A DNA stretch of 64,000 bases from assembly GCF_004761875.1 (NCBI RefSeq), contig NZ_SJEY01000006.1, positions 186,001-250,000 of the forward strand, written 5' to 3'. The translations under genes were made by a program, and so were the position numbers. Positions 1-64,000 of the stretch are shown here, piece by piece. The notes beneath the pieces were generated by a model. It was given only the letters and a program-made list of their open reading frames with translations. It did not search any database and was not told where the DNA came from. Position 1 is the first letter of the stretch; each line of letters begins with the position of its first letter. This DNA comes from Roseovarius aestuariivivens. Lineage in GTDB: Bacteria > Pseudomonadota > Alphaproteobacteria > Rhodobacterales > Rhodobacteraceae.

Positions 1-209
1 CCTGGACGGTCGACGCGCCGAAGGATCTCTTCGACATCTTCCTGACGGCCACGGTCGGCGCGCGGATGCTGATCCTCAGCCAAAGCGACGAGACCGTGAA
101 CAAAATCGCCGACACCGTCGCCGCCACGGTCGCGCAGAAATTCGCCACCGGTACCGGCTACGAGATCCCGGTCAACATCGCCCTGATCGCCGCAACGCGC
201 CCCGCGTAA
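1..209 (+). CDS. C-terminal end of a probable class I SAM-dependent methyltransferase (5' truncated by the window)
   Basis: An open frame enters from the left edge (codons in phase from base 3) and ends at TAA 207-209, giving the last 68 residues. The segment LFDIFLTATVGARMLI followed by a helix rich in Ala/Thr and a closing GYEIPVNIALIAATRPA resembles the C-terminus of Rhodobacteraceae class I SAM methyltransferases. The SAM-binding motifs lie outside the window, so this is family resemblance only. It runs convergently into mfd with a 9-base gap. Confidence 0.5.
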   Translation, partial: WTVDAPKDLFDIFLTATVGARMLILSQSDETVNKIADTVAATVAQKFATGTGYEIPVNIALIAATRPA

Positions 210-218
210 CCGCGGCGA

Positions 219-3200
219 TCACGCCTTCTTGCGGGTGATCGTCCCCGCCTTCTCGGCCAAGTCGCGCGCGATGGCAAAGGCACCCTTGATCTTGTCGGCG
301 TCCTTCTTCCAGTCGCGCCGCACCACGATCTTGTTATCCTTGACCTTGGCCAGCCCCTTCTGGTCCTTGATGAACTCCACCAGACCCTCGGGACTGGCGA
401 ACTTGTCCTGGTGAAACTGGATCGTGGCGCCGCGCGGCCCGCCATCGAGCTTGGCAATGCCTGCCCGCTTGCACATCGCCTTGATGCGCACGACCAGCAT
501 CAGCGTGTTGACCTCTTTCGGCAGCTTGCCGAACCGGTCGATCAGCTCTGCGGCAAACCCTTCCAGCTCCACCTTGGTCGACAGCGCCGAAAGACGCCGG
601 TAGAGCCCCAGCCGCACATCCAGATCCGGCACATAGTCTTCGGGGATCAGCACCGGCACGCCCAGATTGATCTGCGGCGCCCACTGCTCGTCGGCGTCAG
701 AAAGCCCCTCCAGCTCGCCCGCCTTGATCTTGGCAATCGCCTCTTCAAGCATCGTCTGGTAAAGCTCGTAGCCCACGTCGCGCATCTGGCCCGACTGTTC
801 CTCGCCCAGAAGGTTCCCCGCCCCGCGAATGTCCAGATCCTGGCTGGCCAGCGTGAACCCCGCGCCTAGCTGGTCGAGCGACCCCAGCACCTTGAGCCGC
901 TTTTCCGCGCTCGCCGTCAGCTTTGCCCGCGGCTTGGTGGTTAGGTACGCATAAGCCCGCGCCTTCGACCGGCCCACGCGCCCCCGGATCTGGTAGAGCT
1001 GCGCCAGCCCGAACATATCGGCGCGGTAGACCACCATCGTGTTGGCTGTCGGAATATCCAGCCCCGATTCCACGATGGTCGTCGCCAGAAGAACATCGTA
1101 CCTGCCGTCGTAAAAGGCGTTCATCCGGTCATCGAGGTCTTTCGCCCCCAGTTGCCCGTGCCCCACGACAAAACTGACTTCCGGCACCTGCTCGCGCAGA
1201 AACTCCTCAATCTCCGGCAGGTCGCTCAGGCGCGGCACAACGAAAAAGCTTTGTCCGCCCCGGTAATGCTCGCGCAAGAGCGCCTCGCGCACCGTGATCG
1301 GATCGAACTCGCTGACATAGGTGCGGATCGACAGGCGGTCGACCGGCGGCGTGCCGATGATCGACAGATCCCGCACGCCACTCAGGCTCAGTTGCAGCGT
1401 GCGCGGAATGGGCGTCGCCGTCAGCGTCAGCACATGCACCTCCGAGCGCATGGACTTCAGCTTTTCCTTGTGACCCACGCCGAACCGCTGTTCCTCGTCG
1501 ATGATCAGCAGGCCGAGGTTCTTGAACCGGACAGTCTTGGCCAGAAGCGCGTGCGTGCCCACCACGATATCGACCGTACCATCGGCCAGCCCGGCGCGCG
1601 TCTTGGTGGCTTGGCTTTGCGGCACAAAGCGCGACAACGCCCGCACGGTCAGGGGGAAACCCCGGAACCGCTCGGTGAATTCCTGCGCGTGCTGCCGCGC
1701 CAGAAGGGTCGTTGGCGCGATCACCGCCACCTGGACCCCCGCCATCGCCGCGACAAAGGCAGCGCGCATCGCCACCTCGGTCTTGCCGAACCCCACATCG
1801 CCGCAAACCAGCCGGTCCATCGGCGTGCCGCTCGCCAGATCTTCCAGAACATCCTCGATCGCGCGCAGCTGATCGTCAGTTTCCTGATATGGGAAGCGTG
1901 ACGCGAAGGCCTCCCACGCGTGATGCTCGGGCTCCAGCACCGGGGCCTTGCGCAGCGCGCGCTCGGCGGCGATCCGAATGAGGCGATCCGCCATTTCGCG
2001 GATGCGCTCTTTCAGCTTGGCTTTCTTGGCCTGCCACGCGCCCCCGCCCAGCCGGTCGAGCATGCCTTCCTCATGCCCATAACGGCTCAGAAGCTCGATG
2101 TTCTCCACCGGCAGGTACAGCTTCGCGTCCTCGGCATAAGTCAGAAGCAGGCATTCATGCGCCGCCCCCGCCGCCGTGACGACCTCCATACCGGTAAACC
2201 GCCCCACGCCGTGATCGACATGCACCACCAGATCGCCCGCGCTAAGGCTCTGCGCCTCGGTCAGGAAATTCTCGGCCCGCCGCCGCTTCTTGGGTGAGCG
2301 GATCAGCCTGTCGCCCAGCACGTCCTGCTCGGCGATCACGGTCAGCTTGTCGGTTTGAAACCCGTGTTCCAACCCCCAGACCGCCAGATGCAGCCCATAG
2401 CGGTCGATGGCGTCGGCATGTTTCACCGTCACCGCGCCCAAGAGGCCCTCGTCTTCCAAAAGTCCCTCAAGCCGCTCGCGCGCGCCTTCGGAATAGGCCG
2501 CGATCAACACCGGCCCATGCGAAAGCCGCGCTTGAACATGGTCCTTCAGAACGCTGAAAAGGTTTATCTTTTCCTGCTGGCGCTCGGGCGCGAAATTGCG
2601 CCCGATCCGGCCGCCTGCATCTATCACACCGGGTCCCGGCGCTTGGGCCAGCGGCGAAAAGGCCAGCACCCGCCGGTCCCCCACCGCCGCGTCCCACGCC
2701 TCTCCGTCAAGGTAAAGCCCGGACGGCGCGAGGGGCTTATAGACGGTCTCGCTCCGGCCCTTCTGCGTCATCGCGTGGCGGCGCGCTTCGTACTGGTCGG
2801 CGACCTGCTCCCACCGGGCTTCGCGCGCGTTTTCCACCTGATCGTCCAGCGTCACCGGCGCACCGGGCAGGTAATCGAACACCGTTTCCAGCCGCTCATG
2901 GAACAAGGGCAGCCAGTGTTCCATGCCCGCGTGCTTGCGCCCCGCGCTCACCGCCTCGTAAAGCGGATCGTCACTGCCCGCCGCGCCGAACTCGATCCGG
3001 TAATTCTGCCGGAACCGCCGGATCGCGGCCTCGTCCAGAATAACCTCGCTCACCGGCGCCAGCTCGATCCGGTCAAGCTTCTCGGTGGTGCGCTGCGTCG
3101 CCGGATCGAACCGCCGCACGCCGTCCAACATATCGCCGAAAAGATCGAGCCGCACCGGCCCGCCCTCGCCCGGCGGATAGACGTCTATGATCCCGCCTCG

Positions 3201-3671
3201 GATCGCATAATCGCCCGGCTCCATTACCGTGTGCGACTGCGAAAACCCCATCCGCACCAGAAACGCCCGCAGCGCGTCCTCGTTGATCCGGGTGTCGACC
3301 TGCGCGGCAAAGGCCGCGTCCTTCAGAACCTCCCGCGCCGGCACCCGCTGCATCGCCGCGTTAAGCGTCGTCAGCAGCACGAACCGCCCCGGCGCGCCAT
3401 GCATCAGCCCCGCCAGCGTCGCCATCCGCGCGGCGGCGATATCGGCATTGGGCGACACCCGGTCATAGGGCAGGCAATCCCAGCCCGGAAACCGCAGCAC
3501 CGGCATGCCCGGATCGAAAAACCGCAGCGCCTCTTCCATCGCCGCCATGCGCTTGTCATCGCGCGCCACGTGGATGACCGGCCCGCCTGCCTTGGCGATC
3601 TCCTTCAGGACAAGCTGCGCGTCAAACCCTTCCGGCGCGCCGCCGACCCTGATGCGCTCTGCGTTGCCCAT
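219..3671 (-). CDS. mfd: Mfd, transcription-repair coupling factor
   Basis: ATP-dependent DNA translocase of about 1150 residues that removes RNA polymerase stalled at DNA lesions and recruits UvrA for nucleotide excision repair. The N-terminal third has the UvrB-like damage-recognition region ([11 protein letters not shown]), followed by the CarD-like RNA polymerase interaction domain ([13 protein letters not shown]). The superfamily 2 helicase motor shows Walker [10 protein letters not shown] near residue 625 and the DEEQ box ([11 protein letters not shown]) near residue 725. The C-terminal Mfd domain ends in a Lys-rich tail. I chose the ATG at 3671 because a GGGTGAG ribosome site lies just before it. 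An in-frame codon at 3719 would overlap the upstream membrane-protein gene. That gene is 5 bases upstream, so the two are probably cotranscribed. Confidence 0.97.
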
Positions 3672-3676
3672 GCCGC

Positions 3677-5323
<1,647 letters not shown>

Positions 5324-5352
5324 CCGCGACCGCACGCAAGAACCCGCCAAAA

Positions 5353-5369
5353 CACCACAATCTGTGGTG
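5353..5369. promoter_or_regulatory. Perfect 7-bp inverted repeat after hemB, overlapping a -35 element
   Basis: CACCACA-atc-TGTGGTG is a perfect 7-bp palindrome with a 3-base loop. Its right arm overlaps the GTGACA -35 hexamer of the promoter called just downstream. There is no T-run after it, so it is a poor intrinsic terminator for hemB. An operator for a dimeric repressor is equally consistent. Confidence 0.4.
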
Positions 5370-5395
5370 ACACCCCGGCTTTACCCCTCTATAGT
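5367..5395 (+). promoter_or_regulatory. Sigma-70 type promoter for the SYLF lipoprotein gene
   Basis: GTGACA (5367-5372), a 17-base spacer and TATAGT (5390-5395), one mismatch from consensus in each hexamer. The predicted start is near 5402, leaving a leader of about 55 bases before the ATG at 5457. Confidence 0.6.
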
Positions 5396-5456
5396 GTTGC
5401 CCAGACCGGCATCATCAAAAAGACCGGCCCATATCAGGCAACGAACAGGCAGTCTC

Positions 5457-6017
5457 ATGAGCAAACTATCCCGGCGCAGCTTCACCCTCGGCGCGCTTGC
5501 CGCCTCGCCGCTTCTGGCGGCCTGCGGCAACGGCGTGGGCTCGACCGGCGCGCAAAAGATCGACGCGCGCGTCGACTCCACCCTGAACTATCTCTTCACC
5601 CAGTATCCCAACACGCAGGACCTGGCCGCGAAATCCACCGGCATGCTGGTCATGCCGCTGGTGACCGAGGGCGGTTTCATGATCGGCGGCGGTTACGGCC
5701 GCGGCGCCCTGCGCGTCGGTGGCGTGACCGTCGATTTCTATTCCGCCACCAAGGGCAGCGTGGGCCTGCAGATCGGGGCGCAGCAATTCGCGCATGTGCT
5801 TTTCTTCATGACCGACGACGCGTTGGCGCGCTTCCGGCGCTCCTCGGGCTGGGTCGCAGGCGCGGATGTGGAATATGTCTTCAACGACAATGGCGGCAAT
5901 CTGCGCGCTGACACCACCACCGCCACGGCGCCCGTGGTCGCGGTGATCTTCGGCCAGGCCGGCGCGCTCGCGGGCATTTCGCTCGAAGGCATGAAATACA
6001 CGCGGATCATCCCCTAA
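5457..6017 (+). CDS. SYLF/Ysc84-family lipoprotein
   Basis: A 186-residue exported protein. Twin arginines (SRRSFTLG) precede a hydrophobic segment and the lipobox LAAC, with the acylated Cys at residue 23. This suggests an envelope lipoprotein, possibly using the Tat route. The remainder matches the SYLF (DUF500, Ysc84-related) lipid-binding fold: AAKSTGMLVMPLVTEGGF, the glycine-rich IGGGYGRGALR and a Gly-Leu-Gln-Ile-Gly segment. Bacterial members have no defined substrate. It has its own promoter and follows hemB without a strong terminator. Confidence 0.85.
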   Translation: MSKLSRRSFTLGALAASPLLAACGNGVGSTGAQKIDARVDSTLNYLFTQYPNTQDLAAKSTGMLVMPLVTEGGFMIGGGYGRGALRVGGVTVDFYSATKGSVGLQIGAQQFAHVLFFMTDDALARFRRSSGWVAGADVEYVFNDNGGNLRADTTTATAPVVAVIFGQAGALAGISLEGMKYTRIIP

Positions 6018-6097
6018 GTCGGCAAGCGGCGCGGTTTCAATGCGTGGCGCGCCGCGCCGCCGCGCCATTGACGCCCCGGCCCGCCGGCGGCGTAGCC

Positions 6098-6538
6098 TTA
6101 TTCCCAGGCCTTCGGATCCAGCAGCTCCGACCACGGGCGCGAGGTCTCTACTTTCTCCTCGTCCTCGATCTCGCGCTGCTGGCGCAAAAGCTCCATCTGC
6201 CGGTCGAGATACTTGGCAAAGCGCGGCCCCGCCGCCTCTTCGTCCCAATGCGCGCTGATCTTGCCCTCGATCAATCCCAGCCAGTAAAGCCGCAGCACCT
6301 GGTTGATCCGTGTCTGATATCCCGGCCCCAGCTTGCGAAACCACCGCACCATGTCGGCGTCCAGCCGGATCGTCACCCGCGTCTTGGCTCGCGCGATGGG
6401 TTCGCGGCTCTCCATCCCGCTCCACTCCTCGGGAAGGGACTGGTCGATCCAGCTTTCGGTCAGATGCTCCTGCAGGCGGCGAAGCTCTTCCATCATCTGA
6501 ATGCGCGCCTGCATCGCGCGGCTGCGGGATAAGGTCAT
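6098..6538 (-). CDS. BrnA-like DNA-binding (antitoxin-family) protein without a partner toxin
   Basis: The product is 146 residues. The central segment KTRVTIRLDADMVRWFRKLG, followed by GYQTRINQVLR, is the BrnA/DUF4415 signature, a ribbon-helix-helix type DNA-binding fold. In BrnT-BrnA systems the toxin gene lies immediately upstream. Here none is present: upstream lies a 163-base spacer and then usg. The protein is also longer than a typical BrnA, with an N-terminal helix rich in Arg/Glu and a C-terminal Glu/Arg-rich helix. It is more likely a domesticated regulator than half of a toxin-antitoxin pair. Confidence 0.7.
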   Translation of the reverse strand: MTLSRSRAMQARIQMMEELRRLQEHLTESWIDQSLPEEWSGMESREPIARAKTRVTIRLDADMVRWFRKLGPGYQTRINQVLRLYWLGLIEGKISAHWDEEAAGPRFAKYLDRQMELLRQQREIEDEEKVETSRPWSELLDPKAWE

Positions 6539-6620
6539 GCGGGCGGTCTCCTGTCGGCCGGATCATGGGAACCGGCGCAGTTTTCCGCCTGAAGGTTAAC
6601 GCGGCCCTCCGCCGCCGCGC

Positions 6621-6665
6621 GGTGTACGGGATGTGCACGGCCTGTGTACGGGGTGTGACCGGGTC
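6621..6665. repeat. Four degenerate TGTGnACGG direct repeats upstream of the BrnA-like gene
   Basis: The 45 bases read as consecutive copies at about 10-11 bp spacing: gTGTACGG, TGTGCACGG, TGTGTACGG and TGTGACCGG. They lie 85-125 bases upstream of the BrnA-like start, on the side where its promoter should be. One-turn spacing is what a cooperatively bound regulator would require. Confidence 0.45.
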
Positions 6666-6701
6666 AAACGCCCCGTTGCGCCGCTTTCCTAACGCCCCGC
6701 G

Positions 6702-6971
6702 CTAATGCAGCGTGAACTCGCCCGTCACCTGCCGCCACTCGCCCGGGCTGATCATTTTCCGGTGGATGAACTTCACCGAATGCAGCGGCCCTTCGATTTC
6801 GTCCTTCCAGTAGTCGATGAACTTGAAAAGCCGCGGATGGTCCGGCGCAATGTCATAGTCCTGCCAGACGAAGGTATTGAGAACATGGGCATAATCCGGC
6901 ATGTGATAGTAAAACTCGGCCGTGGTCAGGCCGTACCCCTTCAGCATCATCTCGGTTTCGCTCATTTCCAT
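6702..6971 (-). CDS. usg: Usg family protein
   Basis: This 89-residue protein is collinear with the alphaproteobacterial Usg family: the LMLKGYGLTTAE-like start, YHMPDYAHVLNTFVWQDYD, GPLHSVKF and the closing GEWRQVTGEFTLH. Usg was first noted upstream of trp genes and its biochemical role is not established. An AGGAGAG ribosome site sits upstream of the ATG at 6971. It is divergent from gyrA across a 203-base spacer. Confidence 0.88.
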   Translation of the reverse strand: MEMSETEMMLKGYGLTTAEFYYHMPDYAHVLNTFVWQDYDIAPDHPRLFKFIDYWKDEIEGPLHSVKFIHRKMISPGEWRQVTGEFTLH

Positions 6972-7100
6972 ATGGGCACTCTCCTGTTGGTGTTTCTGCT
7001 CCTCCCTGATTCAATGATGCCCAGAAAAACTTACTTTTCAATAAAAACAGTGTGTTAGCAGGACCATCCAGTGGCTGCCAACGGCGCCGGGCATGAGGCA

Positions 7101-7130
7101 TTGCACCCCATATCCGGCCTCTGGTATAGT
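7101..7130 (+). promoter_or_regulatory. Promoter of gyrA
   Basis: TTGCAC (7101-7106), an 18-base spacer and TATAGT (7125-7130), directly followed by a T-rich start region. The predicted transcript begins near 7137, about 38 bases before the gyrA ATG. Supercoiling control of gyrA promoters is known in other bacteria, and the 18-base spacer would fit, but that is inference. Confidence 0.65.
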
Positions 7131-7174
7131 TTTTTCAACAAGATATAGAGTCATCCGACAGGACGGGCAGCCAG

Positions 7175-9922
7175 ATGAGCGACACGCCGGAAACCCCTGA
7201 AAACGAAGACGAAATGCCGCCCGAACGCCCGGTTTACGAGGGGCCAAAGGTCTCCATCACCGACGAGATGAAGACCTCCTATCTCGACTACGCCATGTCG
7301 GTCATCGTCTCCCGCGCCATCCCCGACCTGCGCGACGGCCTGAAACCGGTGCACCGCCGCATCCTCTACGCGATGCACGAAACCGGCAACACGCATGACA
7401 AGCCCTACCGCAAATCCGCCCGCCCCGTCGGCGACGTCATGGGTCAGTACCACCCCCATGGTGACAGCGCGATCTACGATGCGCTCGTGCGCATGGCGCA
7501 GGATTTTTCCATGTCTTTGCCGCTACTTGACGGGCAAGGCAACTTCGGCTCGATGGACGGCGACAATCCGGCGGCCATGCGCTACACCGAGGTGCGGATG
7601 GACAAGCCGGCCAATTATCTTCTGGCCGATATCGAGAAAGACACCGTCGATTTTCAGGACAATTACGACGGCAAACAGCAGGAGCCCACCGTCCTGCCCG
7701 CCCGCTTCCCGAACATGCTCGTCAACGGCGCAGGCGGCATCGCCGTGGGTATGGCCACCAACATCCCGCCCCACAATCTGGGCGAGGTCGTCGACGCCAC
7801 GCTGGCGCTGATCGACGATCCGGACCTCTCCTCGGAACAGTTGATCCGGTATATCCCCGGCCCCGATTTCCCAACCGGTGGCCTCATGCTCGGCCGGTCC
7901 GGAGCGCGAAAGGCCTATCTCGAGGGCCGCGGCAGTGTCATCATCCGCGCCAAGACCCGGATCGAGGAGTTGAGGAAAGACCGCTATGCCATTGTGATCG
8001 ATGAGATTCCCTATCAGGTGAACAAGGCCGCGATGATCGAGAAGATCGCGGAAACCGTCCGCGAGAAAAAGATCGAGGGCATCGCCCATGTGCAGGACGA
8101 ATCCGACCGTCACGGCGTGCGCGTGGTTGTCGAACTCAAGCGTGACGCCACTGCCGAGGTGGTGCTCAACCAGCTTTATCGTTTCACACCCATGCAGACC
8201 TCTTTTGGCTGCAACATGCTGGCACTCAACGGCGGCCGGCCGGAACAGCTGACGCTCTACGGGTTCCTCTCCGCCTTCATCAGCTTCCGCGAAGAGGTTG
8301 TCGCACGACGCACCGCCCATGACCTGCGCAAGGCGCGCGAGCGCAGCCACGTGCTCTGCGGACTTGCGGTCGCGGTCAGCAATGTCGACGAGGTCGTGGC
8401 CACCATCCGCGGCTCCGCCGACGCCGCTGAGGCGCGCCAAAAGCTGATGACCCGCCGCTGGCCCGCGAAGGATATCCTTGAATACATCGCGCTGATTGAC
8501 GACCCGACGCACACCGCCAATGAGGACGGCACGTATAACCTGTCCGAAACCCAGGCCCGCGCGATTCTAGATCTGCGGCTTCAACGCCTGACCCAGCTTG
8601 GCGTCAAGGAAGTCACGGACGAGTTGCAGGAGCTGGCCGGCAAGATCAAGGAATACCTCGCTATTCTGGCCTCGCGCGAGCGCATCATGGAGATCATCTC
8701 GGACGAGCTGCGCGAAGTGAAAGAGCTGTTCGCCGTGCCCCGCAGGACCGAGATCGTCGACTGGTCGGGCGACATGGAAGACGAGGACCTGATCGAACGC
8801 GAAGATATGGTCGTGACCGTCACGCAGGGCGGCTACATCAAGCGCACGGCACTGGCCGATTTCCGCGCGCAAAAGCGCGGCGGCAAGGGTCTCTCCGGCA
8901 TGCAGACCAAGGAAGAGGATGTCGTCACCAACCTCTTCGTGGCCAACACCCACACGCAGCTTTTGTTCTTTACCACCGACGGCATGGTCTACAAGTTCAA
9001 GACGTGGCGTCTGCCGCTTGGCGGGCGCACGTCCAAGGGCAAGGCGATCGTGAACATCCTGCCCATCCCGTCCGGGGTCAGCATCGCGGCGATCATGCCC
9101 GTCGACGTGCCCGAAGAGGAATGGAACAACCTGCAGATCTTTTTCGCGACCTCGGCAGGCGATGTGCGCCGCAACGCACTCAGCGATTTCACCAATGTCA
9201 AATCCAACGGCAAGATTGCGATGAAACTGCCCGACGAGCACACGCAGCTGGTGAATGCGCGGATCTGCTCGGAAGACGATGACGTGATGCTTGTCACAAG
9301 CTCGGGCCGCGCCATCCGCTTTCAGACGACCGATGTGCGCGTCTTCAAGGGACGCGATTCCACCGGCGTTCGGGGGATTAAACTTTCTGGTAACGATTCC
9401 GTCGTATCCATGTCGGTGATCCGGCATTTCGACGCTACGGCGGAAGAACGCGCCACATATCTCAAGATGCGCCGTCAAATGGCCGGCGCCACGGACGAAA
9501 CGGAAACCGACGAGGAAGAACAGGCAGAGGGATCCATCAGCCCAGAACGTTTCGAGGAAATGCAGGCTGCGGAAAACCTGATACTGACAATCACCGAACA
9601 GGGTTCGGGCAAGCTCAGTTCAAGCCATGATTACCCGGTCCGCGGACGCGGCGGCATGGGCGTTCAGGCAATGGACAAGGCGATGCGCGGCGGCGCGCTC
9701 GTGGCGTCCTTCCCCGTCCAGCTTGAGGATCAGATCATGCTGGCCACCTCGCGCGGCCAATCGATTCGCGTCCCGATTGATGGGATTTCCTTCCGCTCGC
9801 GAAGTGCGGGTGGCGTCAAGGTGTTCAATACCGGCAAAAACGAGAAAGTCGTCAGCGTTGCCTGGATTGCGGAATCCGACGATGAAGAGGCCGAGGCCGA
9901 TTCAACGCCCGCGGGTGAATAA
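7175..9922 (+). CDS. gyrA: GyrA, DNA gyrase subunit A
   Basis: The product is 915 residues and forms A2B2 gyrase with GyrB to introduce negative supercoils. The active-site tyrosine is Tyr137 in [10 protein letters not shown]. The quinolone-resistance region [18 protein letters not shown] has Ser98 and Asp102 at the E. coli Ser83 and Asp87 positions, i.e. the sensitive residues. The C-terminal beta-pinwheel contains the GyrA box QKRGGKG, which distinguishes it from ParC. An acidic insert (roughly residues 770-790) and an acidic tail follow. A GGACGGGCAG ribosome site precedes the ATG. Confidence 0.98.
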
Positions 9923-9930
9923 ATCGGTCC

Positions 9931-9967
9931 TAAAAAAGTGAGCGCAGGCCGGGTCTGCGCTTCATTT
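9931..9967 (+). terminator. Intrinsic terminator after gyrA
   Basis: An A-run (9932-9937) leads into the 7-bp stem AGCGCAG (9941-9947) / CTGCGCT (9955-9961) with a 7-base loop, then TCATTT. The T-run is short, so termination may be partial. Confidence 0.6.
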
Positions 9968-10057
9968 ACATGATTTTGCGCAAATTTTGCCGTATTCCGA
10001 TGCGATAGCACACCTATTGCGCCTGTTTTCTGCGCAAGAAACTGGAACGAGTGGCCC

Positions 10058-10723
10058 GTGCAAAGACAACAACGCTGGATTGATTATACCGGTCTGAACC
10101 TAATCCGAATCGTGATCGGGTCCTATTTCATGGCCATTTCGCTCGACCTGATCGAAGGCAGCGATCCGCGCGTTTTGTTCCTGCCCATCTTCGACCCGCA
10201 AACAGCGGACCTCGTCACAACTGTGTTGCTGTTTTCCGTTACCGCAGCCTTCATGATCGGCCTCTACCTGCGCCTGACCTCGCTGATACTGGCGATCTTC
10301 ATGATGGCGTCGTCCTACGTCACGAATTTCATGCTGCCTCAGACCGCACAGGTGGCCGATTTCTGGCGAGACCTCACCCTCGTCTGCGCCGTGCTTCTGT
10401 GTTACTCGTGCTTACGGCGCAATGAGGTGCGCAAGGCCGCGCTTGTGTGGCGGCGCCGCAGCGAACGCATCCCCGCGCACACGCACGAATCTGTCACACC
10501 GCGCCGCGTGTCCAGCCCGACGGCCGCCCGCACCCCGCGAGAACCCACGACGGCCCAGTACCAGAACGCTCTGGAACCGCTGATCCGGCGCCCCCGCCCC
10601 GTGGTCGCGAGCCCCGCCCCGACGTCACCGCCGTCCCTGCGCAGCATTCCGGCAGCGCACTACTTGTCCGTGATCGAGGACGACGACGAGGATCAGCCCG
10701 AAAACATCTTCAAGGCGATCTGA
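10058..10723 (+). CDS. DoxX-like integral membrane protein with a cytoplasmic proline-rich tail
   Basis: The product is 221 residues. The first 125 resemble a DoxX/DoxD-type four-helix membrane domain (GLNLIRIVIGSYFMAISLDL, then helices at about 50-70, 75-95 and 105-122). The rest is a basic, Pro-rich disordered tail ending in an acidic patch (EDDDEDQPENIF). The start is a GTG at 10058 with GGAACGAG upstream. It sits at the edge of the exopolysaccharide genes and points convergently at the export lipoprotein. A role in that pathway is only positional inference. Confidence 0.65.
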   Translation: MQRQQRWIDYTGLNLIRIVIGSYFMAISLDLIEGSDPRVLFLPIFDPQTADLVTTVLLFSVTAAFMIGLYLRLTSLILAIFMMASSYVTNFMLPQTAQVADFWRDLTLVCAVLLCYSCLRRNEVRKAALVWRRRSERIPAHTHESVTPRRVSSPTAARTPREPTTAQYQNALEPLIRRPRPVVASPAPTSPPSLRSIPAAHYLSVIEDDDEDQPENIFKAI

Positions 10724-10763
10724 GCAGGAACAGCAGGCCCACACGTGGCCCGGTCACTTCGAT

Positions 10764-11882
10764 CTAGTTGGTGGCGTTGTTCACCGCGCCAGTGACACCG
10801 ATCACTGTGCCGAAAAGACCGATGATGGTCGAGGCCGCATTGATCGGCGACTCCGTTGCAAGAAGCGTGTCACCTGGCTGCACAAGGAATTGGCGCGCTG
10901 CAAACAGCCCATCCGCAGAGGTCAGGTCCAGCGTGAATACGACCTGCTGTTTGTTGGGTCCCGCAAAGCCCGGCTTGAGGTCGCGCGGATGGTAATCGCG
11001 CAGGATCAGCACACCCTCCAGATTGGCCCGGCTCGCATTCAGACCGCCGGTGCTCGACAGCGCCTCCATGACGCTAAGCCGGTCCTTATCGAAATAGACC
11101 AGTTGCTGCTGACCTGTCGCACCAAGCGCGTTAAAGCTCCGGTCGTCCTCGACGACGATGATCTCGTCGCCGCCGCGCAGCCGAACATTCCGGCCTGCAT
11201 CTGCCAGAATGGCGTCGACCCGGGTTTCATACGTGCGCCCGCCGCGTTGAAGACGGATCAGCGGGTTGCGCAGTCCGGGATCCACCCCGCCGCTCTGCGC
11301 CAGAATACCCAGGATCTTCGTGTTGCGGCTTTCCAGCTCGTATCGGCCAGGCGCACCAACGCCGCTGACCACATCGACCGAGTTGTTCCGTCCGGCCGTC
11401 ACCGAAAGCTGCACCTGCACCGATGGCAGGATCTGCTCGAACTGCTGTTGCGCCCGCCGTCGTGCGGAGTCTTCGGTCAGACCGCGCACGGAAATCTCGC
11501 CCACATAAGGCAGAAAGATCTTGCCCGAAGACGATACCTTTTGCTGGGCGATGTTGGCGTAACGGCCATTGTCACCGGTCAGAAGTGAATTTTCGTTGTT
11601 GTCCCAGACGACCATGTCGATCACATCGCCGGTCTGAATGGTCGAAGAGTCGGGACCGCGATCCGCGGAAAGCCAGTGATAGTGGCCATGCCAACCGCTG
11701 CGCGGCCATTTCGCCAGAAGCGGTGTGGTGTCGCGCGTGACCTCGACCACCTGAAAGCTTGGTGCCTCGGAGCGGCTTTCCTTCAGGACCTCGGACTGCA
11801 CCGCTGCTCCGCGTGGTAACGCACAGGCGCTCAGCAATGTAAGGCACATGGCCGCAAGGATCAGCTTGGCTGTTCGCATCCG
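10764..11882 (-). CDS. Wza/KpsD-type polysaccharide export lipoprotein
   Basis: Outer-membrane polysaccharide secretin-like channel subunit of about 372 residues. A signal peptide ends in the lipobox LLSAC with Cys19. A Poly_export domain follows (TGDVIDMVVWDNNENSLL, then SSSGKIFLPYVGEISVRGLT). SLBB-type repeats come next (SGVGAPGRYELES; RLRGGDEIIVVEDD). A membrane-spanning segment near the C-terminus (TIIGLFGTVIGVTGAV) fits the amphipathic helix that crosses the outer membrane. The ATG at 11882 has GGGGGC upstream. A GTG 24 bases earlier lacks a ribosome site. No Wzc-like partner kinase is in the window. Confidence 0.88.
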   Translation of the reverse strand, partial: RMRTAKLILAAMCLTLLSACALPRGAAVQSEVLKESRSEAPSFQVVEVTRDTTPLLAKWPRSGWHGHYHWLSADRGPDSSTIQTGDVIDMVVWDNNENSLLTGDNGRYANIAQQKVSSSGKIFLPYVGEISVRGLTEDSARRRAQQQFEQILPSVQVQLSVTAGRNNSVDVVSGVGAPGRYELESRNTKILGILAQSGGVDPGLRNPLIRLQRGGRTYETRVDAILADAGRNVRLRGGDEIIVVEDDRSFNALGATGQQQLVYFDKDRLSVMEALSSTGGLNASRANLEGVLILRDYHPRDLKPGFAGPNKQQVVFTLDLTSADGLFAARQFLVQPGDTLLATESPINAASTIIGLFGTVIGVTGAVNNATN

Positions 11883-11987
11883 GTTTGCCCCCGATTTCTT
11901 GTTCACGCAGACTGACTAACCCGTTAGCAAGAGGCGAGACAATGCCTTTATTCCCGAAAACGATCTTCGCAGGAAACTGAAGCAAAT

Positions 11988-12827
11988 TTGAATCACGTCA
12001 CACGCATATTGATCACAGGATCCGGCGGACGGCTCGGAGCTTTACTCCGCGCCGCGCGCGACCGCGATGGACCGCAGAGAGCCGAGATCGTCTTTCAGTC
12101 GCGACGCCCGGGCGCGGATCTGCAATGGCGTCCGGACGAACCCGCTTGCCACCTGCCCTCCTGCAAGGCACTCGTGGCGCTTTGGGGGCTGACCAACGGC
12201 AGCGAGCACGAGCTTGCCACCAATGCAAGATTGGTCGATCTCACGACGGACATCGCCAATGCCTGCGGAGCGGACCGGGTTTTTCACATGTCCAGCGCAG
12301 CGGTTTACGGCCCCGGCGCAAACCTGTCGGAAGATCAGGCCCCCTGCCCCATAAACCCCTACGGCCGCGCCAAGCTGGACATGGAGCGCCGGGTGGCAGA
12401 GCTGCGCGACAATTCCCGGTCGCATCACGTCATTTTGCGGTTGGCGAACGTGGTCGGCGCCGACAGTCTCGCGCCGGGATTGCGCGCAAACCTTGCGGTA
12501 AAGCTCGACCGGTTCGACGACGGGCATGGCCCTCGGCGCAGCTATATCGCAGCAAGCGATTTTCTGCGAATCGTGACCCGCCTGACCGAACTGGAGCGGC
12601 ATCACTGCCCGGATATTCTGAATATCGCGGCACCGCAGCCCGTGGAAATGGAGGGGCTTTTGCGAGCCGCGGGCCGTGAGGTTCTCTGGTGCCCGGCACC
12701 TGCCCGCGCAGTGCAGGATGTCACGCTTGACGTTGGCCGGCTTGGACGACTACTGCCTCTTCACCAACTGATGTCAAAGCCCGCTGATCTTGTCGCAGAC
12801 TGGCAGGAGCTGGAGAGACGAAGATGA
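11988..12827 (+). CDS. NAD-dependent epimerase/dehydratase family protein (extended SDR)
   Basis: This 279-residue sugar-nucleotide short-chain dehydrogenase has a Rossmann motif at the N-terminus (ILITGSGGRLG). It has a catalytic Ser in HMSSAAVYG and the YxxxK pair in NPYGRAKLDME. It is slightly short for UDP-sugar epimerases, with a reduced substrate domain. It starts at TTG with AGGAAA upstream and overlaps the next gene by 4 bases (ATGA), so it is coupled to the priming transferase. It probably makes or modifies an activated sugar for exopolysaccharide. Confidence 0.8.
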   Translation: MNHVTRILITGSGGRLGALLRAARDRDGPQRAEIVFQSRRPGADLQWRPDEPACHLPSCKALVALWGLTNGSEHELATNARLVDLTTDIANACGADRVFHMSSAAVYGPGANLSEDQAPCPINPYGRAKLDMERRVAELRDNSRSHHVILRLANVVGADSLAPGLRANLAVKLDRFDDGHGPRRSYIAASDFLRIVTRLTELERHHCPDILNIAAPQPVEMEGLLRAAGREVLWCPAPARAVQDVTLDVGRLGRLLPLHQLMSKPADLVADWQELERRR

Positions 12828-13444
12828 CGCCCGGCAAACGCGCGATGGACCTCGCACTCGCCTTGTTCCTGAGTGTGGTACTCGTCCTGCCGATGATGCT
12901 GATCGCCGTGATGATCCTCATGATCGACGGCAGGCCCGTCTTCTACACCTCACAAAGGATGAAAAGCCCGACGGTTCCCTTTCGTCTCTGGAAGTTCCGC
13001 ACGATGCGGCCCCGGGTCGAGGATCACACCGTATCCGCCGGCTACAAAAATCAAAGCATCACACGGACCGGCCGTTTCCTGCGCCGCACCCGTCTCGATG
13101 AATTGCCTCAGTTGCTCAACATCTTGCGTGGCGACATGAGTTTTGTGGGTCCCCGTCCTCCCTTGCCACGCTACGTGCAGCTTTTCCCCGAAATCTACGG
13201 TGCGGTTTTGCAAAAACGTCCCGGCGTCACCGGTCTTGCAACCTTGCGGTTTCACCGACGCGAGGAACAACTTCTGGCGCAGTGTATGACGGCCGAGGAG
13301 ACCGATACGACATACCGGCGGCGCTGTATCCCGGCAAAGGCCCGATTGGATCTCATATGGGCTCAGAACCACTCGCTCTGTTTCGATCTAAAGCTCATCC
13401 TCGAAACGGTGAAAAAGGTATTTGGACTGGGAAGGCGTTCTTGA
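12824..13444 (+). CDS. Bacterial sugar transferase (initiating undecaprenyl-phosphate glycosyl-1-phosphate transferase)
   Basis: This 206-residue monotopic phosphoglycosyl transferase has one N-terminal membrane segment (residues 7-33). The conserved core KFRTMRP follows, then TGRFLRRTRLDELPQLLNIL and GDMSFVGPRPPLP, with the catalytic Asp-Glu pair in RLDELPQ. It transfers a sugar phosphate to the lipid carrier to begin repeat-unit assembly. It lacks the multi-helix N-terminus of full-length WcaJ/ExoY relatives and is the short class. It is translationally coupled to the epimerase gene. Confidence 0.9.
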   Translation: MTPGKRAMDLALALFLSVVLVLPMMLIAVMILMIDGRPVFYTSQRMKSPTVPFRLWKFRTMRPRVEDHTVSAGYKNQSITRTGRFLRRTRLDELPQLLNILRGDMSFVGPRPPLPRYVQLFPEIYGAVLQKRPGVTGLATLRFHRREEQLLAQCMTAEETDTTYRRRCIPAKARLDLIWAQNHSLCFDLKLILETVKKVFGLGRRS

Positions 13445-13649
13445 GTGTGCTAGTTATTTAGCGATCTGATGAAAAAATGCGCGGTATTTCGCGACCGCAG
13501 AAAAATCCAACTTGTTTGACCCATTATCGATACGCTACCGTCTCAAAGCAGGGTGATATCGCTGGATAGATGATCCTAGCACTACAGGTGTGTGCCTGGC
13601 AGGGGCTGAGCAGTAAGCACTCTACTCCAACCGCAGAAATTGGATTGCC

Positions 13650-15533
13650 ATGCTTTACCGAATAGCAGTTTCACTAAGCCGACAGCAAAAACGGCTGATG
13701 CTTCTCGGGATAGACGTTCTGCTCATTGCCGTGGCGCACGCGCTGGCGACTTCTTTGCTGATCGGATATATCGGCTTTGTGAACATGCTCGACAGCTTTC
13801 TTGTCGGCGCATGCATCCTTATGGCAGTCGGATTGGGCCTGATTGCCTTTCTCGGACTCCACAAGATCAAGCTCAACGCCTACCAGATGCAGGGGGTGGT
13901 TGAATCCGCCTTTGTGGCCGCCGTGATTACGGGCTCCGGAGTTGCATATTCTGTCATCGCCACGCCCCCGTCCTTTCCCGCCCCGCTTTATGTCGTGACG
14001 GGTATGCTTTTTCTGATCCTGTCAGTTACGTCACGACTGTTCATGCGCCAGGCGCTTTTGATGATTTATCGCCGCGGAAACCCACGCGTTCCGATCATCA
14101 TCTACGGCGCGGGCCAAACGGGGCAGCAGCTTGCAACGGCTCTGGCTGTGGATGACGCGGTAGAACCGATCGCGTTCGTGGATGATGACCGGCGTCTTCA
14201 AAGCCTTACGGTCGCCGGACTTCGCGTTTATGCGCCGGTGGAAATCCAGGATCTCGTCGACCGCTACGACGTGCGCCGCATTATTCTTGCCATGCCAAGC
14301 GCGAAACGCGCGGTCCAGACGGCGATCACACGGCGCCTGGTCGAAAGCGGATGCGAGGTTCACGCGCTGCCGTCGTTTTCGGACCTGATCGCCAACAAGG
14401 CGGACAGCCTGTCGGACACCAAGCCCGTCGACGTTCATGATCTGCTTGGGCGGGAAAGGTTGGAGCAGGAACTGCCAGGCGTCAGTGGAAGCTACCGCAA
14501 CCGGAATATTCTCGTGACCGGCGCCGGCGGCTCCATCGGTTCGGAACTCTGCCGGCAGCTTGTCGGTTGTAAGCCAAGTAAGCTGATCCTTCTCGATCAC
14601 AGCGAACTGGCGCTTTTCGATGTGCATCGCGAACTGGCGACGCTGTCGCCGGAAACCCCGATCGTACCGATCCTCGGCTCGGTCTGCGAACGGGGTCTGG
14701 TGGTCGACGCCATGGAGCGCAACAAGATCGACGTCGTACTGCACGCCGCCGCCTACAAGCATGTGCCGCTTGTCGAGGAAAACGCGCTGGAAGGCATCCG
14801 GGTGAACGTCTTCGGAACAAAGACCGTCGCCGATGCCGCCCGACTGACCGGGGTCGAGCGGTTTATTCTCGTTTCCACCGACAAGGCGGTGCGGCCGTCC
14901 TCTATGATGGGCGTATCCAAACGGTTTGCCGAAATGGCTGTGCAGGATCTGGCAACACGGTCGACGACGACCCGCTTTTCCATGGTGCGCTTCGGCAACG
15001 TGCTTGGATCGTCCGGCTCCGTTATTCCGCTATTCCAGGAACAGATCGCTCGGGGCGGTCCGGTGACGTTGACCCATTCAGACGTGACCCGCTTCTTCAT
15101 GACAATCCCCGAGGCCGTGCGCCTCGTACTACTGGCGGGCTCGTTCGCGCGCGGTGGCGATGTCTTCGTGCTCGACATGGGTAAGCCGGTTCCGATCCGG
15201 AAACTGGCCGAGAAAATGATCCGGAACGCCGGCTATTCCGTGCGCGATGCCGAGAACCCGGAAGGCGAAATCGAGATCGAGATCACCGGCCTTCGACCTG
15301 GCGAGAAATTGCACGAAGAGTTGTTGATCGGCTCGGATATGCTGACAACTCCGCACCCGAAGATCCTTCGCGCGCAGGAAAGCCATCTGTCCGAAATCGA
15401 AATGGCCAATGCCCTGCAAGCCTTGCGCCAGTCGCTCGACACGCGAAGCGAAGACCTGCTGAAGCAGACACTGGATCAGTGGATCGAGCGCCAAGGCGAC
15501 GACAAGGTGGCATCGCGCTCGGTCAATCTCTGA
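13650..15533 (+). CDS. WbpM/CapD-like membrane-anchored nucleoside-diphosphate-sugar 4,6-dehydratase
   Basis: The product is 627 residues. Four membrane helices occupy about residues 15-135. A CoA-binding-like Rossmann domain follows (IYGAGQTGQQLATAL, near 150). The catalytic SDR domain has TGAGGSIGSELCRQL near 289 and the signature STDKAVRPSSMMGVSKR near 409-425. As in WbpM and FlaA1, Met replaces the usual catalytic Tyr (SMMGxSK). It likely makes UDP-4-keto-6-deoxy-GlcNAc for a QuiNAc- or bacillosamine-type sugar. It follows the priming transferase after a 205-base gap with no clear gene. Confidence 0.9.
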   Translation: MLYRIAVSLSRQQKRLMLLGIDVLLIAVAHALATSLLIGYIGFVNMLDSFLVGACILMAVGLGLIAFLGLHKIKLNAYQMQGVVESAFVAAVITGSGVAYSVIATPPSFPAPLYVVTGMLFLILSVTSRLFMRQALLMIYRRGNPRVPIIIYGAGQTGQQLATALAVDDAVEPIAFVDDDRRLQSLTVAGLRVYAPVEIQDLVDRYDVRRIILAMPSAKRAVQTAITRRLVESGCEVHALPSFSDLIANKADSLSDTKPVDVHDLLGRERLEQELPGVSGSYRNRNILVTGAGGSIGSELCRQLVGCKPSKLILLDHSELALFDVHRELATLSPETPIVPILGSVCERGLVVDAMERNKIDVVLHAAAYKHVPLVEENALEGIRVNVFGTKTVADAARLTGVERFILVSTDKAVRPSSMMGVSKRFAEMAVQDLATRSTTTRFSMVRFGNVLGSSGSVIPLFQEQIARGGPVTLTHSDVTRFFMTIPEAVRLVLLAGSFARGGDVFVLDMGKPVPIRKLAEKMIRNAGYSVRDAENPEGEIEIEITGLRPGEKLHEELLIGSDMLTTPHPKILRAQESHLSEIEMANALQALRQSLDTRSEDLLKQTLDQWIERQGDDKVASRSVNL

Positions 15534-15536
15534 GCA

Positions 15537-17369
15537 CTACTGCCCGAGCGCCTCGGCCTTTTCAGCGAGCTCCAACCAGTCTTCTTCTGCTGCTTTCAGC
15601 GCAGTCTGCCGTGCGCCAAGCGCTTCGGTGGCCTTGGTGAACTTAGCCGGCTCGCGCCTGTAGAGATCTGGATCTGCGAGTAGACTTTCCAGCTTGGCGA
15701 TCTCGCCTTCCAGACGAGCAATCTCGTCCGGCAAGGTGTCGAGCCGATGTTTTTCCTTGAAACTCAGCTTGCCTGAACCCGACCTTGGGGCGGTCTGAGC
15801 TGCGGTGGCCTTATTGGGGCTCGCCGGCGCGGTTTTCGGCCGTTCTGCTGGTGCCGGAGCCTCCTGCCGCTGCGCCATGTAATCCGACCATCCGCCGGCA
15901 TAGACCACCACCTGGCCACGTCCCTCCATCGCGACGGTCGTGGTCGCCACCCGATCCAGAAAGTCACGATCGTGACTGACGAGAAGCACGGTACCATCGT
16001 AGCTGTCGAGCAACTCCTGAAGCAAGTCCAGCGTCTCGATGTCAAGGTCGTTGGTCGGCTCGTCCAGCACCAGAACATTGCTTTCCCGCGCCATCAGCTT
16101 GGCCAGAAGCAGACGCGCCTTTTCTCCGCCGGAGAGCGAACGCACCGGCGCGCGCGCCTGCCGCTCATCGAAGAGGAACTCCTTGAGATAACCGACCACA
16201 TGCTTTGGCTGACCGCGAACAAGGATCTGGTCGGCCTTGCCAGAGACACGCATCTCCGGATCGCCGGTCAGACTGTCCCAAAGAGTCATATCCGGATCAA
16301 GGCGCGCGCGCGCTTGATCGAATACAGCTGGAACGAGGTTTGTGCCGTGCCGCACCTCTCCGTTGTCCGGTTCGATTTCCTTCATCAAAATCTTGAGTAG
16401 CGTTGTCTTGCCGACGCCATTCGGCCCGACAAAGGCGACACGGTCCTTGCGCTGTACGGTCAGGTCGAAATTTCGCACGATCGGTCCATCGCCGAAACTC
16501 TTCGAAATCCCGCGCGCCTCAATCACCTTGCGGCCGCTTTGTGGTCCGCTTTCCAGCGCCATGGCCGCCGTTCCCTGGCGCTTGATCTGCGCGGCGCGTT
16601 CGGCGCGCAAGTCCTGCAAGGCACGCACCCGGCCCTGGTTGCGCTTGCGCCGCGCACTGATCCCTTCAACCGCCCAACGAGCCTCCTCGGCGATCTTCCG
16701 GTTCAGCTTGTGGCGCGCCATGTCCTCTTCTTCCCAGACCTTGTCGCGCCAGGCCTCGAACGCGTCAAAGCCCTTTTCCTGCCGGCGGACCGAACCTCGA
16801 TCTATCCAAAGCGTGGCGCGCGTCAGCGCGCGCAGGAAGGCGCGGTCGTGACTGATCAGAATAAACCCCGCCTTTGTGGCGCGCAGCTGATCCTCGAGCC
16901 AGGCAATGGCGGTGATGTCGAGATGGTTCGTCGGCTCGTCCAGCAACATAAGATCGGGGGCCTCGGCCATCAGCTTGGCGAGGGCCGCGCGGCGGCGCTC
17001 TCCCCCCGAGGCTGTTGCAACGGGGCGGTCAGGATCGAAAGCTAGGCCCTCGGCCGCCATTTCGATGCGGTACTCTTCGGCGGGATCCAGCTCGCTCGCG
17101 GCGAAGTCTCCCAACGTGGCGAAACCTTCCATTGTGGGGTCCTGCTCCATGTACCCCACGCTCATGCCCGGGCTGACGACACGCGTACCCCGGTCTGGCT
17201 CGACCAGGCCAGCCATCACTTTCATCAGCGTGGATTTGCCGGACCCGTTTCGGCCTACGAGCGCCACCCGGTCGCCGGGCTGAACTACCAGCGACAGATC
17301 ATCGAAAACCGGTTCTCCGCCAAAGGTCAGAGATATATCAGAAAGCTGGAGAAGAGGTGCGCGCGCCAT
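15537..17369 (-). CDS. uup: ABC-F family ATPase, Uup-like
   Basis: The product is 610 residues with two soluble nucleotide-binding domains and no membrane segments. Walker A motifs are GRNGSGKST and GPNGVGKTT. The signatures are SGGERRR and SGGEKAR, and the Walker B motifs are LMLLDEPTNHLD and VLVLDEPTNDLD. A charged inter-domain linker (EEDMARHKLNRKIAEEA) and a C-terminal coiled coil (KEKHRLDTLPDEIARLE onward) match the Uup branch, which acts on ribosomes and branched DNA intermediates. It is convergent with the WbpM-like gene with only 3 bases between. Confidence 0.88.
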   Translation of the reverse strand: MARAPLLQLSDISLTFGGEPVFDDLSLVVQPGDRVALVGRNGSGKSTLMKVMAGLVEPDRGTRVVSPGMSVGYMEQDPTMEGFATLGDFAASELDPAEEYRIEMAAEGLAFDPDRPVATASGGERRRAALAKLMAEAPDLMLLDEPTNHLDITAIAWLEDQLRATKAGFILISHDRAFLRALTRATLWIDRGSVRRQEKGFDAFEAWRDKVWEEEDMARHKLNRKIAEEARWAVEGISARRKRNQGRVRALQDLRAERAAQIKRQGTAAMALESGPQSGRKVIEARGISKSFGDGPIVRNFDLTVQRKDRVAFVGPNGVGKTTLLKILMKEIEPDNGEVRHGTNLVPAVFDQARARLDPDMTLWDSLTGDPEMRVSGKADQILVRGQPKHVVGYLKEFLFDERQARAPVRSLSGGEKARLLLAKLMARESNVLVLDEPTNDLDIETLDLLQELLDSYDGTVLLVSHDRDFLDRVATTTVAMEGRGQVVVYAGGWSDYMAQRQEAPAPAERPKTAPASPNKATAAQTAPRSGSGKLSFKEKHRLDTLPDEIARLEGEIAKLESLLADPDLYRREPAKFTKATEALGARQTALKAAEEDWLELAEKAEALGQ

Positions 17370-17400
17370 GGCTGCGGGCTAGCCCGCCCCCCGCGTCGCG

Positions 17401-18147
17401 TCAAGCGACCTCTTGCGCCACCGCCCGCAACAGCCGCTTTCGGGTGGCCGGAATCGCCTTGATCTCGACGCCCGTAAAGACGTGCAGCGTGTTCATCTGC
17501 CCGTCGACCACCGCATGATCGCTGACCCATCCGCCCATCATCAGGTAAGTCCGCAACAGAGGCGGCATTCCCTGCAATGCCCGCCGTGTGTCCGGCCGAC
17601 AGCGGCGCAGCGTCTGCGCAAAGCGAAACACGTCGGGTGCCTTGACACGCGGCAGCCAACGACGCGGCGCAAGATGCCGGTCCTTCAGCATGGCGAACGC
17701 GTCTCGGTAAGTGCCGGCGTCCGTGCCTTTGAAAGAGGAACAGCCGAAAAGAAGCTCGACGCCGGTGTCATCCACAAACCTTGTCACCGCAGCCCAGGCC
17801 ACCCGAAGGATATCCGGGTCGCGCGCTGCGGGATGGATGCAAAAGCGGCCCATCTCAACCATCGGCCCCTCAAAGCCCTGCAACGCGGACAGCTCGTAGA
17901 ACTGGGCGGAATAGCTGCGTCCGATCTCCGTGCCTCCCTTTAGTGGCAAAAGGCGAAAGCAGCAGACGAGCTTGTCGGCCAAGATGTCCTCGATCAGAAA
18001 ATGAGTACAAAGAGCATCGAACGCGTCACAATCGGCAATATCGGCCCGGTCCTTTCCGTGGAAAGCCTGGCCGCGCAGGTGTTGGGCGGCGCAAACATCC
18101 TCCACCGTCTGTGCAACGCGCGCCCGATAGCGTCCTTTGCTGAACAT
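17401..18147 (-). CDS. olsB: OlsB, ornithine-acyl-ACP N-acyltransferase (ornithine lipid synthesis)
   Basis: A 248-residue GNAT-fold protein of the hemolysin-like acyltransferase family. It shows RYRARVAQTVEDV.AAQHLRG at the N-terminus, RSYSAQFYELSAL, VEMGRFCIHP and LFGCSSFKGTD. OlsB acylates ornithine to lyso-ornithine lipid, and OlsA, not seen here, adds the second chain. The ATG at 18147 has GAAGGG upstream. An earlier in-frame ATG adds 18 residues without family similarity. Ornithine lipids are typical Rhodobacteraceae membrane components. Confidence 0.85.
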   Translation of the reverse strand: MFSKGRYRARVAQTVEDVCAAQHLRGQAFHGKDRADIADCDAFDALCTHFLIEDILADKLVCCFRLLPLKGGTEIGRSYSAQFYELSALQGFEGPMVEMGRFCIHPAARDPDILRVAWAAVTRFVDDTGVELLFGCSSFKGTDAGTYRDAFAMLKDRHLAPRRWLPRVKAPDVFRFAQTLRRCRPDTRRALQGMPPLLRTYLMMGGWVSDHAVVDGQMNTLHVFTGVEIKAIPATRKRLLRAVAQEVA

Positions 18148-18228
18148 CCGATCACGCCCTTCTGAGCCCTTGCATAACGCTATATGCGCCATGTGTGGCA
18201 CACAAGCCGCGACAGGTTCGTGACGAGA

Positions 18229-18687
18229 TCAGTTGAAAATCTGGCTGGGGTCGATATTGCCGAAATTGCCAAGAAGCTGCCGCAGGATCCCCTTGTCGAC
18301 AACAGACGAGCTTGTCACCCGACGGGTCAGAGGCACGACGTTCCCATCCGCGAGGCTGAAGCTTTCGATATTCGCGATAGTGTCATCCTGGGCGAAGCTG
18401 ATGGCCAGCACCTGCCGCTCCACCACCTCGGGCCGAAACGCGCCGTACTCTCGTACACGGCTGCGCACGTAATAATAATCACCCTCGCTCAGAAGACCCG
18501 CCGCTGAAGGTGCGCCAATGACGTCGTCGACCGTTGCCCGCGTGTCCACGCCCACCACCAGGGAATTGATGTCTTCCTGGTTGGGCACATAGCCGTGGTT
18601 TCGGTATGAGGCCGCGCAGCCCGCAAGCACCGAAATAAAGCCCAAGAGCGCCGCCAGTCTGGCAACCCGATTGATCATGTCACCCAT
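18229..18687 (-). CDS. bamE: BamE, outer membrane assembly lipoprotein (SmpA/OmlA family)
   Basis: About 152 residues with a signal peptide ending in the lipobox LAGCA. The SmpA/OmlA fold follows: VVGVDTRATVDDVIGAPSAAG, then YYYVRSRVREYGAF and FAQDDTIANIE. It is a lipoprotein accessory of the BAM complex that inserts beta-barrel proteins. Several ATGs cluster at 18678-18690; AAGAGGA is best placed for the one at 18687. It is divergent from yceD across about 90 bases, a common alphaproteobacterial neighbourhood. Confidence 0.88.
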   Translation of the reverse strand: MGDMINRVARLAALLGFISVLAGCAASYRNHGYVPNQEDINSLVVGVDTRATVDDVIGAPSAAGLLSEGDYYYVRSRVREYGAFRPEVVERQVLAISFAQDDTIANIESFSLADGNVVPLTRRVTSSSVVDKGILRQLLGNFGNIDPSQIFN

Positions 18688-18776
18688 CATCGTCCTCTTG
18701 AGCATTTTGCCAGCAGGCTTTCACCCCGCTTACAACAAGGTAGCATCGAGGTTCAAGAAAGGATAAGCCGCGGCCC

Positions 18777-19343
18777 ATGACCCAGAACAGTGAAAACTCC
18801 GGCCGTGTCCGTGTGGCCACCCTGAAAGCTGCCCAAGAACATGCGTTCGAGATCGTGCCCGACGAAATGTCTCTGGCGCGCATCGCCAAAGAATTGAACC
18901 TTCTGGATCTCCGCAAACTGCGCTTTACGGGGCATATTCTGCCCGAAGGCACGGCGGACTGGCGCGTCGAGGCAGAGCTTGGCGCAACCGTTGTTCAACC
19001 CTGTGTCATTACGCTCGAACCGGTTACAACCCGTGTTGAGGAACAGGTCACACGGCGCTTCTTGCGCGACGTGCCCGCGCCGCTTCCGGAAACCGACGAG
19101 GTCGAGATGCCGGAAGACGACACGATAGAACCCTTGGGCGAAGTGATCGACCTGCACGCGGTCATGCAAGAAGCCCTTGCGCTGGCTTTACCACCCTATC
19201 CCAAACGCTCAGATGCCGAACTGGAAAAAACCGATTTCGCACCACCGGGCGCAACGCCACTGCGCGACGAAGACGTTAAGCCCTTCGCATCTCTTGCCGC
19301 CCTAAAACGCAAGCTTGAAGGTGGCGACGGCGACAGCGGCTGA
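18777..19343 (+). CDS. yceD: YceD (DUF177) family protein, L32-associated
   Basis: The product is 188 residues. The family core is seen in LRFTGHILPEGTADWRVEAE, CVITLEPVTTRVEEQVTRRF and an acidic segment leading into GEVIDLHAVMQEALALALPPYP. It lies immediately before rpmF, its usual partner. YceD is linked to 23S rRNA and L32 incorporation in plants and bacteria, but its biochemical action is unsettled. An AAAGGAT ribosome site precedes the ATG. Confidence 0.9.
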   Translation: MTQNSENSGRVRVATLKAAQEHAFEIVPDEMSLARIAKELNLLDLRKLRFTGHILPEGTADWRVEAELGATVVQPCVITLEPVTTRVEEQVTRRFLRDVPAPLPETDEVEMPEDDTIEPLGEVIDLHAVMQEALALALPPYPKRSDAELEKTDFAPPGATPLRDEDVKPFASLAALKRKLEGGDGDSG

Positions 19344-19359
19344 GACCATAAAGAATCGC

Positions 19360-19387
19360 TTGCCAGAGCACGATTTCCCTGTATTTT
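19360..19387 (+). promoter_or_regulatory. Possible promoter for rpmF-plsX-fabH
   Basis: TTGCCA (19360-19365), a 16-base spacer and TATTTT (19382-19387). A transcript from about 19394 would have a leader of some 100 bases before rpmF, containing a small hairpin CCTGC-ggc-GCAGG. Read-through from yceD is also possible. Confidence 0.4.
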
Positions 19388-19492
19388 CGCGCTTCCACCG
19401 GATTTGGGGTTGAACCTGCGGCGCAGGACCGAGTATCAGCCGCCCAAGAGTTGAAACCGGGCGTATCCGCCCACCAGACCTGAGGTTGTGAC

Positions 19493-19699
19493 ATGGCTGT
19501 CCAACAGAACAAAGTTTCGAAATCGCGCCGCAACAACCGTCGTGCGCATGACGCGCTCGTGGCGGCCAACCCGAATGAATGCCCGAACTGCGGCGAACTA
19601 AAGCGTCCCCACCACGTCTGCGCGGCTTGCGGCCACTACGCCGACCGCGAGATAGTGGCAATGGTCGATGACATTGATCTGGAAGACGACGCCGCCTAA
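19493..19699 (+). CDS. rpmF: RpmF, 50S ribosomal protein L32
   Basis: A 68-residue basic protein starting [19 protein letters not shown], the L32 N-terminus. The zinc-ribbon pairs are CPNCGE and CAACGH, so this is the four-Cys (C+) form, not the zinc-free paralogue. The C-terminus is acidic. plsX follows after 23 bases, a conserved arrangement coupling ribosome and membrane-lipid synthesis. Confidence 0.97.
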
Positions 19700-19722
19700 G
19701 CACCTGCGGGGGCCTCGATCCC

Positions 19723-20829
19723 ATGACTTCACAGCAGGATCAGGGCAAGCCGCGAAACGGTAAAATCCTTATTTCCGTCGACGCCATGGGCGGCGATCTG
19801 GGGCCGGCGACCGTTGTCGCCGGCATTTCCTATTCCGCGAAGAAGAACCCGGACATTGGATTTATCCTGCACGGCGACAAGGCCACGCTGGAACCGCTTG
19901 TTGCGCGCCGCAAGACCCTGAGCGGCCGATGCGAGATTCGGCACGCCGACGACATCGTGTCGATGGAAGACAAACCGAGCCAGGTTGTGCGGCAGGGCAA
20001 AACCACATCGATGTGGTCGGCGATTGAATCGGTGCGGGCCGGCGAGGCATCGGTATGCGTTTCCTGCGGCAACACCGGCGCCCTGATGCTTATGTCCGTC
20101 ATTCGCCTGCGCAAACTGCCCGGCATCTACCGGCCGGCAATCGCGGTTCTCTGGCCGTCCCAGAACCCGCAAAAGCATAATATCATGCTCGACGGTGGCG
20201 CGGATATTCGCGCCGATGCAAAAGACCTGATGCAGTACGCCTTGATGGGCACGTCCTACGCGCGCAACGGCTTCGGCCTCAAAAAGCCGCGTGTCGGCTT
20301 GCTCAACGTTGGAACCGAGGAACACAAAGGGCGGGCCGAACTGAAAGAAGCGCACGATCTGATCGCGGCCAACGCCCGCAACGGTGATTTCGAATTCGTG
20401 GGCTTCGTCGAAGGCCGCGACCTGCCCGGCACCGTGGCCGACGTGATCGTGACCGACGGCTTCACAGGCAACGTCGCGCTGAAGACCGGTGAAGGGACCG
20501 CCAAGCTTATCCGCGAGCTTTTACGCGATGCCTTCATGCATTCGCCTCTGTCCCGATTGGCCTCTGTTCTCGCCTATACGTCGCTGCGCCGCTTGCGCAA
20601 ACGCATAGATCCCAGCCGGGCAAATGGCGGCGTCTTCCTCGGACTCAACGGCACAGTTGTCAAATCGCACGGCTCCGCCGACGCAACGGGCGTTTCGGCG
20701 GCGGTCAAGCTGGCTTTCCAACTGGCAGAAACGGGCTTTTCCGAGAAGCTTGCCGCACGGGTTGCTTCGGCCAATCTGCCCGAGCAGGAGGGCGAAGACA
20801 AAGCCCGGGACAACGGTGAACAGGAATGA
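19723..20829 (+). CDS. plsX: PlsX, phosphate acyltransferase
   Basis: Converts acyl-ACP to acyl-phosphate for PlsY, the first step of phospholipid synthesis. It is 368 residues, with family motifs ISVDAMGGDLGP at the N-terminus, SCGNTGALM, RPAIAVLWP, DGGADIRADA and VVTDGFTGNVALKT. It lies between rpmF and fabH and overlaps fabH by 4 bases (ATGA), implying coupled translation. Confidence 0.97.
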   Translation: MTSQQDQGKPRNGKILISVDAMGGDLGPATVVAGISYSAKKNPDIGFILHGDKATLEPLVARRKTLSGRCEIRHADDIVSMEDKPSQVVRQGKTTSMWSAIESVRAGEASVCVSCGNTGALMLMSVIRLRKLPGIYRPAIAVLWPSQNPQKHNIMLDGGADIRADAKDLMQYALMGTSYARNGFGLKKPRVGLLNVGTEEHKGRAELKEAHDLIAANARNGDFEFVGFVEGRDLPGTVADVIVTDGFTGNVALKTGEGTAKLIRELLRDAFMHSPLSRLASVLAYTSLRRLRKRIDPSRANGGVFLGLNGTVVKSHGSADATGVSAAVKLAFQLAETGFSEKLAARVASANLPEQEGEDKARDNGEQE

Positions 20830-21800
20830 AAATGCGTGCCGTTGTCGAAGGCGTAGGCCATTATCTGCCAGAGCGGGTCGTGCCCAACAGTCACTTCGAA
20901 AGCTTTCTCGATACATCCGATGAGTGGATCAAAAGCCGGTCCGGGATCGAACGCCGGCATTTTGCGGCCGAGGATCAGACAACATCCGACCTTGCGGTAT
21001 TCGCCGCGAAAATGGCATTGGAAAACGCGGGCTTTAGCGCAGATGACATCGACGGCATTCTGGTCGCCACCTCGACGCCGGACCTGACTTTTCCCTCTGT
21101 CGCCACCATGGTGCAGTACGAACTTGGGATGACGAGTGGCTTCGGTTTCGACGTACAAGCGGTCTGTGCGGGGTTCATATACGCGCTGGCCAATGCCAAT
21201 GCCCTGATTGTCTCCGGCCAGGCGCGGCGCCTTTTGGTGATCGGTGCCGAAACGTTCAGCCGGATCATGGATTGGACCGACCGCTCGACCTGCGTTCTTT
21301 TCGGAGACGGCGCGGGGGCCATTGTGCTTGGCGCACAGGAAGGCACGGGCGGTCCCGAGGATCGTGGCATCCTGTCGACAGACCTGAATTCCGACGGCCG
21401 CTACCGGGACATGCTCTATGTCGATGGGGGTGTGTCATCCTCGGGCACTTCGGGAAAACTGCGGATGCAGGGCAATCCGCTTTTTCGGCAAGCCGTTGAA
21501 AAGCTGACGTCCACGGCGGAGGCCGCGCTACAAAAAGCCGGCCTTAATGATAAGGATGTGGACTGGATCGTACCGCACCAAGCCAACATCCGCATCATTC
21601 AGGGCACCGCCCGAAAGATGGGCATCCCCATGGATCACGTCATCGTCACCGTACAGGATCACGGCAATACCTCTGCGGCATCCATCCCGCTCGCACTGTC
21701 GGTGGGCGTCAACGAGGGCAAGATCAAGCGCGGAGACCTGCTCGTGTCCGAGGCGATTGGCGGCGGGCTGGCTTGGGGGGCGGTGGTTTTACGCTGGTAG
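20826..21800 (+). CDS. fabH: FabH, beta-ketoacyl-ACP synthase III
   Basis: Initiates fatty-acid chains by condensing acetyl-CoA with malonyl-ACP. The product is 324 residues with a complete thiolase-fold Cys-His-Asn triad. Cys114 is in FDVQAVCAGF, His251 in IVPHQANIR and Asn281 in DHGNTSAAS. The C-terminus IGGGLAWGAVVLRW is standard. It overlaps plsX at its start. Confidence 0.97.
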   Translation: MKMRAVVEGVGHYLPERVVPNSHFESFLDTSDEWIKSRSGIERRHFAAEDQTTSDLAVFAAKMALENAGFSADDIDGILVATSTPDLTFPSVATMVQYELGMTSGFGFDVQAVCAGFIYALANANALIVSGQARRLLVIGAETFSRIMDWTDRSTCVLFGDGAGAIVLGAQEGTGGPEDRGILSTDLNSDGRYRDMLYVDGGVSSSGTSGKLRMQGNPLFRQAVEKLTSTAEAALQKAGLNDKDVDWIVPHQANIRIIQGTARKMGIPMDHVIVTVQDHGNTSAASIPLALSVGVNEGKIKRGDLLVSEAIGGGLAWGAVVLRW

Positions 21801-21854
21801 CGTAGAACAAAGCGCTAAAACACCGCCTAAACTTCTGCGGACAAGCCATTGAGA

Positions 21855-21884
21855 TTGACTCGGAATTTTCTTCGCGCCTAATGT
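21855..21884 (+). promoter_or_regulatory. Promoter of ihfA
   Basis: TTGACT (21855-21860), an 18-base spacer and TAATGT (21879-21884), close to sigma-70 consensus. The predicted start is near 21891, giving a leader of about 20 bases that holds the GGAGGG ribosome site for ihfA. Confidence 0.65.
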
Positions 21885-21909
21885 CTTGAAAACACCGGAG
21901 GGTTGGGTG

Positions 21910-22212
21910 ATGGCGAACAAGACATTGACACGCATGGATTTGAGCGAAGCGGTGTTTCGCGAAGTAGGCCTCTCGCGCAATGAAAGCGCGGACCTCGTCG
22001 AAAGCGTTCTGGAACATATGTCCGACGCACTCGTAAAGGGGGAACAGGTCAAGATCTCGTCCTTTGGTACGTTTTCGGTACGAGAGAAATCCGCACGCGT
22101 GGGCCGCAACCCGAAGACCGGCGAAGAGGTGCCTATCATGCCCCGTCGCGTCCTGACGTTCCGCCCCTCGCATCTTATGAAGGATCGTGTCGCCGCAGGG
22201 AACCGACGCTAG
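21910..22212 (+). CDS. ihfA: IhfA, integration host factor alpha subunit
   Basis: A 100-residue HU/IHF-fold DNA-bending protein. [20 protein letters not shown] leads into the beta arm [14 protein letters not shown], with the intercalating Pro in RNPKTGE. The Leu/Ser-rich N-terminal helices are typical of the alpha subunit. The ATG at 21910 follows GGAGGGTTGGGTG. It dimerises with IhfB, encoded elsewhere. The merR-like gene follows after 12 bases, an order conserved in alphaproteobacteria. Confidence 0.95.
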
Positions 22213-22224
22213 GATACCGGTCCG

Positions 22225-23127
22225 ATGCCCAAATCCGCAGACGCGTTCCGCACCATCAGCGAAGTCGCCGAGTGGCTCGAAACGCCCGCTCATGTGCTGC
22301 GGTTCTGGGAAAGCAAGTTCAGCCAGGTCAAGCCGGTGAAACGCGCCGGCGGTCGGCGCTACTATCGTCCGACGGATATGAAATTGCTGGGCGGCATCAA
22401 GAAATTGCTGCATGACGACGGCATGACGATCAAGGGCGTGCAGAAAATTCTGCGCGAACAGGGCGTGTCGCATGTCGCGGAACTGTCCCAACCGCTCGGC
22501 GATGCAGCCGACGACGTGGTGATCGAACATCCCGAGACAGCGAAGACACATGCGTCGCCAAAGGCAGAGCCTGCACCGGCGCCCGCGCCAGAGAGCGCGG
22601 CGATGCCGCAAGCAGAGCCTGAAACCGAATTGCCGCCACCTCCTCCTCCGGAAGAGGTGACCGAGCCGCCAGAACCCCTGCCCGGCCCGCAGCAAATGGA
22701 CAGCGCGACGCCACAACCCACCGACGCGCCAGATCCGGAAACGCCGCAGGAGCAACTGAGCTTTTCTCGTCGCGCATCGGACACGGAAACTGCGCCGGAT
22801 ACCGAAGCAGAGGCAACATCGAACGCGTCACAAGACGCTGAAGATCCTCTTGCGCCCTTGCCCAGTTTCCTGAAGCGGCGCGAGGAGAACGACACTCCAT
22901 CAACCGCGACTGAAACTCAAGACAGCGCGACACCGGACCTCGGTCCTCGACCAAGAAAGATCGAAGTGCCCGACGATCCTGCCGACACGGTAGCGGCGGA
23001 ACCCGGCCTTCTCAGCCGTCTTTCCCGGCTGCCTACGCCCTTGTCTCTGGCCCAGGCAAAGCGCCTTGAACCAGTGCTTGAAGAGCTGAAACAGACCCTC
23101 CGATCCGGTCGCGACAGCCGGGGGTAA
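22225..23127 (+). CDS. MerR-family transcriptional regulator with a long Pro/Glu-rich tail
   Basis: The product is 300 residues. Residues 8-78 form a MerR-type winged helix-turn-helix ([20 protein letters not shown], then [21 protein letters not shown] and [15 protein letters not shown]). The rest is low-complexity Pro/Glu/Ala sequence ([14 protein letters not shown]) without a recognisable ligand domain, ending in a short helical segment. It is the regulator that follows ihfA throughout alphaproteobacteria. Its targets are unknown to me. It is cotranscribed with ihfA. Confidence 0.85.
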
Positions 23128-23143
23128 AAGTGGGATTTACCCC

Positions 23144-23171
23144 TTGTTCTCTGCGCCAAAACCAGTATGTA
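23144..23171 (+). promoter_or_regulatory. Possible tRNA-Pro promoter
   Basis: TTGTTC (23144-23149), a 16-base spacer and TATGTA (23166-23171), placed so that transcription would start a few bases before the tRNA 5' end at 23183. Confidence 0.4.
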
Positions 23172-23182
23172 GCAAGCCAAGT

Positions 23183-23259
23183 CGGGCTATGGCGCAGCCT
23201 GGTAGCGCGTCCGTCTGGGGGACGGAAGGTCGCAGGTTCGAGTCCTGCTAGCCCGACCA
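23183..23259 (+). tRNA. tRNA-Pro (anticodon GGG)
   Basis: A complete 77-base cloverleaf with encoded CCA. The acceptor stem CGGGCTA (23183-23189) pairs with TAGCCCG (23249-23255), followed by A73 and CCA. The anticodon stem TCCGT/ACGGA encloses the loop CTGGGGG, with anticodon GGG at 23217-23219, decoding CCC (and CCU). The T arm GCAGG-TTCGAGT-CCTGC is perfect. No integrated element follows its 3' end. Confidence 0.96.
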
Positions 23260-23326
23260 AAATCACGCGTGAGCCCAGCAAGACGACACCGGTCAGCGTC
23301 CCGGTTTGCAAAACTCGGGGGACGAC

Positions 23327-24400
23327 ATGACCGGCGTTTTGGCGAGCCAGCAGATCGCAGCCCTTATCGCAGACGGCCGCATTTCCTCTCAGCAAAAGAT
23401 ACTGTCAGAGCAGGTGCAGCCGGCCTCACTTGATTTGCGGCTTGGCGCGGTCGCCTACCGCGTACGCGCGTCCTTTCTGACAGGTGCCGGCGCCACGGTC
23501 GAAGCAAGGCTTCAAGAGTTCGAGATGCACCGGATCGACCTCAGCCAAGGCGCTGTGTTGGAAAAGGGGTGTGTCTATGTCGTGCCGCTTATGGAACATC
23601 TCGATTTGCCGTCCGATCTTCAGGCTGTCGCCAACGCAAAGTCATCGACCGGCCGCCTGGATCTGCTCACCCGGGCCATCACCGACGGCGGCGAGGAATT
23701 CGACCGCGTTCCCACGGGCTATTCCGGTTCTATTTACGCCGAAATCTGTCCGCGCTCTTTTTCGGTCCTGGTCCGTCCCGGCATGCGGCTCAACCAGATC
23801 CGCTTTCGCCGGGGTCAAGCCGTGCTTGACGATGCCGCGCTTGCCGCCTTGCATGCTGAAAGCCCGCTGGTTGACGGCGAGGCGGTCATTGGCGATGGTC
23901 TGGGATTTTCCGTAGATCTCAAGCCAGAGACAGGCACGTTGGTTGGATACCGCGCGAAGCCACATACCGGTTTGATCGATCTGGATCGCATCGGCGGCTA
24001 TGCCGCGGAAGACTACTGGGAAGAGGTTCATACGGAAGCAGGCCGTATCATCCTGGATCCGGGTGCTTTCTACATTTTGGTCAGTAACGAGGCTGTCCAT
24101 ATCCCGCCCAGCTACGCGGCGGAAATGGCCCCTTATTTAGCGATGGTCGGAGAGTTTCGCGTGCACTACGCTGGCTTTTTCGATCCCGGGTTCGGCCATG
24201 CAGCGGCAGGTGGCAGCGGTTCACGCGGGGTTCTGGAGGTGCGCTGCCACGAAGCACCGTTCGTTCTCGAACACGGTCAGGTCGTTGGCCGATTGGTCTA
24301 CGAGAAAATGGATCAGGTGCCCGAGCAATTGTATGGCGCGGGCATTGCCTCGAACTACCAGGGACAAGGTCTGAAACTGTCCAAGCATTTCAAGGTTTGA
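23327..24400 (+). CDS. dcd: Two-domain dCTP deaminase family protein
   Basis: The product is 357 residues, about twice the length of E. coli Dcd. The N-terminal half has the Dcd/dUTPase fold (EQVQPASLDLRLGAVAYRVR; AKSSTGRLDLLTRAITDGG; GYSGSIYAEICPRSFSVLVR). The C-terminal half repeats the fold in divergent form (EFRVHYAGFFDPGFGH, then VLEVRCHEAPFVLEHGQVVG). It should act on dCTP to give dUTP for thymidylate supply. Such tandem proteins occur in alphaproteobacteria, and which half is catalytic cannot be settled from sequence. The ATG at 23327 follows GGGGGAC. The gene lies 67 bases after the tRNA. Confidence 0.85.
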   Translation: MTGVLASQQIAALIADGRISSQQKILSEQVQPASLDLRLGAVAYRVRASFLTGAGATVEARLQEFEMHRIDLSQGAVLEKGCVYVVPLMEHLDLPSDLQAVANAKSSTGRLDLLTRAITDGGEEFDRVPTGYSGSIYAEICPRSFSVLVRPGMRLNQIRFRRGQAVLDDAALAALHAESPLVDGEAVIGDGLGFSVDLKPETGTLVGYRAKPHTGLIDLDRIGGYAAEDYWEEVHTEAGRIILDPGAFYILVSNEAVHIPPSYAAEMAPYLAMVGEFRVHYAGFFDPGFGHAAAGGSGSRGVLEVRCHEAPFVLEHGQVVGRLVYEKMDQVPEQLYGAGIASNYQGQGLKLSKHFKV

Positions 24401-24406
24401 GCGGCC

Positions 24407-24637
24407 TTAAAACCGGCTCAACCGTCGTCCGGCACGCAGCGCTTTCTTGGCACGTTGCGTTGTCTTACGCGTATCCGGCCCGCTCTGATGATTGGCTCGC
24501 GCGTCTTCTGCGCTATTAGCCTGCTTGCCTTTCGACATGCGGTTTCCGACGGCGTTTATACTCGCATTAACGCCCGATCGCAGAACGCGCCGAACGACCA
24601 TCCGCACGACCATGTTGATAATTTGATTGGCGTTCAT
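24407..24637 (-). CDS. Small basic conserved protein, unknown function
   Basis: A 76-residue protein with an N-terminal hydrophobic/basic helix (INMVVRMVVRRVLRSGVNASI) followed by a Lys/Arg-rich disordered tail ending GRRLSRF. The strong ribosome site GGAGGGCG before the ATG supports a real gene. It follows scpB by 78 bases on the same strand and converges on the dCTP deaminase gene with a 6-base gap. I do not recognise a named family. Confidence 0.7.
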   Translation of the reverse strand: MNANQIINMVVRMVVRRVLRSGVNASINAVGNRMSKGKQANSAEDARANHQSGPDTRKTTQRAKKALRAGRRLSRF

Positions 24638-24715
24638 TGCGCCCTCCTCTTCTGCCTCGCGAAGTTTATAATCGATGAATATGCAATTTTCAGGGCGTCA
24701 CTGACAACTATAGCA

Positions 24716-25378
24716 CTAGTCCTCGAAGAGCTCGCTTTGCCCTTTCTGCAACGCCTCTTCGGCGTCTTCATCGCCGTCTCCCATCTGAGGCACCGTTCCC
24801 GGTGGAGGGCGGTTTTCAAGCAGTCCGGCAGCTCGCAACTCCTTGAGACCTGGAAGGTCGCGTGCATTCTCAAGCCCGAAATGATCCAGAAAGCCCTGTG
24901 TGACCACGAAGGTCACAGGCCTGCCCGGCGTCATCTTTCGCCTGCCAAAGCGGATCCACTCCATTTCCAAGAGCTGATCCACTGTTCCACGGCTGACGGA
25001 CACACCACGGATCTCCTCGATCTCGGCGCGAGTCACCGGTTGATGGTAGGCAATAATCGCCAGTGTTTCGATCGCGGCGCGACTGAGTTTGCGGATTTCC
25101 ACGGTTTCCTTTTCCATAAGGAAACCGAGATCGGGCGCGGTGCGCATGGCCCACGCGTCGCCCACCTTCACCAGCCGCACGCCACGCCCGTCATAGCGCC
25201 TGCGCAGATGCACAAGCGCCTCCGCGGCGTCGCAGCCATGCGGTAGTCGCGTCTCGAGTTCTCGAACGGTTACAGGCTCGGCGCTTGCGAAAAGAATGGC
25301 CTCGCACATGCGCTCCTGCTCGGCGATCGGAGGCGCCTCAAAGAGGCTTTCTTCTTTTTCTTCATGTACATCCGACAT
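24716..25378 (-). CDS. scpB: ScpB, segregation and condensation protein B
   Basis: A 220-residue kleisin-associated winged-helix protein that joins ScpA and Smc in chromosome condensation. Two winged-helix domains are seen (EAILFASAEPVTVRELETRL; KLSRAAIETLAIIAYHQPVT, then EIRGVSVSRGTVDQLLE). An acidic C-terminal tail follows. The ATG at 25378 is 4 bases after the scpA stop. Earlier in-frame codons lie inside scpA. Confidence 0.95.
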   Translation of the reverse strand: MSDVHEEKEESLFEAPPIAEQERMCEAILFASAEPVTVRELETRLPHGCDAAEALVHLRRRYDGRGVRLVKVGDAWAMRTAPDLGFLMEKETVEIRKLSRAAIETLAIIAYHQPVTRAEIEEIRGVSVSRGTVDQLLEMEWIRFGRRKMTPGRPVTFVVTQGFLDHFGLENARDLPGLKELRAAGLLENRPPPGTVPQMGDGDEDAEEALQKGQSELFED

Positions 25379-25382
25379 GATG

Positions 25383-26174
25383 TTAATCCTTCCGCCGCAG
25401 CTCGACCGGGGCAAAGACCTCTGCTTGGCGCAACTCCACTTTGCCCTCTTTAGCCAATTCAAGCGCCGCGGCAAAGGTCGACGCGGTGGCCGAGCGCCGC
25501 CGCGCAGGATCGGCAGTAAACCCATCCGGAAGGTATCCAGAAATGTCGGTCCACGTTCCCGCGAAACCGATCAGCCCCCGCATCCGCTCCAGGGCCTGCT
25601 CCAGGGTGAAAACCGCCTCGCGGTCAAAGGCATAGGGTCGAAATTCGTCCTTGGTCCGGATACGGGCATAGCCCTGCATCAGATCCAGCAACGTCGCAGT
25701 GTATCGCACTGTCCGAATGCGGGTCACATCCTCGGTCAACCCTCGGGCAAAGAAGTCCCGACCCAGTTGGTCACGCGCCATAAGTTTTGCCGCTGCATCG
25801 CGCATCGCCTGCAAGCGCTCCAACTGAAAGGCAAGATGCGCAGCCAGTTCCTCACCCGATGGGCCGTCCTCGCTTGGATCGGGTGGCAGAAGAAGACGGG
25901 ATTTCAGGAAAGCCAGCCATGCGGCCATGACGAGATAATCCGCCGCAAGTTCCAGCCGCAATGCTTTGGCGCGCTCGACAAAGGCCAAATATTGCTGCGC
26001 CAGCTGCAGAACAGATATTTTGCGAAGATCCACCTTCTGCGTGCGGCTCATCGTCAACAACAGATCAAGCGGTCCCTCATAGCCGTCAACGTCAACGATC
26101 AGGGCTTCCGCTGCGAGGCGATCGCTGACGGTTTCAAACCGCTCCGGCTGTTCATCGAATGCGTCGTCAGACAT
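25383..26174 (-). CDS. scpA: ScpA, segregation and condensation protein A (kleisin)
   Basis: A 263-residue kleisin that bridges the Smc heads. The N-terminal domain contains VDGYEGPLDLLLTMSRTQKVDL, then ISVLQLAQQYLAFVERA and ADYLVMAAWLAFLKSRLLLP. The C-terminal winged helix contains RRRSATASTFAAALELAKEG. The ATG at 26174 overlaps the end of nagZ by 8 bases. A longer start inside nagZ is possible but not needed. Confidence 0.95.
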   Translation of the reverse strand: MSDDAFDEQPERFETVSDRLAAEALIVDVDGYEGPLDLLLTMSRTQKVDLRKISVLQLAQQYLAFVERAKALRLELAADYLVMAAWLAFLKSRLLLPPDPSEDGPSGEELAAHLAFQLERLQAMRDAAAKLMARDQLGRDFFARGLTEDVTRIRTVRYTATLLDLMQGYARIRTKDEFRPYAFDREAVFTLEQALERMRGLIGFAGTWTDISGYLPDGFTADPARRRSATASTFAAALELAKEGKVELRQAEVFAPVELRRKD

Positions 26175-27174
26175 GGCCCCGACCGTGTGAAAGCTCGGCC
26201 AGCTTTGCCTCAAGCTCGGAAATGTCAACCTCGACGGGGCTCCGGCGCGTCGCGAGGGCGCGGTGTGCCCGATCTAGCGGACGACCAGACAGTGTCCCAG
26301 ACGCATCTGCGACCACGACCATCTCTTCGAATTGGCCATTGCAGTGCAAAACCACATCGCACCCGGCCGATCGTGAAGCTGCGGAGAGTTCGCCAAGATC
26401 GCCCTGCAACGCTTTCATGGATATATCGTCGGTCATGATCAGTCCATCAAAGCCGATCTCATTCCGGATCAGCCCCATCACCTTCGAGGAGATCGTCGAC
26501 GGGCGATGGTCGAACGCGGAAAACACCAGATGGCCGGTCATACCAAGAGGCAAGTCATTCAAAGCCTTGAAGGGTGCAAAATCTATTTTGCGCAGATCCT
26601 CTGGATCGGCCTCCACGGTTGGCAGGTCAAAGTGACTGTCGACGACGGCGCGCCCATGTCCCGGCATGTGCTTGACGACCGGCAAGACGCCTCCGTCCAG
26701 CAAACCATTCGCCACCGCACGTCCAAGCTGCGCCACCGTATGGGCATCCCGACCGTAACAGCGATTTAATAGAAACGGGTGCGTATGGCTTTCAGCCACA
26801 TCCACGAGCGGGGCGCAGTTCGCGTCGATACCAAGGTCTAGAAGTTCGTGAGCGATCAGGCGATAGCGTGTGTACATCGCATCTTCGGCCCGCGCGCCTG
26901 CGCGCTCCACTTCCTCCAACGGCGGCAGCCACTCCCGGCCAAGTGGAGGACGCAGGCGTTGCACACGCCCGCCCTCCTGGTCGATCAGTATTGGCGCATC
27001 GTGGCCTGCCGCATCGCGCAGTTCAGCACACAAACTGCGCACCTGAGCCGCCGTGTCAATGTTTCTGCCAAACAGGATAAAGCCGAAGGGCGCGACACGC
27101 GCATACAACCTTTGTTCCCGTTTGGTCAGGTGCAGTCCTTCCACCCCGAGAATGCACGCGCCGAGTTCGCTCAC
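26167..27174 (-). CDS. nagZ: NagZ, beta-N-acetylhexosaminidase
   Basis: Cytoplasmic glycoside hydrolase family 3 enzyme that removes GlcNAc from anhydro-muropeptides during peptidoglycan recycling. It is 335 residues. Visible motifs are FGFILFGRNID, LIDQEGGRVQRL, the substrate loop VKHMPGHGRAVVDSH with its catalytic His, and IMTDDISMKAL with the nucleophile Asp. I placed the start at GTG 27174, which overlaps the upstream stop as GTGA. An ATG 21 bases earlier also has a ribosome-site-like sequence. Confidence 0.93.
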   Translation of the reverse strand: MSELGACILGVEGLHLTKREQRLYARVAPFGFILFGRNIDTAAQVRSLCAELRDAAGHDAPILIDQEGGRVQRLRPPLGREWLPPLEEVERAGARAEDAMYTRYRLIAHELLDLGIDANCAPLVDVAESHTHPFLLNRCYGRDAHTVAQLGRAVANGLLDGGVLPVVKHMPGHGRAVVDSHFDLPTVEADPEDLRKIDFAPFKALNDLPLGMTGHLVFSAFDHRPSTISSKVMGLIRNEIGFDGLIMTDDISMKALQGDLGELSAASRSAGCDVVLHCNGQFEEMVVVADASGTLSGRPLDRAHRALATRRSPVEVDISELEAKLAELSHGRGHV

Positions 27175-28169
27175 CTGGTCACGACCGGAATGCATTCCGC
27201 CTTTTCGGCCACCAACGCCGAACAGAACCGCCGTGCATCGCTGAGGTCGGCAAAGCCCATGGCTCTGAGCCTGTAAAAGGTGCGTCCGCCGCTCTGTGCC
27301 TTTTGGATAACGCGGGTTTTGTCCGCAAGGTATTCATCAAAGCGTCCCGACAAACGTTCCCACTCCTTTTCGGCGACGGCAGCGCTTTCATAGGCCCCGA
27401 GTTGGGCCAAGCGAGTCCCCGAAGGAATTTTTTCCGGGTCAACAGGGGGCTCAGCCCGGGCTGCCACGGCCTGCGCCACAGCCTCTTCAACGCTCGCGAT
27501 GCGAGCGGGCCGTGCCTTGGGCCGCAATGATCGCGCCAGCCCGGGTTCCGTCACGGCAATGGCCGGCTCCGGCTCGGGCACAACAGCAGCGTTGGGCTGG
27601 GTTAGGGCAGGTTCTTCTTGCTCCGCCGTAAGTTCGGGTGACGCCTGTATTGGCGGCACGCCTTCGGAAAGCTGGTCTGCCAGAAGCTGCAAGGCGGCCA
27701 AACGCGTATCATCCTCGGGTGAGGACGGAACTGGCTCGTTTGCTTCCGCCTGAGGGCTGGCTTCCGAAGGTATGAGATCCTCGGCGGATTGCGTCGGCTC
27801 GGGCGAAGAGACCTGTTCGATCTGGGTGATTGGCTGGTCTTCCAGCGTCAGGTCGAGCGGTTCAGGCGCCAGCACCAATCGGTCCGCCGGCTTGGACGCC
27901 GTGCCCTTTGCCGCCACGTCGTTGACCGCGAAGCCCTGATGCAGGGCTTTCTGTCCGCCCGGATCTTCTGGCTGAACGCGGATCGGACCTTCGGCGGCCT
28001 TTACGACCGGCACGCCACTTACGTCCCGCACGAGAATCTTGTAGCCCCAAACGCCGATGCCCACTATCAAAGCAAGCGATACGGCCGCTCCCGCCATATT
28101 GGTCAGCTTCTGAAAGTTGGACGACCGCTCTGGCGCAGCGCCATGCTGCACGCTTTGCATATCTGCCAT
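27171..28169 (-). CDS. SPOR-domain protein with a single N-terminal membrane anchor
   Basis: The product is 332 residues. A basic N-terminus is followed by one transmembrane helix (about 26-46, MAGAAVSLALIVGIGVWGYK). A long Pro/Glu-rich periplasmic linker comes next, then a C-terminal SPOR domain (RLAQLGAYESAAVAEKEWERL, then FYRLRAMGFADLSDARRFC). SPOR domains bind denuded peptidoglycan at the division site. Its position between argS and nagZ is conserved in alphaproteobacteria and fits a cell-wall role. Confidence 0.9.
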   Translation of the reverse strand: MADMQSVQHGAAPERSSNFQKLTNMAGAAVSLALIVGIGVWGYKILVRDVSGVPVVKAAEGPIRVQPEDPGGQKALHQGFAVNDVAAKGTASKPADRLVLAPEPLDLTLEDQPITQIEQVSSPEPTQSAEDLIPSEASPQAEANEPVPSSPEDDTRLAALQLLADQLSEGVPPIQASPELTAEQEEPALTQPNAAVVPEPEPAIAVTEPGLARSLRPKARPARIASVEEAVAQAVAARAEPPVDPEKIPSGTRLAQLGAYESAAVAEKEWERLSGRFDEYLADKTRVIQKAQSGGRTFYRLRAMGFADLSDARRFCSALVAEKAECIPVVTR

Positions 28170-28253
28170 GTCTCGCCTCTTGTCCTCCGGCGATACATGG
28201 CCGCCGGGATACTGTACTGCCTCGTCCCCGGCGTTCCGTAAATCTGGATACGT

Positions 28254-29999
28254 TCAGCGCATCTCGTCCGCCGGAGTAACTCCGAGAATACCAAGACCTG
28301 CGGAAATAACAACGGTTACGGCCCGGGCAAGGGCGATTTTCGCCTGCGATGCCGCCGGATCGGTCTCGTCGAGAAACCGCAAGGACGGGTCGTCATTTCC
28401 ACGGTTCCACAAAGCGTGGAGCTCGCTGGCCAGATCATAAAGGAAAAAGGCGATGCGATGCGGCTCGTTGGTGCGTCCCGCAATCTCGACCTGCCGTGGC
28501 CATTCCGCAATCTTTCTGGCCACGCTTAACTGCGCTGGATCGGTCAACATCGACAGATCGATCTGCGAAAGCGTTCCGTCTTCGACATCAATGCCCGCCT
28601 CGCGGGCCTTTCGCAGAACGGAAGAAATCCGCGCGTGCGCATACTGCACATAAAACACCGGGTTTTCCTTGGATTGCTCGAGAACCTTGTCGAAATCGAA
28701 GTCGAGCGGTGCGTCGTTTTTGCGCGTGAGCATTACGAAGCGGGTCACGTCGGAGCCGACCTGATCGACCACGTCCCGCAGCGTCACGAAGGTACCTGCC
28801 CGCTTGGACATCTTGAAAGGCTCACCATTCTTGTAGAGCTTAACAAGCTGCGTCAGCTTGATATCCAGCGGAACTCGCCCATCGGTCAACGCGCTGACCG
28901 CCGCCTTCATCCGCTTGACATACCCACCGTGATCTGCGCCGAAGACGTCGATCAAAAGGTCATAGCCACGGCTAACCTTGTCGTAATGATAGGCAATATC
29001 GGGCGCGAAATAGGTCCAGCTGCCATCGGATTTCTTGACCGGACGATCCACATCGTCGCCGTGATCCGTTGACCGAAACAGTGTCTGCTCGCGCGGCTCC
29101 CAGTCCTCGGGTGTCTTGCCCTTGGGCGGTTCCAGAACGCCCTCGTAGATGAGGCCTTTCGCCTCAAGGCTGGCAAGCGCTTCCTCAATAAGCCCGGTGC
29201 CGTACAGCGACTTTTCACTGAAAAACACATCCATCTCGACGCCGAGCGCCTTGAGGTCGGCGCGGACCAGATTCATCATCGCGTCGGTGGCAAAGTCGCG
29301 CACTTCGGCCAGCCAGACCGCTTCCGGCTGATCGACATAAGCGTCGCCAACCTCCGCTCTCAGTGCCTCGCCGACTTCGATCAGGTAATCGCCCGGATAC
29401 GTCCCGTCCTCGAACGCAACCGCTTGGCCGTGTGCTTCGAGGTAGCGCAGGTAGACCGACCGCGCCAGCACATCGACCTGCGCCCCACCGTCGTTGATGT
29501 AGTACTCGCGCGTCACATCATAGCCCGCGAAATCAAGCAAGCTGGCCAAGGCATCCCCGAACACCGCGCCGCGCGTGTGACCGACATGTAGCGGCCCGGT
29601 TGGGTTGGCAGATACGTATTCGACGTTGACCTTGCGCCCCCGGCCCATGTCCGAGCGTCCGAAATCCCTGCCCTGTTGAAGCGCCGCGCGCAAAACCGCC
29701 TGCCAGACTTCCGGCGACAGGCGCAGATTCAGAAACCCGGGTCCCGCCACCTCAGCGCTGGTGACCCAGCTATCGTCGGCAAGCTTCGCGGCAAGCGCTT
29801 CTGCGATGTCGCGTGGCTTCTTGCCGGCCGGTTTGGCCAGCACCATTGCGGCGTTCGTGGCCATGTCCCCGTGCGCAGGATCACGTGGCGGTTCAACCGT
29901 CACGTTGTCCATATCGATCCCCTCCGGCAGATCGCCAGCCTGCTGCAAAGCGGTCAACGCGCCGAGCACTTGTGCGCGGATCTCAGTGAACACATTCAT
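28254..29999 (-). CDS. argS: ArgS, arginyl-tRNA synthetase
   Basis: A 581-residue class I synthetase charging tRNA-Arg. The HIGH motif appears as HVGHTRG inside [17 protein letters not shown]. The KMSKS counterpart is KMSKRAG. The C-terminal DALR domain contains [16 protein letters not shown]. The ATG at 29999 has AAGGACAG upstream; the longer frame has no family similarity. It heads the leftward argS-SPOR-nagZ-scpA-scpB group. Confidence 0.97.
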
Positions 30000-30119
30000 C
30001 GGTCTGTCCTTGCTATTCCGGCGCCGGTTTATCACCGCAGACTGGCAGGTCAATCGGATCACGACGCCTGGCGCAGTAGCCGGCGAGGAGTTTGCCAGAC
30101 CGCTTTCCGATATAGAAGA

Positions 30120-31967
30120 TCAGTCGCCGGCAGTGTCCGCTTCGGCCCTACTTTGCGGTTTGTCATCGCGTGACGGACCAAGCCAGATCATCTTGACACC
30201 CTTTTTGTGGTACGGCTGCTCTTTTGGGGTCATGAAGAAGAGGCCTTCCGAAGGATGGACAAGCCCGAGGGGAACAGCGTCTTGATGGCACTCTTTCCAC
30301 GCTTCGAAGTCGAAATCCTCGGTCAGTGATGTCACACGCACATCCCATCCCTGCGCCATTTTGCTGCCAATCTCGAGATAGCTCAGTCCGCCGGCAAATA
30401 CCTGACCGCCAAGGCTGTTGGGCAACGCGTGTCTGCGGCTTTCCTGCTTGGCCCGGCCAAGCTGAAATACGTTGTCGCGCCCAAACTCTGGTCCAAGATC
30501 GGTCGCGACGAGCGTGTTATAAGCATCATTATCACTGACCGCGAGCACGCGACCGTAGTTCATAATCTCGACGCTGTGCTCCGCAGCCTCTGACAGGACA
30601 TCACCGAAAAACACCGGAACGCCCATGTCGCGCGCCGTACGAAGCCGGGCGCGGTTGGTATCGGTGACAAGCACCGGTACATCCACGCTTTGAAACGCCT
30701 GAGCCAGTGCCGCCGAGAACCGCGATCCGCCGGTGATGATGACCCCGGGCGTGCCCGATCCCGCAAGGCCCAAGATACGGGCCAGCGGCGCAAGAGAAAA
30801 ACCGTGCAGAACGACCGTTGCCGCGACCAGAGCGAAAGCAAGCGGCGTCAGCGCGGCGGCGTCCTCGAAACCCTCGGCCACGAGCCGTTCGCCAAAGAGC
30901 CCTGCGACGGCCACGAGAACCACGCCGCGCGGGCCGGTAAGACCGACAAGAAGGCGCTCCTTGAAGGGAATGTTTGTGCCAAGCAAGGAAACAAGCACGG
31001 TCGCCGGGCGCACGATAAATATCGTCGCCACAACAAGCGCCAGGGCATTCCAGTCGAGACGAGCCAAGGTCTCTCGATCCATGCTGGCAGCGAGAAGAAT
31101 GAAAACGCCGGACACCAGCAGGACAGTGGCGTGTTCCTTGAAACGCCGCAGCTCGGTGTAGCTCGGCAGATCCGCGTTCGCGATAACGACACCCATGACG
31201 GTCACCGCCAACAAACCGCTTTCGTGCAAAAGCTGGTTGGTCAGACCGAAAATGCCAAGCAAGGCAGCAAAGACCACCGGCACTTTCATGAATTCCGGTA
31301 CGAAAGCCCGCCGGAATGCCTCGCTCAAAAGCCATCCGGCAGCATAACCTGCCACGGCCGCCACTGTGATTCCCCGCGCGATTTCCCATGCAGCATGGCC
31401 CAGGCTACCTGCGCTGGCTGTAACGATGACGACCTCAAAGGCCAACACGGCGGCCAAAGCGCCGATGGGGTCGTTAACGATCGCCTCCCATTGCATAAGC
31501 TGCGCCGGTCTTCGGCTGAGGCGGGCCGTTCGCAAAAGCGGCGCAATAACAGTCGGGCCGGTCACGATCATAATACCGCCGAATACCGCCGCTGTCGGCC
31601 AACTGAGACCGGCCATGTAATGCAATGCCAGGGTCGATCCCACCCAGCCCAAAGGTGCGCCGACCACGACCAGCCGTTTAACACCCTGTTCAGCTCCACG
31701 CAGGCTCTGTAACTCAAGGGTCATACCACCTTCGAAAAGAATGATGGCAACGGCCACGGATATCATCGGACCCATCAACGTACCGATGTCACGCTGCGGG
31801 TCAAAAAGACCCAGCCCCGGCCCTGCAATCAAACCGGCAACCAGCATAAGCACAATCGCCGGCATGCGAAGTCTCCAGGCCAGCCACTGCGAACCCACGC
31901 CAAGCGCACCGACCATGGCGACCGCCATCACCGGATCCAACGCACCACCGGCGACATCTGTAGCCAT
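30120..31967 (-). CDS. NhaP-type cation:proton antiporter with a C-terminal Rossmann (TrkA-N like) domain
   Basis: The product is 615 residues. About 12 membrane helices lie in residues 10-400, including the CPA1 signature VNDPIGALAAVLAFEV with its transport Asn-Asp pair and GLTGPRGVVLVAVAGLF. From about 405 a soluble nucleotide-binding domain follows (GVIITGGSRFSAALAQAF, then VLVTDTNRARLRTARDMG), as in KefC-like and NhaP2-like regulators. It probably exchanges Na+ or K+ for H+. It starts at ATG 31967 with AGGAG upstream, 3 bases after the dgt stop, so they share a transcript. Confidence 0.87.
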   Translation of the reverse strand: MATDVAGGALDPVMAVAMVGALGVGSQWLAWRLRMPAIVLMLVAGLIAGPGLGLFDPQRDIGTLMGPMISVAVAIILFEGGMTLELQSLRGAEQGVKRLVVVGAPLGWVGSTLALHYMAGLSWPTAAVFGGIMIVTGPTVIAPLLRTARLSRRPAQLMQWEAIVNDPIGALAAVLAFEVVIVTASAGSLGHAAWEIARGITVAAVAGYAAGWLLSEAFRRAFVPEFMKVPVVFAALLGIFGLTNQLLHESGLLAVTVMGVVIANADLPSYTELRRFKEHATVLLVSGVFILLAASMDRETLARLDWNALALVVATIFIVRPATVLVSLLGTNIPFKERLLVGLTGPRGVVLVAVAGLFGERLVAEGFEDAAALTPLAFALVAATVVLHGFSLAPLARILGLAGSGTPGVIITGGSRFSAALAQAFQSVDVPVLVTDTNRARLRTARDMGVPVFFGDVLSEAAEHSVEIMNYGRVLAVSDNDAYNTLVATDLGPEFGRDNVFQLGRAKQESRRHALPNSLGGQVFAGGLSYLEIGSKMAQGWDVRVTSLTEDFDFEAWKECHQDAVPLGLVHPSEGLFFMTPKEQPYHKKGVKMIWLGPSRDDKPQSRAEADTAGD

Positions 31968-31970
31968 GAT

Positions 31971-33143
31971 CTAAACTCCTTCGCGCTCGGCCATACCTCC
32001 CTGCCCACCCAGAAGCCGCGCGTGGCTTTCAAGGGCGAACCGATCGGTCATGCCGGCGATGTAATCGCTGACAAGGCGCGCCAGATCGGAATCTGTCTCT
32101 GCGCGCCGGACATCCTCTTGCCACCGCTGCGGCAAGTGTTCTGGATTAGACATATAGAACGGGAAGAGTTCGTCGACCACTTTCGTCACGCGGTCCCGGA
32201 CCTCCATGACTTTGGATGCACGGTACATGTGACTGAACAGAAATGAGCGAATCTCGTTCACGTCCCGCGCCATCTGATCGGAAAACGCGATTACAGGCTG
32301 TCCAAGGTTGCGAATGTCGTCGACCGTCTCGGGACAAGCTGCCTCGAGTCTGGCCCGAGAAGTCTCAATGATATCCCCGACCATGTCGCCGAAGACGCGC
32401 CGCAGCGCTTCGTGCCGCCGTCTATAGGGGTCCAGCCCGGGATAAAGGTCCTCGACCGCATTGTAACAGGGTCCGACGACCGGCAGCACACGAATATCCT
32501 CTTCCGTGAACAGCCGGGCGCGCAAACCGTCGTGCAGATCGTGGTTGTTATACGCGACATCGTCCGCCAGGGCCGCAACCTGCGCCTCTGCACTGGCATA
32601 AGTACCAAGCTCAAGATCATGCCGCGCATTGTAAATTTCCAGCGCATAAGGCAGCGCGCCGATCACAGGACCGTTGTGCTTTGCCAGTCCCTCCAGCGTA
32701 TCCCAAGTCAGGTTCAGACCGTCGAATTCAGCATAATGCCGCTCAAGCGACGTAACGATCCGGATCGCCTGAGCATTGTGATCGAACCCGCCATAAGGTG
32801 CCATCAGCCGGTCGAGTGCGTCCTCGCCGGTATGTCCGAACGGCGTATGGCCAAGGTCATGCGCCAAGGCCACGGCCTCGGTCAGTTCCGCGTTCAAACC
32901 GAGCGCGCCGGCAATGGTGCGCGCGACTTGCGCCACTTCTATGGAATGCGTGAGACGCGTCCGAAAATAATCGCCTTCGTGCTCGACGAAAACCTGCGTC
33001 TTGTGCTTGAGCCTTCGGAAGGCACTGGAATGGATGATACGGTCCCGATCACGCTGATAGCAGGAGCGGAACGCACTCTCTTCCTCCTCCGTCAGGCGGG
33101 GCCGCGCGTGCCGCGGATTTGACGCATAGCGCTGCTGGTTCAC
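31971..33143 (-). CDS. dgt: dGTPase-like HD-domain triphosphohydrolase
   Basis: A 390-residue member of the type 2 deoxyguanosinetriphosphate triphosphohydrolase-like family. It shows the conserved entry RDRDRIIHSSAFRRLKHKTQ, the first His in RLTHSIEVAQ and the HD pair in ALAHDLGHTPFGHTGE. A final Asp lies in ADDVAYNNHD. It hydrolyses dNTPs to nucleoside and triphosphate in dNTP-pool control. I chose GTG 33143 with AAGGCAGG upstream, because the frame beyond it overlaps the divergent erpA gene. Confidence 0.92.
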   Translation of the reverse strand: MNQQRYASNPRHARPRLTEEEESAFRSCYQRDRDRIIHSSAFRRLKHKTQVFVEHEGDYFRTRLTHSIEVAQVARTIAGALGLNAELTEAVALAHDLGHTPFGHTGEDALDRLMAPYGGFDHNAQAIRIVTSLERHYAEFDGLNLTWDTLEGLAKHNGPVIGALPYALEIYNARHDLELGTYASAEAQVAALADDVAYNNHDLHDGLRARLFTEEDIRVLPVVGPCYNAVEDLYPGLDPYRRRHEALRRVFGDMVGDIIETSRARLEAACPETVDDIRNLGQPVIAFSDQMARDVNEIRSFLFSHMYRASKVMEVRDRVTKVVDELFPFYMSNPEHLPQRWQEDVRRAETDSDLARLVSDYIAGMTDRFALESHARLLGGQGGMAEREGV

Positions 33144-33230
33144 GATTTGCGGCCTGCCTTGCCTTGTGGCCTTGTCCCAACGCTCATATATTCCAGGCCG
33201 TTGAGGAAGCAAAGCGTCAGGAAATAGGTT

Positions 33231-33554
33231 ATGCAACTGCCTCCGAAAGTAACCGAACGCGCGTTCGAACGTCTCGCCGAGATTGGCGCGGGCTCTGACG
33301 GTCAGGCCTTGCGCGTCGCTGTCGAGGGCGGAGGATGCTCGGGGTTCCAATATGATATTCGTCTCGACACGCCGGCCGAAGACGATCTGATCCTTGAAAG
33401 CCAGGGTGAAAAAGTCGTTGTCGACAGTGTCTCGCTGCCGTTTTTGCAGGGCGCGGTCATTGATTTCACCGAAGAGTTGATCGGCGCGCGCTTTACCATC
33501 GACAATCCCAACGCCACCAGTTCCTGTGGCTGTGGCACGTCTTTTTCAATGTAG
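33231..33554 (+). CDS. erpA: ErpA, A-type iron-sulfur cluster insertion protein
   Basis: The product is 107 residues of the HesB/IscA/ErpA family. The three cluster-ligating cysteines are Cys36 (GGGCSGFQY), Cys99 and Cys101 (SSCGCGTSF). It carries Fe-S clusters from the scaffold to apo-enzymes. No isc or suf genes are adjacent. It is divergent from dgt across 87 bases and convergent with the DMT exporter. Confidence 0.93.
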   Translation: MQLPPKVTERAFERLAEIGAGSDGQALRVAVEGGGCSGFQYDIRLDTPAEDDLILESQGEKVVVDSVSLPFLQGAVIDFTEELIGARFTIDNPNATSSCGCGTSFSM

Positions 33555-33560
33555 AGCCCG

Positions 33561-34466
33561 TTACTCGGCCGGTACTTGCGCTGCGGTTGACCGCGGGCTC
33601 GTTTCGTCCAGCACCAGCCAGACACCGGCAGAAACTACGAGCAAGGCCCCGATCAGAACCGGCGCGCCGGGCATCTCTCCGAAAAATATGGCGCCGAGCA
33701 GAACCATCCAGACGAATTGCAGGTTCATCAGCGGCGTAACCACGTAGGCCGGAAGCGCACGCAACGCTGCAACCAAGACCCACCTGGCCATAAAAAGAAG
33801 CAGCGCATAAACTACGGCCCATCCCAAGTCGGTCAGCGGCATTGGCCGGTACACGAACGGAAGTACCAAAGCCATTGTCAGCATCAGAGCGAGGTTAGGA
33901 TAGAATACCTGAACCAGAAGCCCTTGGTCTCTCTGGCCGATATAGCGCGAAGCGACCATGGACACGGTACCCAGCATCACCGCGAGCAAGGCCATACCAT
34001 GTCCCATGGTAAACGCACCGAAACCGGGCTGAAACAGGCACCCGACGCCGAGTACGGCAACCCCTAGCGCACACCAAGCCTGCGGGCGCACCCTTTCGGA
34101 TAGCACCGGGCCGGACAGAAGCGCCGCCATCAGCGGGATGAGCGCAATGAACAAGAATACGTCCGCAAAAGGCAGAAGCTGAAACGCGTAAAAAAACGCG
34201 ATGGTGCCAAGCACGGTGGCCACCGCACGGACCGCCATGGCTTTGGGGCAGGTTGTATGTAGACCAAGTGACCTGCCGCGCCGGTCCCGATTGGCCAAAA
34301 GGCAGAACAAAACGACCAGGCCACCCGACAGCGCAAATAGTTGCGGTGGCGCATAATTGGCCGCGAACTGCTTGGTGATCGCATCAGCGCCCGAAATCAG
34401 CAGTGTGTAGAGGGCCGTCAGGGCGACGCCGCCGATCACGGCGCCGGGGATAGTGGCATGTTTCAA
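33561..34466 (-). CDS. DMT-superfamily (EamA) transporter, last gene of the FTSSL operon
   Basis: The product is 301 residues with ten predicted helices in two EamA repeats (VLGTIAFFYAFQLLPFADVF in the first; PAYVVTPLMNLQFVWMVLLG in the second). This family mostly exports small metabolites, amino acids or peptides. It starts with TTG that overlaps the upstream stop as TTGA, so it is translationally coupled to the 361-residue gene. It is the most likely export function in this operon, but no substrate can be read. Confidence 0.85.
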   Translation of the reverse strand: MKHATIPGAVIGGVALTALYTLLISGADAITKQFAANYAPPQLFALSGGLVVLFCLLANRDRRGRSLGLHTTCPKAMAVRAVATVLGTIAFFYAFQLLPFADVFLFIALIPLMAALLSGPVLSERVRPQAWCALGVAVLGVGCLFQPGFGAFTMGHGMALLAVMLGTVSMVASRYIGQRDQGLLVQVFYPNLALMLTMALVLPFVYRPMPLTDLGWAVVYALLLFMARWVLVAALRALPAYVVTPLMNLQFVWMVLLGAIFFGEMPGAPVLIGALLVVSAGVWLVLDETSPRSTAAQVPAE

Positions 34467-35548
34467 CGCAAACCCCCAAAGTCTTGGCCGGGCTGGGCGG
34501 CACGGGCGAAGCCTGCGAAAAACGCTTCGAAATCGACCGCTTTCTCAGCTACATCCACCACCGCGAGTGCTTCGTCTGATAGTGTTTCACCAAGACGGTC
34601 GCGCATACGATACCAGTCCGCACACCGCACACCATCTTGCGCAAGCAAGCCTTCCGACAATTCCCGCAGGGGCGAGACATGTGGACGCGGCGCGCGGAAG
34701 CAAATCGGCCCCTCGGGGATCTGCGCACCAAATCCGCCCTGACCGGCAACCGACAATGCCCAGTTCACCATCAGGTACGGATGGTAGTCATCCTGTGCCC
34801 ATCCCAACTCGCCCGCTTCGACAACGAACCGACGCGCCTGGGAAAAAAGCCAGTCTTCCCATTCGAATGGTGGCGTCTCACCCGCAAAACGCAGGGCGAT
34901 GCAGAATTCCGACAACAGATCAGTGTTCAGCTCAAGGAATGCAAGCGTTCCGGCATGAAGAAGGCTTGCGACAGTACCCGGGGCAAGATCCGGCATCGCG
35001 CGACCATATTCGGACAGGTAAAAAACGATGTGGGTCAGTTCGTACGCCGCTTTCTTATTCGGAAGTGCGAACGTCTCTTTTTGCGAAGCAAATCGGCGCA
35101 GTCGCGTGTCAAGAGCACCGTCCCCGTTAACTGGGTCAATACCGCGGCGAAGGCAAAGCCGTCGCGCTTCGGCGCGCTGTAGGTCGGACAGTTCGGCTGT
35201 AACCAGACCCTGCTTTGCGACCCACGCAACGGCTTCCTCGCCTTTCCCGCCAGGCAGTCCAAGGTCCTCCAGATCGAGGCACAGTGACAACAGGAAGCGG
35301 TAGTACTGAGGAAAAAAGCCGAGGCGCTTTTCAAAATCACCGTAGAATGCCTCAAGTGGAGCAAGCGCGAAATCATCGAGCTTGGCGTTGGTGCAATCCA
35401 GCAGATTTAGCAGTTCGGCATTTTCCTTAAGCCAGAACACATCATTGTCCACGCGGCGTTCCTGCGCAAAACGCTGGATCATGGCCGATTTACGCGCCGC
35501 AGGAGTGGTTTGGCGGAACGGAACGTCAAGGTGAAGAACGGATCCCAT
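34463..35548 (-). CDS. Uncharacterised 361-residue protein, middle gene of the FTSSL operon
   Basis: A soluble, mostly helical protein with no signal peptide or membrane segment. Noticeable features are FFPQYYRFLLSLCLDLEDLG, RRLCLRRGIDP, KKAAYELTHIVFYLSEYGR and WALSVAGQGGF. The pattern of long helices with Glu/Asp/Tyr/His-rich stretches could suggest a carrier or metal-dependent fold, but I see no known motif and assign no function. An AGAAAGG ribosome site precedes the ATG. The repeat-protein gene lies 42 bases upstream and the DMT gene overlaps its stop, so the three form one operon. Confidence 0.8.
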   Translation of the reverse strand: MGSVLHLDVPFRQTTPAARKSAMIQRFAQERRVDNDVFWLKENAELLNLLDCTNAKLDDFALAPLEAFYGDFEKRLGFFPQYYRFLLSLCLDLEDLGLPGGKGEEAVAWVAKQGLVTAELSDLQRAEARRLCLRRGIDPVNGDGALDTRLRRFASQKETFALPNKKAAYELTHIVFYLSEYGRAMPDLAPGTVASLLHAGTLAFLELNTDLLSEFCIALRFAGETPPFEWEDWLFSQARRFVVEAGELGWAQDDYHPYLMVNWALSVAGQGGFGAQIPEGPICFRAPRPHVSPLRELSEGLLAQDGVRCADWYRMRDRLGETLSDEALAVVDVAEKAVDFEAFFAGFARAAQPGQDFGGLR

Positions 35549-35590
35549 ATCACTGACCTTTCTTTTGAATTTCCATTCCGCCGGAAGCGC

Positions 35591-35941
35591 TCAGAGGCTA
35601 GAAGTGAACATCTGCACCGCATCACCTGCATCGCTTTGCGCGGCACGGACCGGGCCGAGGCTCGAGGTGAAAAGTTCTACGGCGTCGCCTTCCGTTCCGC
35701 TGGTTGCGGCACGCACCAAGCTCGAGGTATACATCTCGACCGCTTCACCGGTCGCGATTTCGGTTGAACGCGGTGTAAGGCTCGAGGTGAAAAGACCGGC
35801 CGCGTCGCCGTCCATAATGTCGGATCCGGCGCTCGGCATAAGCGATGACGTGAACGCCTCGACAGCAGTCCCGTCATGAAGGTTTGCAAGCGGTGCAGAA
35901 GCAGTATCGTGGAAGGTCTTGATCTTGAGGTTCGAGCTCAT
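35591..35941 (-). CDS. Small protein with five FTSSL repeats (candidate precursor or scaffold), first gene of the operon
   Basis: A 116-residue protein. A 23-residue non-repeated lead (MSSNLKIKTFHDTASAPLA...) is followed by five copies of G[DET]A[VA]x[LMA][FY]TSSL. The FTSSL motifs begin at residues 30, 51, 71, 91 and 112 (spacings 21, 20, 20, 21), and the protein ends exactly on the last FTSSL. It has no Cys, no signal peptide and no membrane segment. CGGAG lies 7 bases before the ATG. A modular repeat that terminates at the C-terminus, followed by an unknown protein and an exporter, is reminiscent of multi-core modified-peptide precursors. That is inference; a cytoplasmic scaffold is an alternative. 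Confidence 0.8.
   Translation of the reverse strand: MSSNLKIKTFHDTASAPLANLHDGTAVEAFTSSLMPSAGSDIMDGDAAGLFTSSLTPRSTEIATGEAVEMYTSSLVRAATSGTEGDAVELFTSSLGPVRAAQSDAGDAVQMFTSSL
35594..35875 (-). repeat. Coding array of five 60-63 bp repeats (GDAVExFTSSL)
   Basis: On the + strand, CTCGAGGT recurs at 35661, 35721 and 35781, exactly 60 bases apart. The two outer units are spaced 63 bases and have diverged. Synonymous codon differences between units (TTC ACC TCG AGC versus TTC ACG TCA TCG) indicate that the peptide, rather than the DNA, has been conserved. Confidence 0.75.
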
Positions 35942-36262
35942 TGGAGCACTCCGTTTAAGGTTAACAGTTCCAAAACGGTTACACGCTATGCGGGTTTTTC
36001 CAAGGTAGTTTTCTCGCTTAAGAATTATCCACAAAGCTATGCACACCCCGGTTCCGGCCCGCCGGTCCTGAATTGCGGATCGCCCACTCAGATTTCCACA
36101 GGGAGAAAAAATGTTATCCCCAGATGCTCTCAACTCATTTCGAACGGTTCGCGCGAGTTCAAATTAAGAAATCAACCTTAAGATGATTCGCCTGAAGCAA
36201 CTTCTCGCCTCTTGCCTAAGCCGCCGCGCTGCGCGACAAGACACCAACGACGGGAGACAATC
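35942..36262. other. 321-base divergent spacer between the FTSSL operon and xth, with DnaA-box-like sites
   Basis: No gene is seen. It is more AT-rich than its surroundings at 36010-36050 and 36155-36190. Four 9-mers resemble the DnaA box TTWTNCACA: TTATCCACA (36025-36033, perfect), CTATGCACA (36037-36045), ATTTCCACA (36092-36100) and TTATCCCCA (36114-36122), the last three with one mismatch each. Promoters for both flanking genes must lie here, but I could not find hexamers I trust. Confidence 0.5.
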
Positions 36263-37045
36263 ATGAAAATCGCCAGTTTCAACATCAATGGCATTAAGGC
36301 CCGTTTGCCCGCTCTGACCGACTGGTTGGACGAGGCGCAACCCGACATCGCGCTTTTGCAAGAGATCAAATCTGTGGACGACGGGTTTCCGCATGAACCA
36401 TTCGAGGACCGCGGATACCACGTGCATACCCACGGTCAGAAAAGCTTCAACGGGGTTGCGATCCTGTCAAAATCCCCGCTCGAGGACATAAGCCGCGGAC
36501 TGCCCGGCGACGACGAGGATGAGCAGGCCAGATGGATCGAGGCGACTGTCGTGCGTGACAAAGCCGCCTTGCGGATCTGCGGGCTTTATCTTCCGAACGG
36601 CAATCCCGCCCCTGGGCCAAAATACGACTACAAACTCGCATGGATGGACCGTATGCGCGCCCGAGCGCAGCAGCTTCTGGACGCCGAAGAGCCGTTCTTG
36701 ATGGCCGGTGACTACAACGTCATCCCTCAGGACGAAGACGCCAAGCGACCCGAAGCTTGGAAAGAAGATGCGCTTGCCCTGCCCCAAAGCCGCGCCGCGT
36801 TCCGCCGTCTGCTGCACATGGGTTTCACCGAGGCGTTCCGCGCAACGATCACGGCGGGCGGGCATTACACATTCTGGGATTATCAGGGCGGAGCGTGGAA
36901 CCGAGACGACGGCATCCGCATCGACCATTTCCTTCTTAGTCCGCAAGCCGCCGATCACATGACCGGATGTGGCATCGACAAGGAAATCCGCGGACGGGAA
37001 AAGCCGTCGGATCATGTACCGATCTGGGTCGAAATGGATATCTGA
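36263..37045 (+). CDS. xth: Xth, exodeoxyribonuclease III
   Basis: A 260-residue AP endonuclease / 3'-5' exonuclease of the ExoIII family in base-excision repair. It starts MKIASFNINGIKARLPAL with the metal-binding Glu in LLQEIKS. Further motifs are the Asp/Asn pair in AGDYNVIPQDED and the terminal catalytic segment RIDHFLLS with SDHVPIW. The ATG at 36263 follows CGGGAGA. Confidence 0.95.
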   Translation: MKIASFNINGIKARLPALTDWLDEAQPDIALLQEIKSVDDGFPHEPFEDRGYHVHTHGQKSFNGVAILSKSPLEDISRGLPGDDEDEQARWIEATVVRDKAALRICGLYLPNGNPAPGPKYDYKLAWMDRMRARAQQLLDAEEPFLMAGDYNVIPQDEDAKRPEAWKEDALALPQSRAAFRRLLHMGFTEAFRATITAGGHYTFWDYQGGAWNRDDGIRIDHFLLSPQAADHMTGCGIDKEIRGREKPSDHVPIWVEMDI

Positions 37046-37062
37046 CGGCCCGATCCGGGCCG
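37046..37062 (+). terminator. Stem-loop directly after the xth stop codon
   Basis: CGGCCCG-atc-CGGGCCG, a perfect 7-bp GC stem with a 3-base loop that begins immediately after TGA. The following AATTC is not a T-run, so it is a stability or weak termination element at best. Confidence 0.4.
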
Positions 37063-37176
37063 AATTCGGATCATGGCGCGTGATCATTTTGATCGCGTTG
37101 ACGGGACATGCGACGAAATTGAACGGCGGCGCGCTTTTGACACTTCGCCATGTTCGATGGCTATTCCCCTACCGCG

Positions 37177-37443
37177 TCATTCTGAACGTGGCCGGGAACG
37201 CCATCCGCCGCGCCGTTTCGGCGCCTGCGAAGCCTGAAGCCCCTCCTGCAAAACCTTGGTCATAGGATGGTCCGGATGGTCCTCGCCGTAGCGCGCGATC
37301 AAGCCTGCGATATGACCGAGATGATCGTCGGCCTCAATCGACAGCGCCCAATCCAGAAACACCGACCGGCATTCCCCCGCCGAAATTCCTTCCATGCGAT
37401 AGGCCTCGCGGATCAGGCCCTTCGGATCAATCGGGTCAGCCAT
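37177..37443 (-). CDS. Small conserved protein downstream of glnE, unknown function
   Basis: An 88-residue soluble protein, DPIDPKGLIREAYRMEGIS then FLDWALSIEADDHLGHIAGL and a His/Asp-rich segment, ending in a basic tail. The ATG at 37443 overlaps the end of glnE by 8 bases, so it is translated from the glnE message. No catalytic motif is recognised. The link with glnE is positional only. Confidence 0.75.
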   Translation of the reverse strand: MADPIDPKGLIREAYRMEGISAGECRSVFLDWALSIEADDHLGHIAGLIARYGEDHPDHPMTKVLQEGLQASQAPKRRGGWRSRPRSE

Positions 37444-40231
37444 GGCCTTCTTTCCCTTTGGGCAGACGCGCGAGACACGCATCTATGACATCTGCTGCGC
37501 GTTTCGTCACTTCACCCAGTCTGTCTTCCAGTGCTGACAAGGTTTGGCACCCGGTCTGGCGGAGCAGGAAAGCCTGCCCTCCTTCGCCAAGAGTCTTAGC
37601 CTCCAGCGGCTTGTCGCTGAGAAGGCGCGCCACCTGCAGCAGAGTCCAGCAAAGCGCATAAGCCTCTACAAGCGCTGTGCCATCCGCGTCGCTCAGCCAA
37701 CCGATTGCGACGCCCGCATCAATGCCTCGAGAGACGCCCCGATCGGGAATACCGGCCATAAGCGCCCCGGCTTGCGCCACAAGCTCGATCTCCTGCAGTC
37801 GCCCCGACCCAAGCTTGGTGTCCCAGAAGCCCGCTGGAGATTTCGCCTCGTTGATCCGTGTGCGCATCTCCACGACCTCTTCAAGAACGCGTGCAGGCGT
37901 CCCTTTCCGGGTCATCAAGTGTCGGCGAAAGGTTTCCACATCTTCGGCAAGATCGGGCGGACCGGCCATCACCCGCGCACGCGTGAGCGCCAAGTGTTCC
38001 CAGACCCAGGCTTCCGATTGCTGATAGGACTGAAACGCGGCCCAGCTCGTGGCCACCGGCCCCTGATTTCCGGACGGACGAAGCCGCATGTCCACCTCAT
38101 AAAGCCGGCCCTCGGCCATGGGCGCAGTCAACGCGGTTATAAGCGCCTGCGTCAGGCGCGCATAATAGGCCCGTGCATTGAGCGGCCTGCGCCCCTCTGA
38201 TGTAGAATCGCCCGGTGCGTCGTAGATCACGATGAGGTCCAGATCCGATCCGGCATTTAGCTTGCCCGCGCCAAGCGATCCCATGCCAAGAACAACTGCG
38301 CCGCGCCCCGGCGCCGCGCCATGCTTTTCAGCGAACTTTTCCTGAACGGCATGCCAGACCGGCCCGAGAACGGCCCCTGCCAGATCGGCATACTGAGCCC
38401 CCGCGGTATCGGCGTCGATCAAACCGCGCAGGTGATGAACCCCGATGCGAAAGTGCCATTCCTTGCGCCAGCGGCGTGCGGCATCGAGTTTACGCTCGTA
38501 ATCGGCTTCGGGCTCTAGCACTTTCGCAAGACTATTCTCCAGCGCCTCCCGTCCCGGCCAATCAGCGAAAAAGTCACCGGCAATCACCGCGTCGAACACG
38601 CCAGCATGGCGCGACAGATACGACGCCAGAGCAGGAGACGTGCCCGCAATATCGACCAAAAGGTCGATGAGGTGCGGATTGGCCTCAAAAAGAGAAAAAA
38701 CCTGAACACCCGCCGGCAGGCCGGCGAGAAAGCCGTCGAAGGCCAGAAGCGCCTCGTTCGGGTTTGCGCTGCGTGCGAGTTGACGCAGGATTTCGGGGCG
38801 TAGACGCTGAAAAATCTCCACCGCGCGGTTCGACCGCAGGGCAGGATACGATCGCCAGCGTGCGATGACCCCTTGATCGAGGTCCGCAGGCTCCACCGGT
38901 TCCGGCGTCTCTTCCGGCGCGAAAAAGCTCTCGATCAGCTCGTGCACCGCGGTCAGGCGCGAAAGAATTTCGTCCTTAAGCTCTGCGGTGTCACGGTCAC
39001 AGAAGGCTGCTAGCCGGTTAAATTCGGACTCTGATGTGGGCAAGGTTTGCGTCTGAGCGTCTCGCAGCATCTGCAATCGGTGTTCGATCTCGCGGTGGAA
39101 GCGGTAGTGCTCCGTCAGCGTCCGCGCGGCATCGTCTGGCACCCAGCCTTTCTCGGCAAGCCGGGCAAGACCCTCGACAGTCCCTCTGACGCGCAGATCC
39201 GGATCGCGCCCCCCCGAGATCAGTTGCCGGGTTTGCGTGAAGAATTCGATTTCGCGGATACCGCCACGGCCCAGCTTCATGTTGTGTCCCGGAAGCGTCA
39301 ATGGGCCCCCAAGACCCTTATGCTCGCGAATGCGCAAGCGCATGTTGTGCGCGTCCTCGATGGCCGCGAAATCCAGGTGCCGGCGCCAGACGAAAGGGCG
39401 CAATGTCTCGAGGAACCGCTGTCCCGCCGACAGATCGCCCACGGCCGCTCGCGCCTTGATATATGCGGCGCGTTCCCATGTGCGACCCAAGCTTTCGTAA
39501 TACGTTTCCGCCGCGGCCATCGCAAGGCAAACCGGGGTGACACTGGGATCAGGACGCAGCCGAAGATCGGTGCGAAAGACATATCCCTCGGCGGTTCGGT
39601 CGCTCAATGTGGCCGCCATCTTGCGCGTCGCGCGTACGAAGGCTGCGCGCGCCTCACCGAAATCGTCCGGCGCGAACCGGGTTTCATCGAAAAGACAGAT
39701 AAGATCGATATCCGAGCTGTAGTTCAGTTCATGTGCGCCCATCTTGCCCATCGCCAGAACGACCATGCCGCACGCATTGTCCAGCGCGCTCTCGTCCATG
39801 CCGGGAACCTTGCCGCGTCGCAATTCTGGCAAAAGCGCCGCACGCAACGCCTGTCTTACCGCCAGATCCGCGAACCGCGTCAGCGCGCCGGTGACCGTTT
39901 CAAGGTCCCAAACACCGCCCAGATCCGCCAGCCCGATTAAAAGGGCCACCCGCCCTTTGGCGCGGCGCAGCTCACTTGTTACGGAGTCAAGAGGCGCCGC
40001 CGAAACGTCCGAATACAGCTTCTCAAGGGCCGCTTCGGGATCGTCGAAAGCCTCGCTTATCCACGTCGCTTCCCGGTCGCAAAGGGTGCAAAGGTACGGG
40101 CTGCAGCCCACGGCGCCTGCAACGAGGTCGCGCAGCTCGGGGGCGATCCCCTCCAGCTTGGCAAGCGGGGCTTCACCTTGCGCGCTGTCAAAGGCTCTTG
40201 GGGCGCGGGTCATGCGGGCGGCAAATGTCAT
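37436..40231 (-). CDS. glnE: GlnE, bifunctional glutamine synthetase adenylyltransferase/deadenylase
   Basis: A 931-residue protein that adenylylates and deadenylylates glutamine synthetase in response to PII. It contains two nucleotidyltransferase domains. The N-terminal removase active site is HELNYSSDIDLICLFDE (Asp pair at about 175-177). The C-terminal transferase site is GSLGAGKLNAGSDLDLIVIYD near residue 660. A GlnD-PII-uridylyltransferase-like helical region follows each. The ATG at 40231 fits the family. Confidence 0.96.
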   Translation of the reverse strand: MTFAARMTRAPRAFDSAQGEAPLAKLEGIAPELRDLVAGAVGCSPYLCTLCDREATWISEAFDDPEAALEKLYSDVSAAPLDSVTSELRRAKGRVALLIGLADLGGVWDLETVTGALTRFADLAVRQALRAALLPELRRGKVPGMDESALDNACGMVVLAMGKMGAHELNYSSDIDLICLFDETRFAPDDFGEARAAFVRATRKMAATLSDRTAEGYVFRTDLRLRPDPSVTPVCLAMAAAETYYESLGRTWERAAYIKARAAVGDLSAGQRFLETLRPFVWRRHLDFAAIEDAHNMRLRIREHKGLGGPLTLPGHNMKLGRGGIREIEFFTQTRQLISGGRDPDLRVRGTVEGLARLAEKGWVPDDAARTLTEHYRFHREIEHRLQMLRDAQTQTLPTSESEFNRLAAFCDRDTAELKDEILSRLTAVHELIESFFAPEETPEPVEPADLDQGVIARWRSYPALRSNRAVEIFQRLRPEILRQLARSANPNEALLAFDGFLAGLPAGVQVFSLFEANPHLIDLLVDIAGTSPALASYLSRHAGVFDAVIAGDFFADWPGREALENSLAKVLEPEADYERKLDAARRWRKEWHFRIGVHHLRGLIDADTAGAQYADLAGAVLGPVWHAVQEKFAEKHGAAPGRGAVVLGMGSLGAGKLNAGSDLDLIVIYDAPGDSTSEGRRPLNARAYYARLTQALITALTAPMAEGRLYEVDMRLRPSGNQGPVATSWAAFQSYQQSEAWVWEHLALTRARVMAGPPDLAEDVETFRRHLMTRKGTPARVLEEVVEMRTRINEAKSPAGFWDTKLGSGRLQEIELVAQAGALMAGIPDRGVSRGIDAGVAIGWLSDADGTALVEAYALCWTLLQVARLLSDKPLEAKTLGEGGQAFLLRQTGCQTLSALEDRLGEVTKRAADVIDACLARLPKGKEGHG

Positions 40232-40420
40232 GCTACTCTCATACCGCGCCGCAACGTGCGGTCAATCCTTGCCGCACCAAGCGTTGGGCATGACAAGGAC
40301 GCCAAGATGTAAAAAACCTTAACATCACCCCTTGCACGCTGAGATTTGAAGCACCATCTTCCCAATGTGAACGGCATTCACATCAACGAAGGTCTCTCTT
40401 GGAAGAAAGGACAGTTCCTC

Positions 40421-40852
40421 ATGACCACAGTTACCCACGACACGCCGAGAACGGGCTTTACGGGTTGGATCCTGCGCATCGAAACCTGGCTCGATGACAA
40501 GGGCACGCCCGCGTGGATCGCGGTACTTGTGCTGACATTGATTCTCGCCTGGCCGCTTGGCCTTGCCCTTCTCGCCTACATGATCTGGAGCCGCAAAATG
40601 ACATGCACTTCGCGCCGCTCGACCTCTGGACGGCACTCGATGTCTTCCACCCGCCCTAGCGGAAACAGCGCTTTCGATGCCTACCGTGAGACGACCCTGC
40701 GCCGTCTGGAAGAGGAACAGCAAACCTTCGAGGCCTTCCTGGCCCGTCTGCGCGCCGCGCGGGACAAGGCAGAGTTCTATCAATTCATGGAAGAGCTGGC
40801 CGGCGCCGCGGCAAACACCGAAGAGACCGATCCGAACTTCGGCCGCGCCTGA
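40421..40852 (+). CDS. DUF2852 family membrane protein
   Basis: The product is 143 residues. One or two N-terminal membrane segments (PAWIAVLVLTLILAWPLGLALLAYMIWSR, given here only in outline) are followed by a basic loop and a helix AFDAYRETTLRRLEEEQQTF. Then comes FLARLRAARDKAEFYQFMEE, characteristic of DUF2852 proteins in alphaproteobacteria. The function is unknown. The ATG at 40421 follows AAAGGAC. It is divergent from glnE across 189 bases. Confidence 0.8.
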   Translation: MTTVTHDTPRTGFTGWILRIETWLDDKGTPAWIAVLVLTLILAWPLGLALLAYMIWSRKMTCTSRRSTSGRHSMSSTRPSGNSAFDAYRETTLRRLEEEQQTFEAFLARLRAARDKAEFYQFMEELAGAAANTEETDPNFGRA

Positions 40853-40876
40853 ACTGACTGCGCACGCGACCCTCGC

Positions 40877-40903
40877 GGCCCGGGGGCTTTCACCCCCCGG
40901 GCC
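40877..40903 (+). terminator. 10-bp GC-rich stem-loop between the DUF2852 and RDD genes
   Basis: GGCCCGGGGG (40877-40886) pairs perfectly with CCCCCGGGCC (40894-40903) around a 7-base loop. There is no T-run. It ends only 10 bases before the RDD gene's ATG, where a ribosome site would normally lie. Confidence 0.5.
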
Positions 40904-40913
40904 AGTCCCTTAT

Positions 40914-41372
40914 ATGACCGTCATGACCGATAGTAGCTGGCACCTTCCCGACCCCCAAACGCAGCCCGAATTCTACGCGGACGTGCCTCTTAAGCGTTTG
41001 CTGGCATGGGGTGTGGATACGGTCGTGATCCTGATTGCGACCTTGCTGATTTTGCCTTTCACCGCCTTTACAGGTCTCTTCTTTCTGCCGCTTCTCTTTC
41101 TGACGGTCAGTTTTGCTTATCGGGTTGTCACCATCGCGCGGAGCTCGGCGACCTGGGGCATGCGGCTTTTGGCGATAGAGTTCCGCACCGCGACGGGCGC
41201 ACGTTTCGACACCGCACACGCCCTGATGCACAGCGCGGGATACACGTTTTGCTGGATGGTTCCCCTACTTCAACTTGCGTCGATCATCCTGATGGCCACG
41301 TCAGAGCGCGCGCAGGGCCTGAGTGATCTTGCCCTTTCAACCGTCGTGATCAACCAGCGGGCGGCGTCGTAA
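40914..41372 (+). CDS. RDD family membrane protein
   Basis: The product is 152 residues. After a short hydrophilic start, VPLKRLLAWGVDTVVI begins the RDD domain (the Arg and Asp pair of the family name). Helices at about 35-75 and 105-128 follow, with ATWGMRLLAIEFRTATG between them. Family function is unclear; some members are implicated in Na+/H+ exchange. A second ATG 9 bases downstream is equally possible. Neither start has a good ribosome site. Confidence 0.82.
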   Translation: MTVMTDSSWHLPDPQTQPEFYADVPLKRLLAWGVDTVVILIATLLILPFTAFTGLFFLPLLFLTVSFAYRVVTIARSSATWGMRLLAIEFRTATGARFDTAHALMHSAGYTFCWMVPLLQLASIILMATSERAQGLSDLALSTVVINQRAAS

Positions 41373-41447
41373 ACCGAACCGGGTATTCGGCCTTGGCCCA
41401 GCCCCGCTTCGTTGCTATCGTGACGCGAAACCCGGACTGATCTTCAC

Positions 41448-42278
41448 ATGCGCCACACTCTTCCGATAGCGCCGCAATTCTATGTGACGGCCCCGCAACC
41501 TTGCCCGTATCTCGAAGGACGGCTTGAGAGAAAGCTGTTCACTGCGCTGCAGGGCGACGGTGCGCAAAAGCTTAACGACACGCTTTCGAAACAAGGCTTT
41601 CGCCGGTCGCAGAACGTGCTTTATCGGCCATCTTGCGCGGATTGTGCGGCCTGTCTGTCGGCGCGGATCAATGTCGCCGCGTTCGAACCGTCGCGCGGAC
41701 AGCGTAAGACGATGCGCCGCAACGCCCATCTGGAACGTCGGGCCACGTCACCTTGGGCCACCGAGGATCAATACGCACTTTTCCGCCGATATCTGGAAGA
41801 GCGCCACGCCAAGGGTGGCATGGCCGATATGGACAGCTTCGAATTCGCCGCGATGATCGAGGAAAGCCCGATCCGGACCCGGGTGATCGAGTATTGCGAC
41901 CAGAACAGCGGTGACTTGCTTGCGGTGTGTCTTACGGATGTTTTCGACGACGGCGTGAGCATGGTCTATTCGTTCTACGATCCGGATGAGAGCCGATTGT
42001 CCCTTGGCACCTATGTCATTCTCGATCACATCGAGATCGCCCGCGAAGCAGGTCTGCCTTACGTCTATCTGGGCTACTGGGTGCCCGGCAGTTCCAAGAT
42101 GGGGTACAAGGCGTCGTTTTCCGGGCTTGAGGTCTATTCGAACGGTACGTGGCAAGTCATGCGCAACCCGGCTGATTACGACGTCACACGCCATCCGCTG
42201 TCCAACGATCCGATCGCCGAGCAGGTTGCCAACATCTCTCTGCCCGACAGCCGCCCGTTGCGCGGCACGCGCGGCTGA
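41448..42278 (+). CDS. bpt: Bpt, aspartate/glutamate leucyltransferase (N-end rule)
   Basis: A 276-residue arginyl-tRNA-protein transferase-like enzyme. It transfers Leu from Leu-tRNA to proteins with N-terminal Asp or Glu, marking them for ClpS/ClpAP degradation. Hallmarks are the N-terminal PCPYLEGR, the Cys cluster [13 protein letters not shown] and [11 protein letters not shown]. The C-terminal [20 protein letters not shown] segment completes the set. Prokaryotic members of this length are Bpt rather than Arg-specific Ate1, which is inferred from taxonomy. Confidence 0.93.
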
Positions 42279-42284
42279 TCCCGG

Positions 42285-44639
42285 TCAGTTTCCGATCAGG
42301 TCCGGCAGAATTGTCACGATGCCCGGGAAAAACCACAGGATCGCCAGCCCCAGCACCTGAATCACCACGAATGGCGCCACGCCGCGATAGATGTTGCCCG
42401 TCGTGATCCCGGCGGGTGCGACCCCTCGCAGATAAAACAACGCAAAACCGAATGGCGGGGTAAGAAAGCTGGTCTGAAGGTTAACGGCGATCATGATCGT
42501 CACCCATTTGGGGTCAAAGGTTCCGCCGTAAATCACCGGACCGACGATAGGGATCACGATGTAGATGATCTCCAGAAAGTCGAGAACGAAACCCAGCACG
42601 AAAAGAACCAGCATCACGATGAGGAAAACCGTGAACTCGTTGTCAAAACTCTTGAGAAATTGCTGGATGTAGTGCTCTCCGCCAAAGGAGATGACGACAA
42701 GGTTCAGAAGTTGCGAGCCGATCAGGATGGTGAAAACCATGCTCGTGACCTTCGCCGTTTCGCGCACCACAGGGGTCAGAACGCCGCCTGCGAACAAAAC
42801 CCAGGCCGAAAAGAGAAGACCAAATAGTGCAAAGAGATAAGCCGCCTGCGCTGCAATGAACGCCAAGACGGTTTCGGTGGACACATCCTCGACATTCACG
42901 CGCAGATCGAAATTGATCCCCAAAAGGATCGCCGCCACAATCGCAAGCGTGGCGCCTATGATAATCCGGGCCGAGCGGTCTTCGTCGCGCAGTTTGCGAT
43001 ACGCCGCGAGCATGATCGCCCCCCCTGCCCCAAGCGCCGCGGCCGGGGTCGGGTTCGTGATACCGCCAAGGATCGACCCAAGTACTGCGACGATCAGCAC
43101 GAGCGGAGGAAAGACCACACGAATGAGCTCGTTCCCGGCCAGACGCCGCGCCGCCGCCGCGCATCCGTAAAGCGCCAGCGCATGGGGTAAAGCAAGAATA
43201 AGCAAGGCCTGGCCCGACGACATCAGCGGGCCGATCAGCAGGATATCGGCAAGATAACCAAGCACGACCCCCAAGCCCCCGACCAAAAGGGGCGTGGATG
43301 GCGCATCAGGCTGAACGCCGCGCGCCGCCACGAGAACCAGCGAGAGCACGCTGAGGATTGTCGCCACTCCGGTACCGATTGGAGCCGCTGCGGCGATTTT
43401 CTTCGTCAAACGAGCGGACTGTTCATCCTCGCTCAAGGCAACGGAAGGCGCGGTTCCCCCGGCCGCCACAATGGCGCGCTCTTCGGCAACGGCGCGATCC
43501 CACGCCGCCTGACCGTGCAAATCAATCATCGCGGCGCGGCAATCCTCGCTGACATTGGTGCGCAAGCTCGCGGTCTCGCCGCGAGTCGAATAGCTGTCGA
43601 CAGTAACGTCCTGCGAGCCGACGACACCGAGATTGCCAAGAATCAGCACCCCGGCAATCAACGCAGCCGGTGCACCGATGAACCAGGTGAACGCCTCTCC
43701 ACGTGTCACAGGCGCGCCTGTCGAGCCGCCCGCACGGACCGCCGGCGCGCGCGACGGATTCAATATCGCGTAGATAAAGGCATATCCCGCATAAAGGAAT
43801 GCCAGCAGGACCCCCGGCAAGAGCGCGGCCTGAAAAAGCGTGCCTACGGACACGACAGCCGGTTCGCCCAGATAGGTCAGCGCGTCGGTGCAACCGGCTT
43901 CGCGCGCGCGGGTTTCCTGCGCGACCGAGTAAAGATCGCCCGCCAACGTGCCCAGTAGCACGATCACGATTGATGGTGGGATGATCTGGCCAAGGGTGCC
44001 AGACGCCGCGATGACACCTGTCGCGATCTGGGGCGAATAGCCGTGTCGCAGCATCGTCGGCAGGCTTAAAAGCCCCATGGTCACAACGGTGGCGCCGACA
44101 ATGCCCGTAGAGGCCGCAAGGAAGGCACCGACCACAACAACTGACACCGCCAGCCCCCCGGGCAAGGGACCAAAGACCCGGGCCATCGTGGTCAGCAGGT
44201 CATTGGCGATGCGCGAGCGTTCCAGCGTGATACCCATCAGCACGAACATCAGCACGGCCAGCAGTGTTTCGATGGATTGCCCCGCGAAGACGCGTTCATT
44301 CATGCGATTGACGATGAAGCTGACATTCCGGTCCAGCGCGACTTCCCAGCCCTGCGGAAAGACCGGCGTTTCAGTCCTGGGCAGGTCCGGATACCGAAAG
44401 ACCGAGATCGCGTCGGATCGCACGCCTTCGGCCACCATTGCGCGGTAGGCGTCGCTGCCCGTATCGATAGCCTGATGAATCAGAAGACCCGCGTTGTCGA
44501 GCGCGGCGATGATCCCGAAGGATAGGACCCCGGCCCCGCCGATCGCGAAGGCCACGGGAAACCCCGACAGGATCGCCCCGAAAAGGCAAAGAAACACGAT
44601 GATCAGGCCGATTTCGACGCCATCCAGTCCGAAAAGCAT
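42285..44639 (-). CDS. dctM: TRAP transporter large permease (DctM type, long form)
   Basis: Membrane symporter subunit of 784 residues, well above the usual 430 or so. The N-terminal region contains LCLFGAILSGFPVAFAIGG and ETLLAVLMFVLMGITLERS, then a GIVGATVVTMGLLSLPTML segment typical of DctM. A middle insertion of additional helices and a hydrophilic loop (VTVDSYSTRGETASLRTN) separates it from the C-terminal DctM part (IVIPIVGPVIYGG; LTPPFGFALFYLRGV). Long DctM proteins accompany TakP-like binding proteins. It is the last gene of the leftward TRAP operon. Confidence 0.92.
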   Translation of the reverse strand: MLFGLDGVEIGLIIVFLCLFGAILSGFPVAFAIGGAGVLSFGIIAALDNAGLLIHQAIDTGSDAYRAMVAEGVRSDAISVFRYPDLPRTETPVFPQGWEVALDRNVSFIVNRMNERVFAGQSIETLLAVLMFVLMGITLERSRIANDLLTTMARVFGPLPGGLAVSVVVVGAFLAASTGIVGATVVTMGLLSLPTMLRHGYSPQIATGVIAASGTLGQIIPPSIVIVLLGTLAGDLYSVAQETRAREAGCTDALTYLGEPAVVSVGTLFQAALLPGVLLAFLYAGYAFIYAILNPSRAPAVRAGGSTGAPVTRGEAFTWFIGAPAALIAGVLILGNLGVVGSQDVTVDSYSTRGETASLRTNVSEDCRAAMIDLHGQAAWDRAVAEERAIVAAGGTAPSVALSEDEQSARLTKKIAAAAPIGTGVATILSVLSLVLVAARGVQPDAPSTPLLVGGLGVVLGYLADILLIGPLMSSGQALLILALPHALALYGCAAAARRLAGNELIRVVFPPLVLIVAVLGSILGGITNPTPAAALGAGGAIMLAAYRKLRDEDRSARIIIGATLAIVAAILLGINFDLRVNVEDVSTETVLAFIAAQAAYLFALFGLLFSAWVLFAGGVLTPVVRETAKVTSMVFTILIGSQLLNLVVISFGGEHYIQQFLKSFDNEFTVFLIVMLVLFVLGFVLDFLEIIYIVIPIVGPVIYGGTFDPKWVTIMIAVNLQTSFLTPPFGFALFYLRGVAPAGITTGNIYRGVAPFVVIQVLGLAILWFFPGIVTILPDLIGN

Positions 44640-44653
44640 GGCAGGCGTCCCTT

Positions 44654-45547
44654 CTACCTTGCAGCCTCGGGCGCGGTCTCGCCCGAAGAACCGGTCTGGT
44701 CACTGTCGAGATACCGTCCCGCGCTTTCCTCACCTTCGGACCATTCGAGATACGATCGGAAAAGAAACGCCACAGCCTGAATGAAGACCATGCCGGCAAA
44801 GGCCACAAGCAGGATCTTGAACAGGAAATAGCCATTGAAGCCGCTCGGGCTGAAACCGATGGTTTCTACATTCCAGCGCAGCGCGCGGGATTTCATCAAA
44901 AGCCGGTCGAGGGTGTCGCTGGCCGAGGGTTTCGGCGTGATGAGGTGTCGCCACATGAAATACCAGCCATACATCCACACAAGCACCGCCACTGGCATCA
45001 TGAAAAAGACACTGCCCAGCATGTCGATGACCCGTTTCGTGCGAAAGCTGACGGCGGAATAGATCAGATCGACCCGAACGTGACCGCCCTGCACGAATGT
45101 GTAGGTGCAACACAGCGCGACGACCAGTGCGTTGTGGAACTTGAGCATCTCGGCCCACCAACTGATATCTTTGGTCAGGGTCATCCCGAACCCGAAGGCA
45201 ATGTCGGGACGGGCAAAGATGCGCTGGATGAAGACGATCACGATCTGCTGGAACACCATCAGCAGACCGGCCCACGCGAAGAACCGCCCGGTGATGTTGG
45301 CAAAGCCCTCCATCACCCGCACGCAACCCCACATGAAACTTCGTTGCCACAGCCCCACACCGGTCAGTATCAGAACGCCCGTAAACACGACGAAGAAAAA
45401 CTCCACCGAGCCGCCGTAATAGACGACGCGCATGATGGCGTCCTTATCGGACCAGTTCAGCCAGCTTGCCGGACGGGTGAGCGCGTAGGCGAAATTGTAG
45501 AACGCCAGCGCGATGTTCTGGAAAACCCAGAGCAGAGCGTCGAGCAT
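44654..45547 (-). CDS. dctQ: TRAP transporter small permease (DctQ type)
   Basis: The product is 297 residues, longer than most DctQ proteins (about 170). Predicted helices include VEFFFVVFTGVLILTGVG, a segment near 80-105 and the DctQ core FHNALVVALCCTYTFVQGGH, followed by VRVDLIYSAVSFRTKRVID. The C-terminus is hydrophilic. The ATG at 45547 has GGGGGAC just upstream, so I prefer it over the GTG 12 bases earlier. It is followed 14 bases later by dctM. Confidence 0.9.
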   Translation of the reverse strand: MLDALLWVFQNIALAFYNFAYALTRPASWLNWSDKDAIMRVVYYGGSVEFFFVVFTGVLILTGVGLWQRSFMWGCVRVMEGFANITGRFFAWAGLLMVFQQIVIVFIQRIFARPDIAFGFGMTLTKDISWWAEMLKFHNALVVALCCTYTFVQGGHVRVDLIYSAVSFRTKRVIDMLGSVFFMMPVAVLVWMYGWYFMWRHLITPKPSASDTLDRLLMKSRALRWNVETIGFSPSGFNGYFLFKILLVAFAGMVFIQAVAFLFRSYLEWSEGEESAGRYLDSDQTGSSGETAPEAAR

Positions 45548-45591
45548 GTCGTCCCCCACACCGTTATTCCGAAATATGTCCCGGCAATTAT

Positions 45592-45620
45592 CCGGGCAGC
45601 CCCATTAGGGGTCTGCCCGG
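45592..45620 (-). terminator. Strong stem-loop between dctP and dctQ
   Basis: On the transcribed strand, CCGGGCAG-A-CCCC, loop TAAT, then GGGGCTGCCCGG: 12 pairs with one bulged base. It sits 15 bases after the dctP stop and 44 bases before dctQ, with no T-run. This placement is typical of elements that protect the 3' end of the binding-protein message or reduce read-through to the permeases. Confidence 0.6.
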
Positions 45621-45635
45621 CCGGAAAACCACGTC

Positions 45636-46718
45636 TCAGCCCAAAACCCGATTACGTTGACGCGTGTAAACTCCGTCCGCCTTTTCGATCCACGACGACG
45701 AGGCGCGCAGCGAGTCCATGTAATCCTCGTAGACACGCTTGTAGATGTCGTCGTCCATGTTCTCGGAATGCACCTCTTCGGATGCTTGTCCAAAGGCGTC
45801 CCAGACGCTGTCGGGAAATTCCAGTGCTGTCACACCCGCCGATTGCAGACGTGCCAGGGCAGCCCCGTTATTCGACAGGAACTGCGCCAGGTTCCACTGG
45901 TGGGCCTCGGCGCTGGCGATCTCGATCATCTTCTGCTGCGACGGCGTAAGGCTGTCGAAAACATCGCGGTTCATCGCAACCGATAGTGCCGGACCAGGCT
46001 CATGAAAACCTGCCGTGTAGTAGAATTTGGTAATCTCCTGGAACCCAGCCTTTTCGTCCGCCCAAGGGCCGATCCACTCGGTGCCATCGATCGCGCCAGA
46101 GGCGAGCGCCTGATAAACTTCGGCCCCTGGAAGGGTTTGCACACTTGCGCCCAGCTTGGCCAGTGCCTTGCCACCCAGCCCCGGCATCCGGAATTTCAGC
46201 CCGTTAAAATCTTCGGGGCCCGTAATCTCCTTGGCGAACCAACCGCCCGCCTGCGCGCCTGTGTTGCCACCGAGAAAGGATTTCAAACCGAAGATCTGGC
46301 CCAACTCGTCGTGAAAGGCGTGACCATTGCCATGATAGTACCAATTCACCAGTTCCTGCGCCGTCATGCCGAAAGGAACAGATGTGAAGAAAGCGTACGC
46401 CGGATGCTGACCTACGAAATAGTAATCAGCCCCGTGATACATATCCGCCTGGCCCGCGGTGACCGCGTCAAAAACCTCAAATGCACCGACAAGCTCCCCT
46501 GCGCCCAGAACCTCAACCGTAAGCGTCCCGTCGGCCATAGCGTTGATGTTATCGGCGACCTTTTGGGCCGCGTCAAAAACCCCGGCAAGCCCCCGCCCCC
46601 ATGTCGTGACCATGGTCAGCTTGCGGGCGCCCTGAGCCAGTGCAGGTGCAGCCAAGGTGCCAGTCGCTGCGGCAGCGCCGCCCAAAGCGGACTTCTTCAA
46701 GAAAGATCGACGATCCAT
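45636..46718 (-). CDS. dctP: TRAP transporter substrate-binding protein, TakP-like (2-oxoacid type)
   Basis: The product is 360 residues with a Tat signal (MDRRSFLKKSALGGAAAA ... APALAQ). The mature part has GELVGAFEVFDAVTAGQADM, GGNTGAQAGGWFAKEI and the ligand-region IDGTEWIGPWADEKAGF. These align well with Rhodobacter TakP, which binds pyruvate, 2-oxobutyrate and other 2-oxoacids. The ATG at 46718 follows GGGAGGAC. It is divergent from the acetolactate synthase operon, whose substrates are also pyruvate and 2-oxobutyrate. Confidence 0.93.
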   Translation of the reverse strand: MDRRSFLKKSALGGAAAATGTLAAPALAQGARKLTMVTTWGRGLAGVFDAAQKVADNINAMADGTLTVEVLGAGELVGAFEVFDAVTAGQADMYHGADYYFVGQHPAYAFFTSVPFGMTAQELVNWYYHGNGHAFHDELGQIFGLKSFLGGNTGAQAGGWFAKEITGPEDFNGLKFRMPGLGGKALAKLGASVQTLPGAEVYQALASGAIDGTEWIGPWADEKAGFQEITKFYYTAGFHEPGPALSVAMNRDVFDSLTPSQQKMIEIASAEAHQWNLAQFLSNNGAALARLQSAGVTALEFPDSVWDAFGQASEEVHSENMDDDIYKRVYEDYMDSLRASSSWIEKADGVYTRQRNRVLG

Positions 46719-47037
46719 GCAGTGTCCTCCCATGTTTACCGTAGCGCCCGCCAGCCGCCTTGATCTGCTTACCCGCGGGGCGCGGATTGTTCCTGTGGCT
46801 CCGACCCTAGCTGGCGACCTTCCAGTTGGAAATAGCAACAGCGCTAACCTTGCGTCACCTGCCAGAGTTGTGCGGCATTTCGCCCGCCTTGCACGGCACA
46901 TCCCCGAAAATGACCGCGCCGCGCAACAATCGCAAAGCCTGCAAGGCATCTTGCGATATTTCTCTGTTCGTTTGCGGTTGACGCGTCGGGCGCACCTCCA
47001 TAATGTCCCGCGCACACGCAATCAGGAGTCGCCCGAG
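46719..47037. other. 319-base divergent spacer between dctP and the ilv leader
   Basis: No gene is visible apart from the start of the ilv leader transcript. The right end carries the ilv promoter described separately. The dctP side has no hexamer pair I would defend. Confidence 0.5.
46978..47006 (+). promoter_or_regulatory. Promoter of the ilvI leader/attenuator operon
   Basis: TTGACG (46978-46983), an exact 17-base spacer and TAATGT (47001-47006), one of the best sigma-70 matches in the window. The start near 47013 would place the leader-peptide ATG about 25 bases into the transcript. Confidence 0.72.
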
Positions 47038-47085
47038 ATGGCAACGCTAATCGTAGTCGTAGGTAAGTGGCGCATGGGCCGGTAA
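47038..47085 (+). CDS. ilvL: ilv leader peptide (MATLIVVVGKWRMGR)
   Basis: A 15-codon reading frame with AGGAG 9 bases upstream of the ATG. Codons 4-8 are Leu-Ile-Val-Val-Val, precisely the end products of the operon that follows, and the peptide stops 26 bases before an intrinsic terminator. This is the classical arrangement of branched-chain amino-acid attenuation. A ribosome stalled at these codons would favour an alternative fold over the terminator. The peptide itself has no further role. Confidence 0.85.
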   Translation: MATLIVVVGKWRMGR

Positions 47086-47112
47086 CGGACACCATAACGG
47101 TACCCCATGCGC
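47070..47112 (+). promoter_or_regulatory. Candidate alternative stem of the ilv attenuator
   Basis: GCGCATGGG (47070-47078) pairs perfectly with CCCATGCGC (47104-47112). The 5' arm lies in the last leader codons, where a ribosome reaching the stop would cover it. The 3' arm shares its last two bases with the terminator stem, so the two folds compete only partly. Confidence 0.5.
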
Positions 47113-47139
47113 CCCCGGATCTTCCCCGGGGGCTTTTTT
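47111..47139 (+). terminator. Intrinsic terminator of the ilv attenuator
   Basis: GCCCCCGG (47111-47118), loop ATCTTCC, CCGGGGGC (47126-47133), then six T residues (47134-47139). It is a textbook intrinsic terminator, placed 42 bases before ilvI and downstream of the leader peptide. Confidence 0.88.
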
Positions 47140-47181
47140 GTGCGTGAAACTTGAGATTGATGTCATGAACGGAGCAAACAG

Positions 47182-48936
47182 ATGACACGTCAGATGACCG
47201 GAGCGAAAATGGTGGTTCAGGCCCTCAAGGATCAGGGCGTGGACGTCGTATTCGGATATCCCGGTGGGGCTGTACTCCCGATTTATGACGAGATCTTCCA
47301 GCAAAACGACATTCGCCACATTCTCGTACGGCACGAACAGGGCGCCGTTCATGCCGCGGAAGGTTATGCGCGGTCGACCGGAAAGCCCGGCGTTGTGCTG
47401 GTGACCTCCGGGCCGGGTGCAACAAACGCCGTCACAGGCATCACCGACGCACTGATGGATTCGATCCCTCTGGTCGTTCTCACTGGTCAGGTCCCAACCT
47501 TCATGATCGGGTCCGACGCGTTTCAGGAAGCCGACACCGTCGGCATTACCCGGCCCTGCACCAAGCACAACTGGCTGGTCTCCGATACGGCGCGCCTTTC
47601 CGACACGATCCACCAGGCGTTTCACGTAGCGACCTCGGGCCGCCCCGGCCCAGTTCTCGTCGACATACCGAAAGACGTGCAGTTCGCCCGTGCCGAGTAC
47701 ACGTCCCCCGCAAAGGCCAAGGTGTCTCACTATCAGCCGCAAACGAAAGGCGATCTCGACACGATCACAGAACTGGTCGAAGCGCTGGAAACCGCGGAAA
47801 AGCCGATATTCTACACTGGCGGCGGCGTGATTAATTCCGGTCCGGCAGCAAGCGCGCTCTTGCGCGAACTGGTCGAAGAAACCGGAATCCCGATCACGTC
47901 CACGCTGATGGGTCTCGGGTGCTATCCTGCCTCGGGCAAGAACTGGCTTGGTATGTTGGGCATGCACGGGCTGTACGAAGCCAACATGGCGATGCATGAT
48001 TGCGACCTGATGATCAACATCGGCGCGCGTTTCGATGACCGGATCACCGGCCGCATCGATGCGTTCTCGCCCAATTCACGTCGCGCGCATATCGACATCG
48101 ATCCGTCTTCGATCAACAAGGTGGTCAAGACGGACTTTCCGATCGTCGGTGATGTGACGCAAGTGCTGACCGACCTTCTCGAAGTCTGGAAGTCGCGCGG
48201 GCGCAAGACCAACCGCGAGGCGCTCGAGACTTGGTGGTCCGAGATCGAAAACTGGAAGAAGGTCCGCTGTCTCGCCTTTACGCAAGAAGGCAAGACGATC
48301 AAGCCGCAATACGCCGTTGCGCGTCTCGAAGAACTCACGAAGGGCCATGACCGCTATATCTGCACTGAAGTGGGCCAACATCAGATGTGGGCGGCACAGT
48401 ATCTTGGCTTCGAGGATCCCAACCGATGGATGACCTCGGGGGGACTTGGCACCATGGGCTATGGCATGCCCGCCTCGTTGGGGGTGCAGGTCGCCCATCC
48501 CGACGCGCTCGTGATCAATGTCGCGGGCGAGGCGTCGTGGCTGATGAACATGCAGGAGATGGGCACAGCGGTGCAGTATCGCCTGCCGGTCAAGCAGTTC
48601 ATCCTCAACAACGAACGCCTTGGCATGGTGCGCCAGTGGCAGGAACTTCTGCATGGCGAGCGCTACTCGCAATCCTGGTCCGAGGCCCTGCCCGATTTCG
48701 TGAAGCTGGCCGAGGCGTTCGGATGCAAGGGCATCATGGTCAAGGATCCCGCCGATCTCGATGACGCGATCATGGAGATGATCAACTACGAGGGCCCGGT
48801 GATCTTCGATTGCCTCGTCGAGAAGCACGAAAACTGCTTCCCGATGATTCCGTCGGGCAAGGCGCATAACGAGATGCTGCTGGGTGAGGCGTCGACGAAG
48901 GACGCGATCGATGACAAAGGGGCGGTGCTGGTTTAA
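47182..48936 (+). CDS. ilvI: Acetolactate synthase large (catalytic) subunit
   Basis: A 584-residue ThDP enzyme making acetolactate or acetohydroxybutyrate, the first step of Val/Ile/Leu synthesis. The catalytic Glu52 lies in RHEQGAVHAAEGYA. The FAD and central domains are present. The ThDP-Mg motif reads NVAGEASWLMNMQEM rather than the GDGS form of enterobacteria, a variant I recall as normal for alphaproteobacteria. The segment NNERLGMVRQWQE follows. The start at 47182 comes 42 bases after the attenuator terminator. Confidence 0.96.
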   Translation: MTRQMTGAKMVVQALKDQGVDVVFGYPGGAVLPIYDEIFQQNDIRHILVRHEQGAVHAAEGYARSTGKPGVVLVTSGPGATNAVTGITDALMDSIPLVVLTGQVPTFMIGSDAFQEADTVGITRPCTKHNWLVSDTARLSDTIHQAFHVATSGRPGPVLVDIPKDVQFARAEYTSPAKAKVSHYQPQTKGDLDTITELVEALETAEKPIFYTGGGVINSGPAASALLRELVEETGIPITSTLMGLGCYPASGKNWLGMLGMHGLYEANMAMHDCDLMINIGARFDDRITGRIDAFSPNSRRAHIDIDPSSINKVVKTDFPIVGDVTQVLTDLLEVWKSRGRKTNREALETWWSEIENWKKVRCLAFTQEGKTIKPQYAVARLEELTKGHDRYICTEVGQHQMWAAQYLGFEDPNRWMTSGGLGTMGYGMPASLGVQVAHPDALVINVAGEASWLMNMQEMGTAVQYRLPVKQFILNNERLGMVRQWQELLHGERYSQSWSEALPDFVKLAEAFGCKGIMVKDPADLDDAIMEMINYEGPVIFDCLVEKHENCFPMIPSGKAHNEMLLGEASTKDAIDDKGAVLV

Positions 48937-48970
48937 GCCCGCCCTGTCCCGCCAAAGGACATCGTCCGAT

Positions 48971-49858
48971 ATGGTCAAGCGCCTGCTGCACAAACTCTCC
49001 GGCCGCAAATGGAAAGCGGCCAAAAAGGGCACCCGGTGGCAGGATAATCCGCAATTCGTCGCCTATTTCGACCAACAGATCAGTCCCGGATCCGCCTCTG
49101 CGGATCCGGGTACCGGGCGCAACAGCATCCACGACGCATTGCGCAAGGCGACCCAAGGGCAAGCTTTGAACCGGGCTGTGTCAATCGGGGCCGGAACGGG
49201 CGACAACGAACGCGCCCTGATCAAAGCCGGTCTAGTAAAGCACTTCGATCTCTTCGAGGTCTCCGCGGACCGCGTGGCGCAGGCGACAGAGCGCGCTGCG
49301 ACCGAAGGTATGCAGAATCAAGTCACTGTGCATCTGGCCGATGCGCTCGAACGGGACGTGCATGAAGAGTACAATTTCGTTTACTGGGACAGCGCCCTGC
49401 ATCACATGTTCGACGTGGATCGCGCGCTCAGATGGTCGGTGCGTGCTCTCAAACCCGGCGGCGTGCTCCTGATCAGCGAATATATCGGTCCGACACGCCT
49501 GCAATGGACGCGCGCCGAAGTGTCTGCCGTCCGACGTTTTCTGGCCGAGAACCGTGACGTGATCGGCGCCGAGCCCATGCGCGTGCGTCCCGGAAGCCCT
49601 TTTCGCCGTTTCAAACAGTTTCTGCGCGACCCGTCCGAGGCGCCGCAATCGGATCGGATTGTGCCCTTGTTCAAGAAGCACACAGGACAAGAACTGACTA
49701 TTTTGGGGGGATCTGCGATTCACCTCGCGGGCGGGTTTCTCACCGGGCTCGAAGATCGCGACCCTACCCTCCACGATCGCCTGATCGCTCTCGACCGGAC
49801 TCAACGCGAAAAAGGCCACTATCATTTCGGCTTCGGTCTGTGGCAAAAGCCCGCCTGA
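48971..49858 (+). CDS. Class I SAM-dependent methyltransferase inserted between ilvI and ilvH
   Basis: The product is 295 residues. A basic N-terminus (KRLLHKLSGRKWKAAKKG) precedes the SAM-binding motif I, AVSIGAGTGDNERAL. The post-motifs VYWDSALHHMFDVDRAL and LKPGGVLLISEYIGP are typical of Methyltransf_11/25 enzymes acting on small molecules. AAAGGAC lies before the ATG. It is 34 bases after ilvI and 27 bases before ilvH, on the same transcript. Its substrate cannot be deduced, and no branched-chain biosynthetic step needs a methyltransferase. Confidence 0.8.
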   Translation: MVKRLLHKLSGRKWKAAKKGTRWQDNPQFVAYFDQQISPGSASADPGTGRNSIHDALRKATQGQALNRAVSIGAGTGDNERALIKAGLVKHFDLFEVSADRVAQATERAATEGMQNQVTVHLADALERDVHEEYNFVYWDSALHHMFDVDRALRWSVRALKPGGVLLISEYIGPTRLQWTRAEVSAVRRFLAENRDVIGAEPMRVRPGSPFRRFKQFLRDPSEAPQSDRIVPLFKKHTGQELTILGGSAIHLAGGFLTGLEDRDPTLHDRLIALDRTQREKGHYHFGFGLWQKPA

Positions 49859-49885
49859 CCGCCGCCCAGCAAAAGGACGAAAGAC

Positions 49886-50446
49886 ATGTCAGCCCTGCAC
49901 ATCAAGAAAGGCGCTTCGAGCCATTCCGCCTATAACCTGCGTCCGACCTTTTCCGACGCAGAAGAGCGCCATACCCTTGCGGTGATTGTTGACAACGAGC
50001 CCGGCGTGCTGGCCCGGGTGATCGGCCTTTTCTCGGGCCGCGGTTACAACATCGACAGCCTGACCGTGGCCGAGGTCGACCATAAGGGCCACCAGTCGCG
50101 GATCACCATCGTCACGACAGGCACACCTCAGATCATCGAACAGATCAAGGCGCAATTGGGCCGCATCGTGGTTGTGCATGACGTGCACGATCTGACCGTC
50201 GAAGGCCCATCTGTCGAACGTGAACTGGCGCTTTTGCGCGTCAGCGGAGGCGGCGAAAAACGTGTCGAAGCACTGCGCCTGGCCGATATCTTTCGCGCCA
50301 ACGTGGTCGACAGCACGCTCGACAGCTTCATTTTCGAAATCACCGGCACCCCTGAAAAGATCGACGCGTTCGCTGATCTGATGCGGCCCTTGGGCCTGTC
50401 CGAAGTGGCGCGCACCGGCGTCGCGGCCTTGCGCCGCGGGAACTGA
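49886..50446 (+). CDS. ilvH: Acetolactate synthase small (regulatory) subunit
   Basis: The product is 186 residues. The N-terminal ACT domain (LAVIVDNEPGVLARVIGLFS, then GYNIDSLTVAEVD) binds valine for feedback inhibition. The C-terminal domain (SVERELALLRVSG, RVEALRLADIFRANVVD) activates the large subunit. It is the last gene of the ilv operon. Confidence 0.95.
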   Translation: MSALHIKKGASSHSAYNLRPTFSDAEERHTLAVIVDNEPGVLARVIGLFSGRGYNIDSLTVAEVDHKGHQSRITIVTTGTPQIIEQIKAQLGRIVVVHDVHDLTVEGPSVERELALLRVSGGGEKRVEALRLADIFRANVVDSTLDSFIFEITGTPEKIDAFADLMRPLGLSEVARTGVAALRRGN

Positions 50447-50470
50447 GGCACTCTGCGTCCTATCTGGAGG

Positions 50471-50830
50471 TCATCCTCTTTTCGAATTTGCCGAAGCACG
50501 TGGCACCGAGCGACGCGACCGCGTGTTTCTTCCGGGAAATGGAACGATTTTCGCCTGTGGGGTGAAATTGACCAGTGACGGTGACGGCGCCCGCTTCGCC
50601 TCAAGAAGCGATCCGGCCAGATCGGGATAGACTTGCGCCGAAACCACAGACAAGTTTTGTGCATGCCGTACCGCCGCGTCCTCGAACACGTCGAACTGAA
50701 CCAAGTCCCCCTTGCTCAGGCCGCGCTCGCTTTGTCCGCGGCCAGAATAGTAGGCAAGGCTTCCGTGATCTTCGCACCAGATTATCGTGCGATCACCAGT
50801 ATGATCGCTCCATAAAACTACTCCGTACAT
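50471..50830 (-). CDS. Small protein with an OB-fold / cold-shock-like N-terminus
   Basis: The product is 119 residues. The first 75 read like a cold-shock/OB barrel with a central insertion: MYGVVLWSDHTGDRTIIWCE, then GDLVQFDVFEDAAVRHAQNL. The usual RNP motifs are not clear, so nucleic-acid binding is only a possibility. The rest is a basic, Ser/Arg-rich tail. GGGGA lies before the ATG at 50830. It is convergent with ilvH. Confidence 0.6.
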   Translation of the reverse strand: MYGVVLWSDHTGDRTIIWCEDHGSLAYYSGRGQSERGLSKGDLVQFDVFEDAAVRHAQNLSVVSAQVYPDLAGSLLEAKRAPSPSLVNFTPQAKIVPFPGRNTRSRRSVPRASANSKRG

Positions 50831-51072
50831 GTTTTCCCCGGTCTTCAAGAGTGTGAGTGTTCCCCAGACTCAACGTTAGAGCGAACAGGATGTTTCAGCA
50901 CGATTCAAATTTGAGAAGGCGCTACTCAGATTTGTGCCAGATTTCTAGCTAATTGACGCCAATCAGCGCCAGATGCGTCTCTTATCAGCGTCATTATGGG
51001 TGGTTTAAACCCTTCGCCTTCGCTATTTGCGTTGTAAACTGAGGCTAAAATCGAAACGAGTGGACGACGACC
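50831..51072. other. 242-base divergent spacer between the OB-fold-like gene and the XRE regulator
   Basis: No gene is visible. The spacer holds a perfect 10-base palindrome TCAAATTTGA at 50905-50914, and a related CTCAGATTTG lies about 25 bases further on. These would suit an operator for the adjacent XRE protein, but this is inference. Confidence 0.4.
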
Positions 51073-51897
51073 TTGTCGCGAAAGATGCAAACTAACGCCA
51101 CGTCTCGCGCGGCGGATCCTGCCGCGCTTCGCGGAATCTTCGGCACCAATCTGCGCCGGCTGAGCGCTCAATATCCATCGGTTGCCGGTCTGTGCCGCGA
51201 ACTCGGCATCAATCGCACTCAGTTCAATCGCTATCTTTCTGGGGAAAGCTTTCCCCGGCCTGACGTTCTGTACCAGATCTGCAAGTTCTTCGATGTGGAT
51301 GCGCGTATTCTCCTCGAACCGGTCGAGGATATTCGGCCCACCGCCGCCGATCTTTTGTCGCATCCTTTTCTCGACGGTTTCTTCGGAGACGGGCCAACGC
51401 ATGTCCCCGAAGAGATTTTCCCAAGCGGCTTTTACAGCTTTGTCCGGCGCAGTTTCATCGACGACGCGCAGTTCACAACGGGGCTGGTCTTCGTCTCGCG
51501 CGAAGATGGCTACACGTTTCTGCGCGGCTTTGAACCGCGCGATGCCTTACGCGGTCAGGGCCTTTCGACTGCTGCGTCGAATCGACAATTCCGCGGACTG
51601 GTCATGCGGCAAGAGGAGGGGGTCATCGCTCTCGTCACGCATCGCGGCTCTCTTGCGGCCTCGTTCAATTTCCTGACGCCGGAAACGTCCTTTCAATCAA
51701 ATATATGGGAAGGCTACGCGACCCGGACCGTACGAGAAAAAGTCACCGGACGCCGCGCGGCGCGCATGGTCTACGAGTATCTCGGACATGACCTTGGGCT
51801 CGCCCTGCGCATGGCGCGGCGCGCGGGGCTCGTCCCCATGGAGGAAGTTCCCCCGTTTCATGCCCGGCTATTGCGTCTCAACGAGGAATTTCGCTAG
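51073..51897 (+). CDS. XRE-family helix-turn-helix transcriptional regulator
   Basis: The product is 274 residues. The HTH occupies about 22-75 (VAGLCRELGINRTQFNRYLS, then PRPDVLYQICKFFDVDARIL). The remainder is a domain of about 190 residues without a clear family (SGFYSFVRRSFIDDAQFTTG, RQFRGLVMRQEEGVIALVTH), possibly a sensor. I report the TTG at 51073 with GAGTGGA upstream; an ATG at 51085 is the alternative. It lies 107 bases before the Rieske oxygenase gene on the same strand, so it may regulate it. Confidence 0.78.
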   Translation: MSRKMQTNATSRAADPAALRGIFGTNLRRLSAQYPSVAGLCRELGINRTQFNRYLSGESFPRPDVLYQICKFFDVDARILLEPVEDIRPTAADLLSHPFLDGFFGDGPTHVPEEIFPSGFYSFVRRSFIDDAQFTTGLVFVSREDGYTFLRGFEPRDALRGQGLSTAASNRQFRGLVMRQEEGVIALVTHRGSLAASFNFLTPETSFQSNIWEGYATRTVREKVTGRRAARMVYEYLGHDLGLALRMARRAGLVPMEEVPPFHARLLRLNEEFR

Positions 51898-52004
51898 GCG
51901 CGACCGAGATATGTCGCCTTGCGAAAAACCCGCGTCGCGAACCGGCGCGCACGCGGCGCTTTTCGCTGACAGGTGTGACGCCAAGAATGCGAAAGGATGC
52001 CAGC

Positions 52005-53165
52005 ATGACCGCCACCGTCACAGATCTATCGAATGTGCGCACCAGCGTGGACAAGGCCAATGGCCTGCCCAATGCCCACTATATCGACCCGGTGATTTTC
52101 GAAGAGGAAAAGCAGGCGCTGCTGTTTTCGCAATGGGCAGGCCTCGCCGTTGGAGCGGATGTCCCGCACCCCGGCGACGCGAAACCGATCGAGTTTCTCG
52201 GCATGCCGCTCTTGCTGCTCCGCGACAAGCAGGGCGATGTTCGGGTGTTCCAGAATATCTGCCGGCACCGCGGTATGATCCTGGTCGAAGAGCCGCGCCG
52301 GATCGAAGGCGCGATCCGCTGTCCTTATCACTCCTGGTGCTATTCGACCCAAGGCAAGCTTGTCTCAACCCCTCATGTGGGCGGGCCGGGCCAGAACACG
52401 CACGACGCGATACGCCGCGACGACCTCGGGTTGATAGAAATCCGGTCGCATGTGTGGCGCGACGTGGTCTGGATCAACGTCAACGGTGACGCGCCGGCCT
52501 TCGAGGAGGCCATGGCGGATCTGATGGCTCGGTGGTCCGAATTTGACCTGCCCGTTTTTCACGGCGGGCATGACAGCCGCTTCTCGCTCGAAGTCGCGAC
52601 AAACTGGAAACTTGCGGTCGAGAATTATTGCGAAAGCTATCACTTGCCCTGGGTGCATCCCGGTCTGAACAGCTATTCGAAGCTTGAGGATCACTACAAC
52701 ATCGAGAAGCCCGGCAGGTTCTCCGGTCAAGGCACCATGGTTTACCGGCAATTGACCAATGAGAACGGCGCCACCTTCCCCGACTTCGAAGAGGTCGGCA
52801 CAAAATGGAATGAGCAGGCGGAGTATATCGCGGTCTATCCCAACGTGCTTCTGGGCGTGCATCGCGATCACGCCTTTGCGATCATTCTTGAACCAAAAGC
52901 CCCCGAGCGCACGGTCGAGCACATTCATCTCTACTATGCCACACCCGACAGCGATGAAGGGCTGCGCATGCGCAATACGCAGCTTTGGAAAACCGTGTTC
53001 GAAGAGGATATCTTCGTGGTCGAAGGCATGCAAAAGGGACGCCACGCGGCCCAGTTCGACGGCGGACGCTTTTCGCCGGTGATGGACAGCCCCACCCACT
53101 GCTTTCATGACTGGGTCGCCGAGCAGGTTCAGAGCTACCGTGCAATGGCGCACGTCGCCGAGTAA
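52005..53165 (+). CDS. Rieske non-heme iron oxygenase alpha subunit
   Basis: The product is 386 residues. The Rieske [2Fe-2S] ligands are Cys86 and His88 (CRHRGM) and Cys106 and His109 (CPYHSW). The mononuclear iron site is in ENYCESYHLPWVHPGL, with His213 and His218. The sequence belongs to the choline/betaine/carnitine monooxygenase-like and aromatic-ring hydroxylase group, and I cannot choose a substrate. No reductase or ferredoxin gene is adjacent. AAAGGATG precedes the ATG. It overlaps the next gene as TAATG. Confidence 0.9.
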   Translation: MTATVTDLSNVRTSVDKANGLPNAHYIDPVIFEEEKQALLFSQWAGLAVGADVPHPGDAKPIEFLGMPLLLLRDKQGDVRVFQNICRHRGMILVEEPRRIEGAIRCPYHSWCYSTQGKLVSTPHVGGPGQNTHDAIRRDDLGLIEIRSHVWRDVVWINVNGDAPAFEEAMADLMARWSEFDLPVFHGGHDSRFSLEVATNWKLAVENYCESYHLPWVHPGLNSYSKLEDHYNIEKPGRFSGQGTMVYRQLTNENGATFPDFEEVGTKWNEQAEYIAVYPNVLLGVHRDHAFAIILEPKAPERTVEHIHLYYATPDSDEGLRMRNTQLWKTVFEEDIFVVEGMQKGRHAAQFDGGRFSPVMDSPTHCFHDWVAEQVQSYRAMAHVAE

Positions 53166-53377
53166 TGCGGGATCTCGACGCGCTGATGATCGCGGCGCAC
53201 GAGTCGCGCGACCTCGTGGCCCTGATTGATCTCTACACGCGGGCCGCAGACACGGTGAACGACATCGACGCGGCCTGTTTCTACCTTACCCACGCCTATG
53301 TCTTCGCGTTGGAAGCGGGCGCGGCACAGGCCCCGGACCTGCACACTCGGCTGGTAGTCCACGGGCGCGAGGAATAG
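53165..53377 (+). CDS. Small protein coupled to the Rieske oxygenase, unknown function
   Basis: A 70-residue acidic helical protein (MRDLDALMIAAHESRDLVAL, then ACFYLTHAYVFALEAGAA). Its ATG overlaps the oxygenase stop (TAATG), implying coupled translation. It resembles a single helical-hairpin (TPR-like) unit. No Cys cluster or cofactor motif is seen, so it is not a ferredoxin. Confidence 0.7.
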   Translation: MRDLDALMIAAHESRDLVALIDLYTRAADTVNDIDAACFYLTHAYVFALEAGAAQAPDLHTRLVVHGREE

Positions 53378-53384
53378 ACCGGCG

Positions 53385-55727
53385 CTACGCGTCGCCGTGC
53401 TGTGCAGGCGAAACAACGGACGAATTGCCGTTGGCCAACTGCCGTTGCACCGTGTCCGTCAGTTCGGTGAGCGAAAACGGTTTGGGCAAGAAAACGGAAT
53501 TCGGAATCCCCGCCTGAATCTCGCCGAATGTCTCCTCCGCGTAGCCGGACATGAAGACGACCCGCGTATCCGGCCGCGTTTCGAGGGCCTGCAAAACCCA
53601 ACTGGGCCCGTCAATTCCGGGCATCACCACGTCCGACACGAACACATCGACATGAAGCTCGGGATCGTCGAGCAGCTCAAGCGCCGCTTCTGCGGAGTCA
53701 GCCTCCAGAACCGTGAGGCCGCGCATTTGAAGGGCCCGGCTGGCAAAGGCCCGGACCGGCGCTTCATCCTCGACAAGAAGCACGATGCCTTCCTCAGGCG
53801 GCGCCAGCGGGGCAGCCTCGGGCACGGGAACCGTGGCTGGCGCTATCGCGTCATGGGCGGGAAACAAGACCTGGAACCGCGCGCCCTCTCCCGGACGGCT
53901 ATCGACAAAAATGAACCCGCCCGTCTGTTTCACGATGCCATATGCGGTCGAGAGCCCAAGCCCCGTCCCCTCGCCGGTCCGCTTGGTCGTATAAAATGGC
54001 TCGAATACCTTCTGGATCTTGTCGGCGGCGATGCCCACGCCATCGTCCTCGACGGTCACGCGGACATAGCGGCCCGGAGAAACGACAGCCCTGTCCCGGC
54101 GCAGAGCGTCCTCGAGCACCATGTTTTCGGTCGCGATGCGGATTTCGCCGCCTTCGGGCATCGCATCGCGAGCATTGACGACGAGATTCATCAACACCTG
54201 TTCAAGCTGGCGCTTATCCGCCCGGATCGACCACAGAACAGGATCATGTTGCAGAGACAGCGTCATCTTCTCGCCGACAAGCCGATTGAGAAGGTGCATC
54301 AGGTCAGAGAGCATATCCCGAAGGTCCATGACCTCCGGACGCAGGGTCTGCTTGCGCGAATATGCCAGAAGTTGGCTGACAAGTGCCGCCGCGCGATTCG
54401 CATTCTGATTGATCTGGACAAGGTCAGAATAGTCGCTGTCGCCCTGATCGTGTCGCAGAAGCAAAAGATCGCAGTGCCCGGTGATCGCCGTCAGCAGGTT
54501 GTTGAAATCATGCGCCACGCCGCCCGCCAACTGACCGATCGCCTGCATCTTCTGGCTTTGCACGAATTGCGCTTCGAGGGATTTGAGTTTGGTCGCGTCG
54601 TTTAGAACCGCGATCAGCACTGTTTGACCAGCTTCGGTTGCCCGGTTGAGCGTGACCTGTACGAAGGTTTCCTTGTCATCCCGGCGCACGCGCAGGAATT
54701 CGGAAGCCATACCGCCACGACCCATCGCGGCGTCCTCCAGCCAATCCGGAATCGAACGTCCCAGCCCCTCCATCAGGTCGCTCAAAATCCTGCCACCACA
54801 GCTTTCGACCCCCAAAAGGTCACGCGCCGGGCGATTGGACAGCTGGATATCCCCGTGCCGGGTCAACTTGAGCAGAGGCACGGGAAGCTCGTCGAAAAAA
54901 GCCCAGCCATCGGGCTGTCGCTCGGTTGGCGCCACGCCCGGCAACAGGAAAATCTCCCGTCGGCCCGCGATTCCTTCCAGTTCGACCGCGAGACATGCGA
55001 TCACGCCTTCCCGGCCATTGATGTCGTTGATCTGGCCAGACCTCAGCGGCAGCTTCGGGAAGATCCGGTCGAGCGATCTGGCGCGCTCTCCGACAAGCTG
55101 GCGCGCGGCGGCGTTCATGAACAGGATTGCATCGTTGCGCCCGACGGTCAGCATCGGCAGCGGCACCGGGTCGCTTTCACGTGACGGGCGGTCGGCGGAA
55201 CGTTCGATACGCCACAGGAAACCGGCATTGTCCGCCCGGTGAACCGACAGCCTCAGGTGACCTTGCCGCGTGACAAAATCTTCCTGCGCCGACCCACGCT
55301 GCGCCGCACGGCTTTCTAGGCGGTACAGGGTCGGTCCGGGATTGGCCAGGGATTGTTTGAGCAGCCCGGCTAGCGTCCCGGTTTCGGTCGCGCCAAAATC
55401 ACGGACCGCTGCAAGATTGGCATAAAGGACGCGACCGCCTTCTCGTGTGGCAACGACCGGAACGGCGTCTTCATCCAAGATGCCGAAAGCGGATATTTCG
55501 GACACAAAAACTTCAGGCGCGGTGTCGCGGCGAAACCGCAAACTCGCCAGCGACAAAAGGGCAAGAACCCCCGCCAACACCATCAAACCCAAGGGAAAAA
55601 GTCGCCCAGGCGCGAATGGCGCCGCCGCAAATGCCGCAACGGCAAGCCCTGCCAAGATGAGCGCGTGCTTGCGCAACTGCGTGCGCGCCACGTTTAGTGG
55701 TCGAAAGGAACCTGTCAGACTGGTCAA
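53385..55727 (-). CDS. cckA: CckA, hybrid histidine kinase of the CtrA cell-cycle pathway
   Basis: The product is 780 residues. Two membrane helices lie at about 21-65. Two or three PAS-like domains follow (about 75-375), then the CckA-specific linker SLEAQFVQSQKMQAIGQLAG. The DHp domain has His406 (GGVAHDFNNLL) and the catalytic domain has NLVVNARDAMPEGG and GTGLGLSTAYG. A receiver domain follows with Asp699 (VFVSDVVMPG). It phosphorylates CtrA and CpdR through ChpT. In Rhodobacterales the pathway mainly controls motility and gene-transfer functions rather than viability. It starts at TTG 55727. Confidence 0.95.
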   Translation of the reverse strand: MTSLTGSFRPLNVARTQLRKHALILAGLAVAAFAAAPFAPGRLFPLGLMVLAGVLALLSLASLRFRRDTAPEVFVSEISAFGILDEDAVPVVATREGGRVLYANLAAVRDFGATETGTLAGLLKQSLANPGPTLYRLESRAAQRGSAQEDFVTRQGHLRLSVHRADNAGFLWRIERSADRPSRESDPVPLPMLTVGRNDAILFMNAAARQLVGERARSLDRIFPKLPLRSGQINDINGREGVIACLAVELEGIAGRREIFLLPGVAPTERQPDGWAFFDELPVPLLKLTRHGDIQLSNRPARDLLGVESCGGRILSDLMEGLGRSIPDWLEDAAMGRGGMASEFLRVRRDDKETFVQVTLNRATEAGQTVLIAVLNDATKLKSLEAQFVQSQKMQAIGQLAGGVAHDFNNLLTAITGHCDLLLLRHDQGDSDYSDLVQINQNANRAAALVSQLLAYSRKQTLRPEVMDLRDMLSDLMHLLNRLVGEKMTLSLQHDPVLWSIRADKRQLEQVLMNLVVNARDAMPEGGEIRIATENMVLEDALRRDRAVVSPGRYVRVTVEDDGVGIAADKIQKVFEPFYTTKRTGEGTGLGLSTAYGIVKQTGGFIFVDSRPGEGARFQVLFPAHDAIAPATVPVPEAAPLAPPEEGIVLLVEDEAPVRAFASRALQMRGLTVLEADSAEAALELLDDPELHVDVFVSDVVMPGIDGPSWVLQALETRPDTRVVFMSGYAEETFGEIQAGIPNSVFLPKPFSLTELTDTVQRQLANGNSSVVSPAQHGDA

Positions 55728-55820
55728 GCGAGTCTTCCCGTGCCGAGGCGTCTCGCCGGTAAACTGCGCGGGACCTCTTAATATGACGTTAAACCAAGCT
55801 GATTTTACCCGTCAAGGTTG

Positions 55821-56999
55821 TTACGCCGACGCTTCACGCTCGAAAACGCAGAGGTAAAATCCATCTTGCGTCTGCGTAACCGGCCATATGCGCGAAAAAC
55901 ATTGGTGCCAGCCCGGTGAGGACGCCAGGAAAGCAGCCACCGTCTCCTCGTTTTCCTCCGTCAGGATGGAACATGTGACGTAGGCCAGCCGGCCCGCCGG
56001 TGCGACAAGGCTTTCGGCGTGCTGCAGGATCTGCACCTGCGTGTCGTGAAACCGCTCCAGATCCGTCTCGCTCAGCCGCCATTTCGCCTCTGGACTACGC
56101 CGCCATGTGCCACTTCCGGAACAGGGCGCATCGCAAAGCACGAGATCGAAGGGCGCTGCCATCTCCAACTCGTTCGTCGCCAGGGTCGTGACCGTAGTAC
56201 CAGCCCGCGCCGCGCGCGCGGGAAGGTCTCTCATGCGCTGAACGGCTGTGTCGTGCACGAACCACTTGGCCTCTGCTTGTCCAGCAAGCGCAAGCGTCTT
56301 GCCCCCGCCGCCCGCGCAGTAGTCCAGCACCCTACCCCCGGCGGGAACATCCAACTGCGCCATCGCCGCTTGGCTTGCAATGTCTTGCAACTCGACGACG
56401 CCATCGAGATATGCATGACTGGTCCTGATTTTCCGCGCACCGTCGGTGACGACAAGCCCGGTTTTAACTTCGTCTATCGACCGCGCAGAAATTCCGTTCT
56501 CTTCGAGAATTTCAATAGCTTGCGTAACGGTCTTCATCTTCGGATTCACGCGCAGGGCGACCGGCGCACGTTGCCGAAGCAACTGCGCCGTCCGCTCCGC
56601 CGCCTCTTCTCCAAGAGAGACCACAATCCTGTTCCAAAGCCAGTCAGGCAGATCCATCGCCTCAGTGCCGGGACGCGGGGTGCGACCGGCGGCCCTCTCC
56701 ACGTCGTTCACGGGAGGCGGGCCATGACCGACGCCGGAAAATAGCTCGTCGATGGGCAGATGTGAGTCGCGAAGCTGTCCCAGCATAAGACCCCGGCCCG
56801 TCTCATCGCCGCCAAGCGCGGCATAGCTGCGTCGGCAGCGCAAGGCTTGAAATACATGATCGCGAACCGCCGCGCGATCTTTGGACCCGGCATAGCGCGC
56901 GCCTCTGGCCCAACCGGTCAGGGCCTGTTCCGCAGGTGTTCCGGCCAGAACCGCGTCAAGAATGTCTATCGCCGCCTGAACACGCGCCGCCGGGGTCAT
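55821..56999 (-). CDS. RsmB/NOP-family rRNA (cytosine-C5) methyltransferase
   Basis: The product is 392 residues. An N-terminal NusB-like helical part (VQAAIDILDAVLAGTPAEQAL) precedes the Rossmann methyltransferase domain, VLDYCAGGGGKTLALAG. The two family cysteines are in VLCDAPCSGSGTWRRSPE and LAYVTCSILTEEN. It likely makes m5C in 16S rRNA. The NusB part is shorter than in E. coli RsmB, so exact orthology is uncertain. It lies 45 bases upstream of nothing on its own strand, following guaB leftward. Confidence 0.87.
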   Translation of the reverse strand: MTPAARVQAAIDILDAVLAGTPAEQALTGWARGARYAGSKDRAAVRDHVFQALRCRRSYAALGGDETGRGLMLGQLRDSHLPIDELFSGVGHGPPPVNDVERAAGRTPRPGTEAMDLPDWLWNRIVVSLGEEAAERTAQLLRQRAPVALRVNPKMKTVTQAIEILEENGISARSIDEVKTGLVVTDGARKIRTSHAYLDGVVELQDIASQAAMAQLDVPAGGRVLDYCAGGGGKTLALAGQAEAKWFVHDTAVQRMRDLPARAARAGTTVTTLATNELEMAAPFDLVLCDAPCSGSGTWRRSPEAKWRLSETDLERFHDTQVQILQHAESLVAPAGRLAYVTCSILTEENEETVAAFLASSPGWHQCFSRIWPVTQTQDGFYLCVFEREASA

Positions 57000-57044
57000 G
57001 CGCCAGCCTTAAAAAAGGTCCCTATGTCTCTGGCTAAAAACAAC

Positions 57045-59092
<2,048 letters not shown>

Positions 59093-59094
59093 CC

Positions 59095-60048
59095 ATGAGT
59101 CACGGCTACGAAACAGGACGCCTCGATCTGCCTTTCGTCGGCATCTCGACCTTCGCCAAGCGGCCCTACATAAGCGACTGGACGGCCATCGAGGCCGACG
59201 TAGCGATCCTGGGCGCGCCTTTCGACGCCGGGACGCAGTGGCGCGCTGGGGCGCGCTTCGGCCCGCGTGGCGTCCGCGAGGCCTCGACGCTTTTTTCCTT
59301 CGGACATGCCGGCGCGTATGACCACGAAGACGATGTCACGTATCTTCCCGGCTCGGTGCGGATCGTGGATATCGGCGACGCCGATATCGTGCACACCGAC
59401 ACGCGCGCCTCACACGCCAATATTGAGACCGGTGTGCGGGCAATCCTCAAGGCCGAAGCCCTTCCCGTGGTCATTGGCGGCGATCATTCAGTCAATATCC
59501 CCTGCATCAACGCATTCGAGGATCAGGGTGACATTCACATCCTGCAAATCGACGCACATCTCGATTTCGTCGATGAACGTCACGGCGTCCGCTATGGGCA
59601 CGGCAACCCGATGCGCCGCGCCGCCGAAAAGCCCTATGTCACAGGCCTCACGCAGCTTGGCATCCGCAATGTCAGCTCTACCGCCAAAGAAGGATACAAG
59701 GACGCCCGCGCGCGCGGTTCGGACATCCTTTCGGTGCGACAGGTTCGCAGCCTCGGGTCGCAAGCGACGGCCCGTAGGCTTCCCGCCGGGGCCCGCGTGT
59801 ACATCACCATAGACATCGACGCCTTCTGCCCCTCGATCGCACCCGGCACCGGCACACCCAGCCATGGCGGATTTCTCTATTACGAAATCCTCGAAATTCT
59901 GCAGCTTGTGTCGCAGCGGCACGAGGTGGTGGGCATCGACCTTGTCGAGGTCGCGCCGGATTACGACCCGACCGGATCCACATCGATTCTCGCCGCGCAA
60001 CTCTTGCTGAACACGCTCGGCTTCATTTTCCACGCGCGCGGTCGCTAA
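59095..60048 (+). CDS. speB: Agmatinase-like ureohydrolase
   Basis: A 317-residue binuclear Mn2+ enzyme of the arginase/agmatinase/guanidinobutyrase family. The metal ligands are in GGDHS, DAHLD (QIDAHLDFVDE) and the Asp-x-Asp pair of YITIDIDAFCPS. A Glu lies in DLVEVAPDYDP. The typical DP after the Asp pair is replaced by CP here. Substrate choice among agmatine, guanidinobutyrate or guanidinopropionate cannot be read. Confidence 0.85.
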   Translation: MSHGYETGRLDLPFVGISTFAKRPYISDWTAIEADVAILGAPFDAGTQWRAGARFGPRGVREASTLFSFGHAGAYDHEDDVTYLPGSVRIVDIGDADIVHTDTRASHANIETGVRAILKAEALPVVIGGDHSVNIPCINAFEDQGDIHILQIDAHLDFVDERHGVRYGHGNPMRRAAEKPYVTGLTQLGIRNVSSTAKEGYKDARARGSDILSVRQVRSLGSQATARRLPAGARVYITIDIDAFCPSIAPGTGTPSHGGFLYYEILEILQLVSQRHEVVGIDLVEVAPDYDPTGSTSILAAQLLLNTLGFIFHARGR

Positions 60049-60052
60049 CCTT

Positions 60053-60988
60053 TTGGGACACGGGCATCGCCACCACCACGAGGCCGATCAAGGCGACGGG
60101 CGGCTTTTCCTCGCGATTACGGTAAATCTGGGCCTGACGGTGGCGCAGGTGATCGGAGGCCTCCTGTCCGGTAGCCTCGCACTCATTGCCGATGCCCTGC
60201 ACAATGCCTCGGACGCGGTGTCGCTCATCATCGCCTTCGGCGCGCGGCGCATCGCCCGCAAACCCGCCGATTCAGCGATGACATTCGGATATGGCCGGGC
60301 CGAAATGGTGGCGGCGCTGATCAACTACACAACGCTGATCGTGCTGGGCCTCTATCTCGTCACCGAAGCGGTGATGCGCGCCCTGGATCCACAGCTGGTC
60401 GATGGCTGGCTGGTGGTGATCATCGCCGGGGTCGCACTGGCCGTGGATGCCGCAACCGCCCTTCTGACCTTTGCCATGTCGAAAAAAAGCGCCAATATCC
60501 GCGCGGCCTTCCTGCACAATCTGGCAGATGCGCTCGGCTCGGTCGCGGTGATCGTTGCGGGCACGCTCATACTGCTCTTCGACTGGCGCCTGATCGACCC
60601 GGCGGTCACGCTGCTCATCGCAGGATACATTCTATGGATGTCGCTCTCCGAGATTGGTGGCGTTGTGCGCATGCTGATGCTTGGGACACCTCCAGACCTT
60701 GACCCGCACGAGGTCGTCGATCGGCTTTCCGGAGTGCCCGAGATCGAACGCATTCACCATGTGCATCTCTGGCAGATGCAGGAACATGAAGCAGCATTCG
60801 AAGCGCATATCGTCGTGGCAAAGATGGACTGGGCAAAGGCCGAAGAAATCAAAAACGCGCTTCGGGACAAGCTGTTACAGGAATTCGGCATCACCCACAG
60901 CACGCTCGAACTGGAGCGCGCAACGCAACCCAAAGCGCAGGACAGCACAATCGGCCACGACGCCCAAGACGGTGAGGAAGTCGCCTAG
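60053..60988 (+). CDS. Cation diffusion facilitator (CzcD/ZitB-like) metal efflux protein
   Basis: The product is 311 residues. A His-rich N-terminus (GHGHRHHHE) precedes six membrane helices. The transport-site segments are [15 protein letters not shown] and [12 protein letters not shown] cytoplasmic ferredoxin-like C-terminal domain carries [19 protein letters not shown]. It probably exports Zn2+, Co2+ or Cd2+ using the proton gradient. The best start is TTG 60053, 4 bases after the speB stop. Its end overlaps the end of the convergent yidD. Confidence 0.9.
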
Positions 60989-61224
60989 TCCTCGTTGACG
61001 CCCGGTTCCGGCACGGGATCATAACCCGACCTGCCCCAAGGGTGACACCGCGCGATCCGCCTTGCCGCAAGCCAGCCGCCCTTGAGACCCCCATGCTTTT
61101 GCAAGGCATCCAGAGCGTACCGGCTACAGGTTGGCTCGTACCGGCAGTTGAATCCGACCCACGGGCTGAAAATAAGCCGATAGGCGCGCACCGGAAGTGC
61201 CAGACACCATGCAAGCGGCGTCAC
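60985..61224 (-). CDS. yidD: YidD, membrane protein insertion efficiency factor
   Basis: The product is 79 residues. An N-terminal amphipathic segment is followed by [20 protein letters not shown], with the family Cys residues, and [17 protein letters not shown]. It starts at GTG 61224, overlapping the rnpA stop as GTGA. It supports YidC-mediated membrane insertion. The yidC gene itself is not in the window. Confidence 0.93.
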
Positions 61225-61616
61225 TGCGCGTGCACCTTCTTCAGGGCGTAAACTAGATCCTGCTGCAACGCCTGGAACTCGCGCGCCGCAGTCGCCTCGG
61301 ATCGACCGATCAACACATAATCCCACCCGGGACGTCCGTATCGGGGCAAAACCAGCCGTGCGACCTCACGCAAACGTCGCTTGGCACGATTGCGCGCCAC
61401 GGCGTTACCGACCTTTTTGGAGCAGGTGAACCCGACCCGCATCGTGTCCGTCCCGTCACCGCGCTTGCGGGCCTGCACCATCATGCCCGCCGTCGCCTGC
61501 CGCCGCGCACGGGCCGCAGCCAGAAAATCGCGCCGGGTTTTGATTACCTGCAGACAAACGGAAACCGCCGGGGGCTTTTCTCCTGCTGGTGCTGCAGGGG
61601 CCTCCGGCGGTGTCAT
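61221..61616 (-). CDS. rnpA: RnpA, protein component of ribonuclease P
   Basis: The product is 131 residues. The conserved basic helix [10 protein letters not shown] lies in the core [20 protein letters not shown], and DYVLIGR closes the fold. It binds M1 RNA to mature tRNA 5' ends. A short Pro/Ala-rich extension at the N-terminus is not conserved in the family. It follows rpmH and overlaps yidD by 4 bases. Confidence 0.93.
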
Positions 61617-61641
61617 GTCCGTTTGTCCCGGTACGCCGCGC

Positions 61642-61776
61642 TTACGCGCTCAGCGACTTGCGGCCACGGGCGCGACGCGCGTTCAGGATCTTGCGGCCGG
61701 CCTTGGTGGCCATGCGCGCGCGGAAACCGTGGCGCCGCTTGCGGACCAGGTTCGAGGGTTGAAAGGTGCGTTTCAT
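61642..61776 (-). CDS. rpmH: RpmH, 50S ribosomal protein L34
   Basis: A 44-residue, very basic protein beginning [20 protein letters not shown] and ending GRKSLSA, essentially identical to the L34 family. It is short enough to be missed by length-based gene finders. It lies 25 bases upstream of rnpA and is the first gene of the rpmH-rnpA-yidD operon. Confidence 0.97.
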
Positions 61777-62082
61777 CGCTCCGCTCTCCGGTTTGTCGTG
61801 CCCGATCCGTCACAATGGTGGAATCGCGGCCGGGCTGGCATGTCTCTTGAAGCCTGCTCTATAGGGATGGCGCAGCGCGAAGTCAAACCATGGCCTTGGC
61901 TTTTGCAACAAATTTCGCCAGCCTGAGGCCGTGGTCTGTCACAAGCTGTAACAATAGCGGTCCCGGGTGCAATTAATCAGGGGGCACGCTTCACCCTTCA
62001 TCACCCCCGCGTGAGAGGCATGGTGCAGGATCGGGTTCTGACGCATGTAGGGAGAAACGCGATAAAGAGAAAGCCCGACGCC
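61777..62082. other. 306-base divergent spacer between rpmH and the TVP38 gene
   Basis: It contains the strong rpmH promoter described separately, on the minus strand. No gene is visible. The half nearer the TVP38 gene has no hexamer pair I would defend. Confidence 0.5.
61858..61886 (-). promoter_or_regulatory. Promoter of the rpmH-rnpA-yidD operon
   Basis: On the minus strand, TTGACT (61886-61881), an exact 17-base spacer and TATAGA (61863-61858). The predicted start is near 61851, giving a leader of about 75 bases. This is one of the strongest sigma-70 matches in the window, as expected for a ribosomal-protein operon. Confidence 0.75.
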
Positions 62083-62814
62083 ATGGACCACGCCGAACGC
62101 CCGTCCCGCAATCCGCTTCTGCGCCATGCGCCGCTGGCAATCATCCTGACCGCCGCGGTGGTCGGCTACTTCACGCTTGGTGACTACCTGTCCTTCGACA
62201 CCCTTGCGAAGAACCGCGAGGCTCTTCTGGCGTTTCGGGACAGCCACTACTGGCTGATGGCCGCCGGGTTCATCGGCCTTTATTTCGTGATCGTGGCCTT
62301 TTCCCTGCCCGGCGCGGCCGTGGCCTCCGTCACGGGTGGTTTCCTCTTCGGGCTGACGCTTGGCACCGGGTTCAACGTTCTGGCGGCGTCGTTGGGCGCG
62401 ATGACGATTTTCCTCGCCGCGCGCTGGGGTCTTGGCCGCACTCTGGCCGCCCGCATGGAGGCGTCGGAGGGCACCTTGCGAAACTTCCGGCACGGCCTTC
62501 TGGAAAACGAGGTCAGCGTGCTTCTTCTCATGCGTCTCGTGCCGGTGGTGCCGTTCTTCGTCGCCAATCTGTTGCCGGCGCTGGTCGGCGTGCGGTTTGC
62601 GAATTTCGTATGGACGACGGTGATCGGCATTATTCCCGGCGCGCTGGTCTACACATCGATCGGCACGGGTCTCGGCGAGGTTTTCGACCGTGGCGAGCGG
62701 CCGGATCTGTCGCTCCTCTGGGCGCCCGAGGTGATCGGACCCATCCTCGGCCTCTGCGTGCTGGCCGCCCTGCCGATGGTCATCAAGGCCGTCCGCGGTA
62801 AAAAGGAACCCTGA
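62083..62814 (+). CDS. TVP38/TMEM64 (DedA-like) family membrane protein
   Basis: The product is 243 residues. Helices cover about 20-40, 60-80 and 85-110. The family core includes FSLPGAAVASVTGGFLFGLT, GTGFNVLAASLGAMTIFLAA and RLVPVVPFFVANLLPALVGV. Such proteins are believed to affect lipid or proton balance, but their substrates are uncertain. I chose the ATG at 62083; an earlier ATG at 62011 adds a poorly hydrophobic N-terminus. The next gene begins 2 bases after its stop. Confidence 0.8.
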   Translation: MDHAERPSRNPLLRHAPLAIILTAAVVGYFTLGDYLSFDTLAKNREALLAFRDSHYWLMAAGFIGLYFVIVAFSLPGAAVASVTGGFLFGLTLGTGFNVLAASLGAMTIFLAARWGLGRTLAARMEASEGTLRNFRHGLLENEVSVLLLMRLVPVVPFFVANLLPALVGVRFANFVWTTVIGIIPGALVYTSIGTGLGEVFDRGERPDLSLLWAPEVIGPILGLCVLAALPMVIKAVRGKKEP

Positions 62815-62816
62815 CC

Positions 62817-64000
62817 ATGACCACGCTGACCCCCGACCTCCTGGTCATCGGCGCCGGCTCAGGCGGCCTTTCCGTCGCTGCCGGTGCGGTGCAAATGGGG
62901 GCCTCCGTCGTGCTGCTGGAAAAACACAAAATGGGTGGCGATTGCCTGAATTACGGCTGTGTCCCGTCCAAGGCTCTCATCGCGAGCGCCGATGTGGCCC
63001 ACACACAGGCCCATGCGGCCCCGTATGGCATAGCCAACCAGAAACCACGGCCCGATTACGCCGCCGCCAAGGACCACGTTGCCGACGTAATCGGTACGAT
63101 CGCTCCGCATGACAGTCAGGAACGGTTTGAAGACCTTGGCGTGACCGTGATCCGCGAAGAGGGATACTTCATTTCCGATCGCGAAGTGCAGGCGGGCGAC
63201 ACTGTCATCCGACCGCGCCGCACGGTCATCGCCACGGGATCCTCGCCGCTGGTGCCGCCCATTCCGGGTTTGGACAAGATACCTTACCTCACCAACGAAA
63301 CTCTCTGGAACCTGCGTGAAAAGCCCGATCACCTGCTCGTCATCGGCGGCGGTCCCATCGGCATGGAAATGGCGCAGGCACATGTGCGGCTCGGCTCGAA
63401 AGTGACCGTGATCGAAGGCGCCAAGGCGCTTGGCAAGGACGATCCCGAACTCGCCTCCATCGTGCTGGAGCGCTTGCGCGAGGAAGGTGTCGACATCGCC
63501 GAGGACGCGCTGGCCCAAGAGATCAGCGGCAAGGCCGGCGAAATCACGGTCAAGGTCGAGGACGGACGCAGCTTCACAGGCAGCCACCTTCTTGTGGCCG
63601 TGGGGCGCCGCGCCAACACCGAACGCCTCAATCTCGAGGCCGCCGGGATCAAGACGACCAAAAGCGGTATCCAAACCGAGGACAGCCTGAAAACGAGCAA
63701 TCCCCGCGTCTACGCCATCGGGGATGTGGCGGGCGGTCTGCAATTCACGCATGTGGCCAGCTATCATGCGTCCGTGATCCTGCGCTCGGCGCTTTTCGCC
63801 CTGCCGGCGAAAGCCAGCACCGCGCATATTCCCTGGGCCACCTATACCCAGCCGGAACTGGCTCAAGTCGGGCTGACCGAGACCGAAGCGCGCAAGAAAC
63901 ACGGCGACACTCTCGAGGTGGCGCGCTTCAGTTACGCCGAGAACGACCGCGCCATCGCCACGCGTAAGACCACAGGCCTGATCAAGGTGATGGTGGTCAA
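62817..64000 (+). CDS. FAD-dependent class I disulfide oxidoreductase (mercuric reductase / lipoamide dehydrogenase-like), 3' truncated
   Basis: The first 394 codons run off the window edge. The FAD site is VIGAGSGGLS and the redox-active pair is in GGDCLNYGCVPSKAL. The NAD(P) site is VIGGGPIGMEMAQ, followed by the second FAD motif AIGDVAGG. The pairing with a TVP38 gene immediately upstream is common in proteobacteria and suggests a membrane-linked role rather than a 2-oxoacid dehydrogenase complex. A specific substrate cannot be assigned. Lack of an N-terminal heavy-metal domain argues against a classical MerA. Confidence 0.88.
   Translation, partial: MTTLTPDLLVIGAGSGGLSVAAGAVQMGASVVLLEKHKMGGDCLNYGCVPSKALIASADVAHTQAHAAPYGIANQKPRPDYAAAKDHVADVIGTIAPHDSQERFEDLGVTVIREEGYFISDREVQAGDTVIRPRRTVIATGSSPLVPPIPGLDKIPYLTNETLWNLREKPDHLLVIGGGPIGMEMAQAHVRLGSKVTVIEGAKALGKDDPELASIVLERLREEGVDIAEDALAQEISGKAGEITVKVEDGRSFTGSHLLVAVGRRANTERLNLEAAGIKTTKSGIQTEDSLKTSNPRVYAIGDVAGGLQFTHVASYHASVILRSALFALPAKASTAHIPWATYTQPELAQVGLTETEARKKHGDTLEVARFSYAENDRAIATRKTTGLIKVMVV

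Follow-up and report, generated by a model that had tools for sequence, protein, structure and literature searches.

A three-gene cassette of Roseovarius aestuariivivens couples a pentapeptide-repeat precursor to a DUF6902 protein, a putative peptide-modifying enzyme

What is made by a locus in which a small protein repeats one five-residue unit five times, ahead of a protein from a domain family of unknown function and a predicted exporter? Such a cassette lies in the window, a 64,000-nucleotide stretch of DNA from the marine bacterium Roseovarius aestuariivivens analysed here. The initial annotation read it as a multi-core modified-peptide pathway, or else as a set of docking sites for the partner protein. 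We favour, with a probability of about 0.6, a multi-core RiPP-like pathway in which DUF6902 is most likely a peptide epimerase.

The cassette and its surroundings

All three genes lie on the minus strand, and they are the only genes of the exonuclease-to-Fe-S interval in the window. The features are as follows.

35591-35941 (stop included), minus strand: repeat precursor P0001, 116 aa, with a 29-residue lead before core 1
35840..35854, minus strand: core 1, FTSSL
35777..35791, minus strand: core 2, FTSSL
35717..35731, minus strand: core 3, YTSSL
35657..35671, minus strand: core 4, FTSSL
35594..35608, minus strand: core 5, FTSSL, the C-terminal end of P0001
34463..35548, minus strand: DUF6902 protein P0002, 361 aa, putative peptide-modifying enzyme (Pfam, alignments, structure model)
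33561..34466, minus strand: predicted EamA/DMT-family exporter P0003, 301 aa (Pfam EamA)
36025..36033, minus strand: DnaA-box-like site TGTGGATAA (TTATCCACA on the plus strand), 84-92 bases upstream of the precursor ATG
36114..36122, minus strand: second, imperfect DnaA-like box TGGGGATAA, with one mismatch

The [FY]TSSL units of P0001 start at residues 30, 51, 71, 91 and 112 (spacing 21, 20, 20 and 21), and in 100,000 shuffles of the protein two such units were never reached. The even spacing of five units, the last forming the C-terminus, had been noticed before and stands, except that unit 3 is YTSSL and not FTSSL; the lead-in motif also needs amending, unit 1 being preceded by GTAVEA instead of a G[DE] element. 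Codons of the cores vary at synonymous positions, the encoded residues being unchanged. Neither the window precursor, searched against Pfam, NCBIfam and PADLOC, nor the precursors of relatives, searched against Pfam (five) and NCBIfam (three), gave a match above cut-off.

The 42-base gap between P0001 and the 361-residue ORF was recovered as claimed, as was a DMT exporter overlapping the stop of that ORF: P0003 belongs to Pfam EamA, and its TTG start overlaps the TGA stop of P0002. The 361-residue protein had been presented as uncharacterised; its length is right, but it belongs to a named Pfam family, DUF6902 (PF21843; E 3.4e-142, 473.9 bits against a cut-off of 27, residues 1-350 of 361). 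None of the three genes encodes a protease, a domain for leader binding or a further modifying enzyme. Scanning of five flanking proteins placed them in endonuclease/exonuclease, Fe-S, HD hydrolase, GlnE and antiporter families, and an Rfam search of positions 33000-36600 returned no match.

The DnaA-like box at 36025..36033 is not significant alone in the window; it is conserved across loci. Exact boxes are found in the promoter at 77 of 132 loci against 0/29 controls. With one mismatch allowed, they are found at 95 of 134 loci, where 10.3 are expected from shuffles preserving single-base composition only, and in 1/29 control genomes. A within-locus control, the 450 bases beside DUF6902, holds an exact box in 7/150 cases, and it overlaps the promoter in short intervals. 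These boxes raise the question of why a peptide pathway would respond to DnaA.

Pairing and core variation among relatives

Coupling of the precursor gene to DUF6902 is well supported. The 162 loci collected reduce to 145 distinct ones by identity of a DUF6902 segment, and at 143 of these a repeat precursor lies upstream on the same strand, at a median distance of 67 bases (more than 150 in 3/140 measured). Among 295 sampled Rhodobacteraceae genomes, DUF6902 is present in 82. A profile search with repeat and partner across genomes had been suggested, with the idea that repeats widespread without the partner would speak against the pathway. The precursor profile matches 76 of the 295 genomes, 75 of which also have DUF6902 (raw table 75/1/7/212, Fisher p 1e-60); the genes thus co-occur, and no such spread was seen with a profile built from arrays adjoining DUF6902, by which unlike arrays elsewhere could therefore be missed. 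The 76th match, in G046 (E 2.8e-4), was discarded as spurious, being partial, in a reading frame that contains a stop and devoid of an array. The related-locus set comprised 80 of 384 relatives; among 385 genomes of the class, four DUF6902 matches exceed the cut-off, all in Rhodobacteraceae (a subthreshold match in G896 being left uncounted), and no relative of P0002 was found in plasmid or phage collections.

The EamA gene follows DUF6902 directly in 62/80 loci and is missing in 18/80, and where genomes lack DUF6902, none of the 20 exonuclease-to-Fe-S intervals that were seen in full contains it. Members of the EamA family are associated chiefly with small metabolites rather than peptides.

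Precursors of relatives begin with a signature near M-[TSN]-A-[LQ]-x-K (MSSNLK in the window), their start codons having been picked by script. This N-terminus probably acts as a leader. The arrays hold up to 20 pentapeptides; the unit pattern used for the array statistics overlooks odd units (it catches 4/5 in the window), so that units are undercounted and identity within arrays comes out somewhat too high. The pentapeptide is kept within an array and varies between species, with 36 kinds in 134 arrays (11/145 loci were omitted for having no array, a gap, or units too odd for the pattern). Examples are FTSGA, YIAGL, MMCCS and LSPSC; two arrays carry STSSF units, and an FTSSL-type repeat regex found no match in the relatives L003-L032 because their cores differ. 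Within 130 arrays (15/145 loci omitted), pN/pS is 0.13 for the core and 0.72 for the spacer, and synonymous differences amount to 0.54 per site. The low core value despite such synonymous divergence argues that core identity reflects selection and not recent copying alone. Between species, a quick tree of DUF6902, with 45/77 inner branches unresolved and 13 core labels assigned by hand, implies at least 51 changes of the core.

Such frequent core changes would also suit arrays that yield short unmodified peptides, signals or antimicrobials, with DUF6902 serving to bind or process them or to confer immunity; cores specific to a species, many copies per array and an exporter are reminiscent of pheromone precursors. 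We hold this to be highly improbable, since DUF6902 has a His/Asp/Glu set in common with DUF6895, a family with a reported epimerase, and neither a protease nor a receptor occurs among the five scanned flanking proteins.

DUF6902 and its kinship with DUF6895

P0002 also matches DUF6895 (PF21836; E 9.5e-21, 74.8 bits against a cut-off of 23.8), as do 79 of 80 DUF6902 proteins at E <= 0.001, and hhalign aligns the two families with a probability of 96.6 (E 5.4e-10) over 156 columns spanning H173 to E214. The conserved residues of P0002 are E119, H173, E180, G182, D210, E214, Y255 and H256 (alignments A1, A3 and A4). H173, D/E180, D210, E214 and Y255-H256 have counterparts that do not vary among eight DUF6895 proteins; among the 80 DUF6902 proteins, D/E180 is found in 73 and Y255 in 78. 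The conserved His/Asp/Glu set may be catalytic. L092 and L106 are the sole proteins of the 80-row alignment, which omits G181 (split) and G139 (fragment), to lack H173 and D210, two positions singled out after the alignment had been inspected, and theirs are the only loci of the set without a precursor. L092 alone is a clean loss; L106 sits on a long branch and has diverged strongly (24-25% identity).

According to its title, a recent study describes a DUF6895 protein as a lasso-peptide epimerase (Shi et al. 2026, 10.1021/acscatal.5c08590; cited in PMC13352647). A small ORF lies directly upstream of DUF6895 in 7/8 loci examined, from three phyla. In the order of G398, DUF6895 occurs in 1/249 genomes, G398 itself. 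Subthreshold DUF6895 matches in G370 and G381 were left uncounted. Epimerisation is considered the likeliest chemistry because the DUF6895 relatives include this reported peptide epimerase and the cores have no single side chain in common.

A multi-core RiPP-like pathway in which DUF6902 performs another chemistry (hydroxylation, core proteolysis or cyclisation), the epimerase activity of DUF6895 not extending to it, is unlikely without being negligible. P0002 is only 14-21% identical to the eight DUF6895 proteins (alignment A3), the precursors of the two families are unlike, with no match of the array profile (A2) in four DUF6895 genomes, and a Foldseek search with the P0002 model found nothing in the PDB at E <= 0.001. 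RiPP enzyme families, moreover, often diversify. Against this, DUF6902 retains the polar residues that DUF6895 conserves, and cores such as those quoted above have no common reactive side chain, which disfavours side-chain-specific chemistry.

The P0002 model is mostly helical (mean pLDDT 94.2), and sequence search found no related solved structure. VIA-align placed drimenol/drimenyl-type terpene synthases first (Z 11.9, 230 residues, rmsd 4.3) and also gave complement C3/C4 fragments; no function was drawn from either, because the scores lie within the range that helical proteins reach by common arrangement. Armadillo-type repeats in peptide complexes appear among weak Foldseek rows. Together with the helical model, these would fit the docking alternative, in which DUF6902 binds several unmodified units as a structural or regulatory pair, and the strict precursor-DUF6902 pairing fits binding equally. 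A docking motif, however, is expected to be constant across species, and the repeats vary between species yet are uniform within arrays, while the two array-less partners have lost conserved polar residues; docking is weakened accordingly. Small ORFs are coupled to DUF6895 as well, a family with a reported epimerase, and the exporter is part of the cassette. We regard docking as distinctly improbable.

Proposed pathway and comparison with known systems

In the RiPP-like pathway with DUF6902 as epimerase, the 116-residue protein would be the precursor, in which a short N-terminal leader precedes one pentapeptide core repeated five times. The G[DE]xVxx-type element before each core could be the local recognition site of DUF6902, which would recognise each unit and modify its core, most plausibly by epimerising a backbone alpha-carbon through acid/base catalysis by the conserved His, Asp and Glu residues. 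Short peptides would then be freed by general cell proteases and exported by the EamA protein. RiPPs are defined by an encoded precursor with a leader (here putative) and conserved core(s), found at 143/145 loci, and by a modifying enzyme; a candidate is encoded with the precursor, the link being genetic. The modified-peptide idea of the initial annotation has thus gained from co-occurrence, core conservation, joint loss, DUF6895 homology and exporter linkage, whereas we infer its biochemical part (whether, how and where the cores are modified, together with cleavage, transport and biological role). A bolder version, which we put forward tentatively and as somewhat unlikely, makes DUF6902 proteins iterative epimerases that place D-residues in every pentapeptide of an array, giving a large, fast-evolving family of short D-peptides in marine Rhodobacterales, with tandem DnaA boxes in the promoter tying production to chromosome replication.

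The pathway would add a compact peptide class with a natural core library already sorted by evolution, and it offers a testable function for two domains of unknown function, DUF6902 and DUF6895. If epimerisation is true, a single enzyme that acts time after time on pentapeptides whose middle residues differ widely would be of use in making D-amino-acid peptides.

Multi-core RiPP precursors, such as those of cyanobactins and dikaritins, combine one leader with many near-identical cores separated by spacers, as is the case here. They differ in their maturases, whose families are unmatched by the three cassette and five flanking proteins. The FxSxx-COOH/triceptide precursors of actinobacteria carry a C-terminal F-x-S-x-x motif and a single core matured by a radical SAM enzyme. 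P0001 likewise ends in FTSSL-COOH, but neither P0001 nor P0002 has an NCBIfam match at E <= 1, and the five flanking proteins belong to other families. DUF6895 is closest in being homologous, with the conserved H, D/E, D, E and YH in common and a small ORF before its gene; DUF6902 differs as a separate Pfam family whose precursors are pentapeptide arrays. For MslH, the lasso epimerase of peptide MS-271, which has another fold, a mechanism with two His/Asp dyads has been proposed, in which two acid/base groups flip an alpha-carbon within a precursor peptide (PMC10406935), a likeness to the chemistry suggested here. That enzyme adopts a calcineurin-like fold, with Ca(II), and acts on one C-terminal Trp (PMC10406935), whereas DUF6902 is predicted to be mostly helical. 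The literature covered, in which subscription journals are mostly absent, holds no description of DUF6902, and no title or abstract opening in it describes this cassette system. With their many different five-residue units, the cassettes of relatives point to a family of gene-encoded peptides that has not been described so far.

The cassette and its repeat precursors

The cassette is best read as a RiPP-like pathway (RiPP: ribosomally made, then modified peptide), whose precursor family is undescribed within the searches made and whose enzyme family is known only as a DUF. It is composed of the following features:

35591-35941, minus strand: repeat protein of 116 residues with five [FY]TSSL units starting at residues 30, 51, 71, 91, and 112
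34463-35548, minus strand: 361-residue protein, middle gene of the three, 42 bases after the repeat gene
33561-34466, minus strand: EamA exporter, the TTG start of which overlaps the stop of the 361-residue protein gene
36025-36033 and 36114-36122: DnaA-box-like TGTGGATAA sites in the cassette promoter, the second with one mismatch

The initial annotation had the three-gene layout right, with its five units, 42-base gap, and overlapping stop; the fifth unit forms the C-terminal end of the repeat protein. The 361-residue protein, then termed uncharacterised, belongs to a named Pfam family, DUF6902 (PF21843, E 3.4e-142). The cassette is flanked on one side by an endonuclease/exonuclease-family gene (Pfam Exo_endo_phos), presumably xth, and on the other by an Fe-S biosynthesis gene, which we take to be of the HesB/ErpA type, followed by an HD hydrolase gene.

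Collected loci comprised 79 further DUF6902 loci from the Rhodobacteraceae, the best 80 of 384 relatives (many from Roseovarius and other Rhodobacteraceae), the window, and loci L208 and L209, giving 162, or 145 once duplicates were removed. In 143 of the 145 distinct loci, DUF6902 is preceded on its own strand by a repeat-protein gene; this count includes the arrays of L060, L094, and L100, which were recognised by manual inspection, and some divergent arrays of only two units. The array-to-DUF6902 distance has a median of 67 bases (n=140 measured) and exceeds 150 bases in L042 (346), L064 (197), and L104 (153). Each unit pairs a G[DE]xxxx-type element with a pentapeptide, the core; arrays have a median of six units (range 2 to 20, from a pattern that undercounts). 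In 104/134 arrays, the window's included, the protein ends precisely with the last unit, and the N-termini, with starts placed by script, carry A at the third position in 97/126 and K at the sixth in 99/126. Core position 1 is F in 131/134 arrays, position 3 is S or T in 131/134, and position 4 is G in 65/134. Positions 2, 4, and 5 are variable, yielding 36 core kinds in these 134 arrays, for example FTSGS, FSSGS, FTSSL, FTSGL, FTSWS(GP), FVSWS, and FITSC; MMCCS, MMSCS, and LSPSC are among the odd cores recognised by manual inspection. Arrays of L208 and L209 have STSSF units, with the hydrophobic residue at the opposite end of the core. At L102, one DUF6902 gene is preceded by two distinct repeat ORFs, one with FTSGS-type and the other with FGSSC units.

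Among 295 sampled Rhodobacteraceae genomes, 82 encode DUF6902 and 76 match a two-unit precursor profile (A2). This profile derives from arrays adjoining DUF6902, so unlike arrays elsewhere would escape it. In this search for repeats lacking the partner, 75 of the 76 matching genomes also encode DUF6902; the other match (G046) is weak and partial, in a long frame containing a stop, and was rejected as an array. Seven DUF6902 genomes have no A2 match: the gene is a fragment in G139, divergent cores occur in four (G041, YIAGL; G099, MMCCS; G264, MMSCS; G283, LSPSC), and no array is visible at the locus in G288 (L092) and G039 (L106). In a class-wide sample, DUF6902 exceeds the cut-off in 4/385 genomes, all four from the same family, and a match in G896, from a different family, falls below it.

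Chromosomal site and promoter

An EamA gene resembling the window's lies directly downstream of DUF6902 in 62/80 loci, and 18 loci have no exporter. For comparison, the region beside the exonuclease gene was inspected in 30 genomes without DUF6902 (23 from the 295-genome survey, 7 checked separately). The Fe-S gene is at most 1.35 kb away in 20 of these, so that the entire interval is visible, and neither exporter nor DUF6902 occurs in any of the 20. Neither is found in the remaining 10, stretches too short to decide, that of L254 missing this side entirely. None of the 30 stretches yields an array with a pattern that recovers 136/143 cassette arrays. The 62/80 linkage and the empty intervals indicate that precursor, DUF6902, and exporter tend to come and go jointly at one chromosomal place, 18 loci excepted for the exporter. 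The three-gene co-occurrence that the initial annotation proposed to check is seen for array and DUF6902 (143/145), and in part for the exporter.

Of 132 distinct upstream regions (loci among L033-L191), 77 contain, on one strand or the other, an exact TGTGGATAA (TTATCCACA), which we take to be the DnaA-box consensus, and 68/132 contain at least two same-direction copies with at most one mismatch. Paired boxes most often lie 76 bp apart (28 pairs); a spacing of 53 bp comes next (7 pairs). Single-base shuffles predict exact boxes in ~0.45 of 134 regions, and 29 cassette-free genomes have none on the corresponding side of their exonuclease gene. The window's own genome has 19 exact sites, versus 9 for the pattern read backwards. 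A single box in the window is unremarkable by itself; the evidence therefore lies in conservation across loci, which suggests that DnaA may bind at the cassette promoter.

DUF6902 and its relationship to DUF6895

The window's DUF6902 protein also exceeds the DUF6895 cut-off (PF21836, E 9.5e-21), and 79/80 DUF6902 proteins match DUF6895 at E <= 0.001. Profile-profile alignment of the two families gives a probability of 96.6 (E 5.4e-10, 156 columns). The AlphaFold2 model of DUF6902, of high confidence (mean pLDDT 94.2), is predominantly helical and includes two short strands; a PDB search returned no clearly related structure. A DUF6895 protein is labelled a lasso-peptide epimerase by the title of a paper cited in a 2026 review (PMC13352647).

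Both families share E119 (nearly invariant in their alignment), H173, D/E180, G182, D210, E214, Y255, and H256. Among 80 DUF6902 proteins, H173 and D210 are missing only in L092 (R173, S210) and L106 (Q173, L210, R214, T256). These are the two precursor-less loci of the 80, a coincidence expected by chance once in 3160, for residues chosen after the alignment had been inspected. L092 sits on an ordinary tree branch among array-bearing relatives, and thus looks like joint decay of array and conserved residues; L106 counts for less because it is highly divergent. D/E180 and Y255 are less telling, since some array-bearing proteins (e.g., L057, L103) lack them.

A small ORF directly precedes DUF6895 in 7/8 loci examined (L205, L206, L207, L210, L213, L214, L215), from Pseudomonadota, Bacillota, and Actinomycetota: genomes G398, G474, G635, and G242, and plasmids of Streptomyces sp. 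NBC_00857, Kitasatospora, and Pseudalkalibacillus. The exception is Streptomyces fungicidicus, where a 62-aa ORF lies further upstream, separated by one gene from the first of two DUF6895 genes. Its locus (L216, 3451-8688) reads cytochrome P450, 62-aa ORF, 231-aa protein, two tandem DUF6895 genes, and serine hydrolase. Several of the small ORFs have a leader-like LxxSGxxD stretch and an aromatic, beta-branched C-terminal segment, e.g., GYVLAWDKYVLVV or GPWFVLAGDQT. Likeness among the eight is weak, with zero invariant columns; they are perhaps a second precursor family, and coupling to a small precursor may therefore be a habit of the whole DUF6902/DUF6895 superfamily.

Core selection and proposed mechanism

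Units share 97% identity with the commonest form of their array, a value somewhat flattered by the unit pattern, versus 57% between arrays. Within 130 arrays, cores differ by 0.072 nonsynonymous versus 0.542 synonymous differences per site, and spacers by 0.434 versus 0.603; the ratio is 0.41 in the element before the core. The repeats have thus diverged silently while core residues were held. Between species, whole arrays change core, at least 51 times on a quick 80-row tree with many weak branches. W-containing cores cluster on it, with 7 core-class changes versus 18.2 in shuffles (0/200 as low).

The initial multi-core modified-peptide reading was largely right, strengthened by array/DUF6902 co-occurrence and core selection, the modification itself being presumed. 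Cores have no common reactive side chain, which favours backbone chemistry: DUF6902 would move along the array, epimerising one residue in each core. The Gly found at position 4 in roughly half of the arrays rules this position out as the target in them; position 1, a bulky hydrophobic residue, or position 5 appears likelier. At a guess, cell proteases might release the peptide and the EamA protein export it. The two conserved histidines and acids of DUF6902 could support a two-base mechanism fitting an MslH-like scheme; for MslH, which has a different fold, His88/Asp91 and His295/Asp11 dyads are proposed for two-base epimerisation (PMC10406935).
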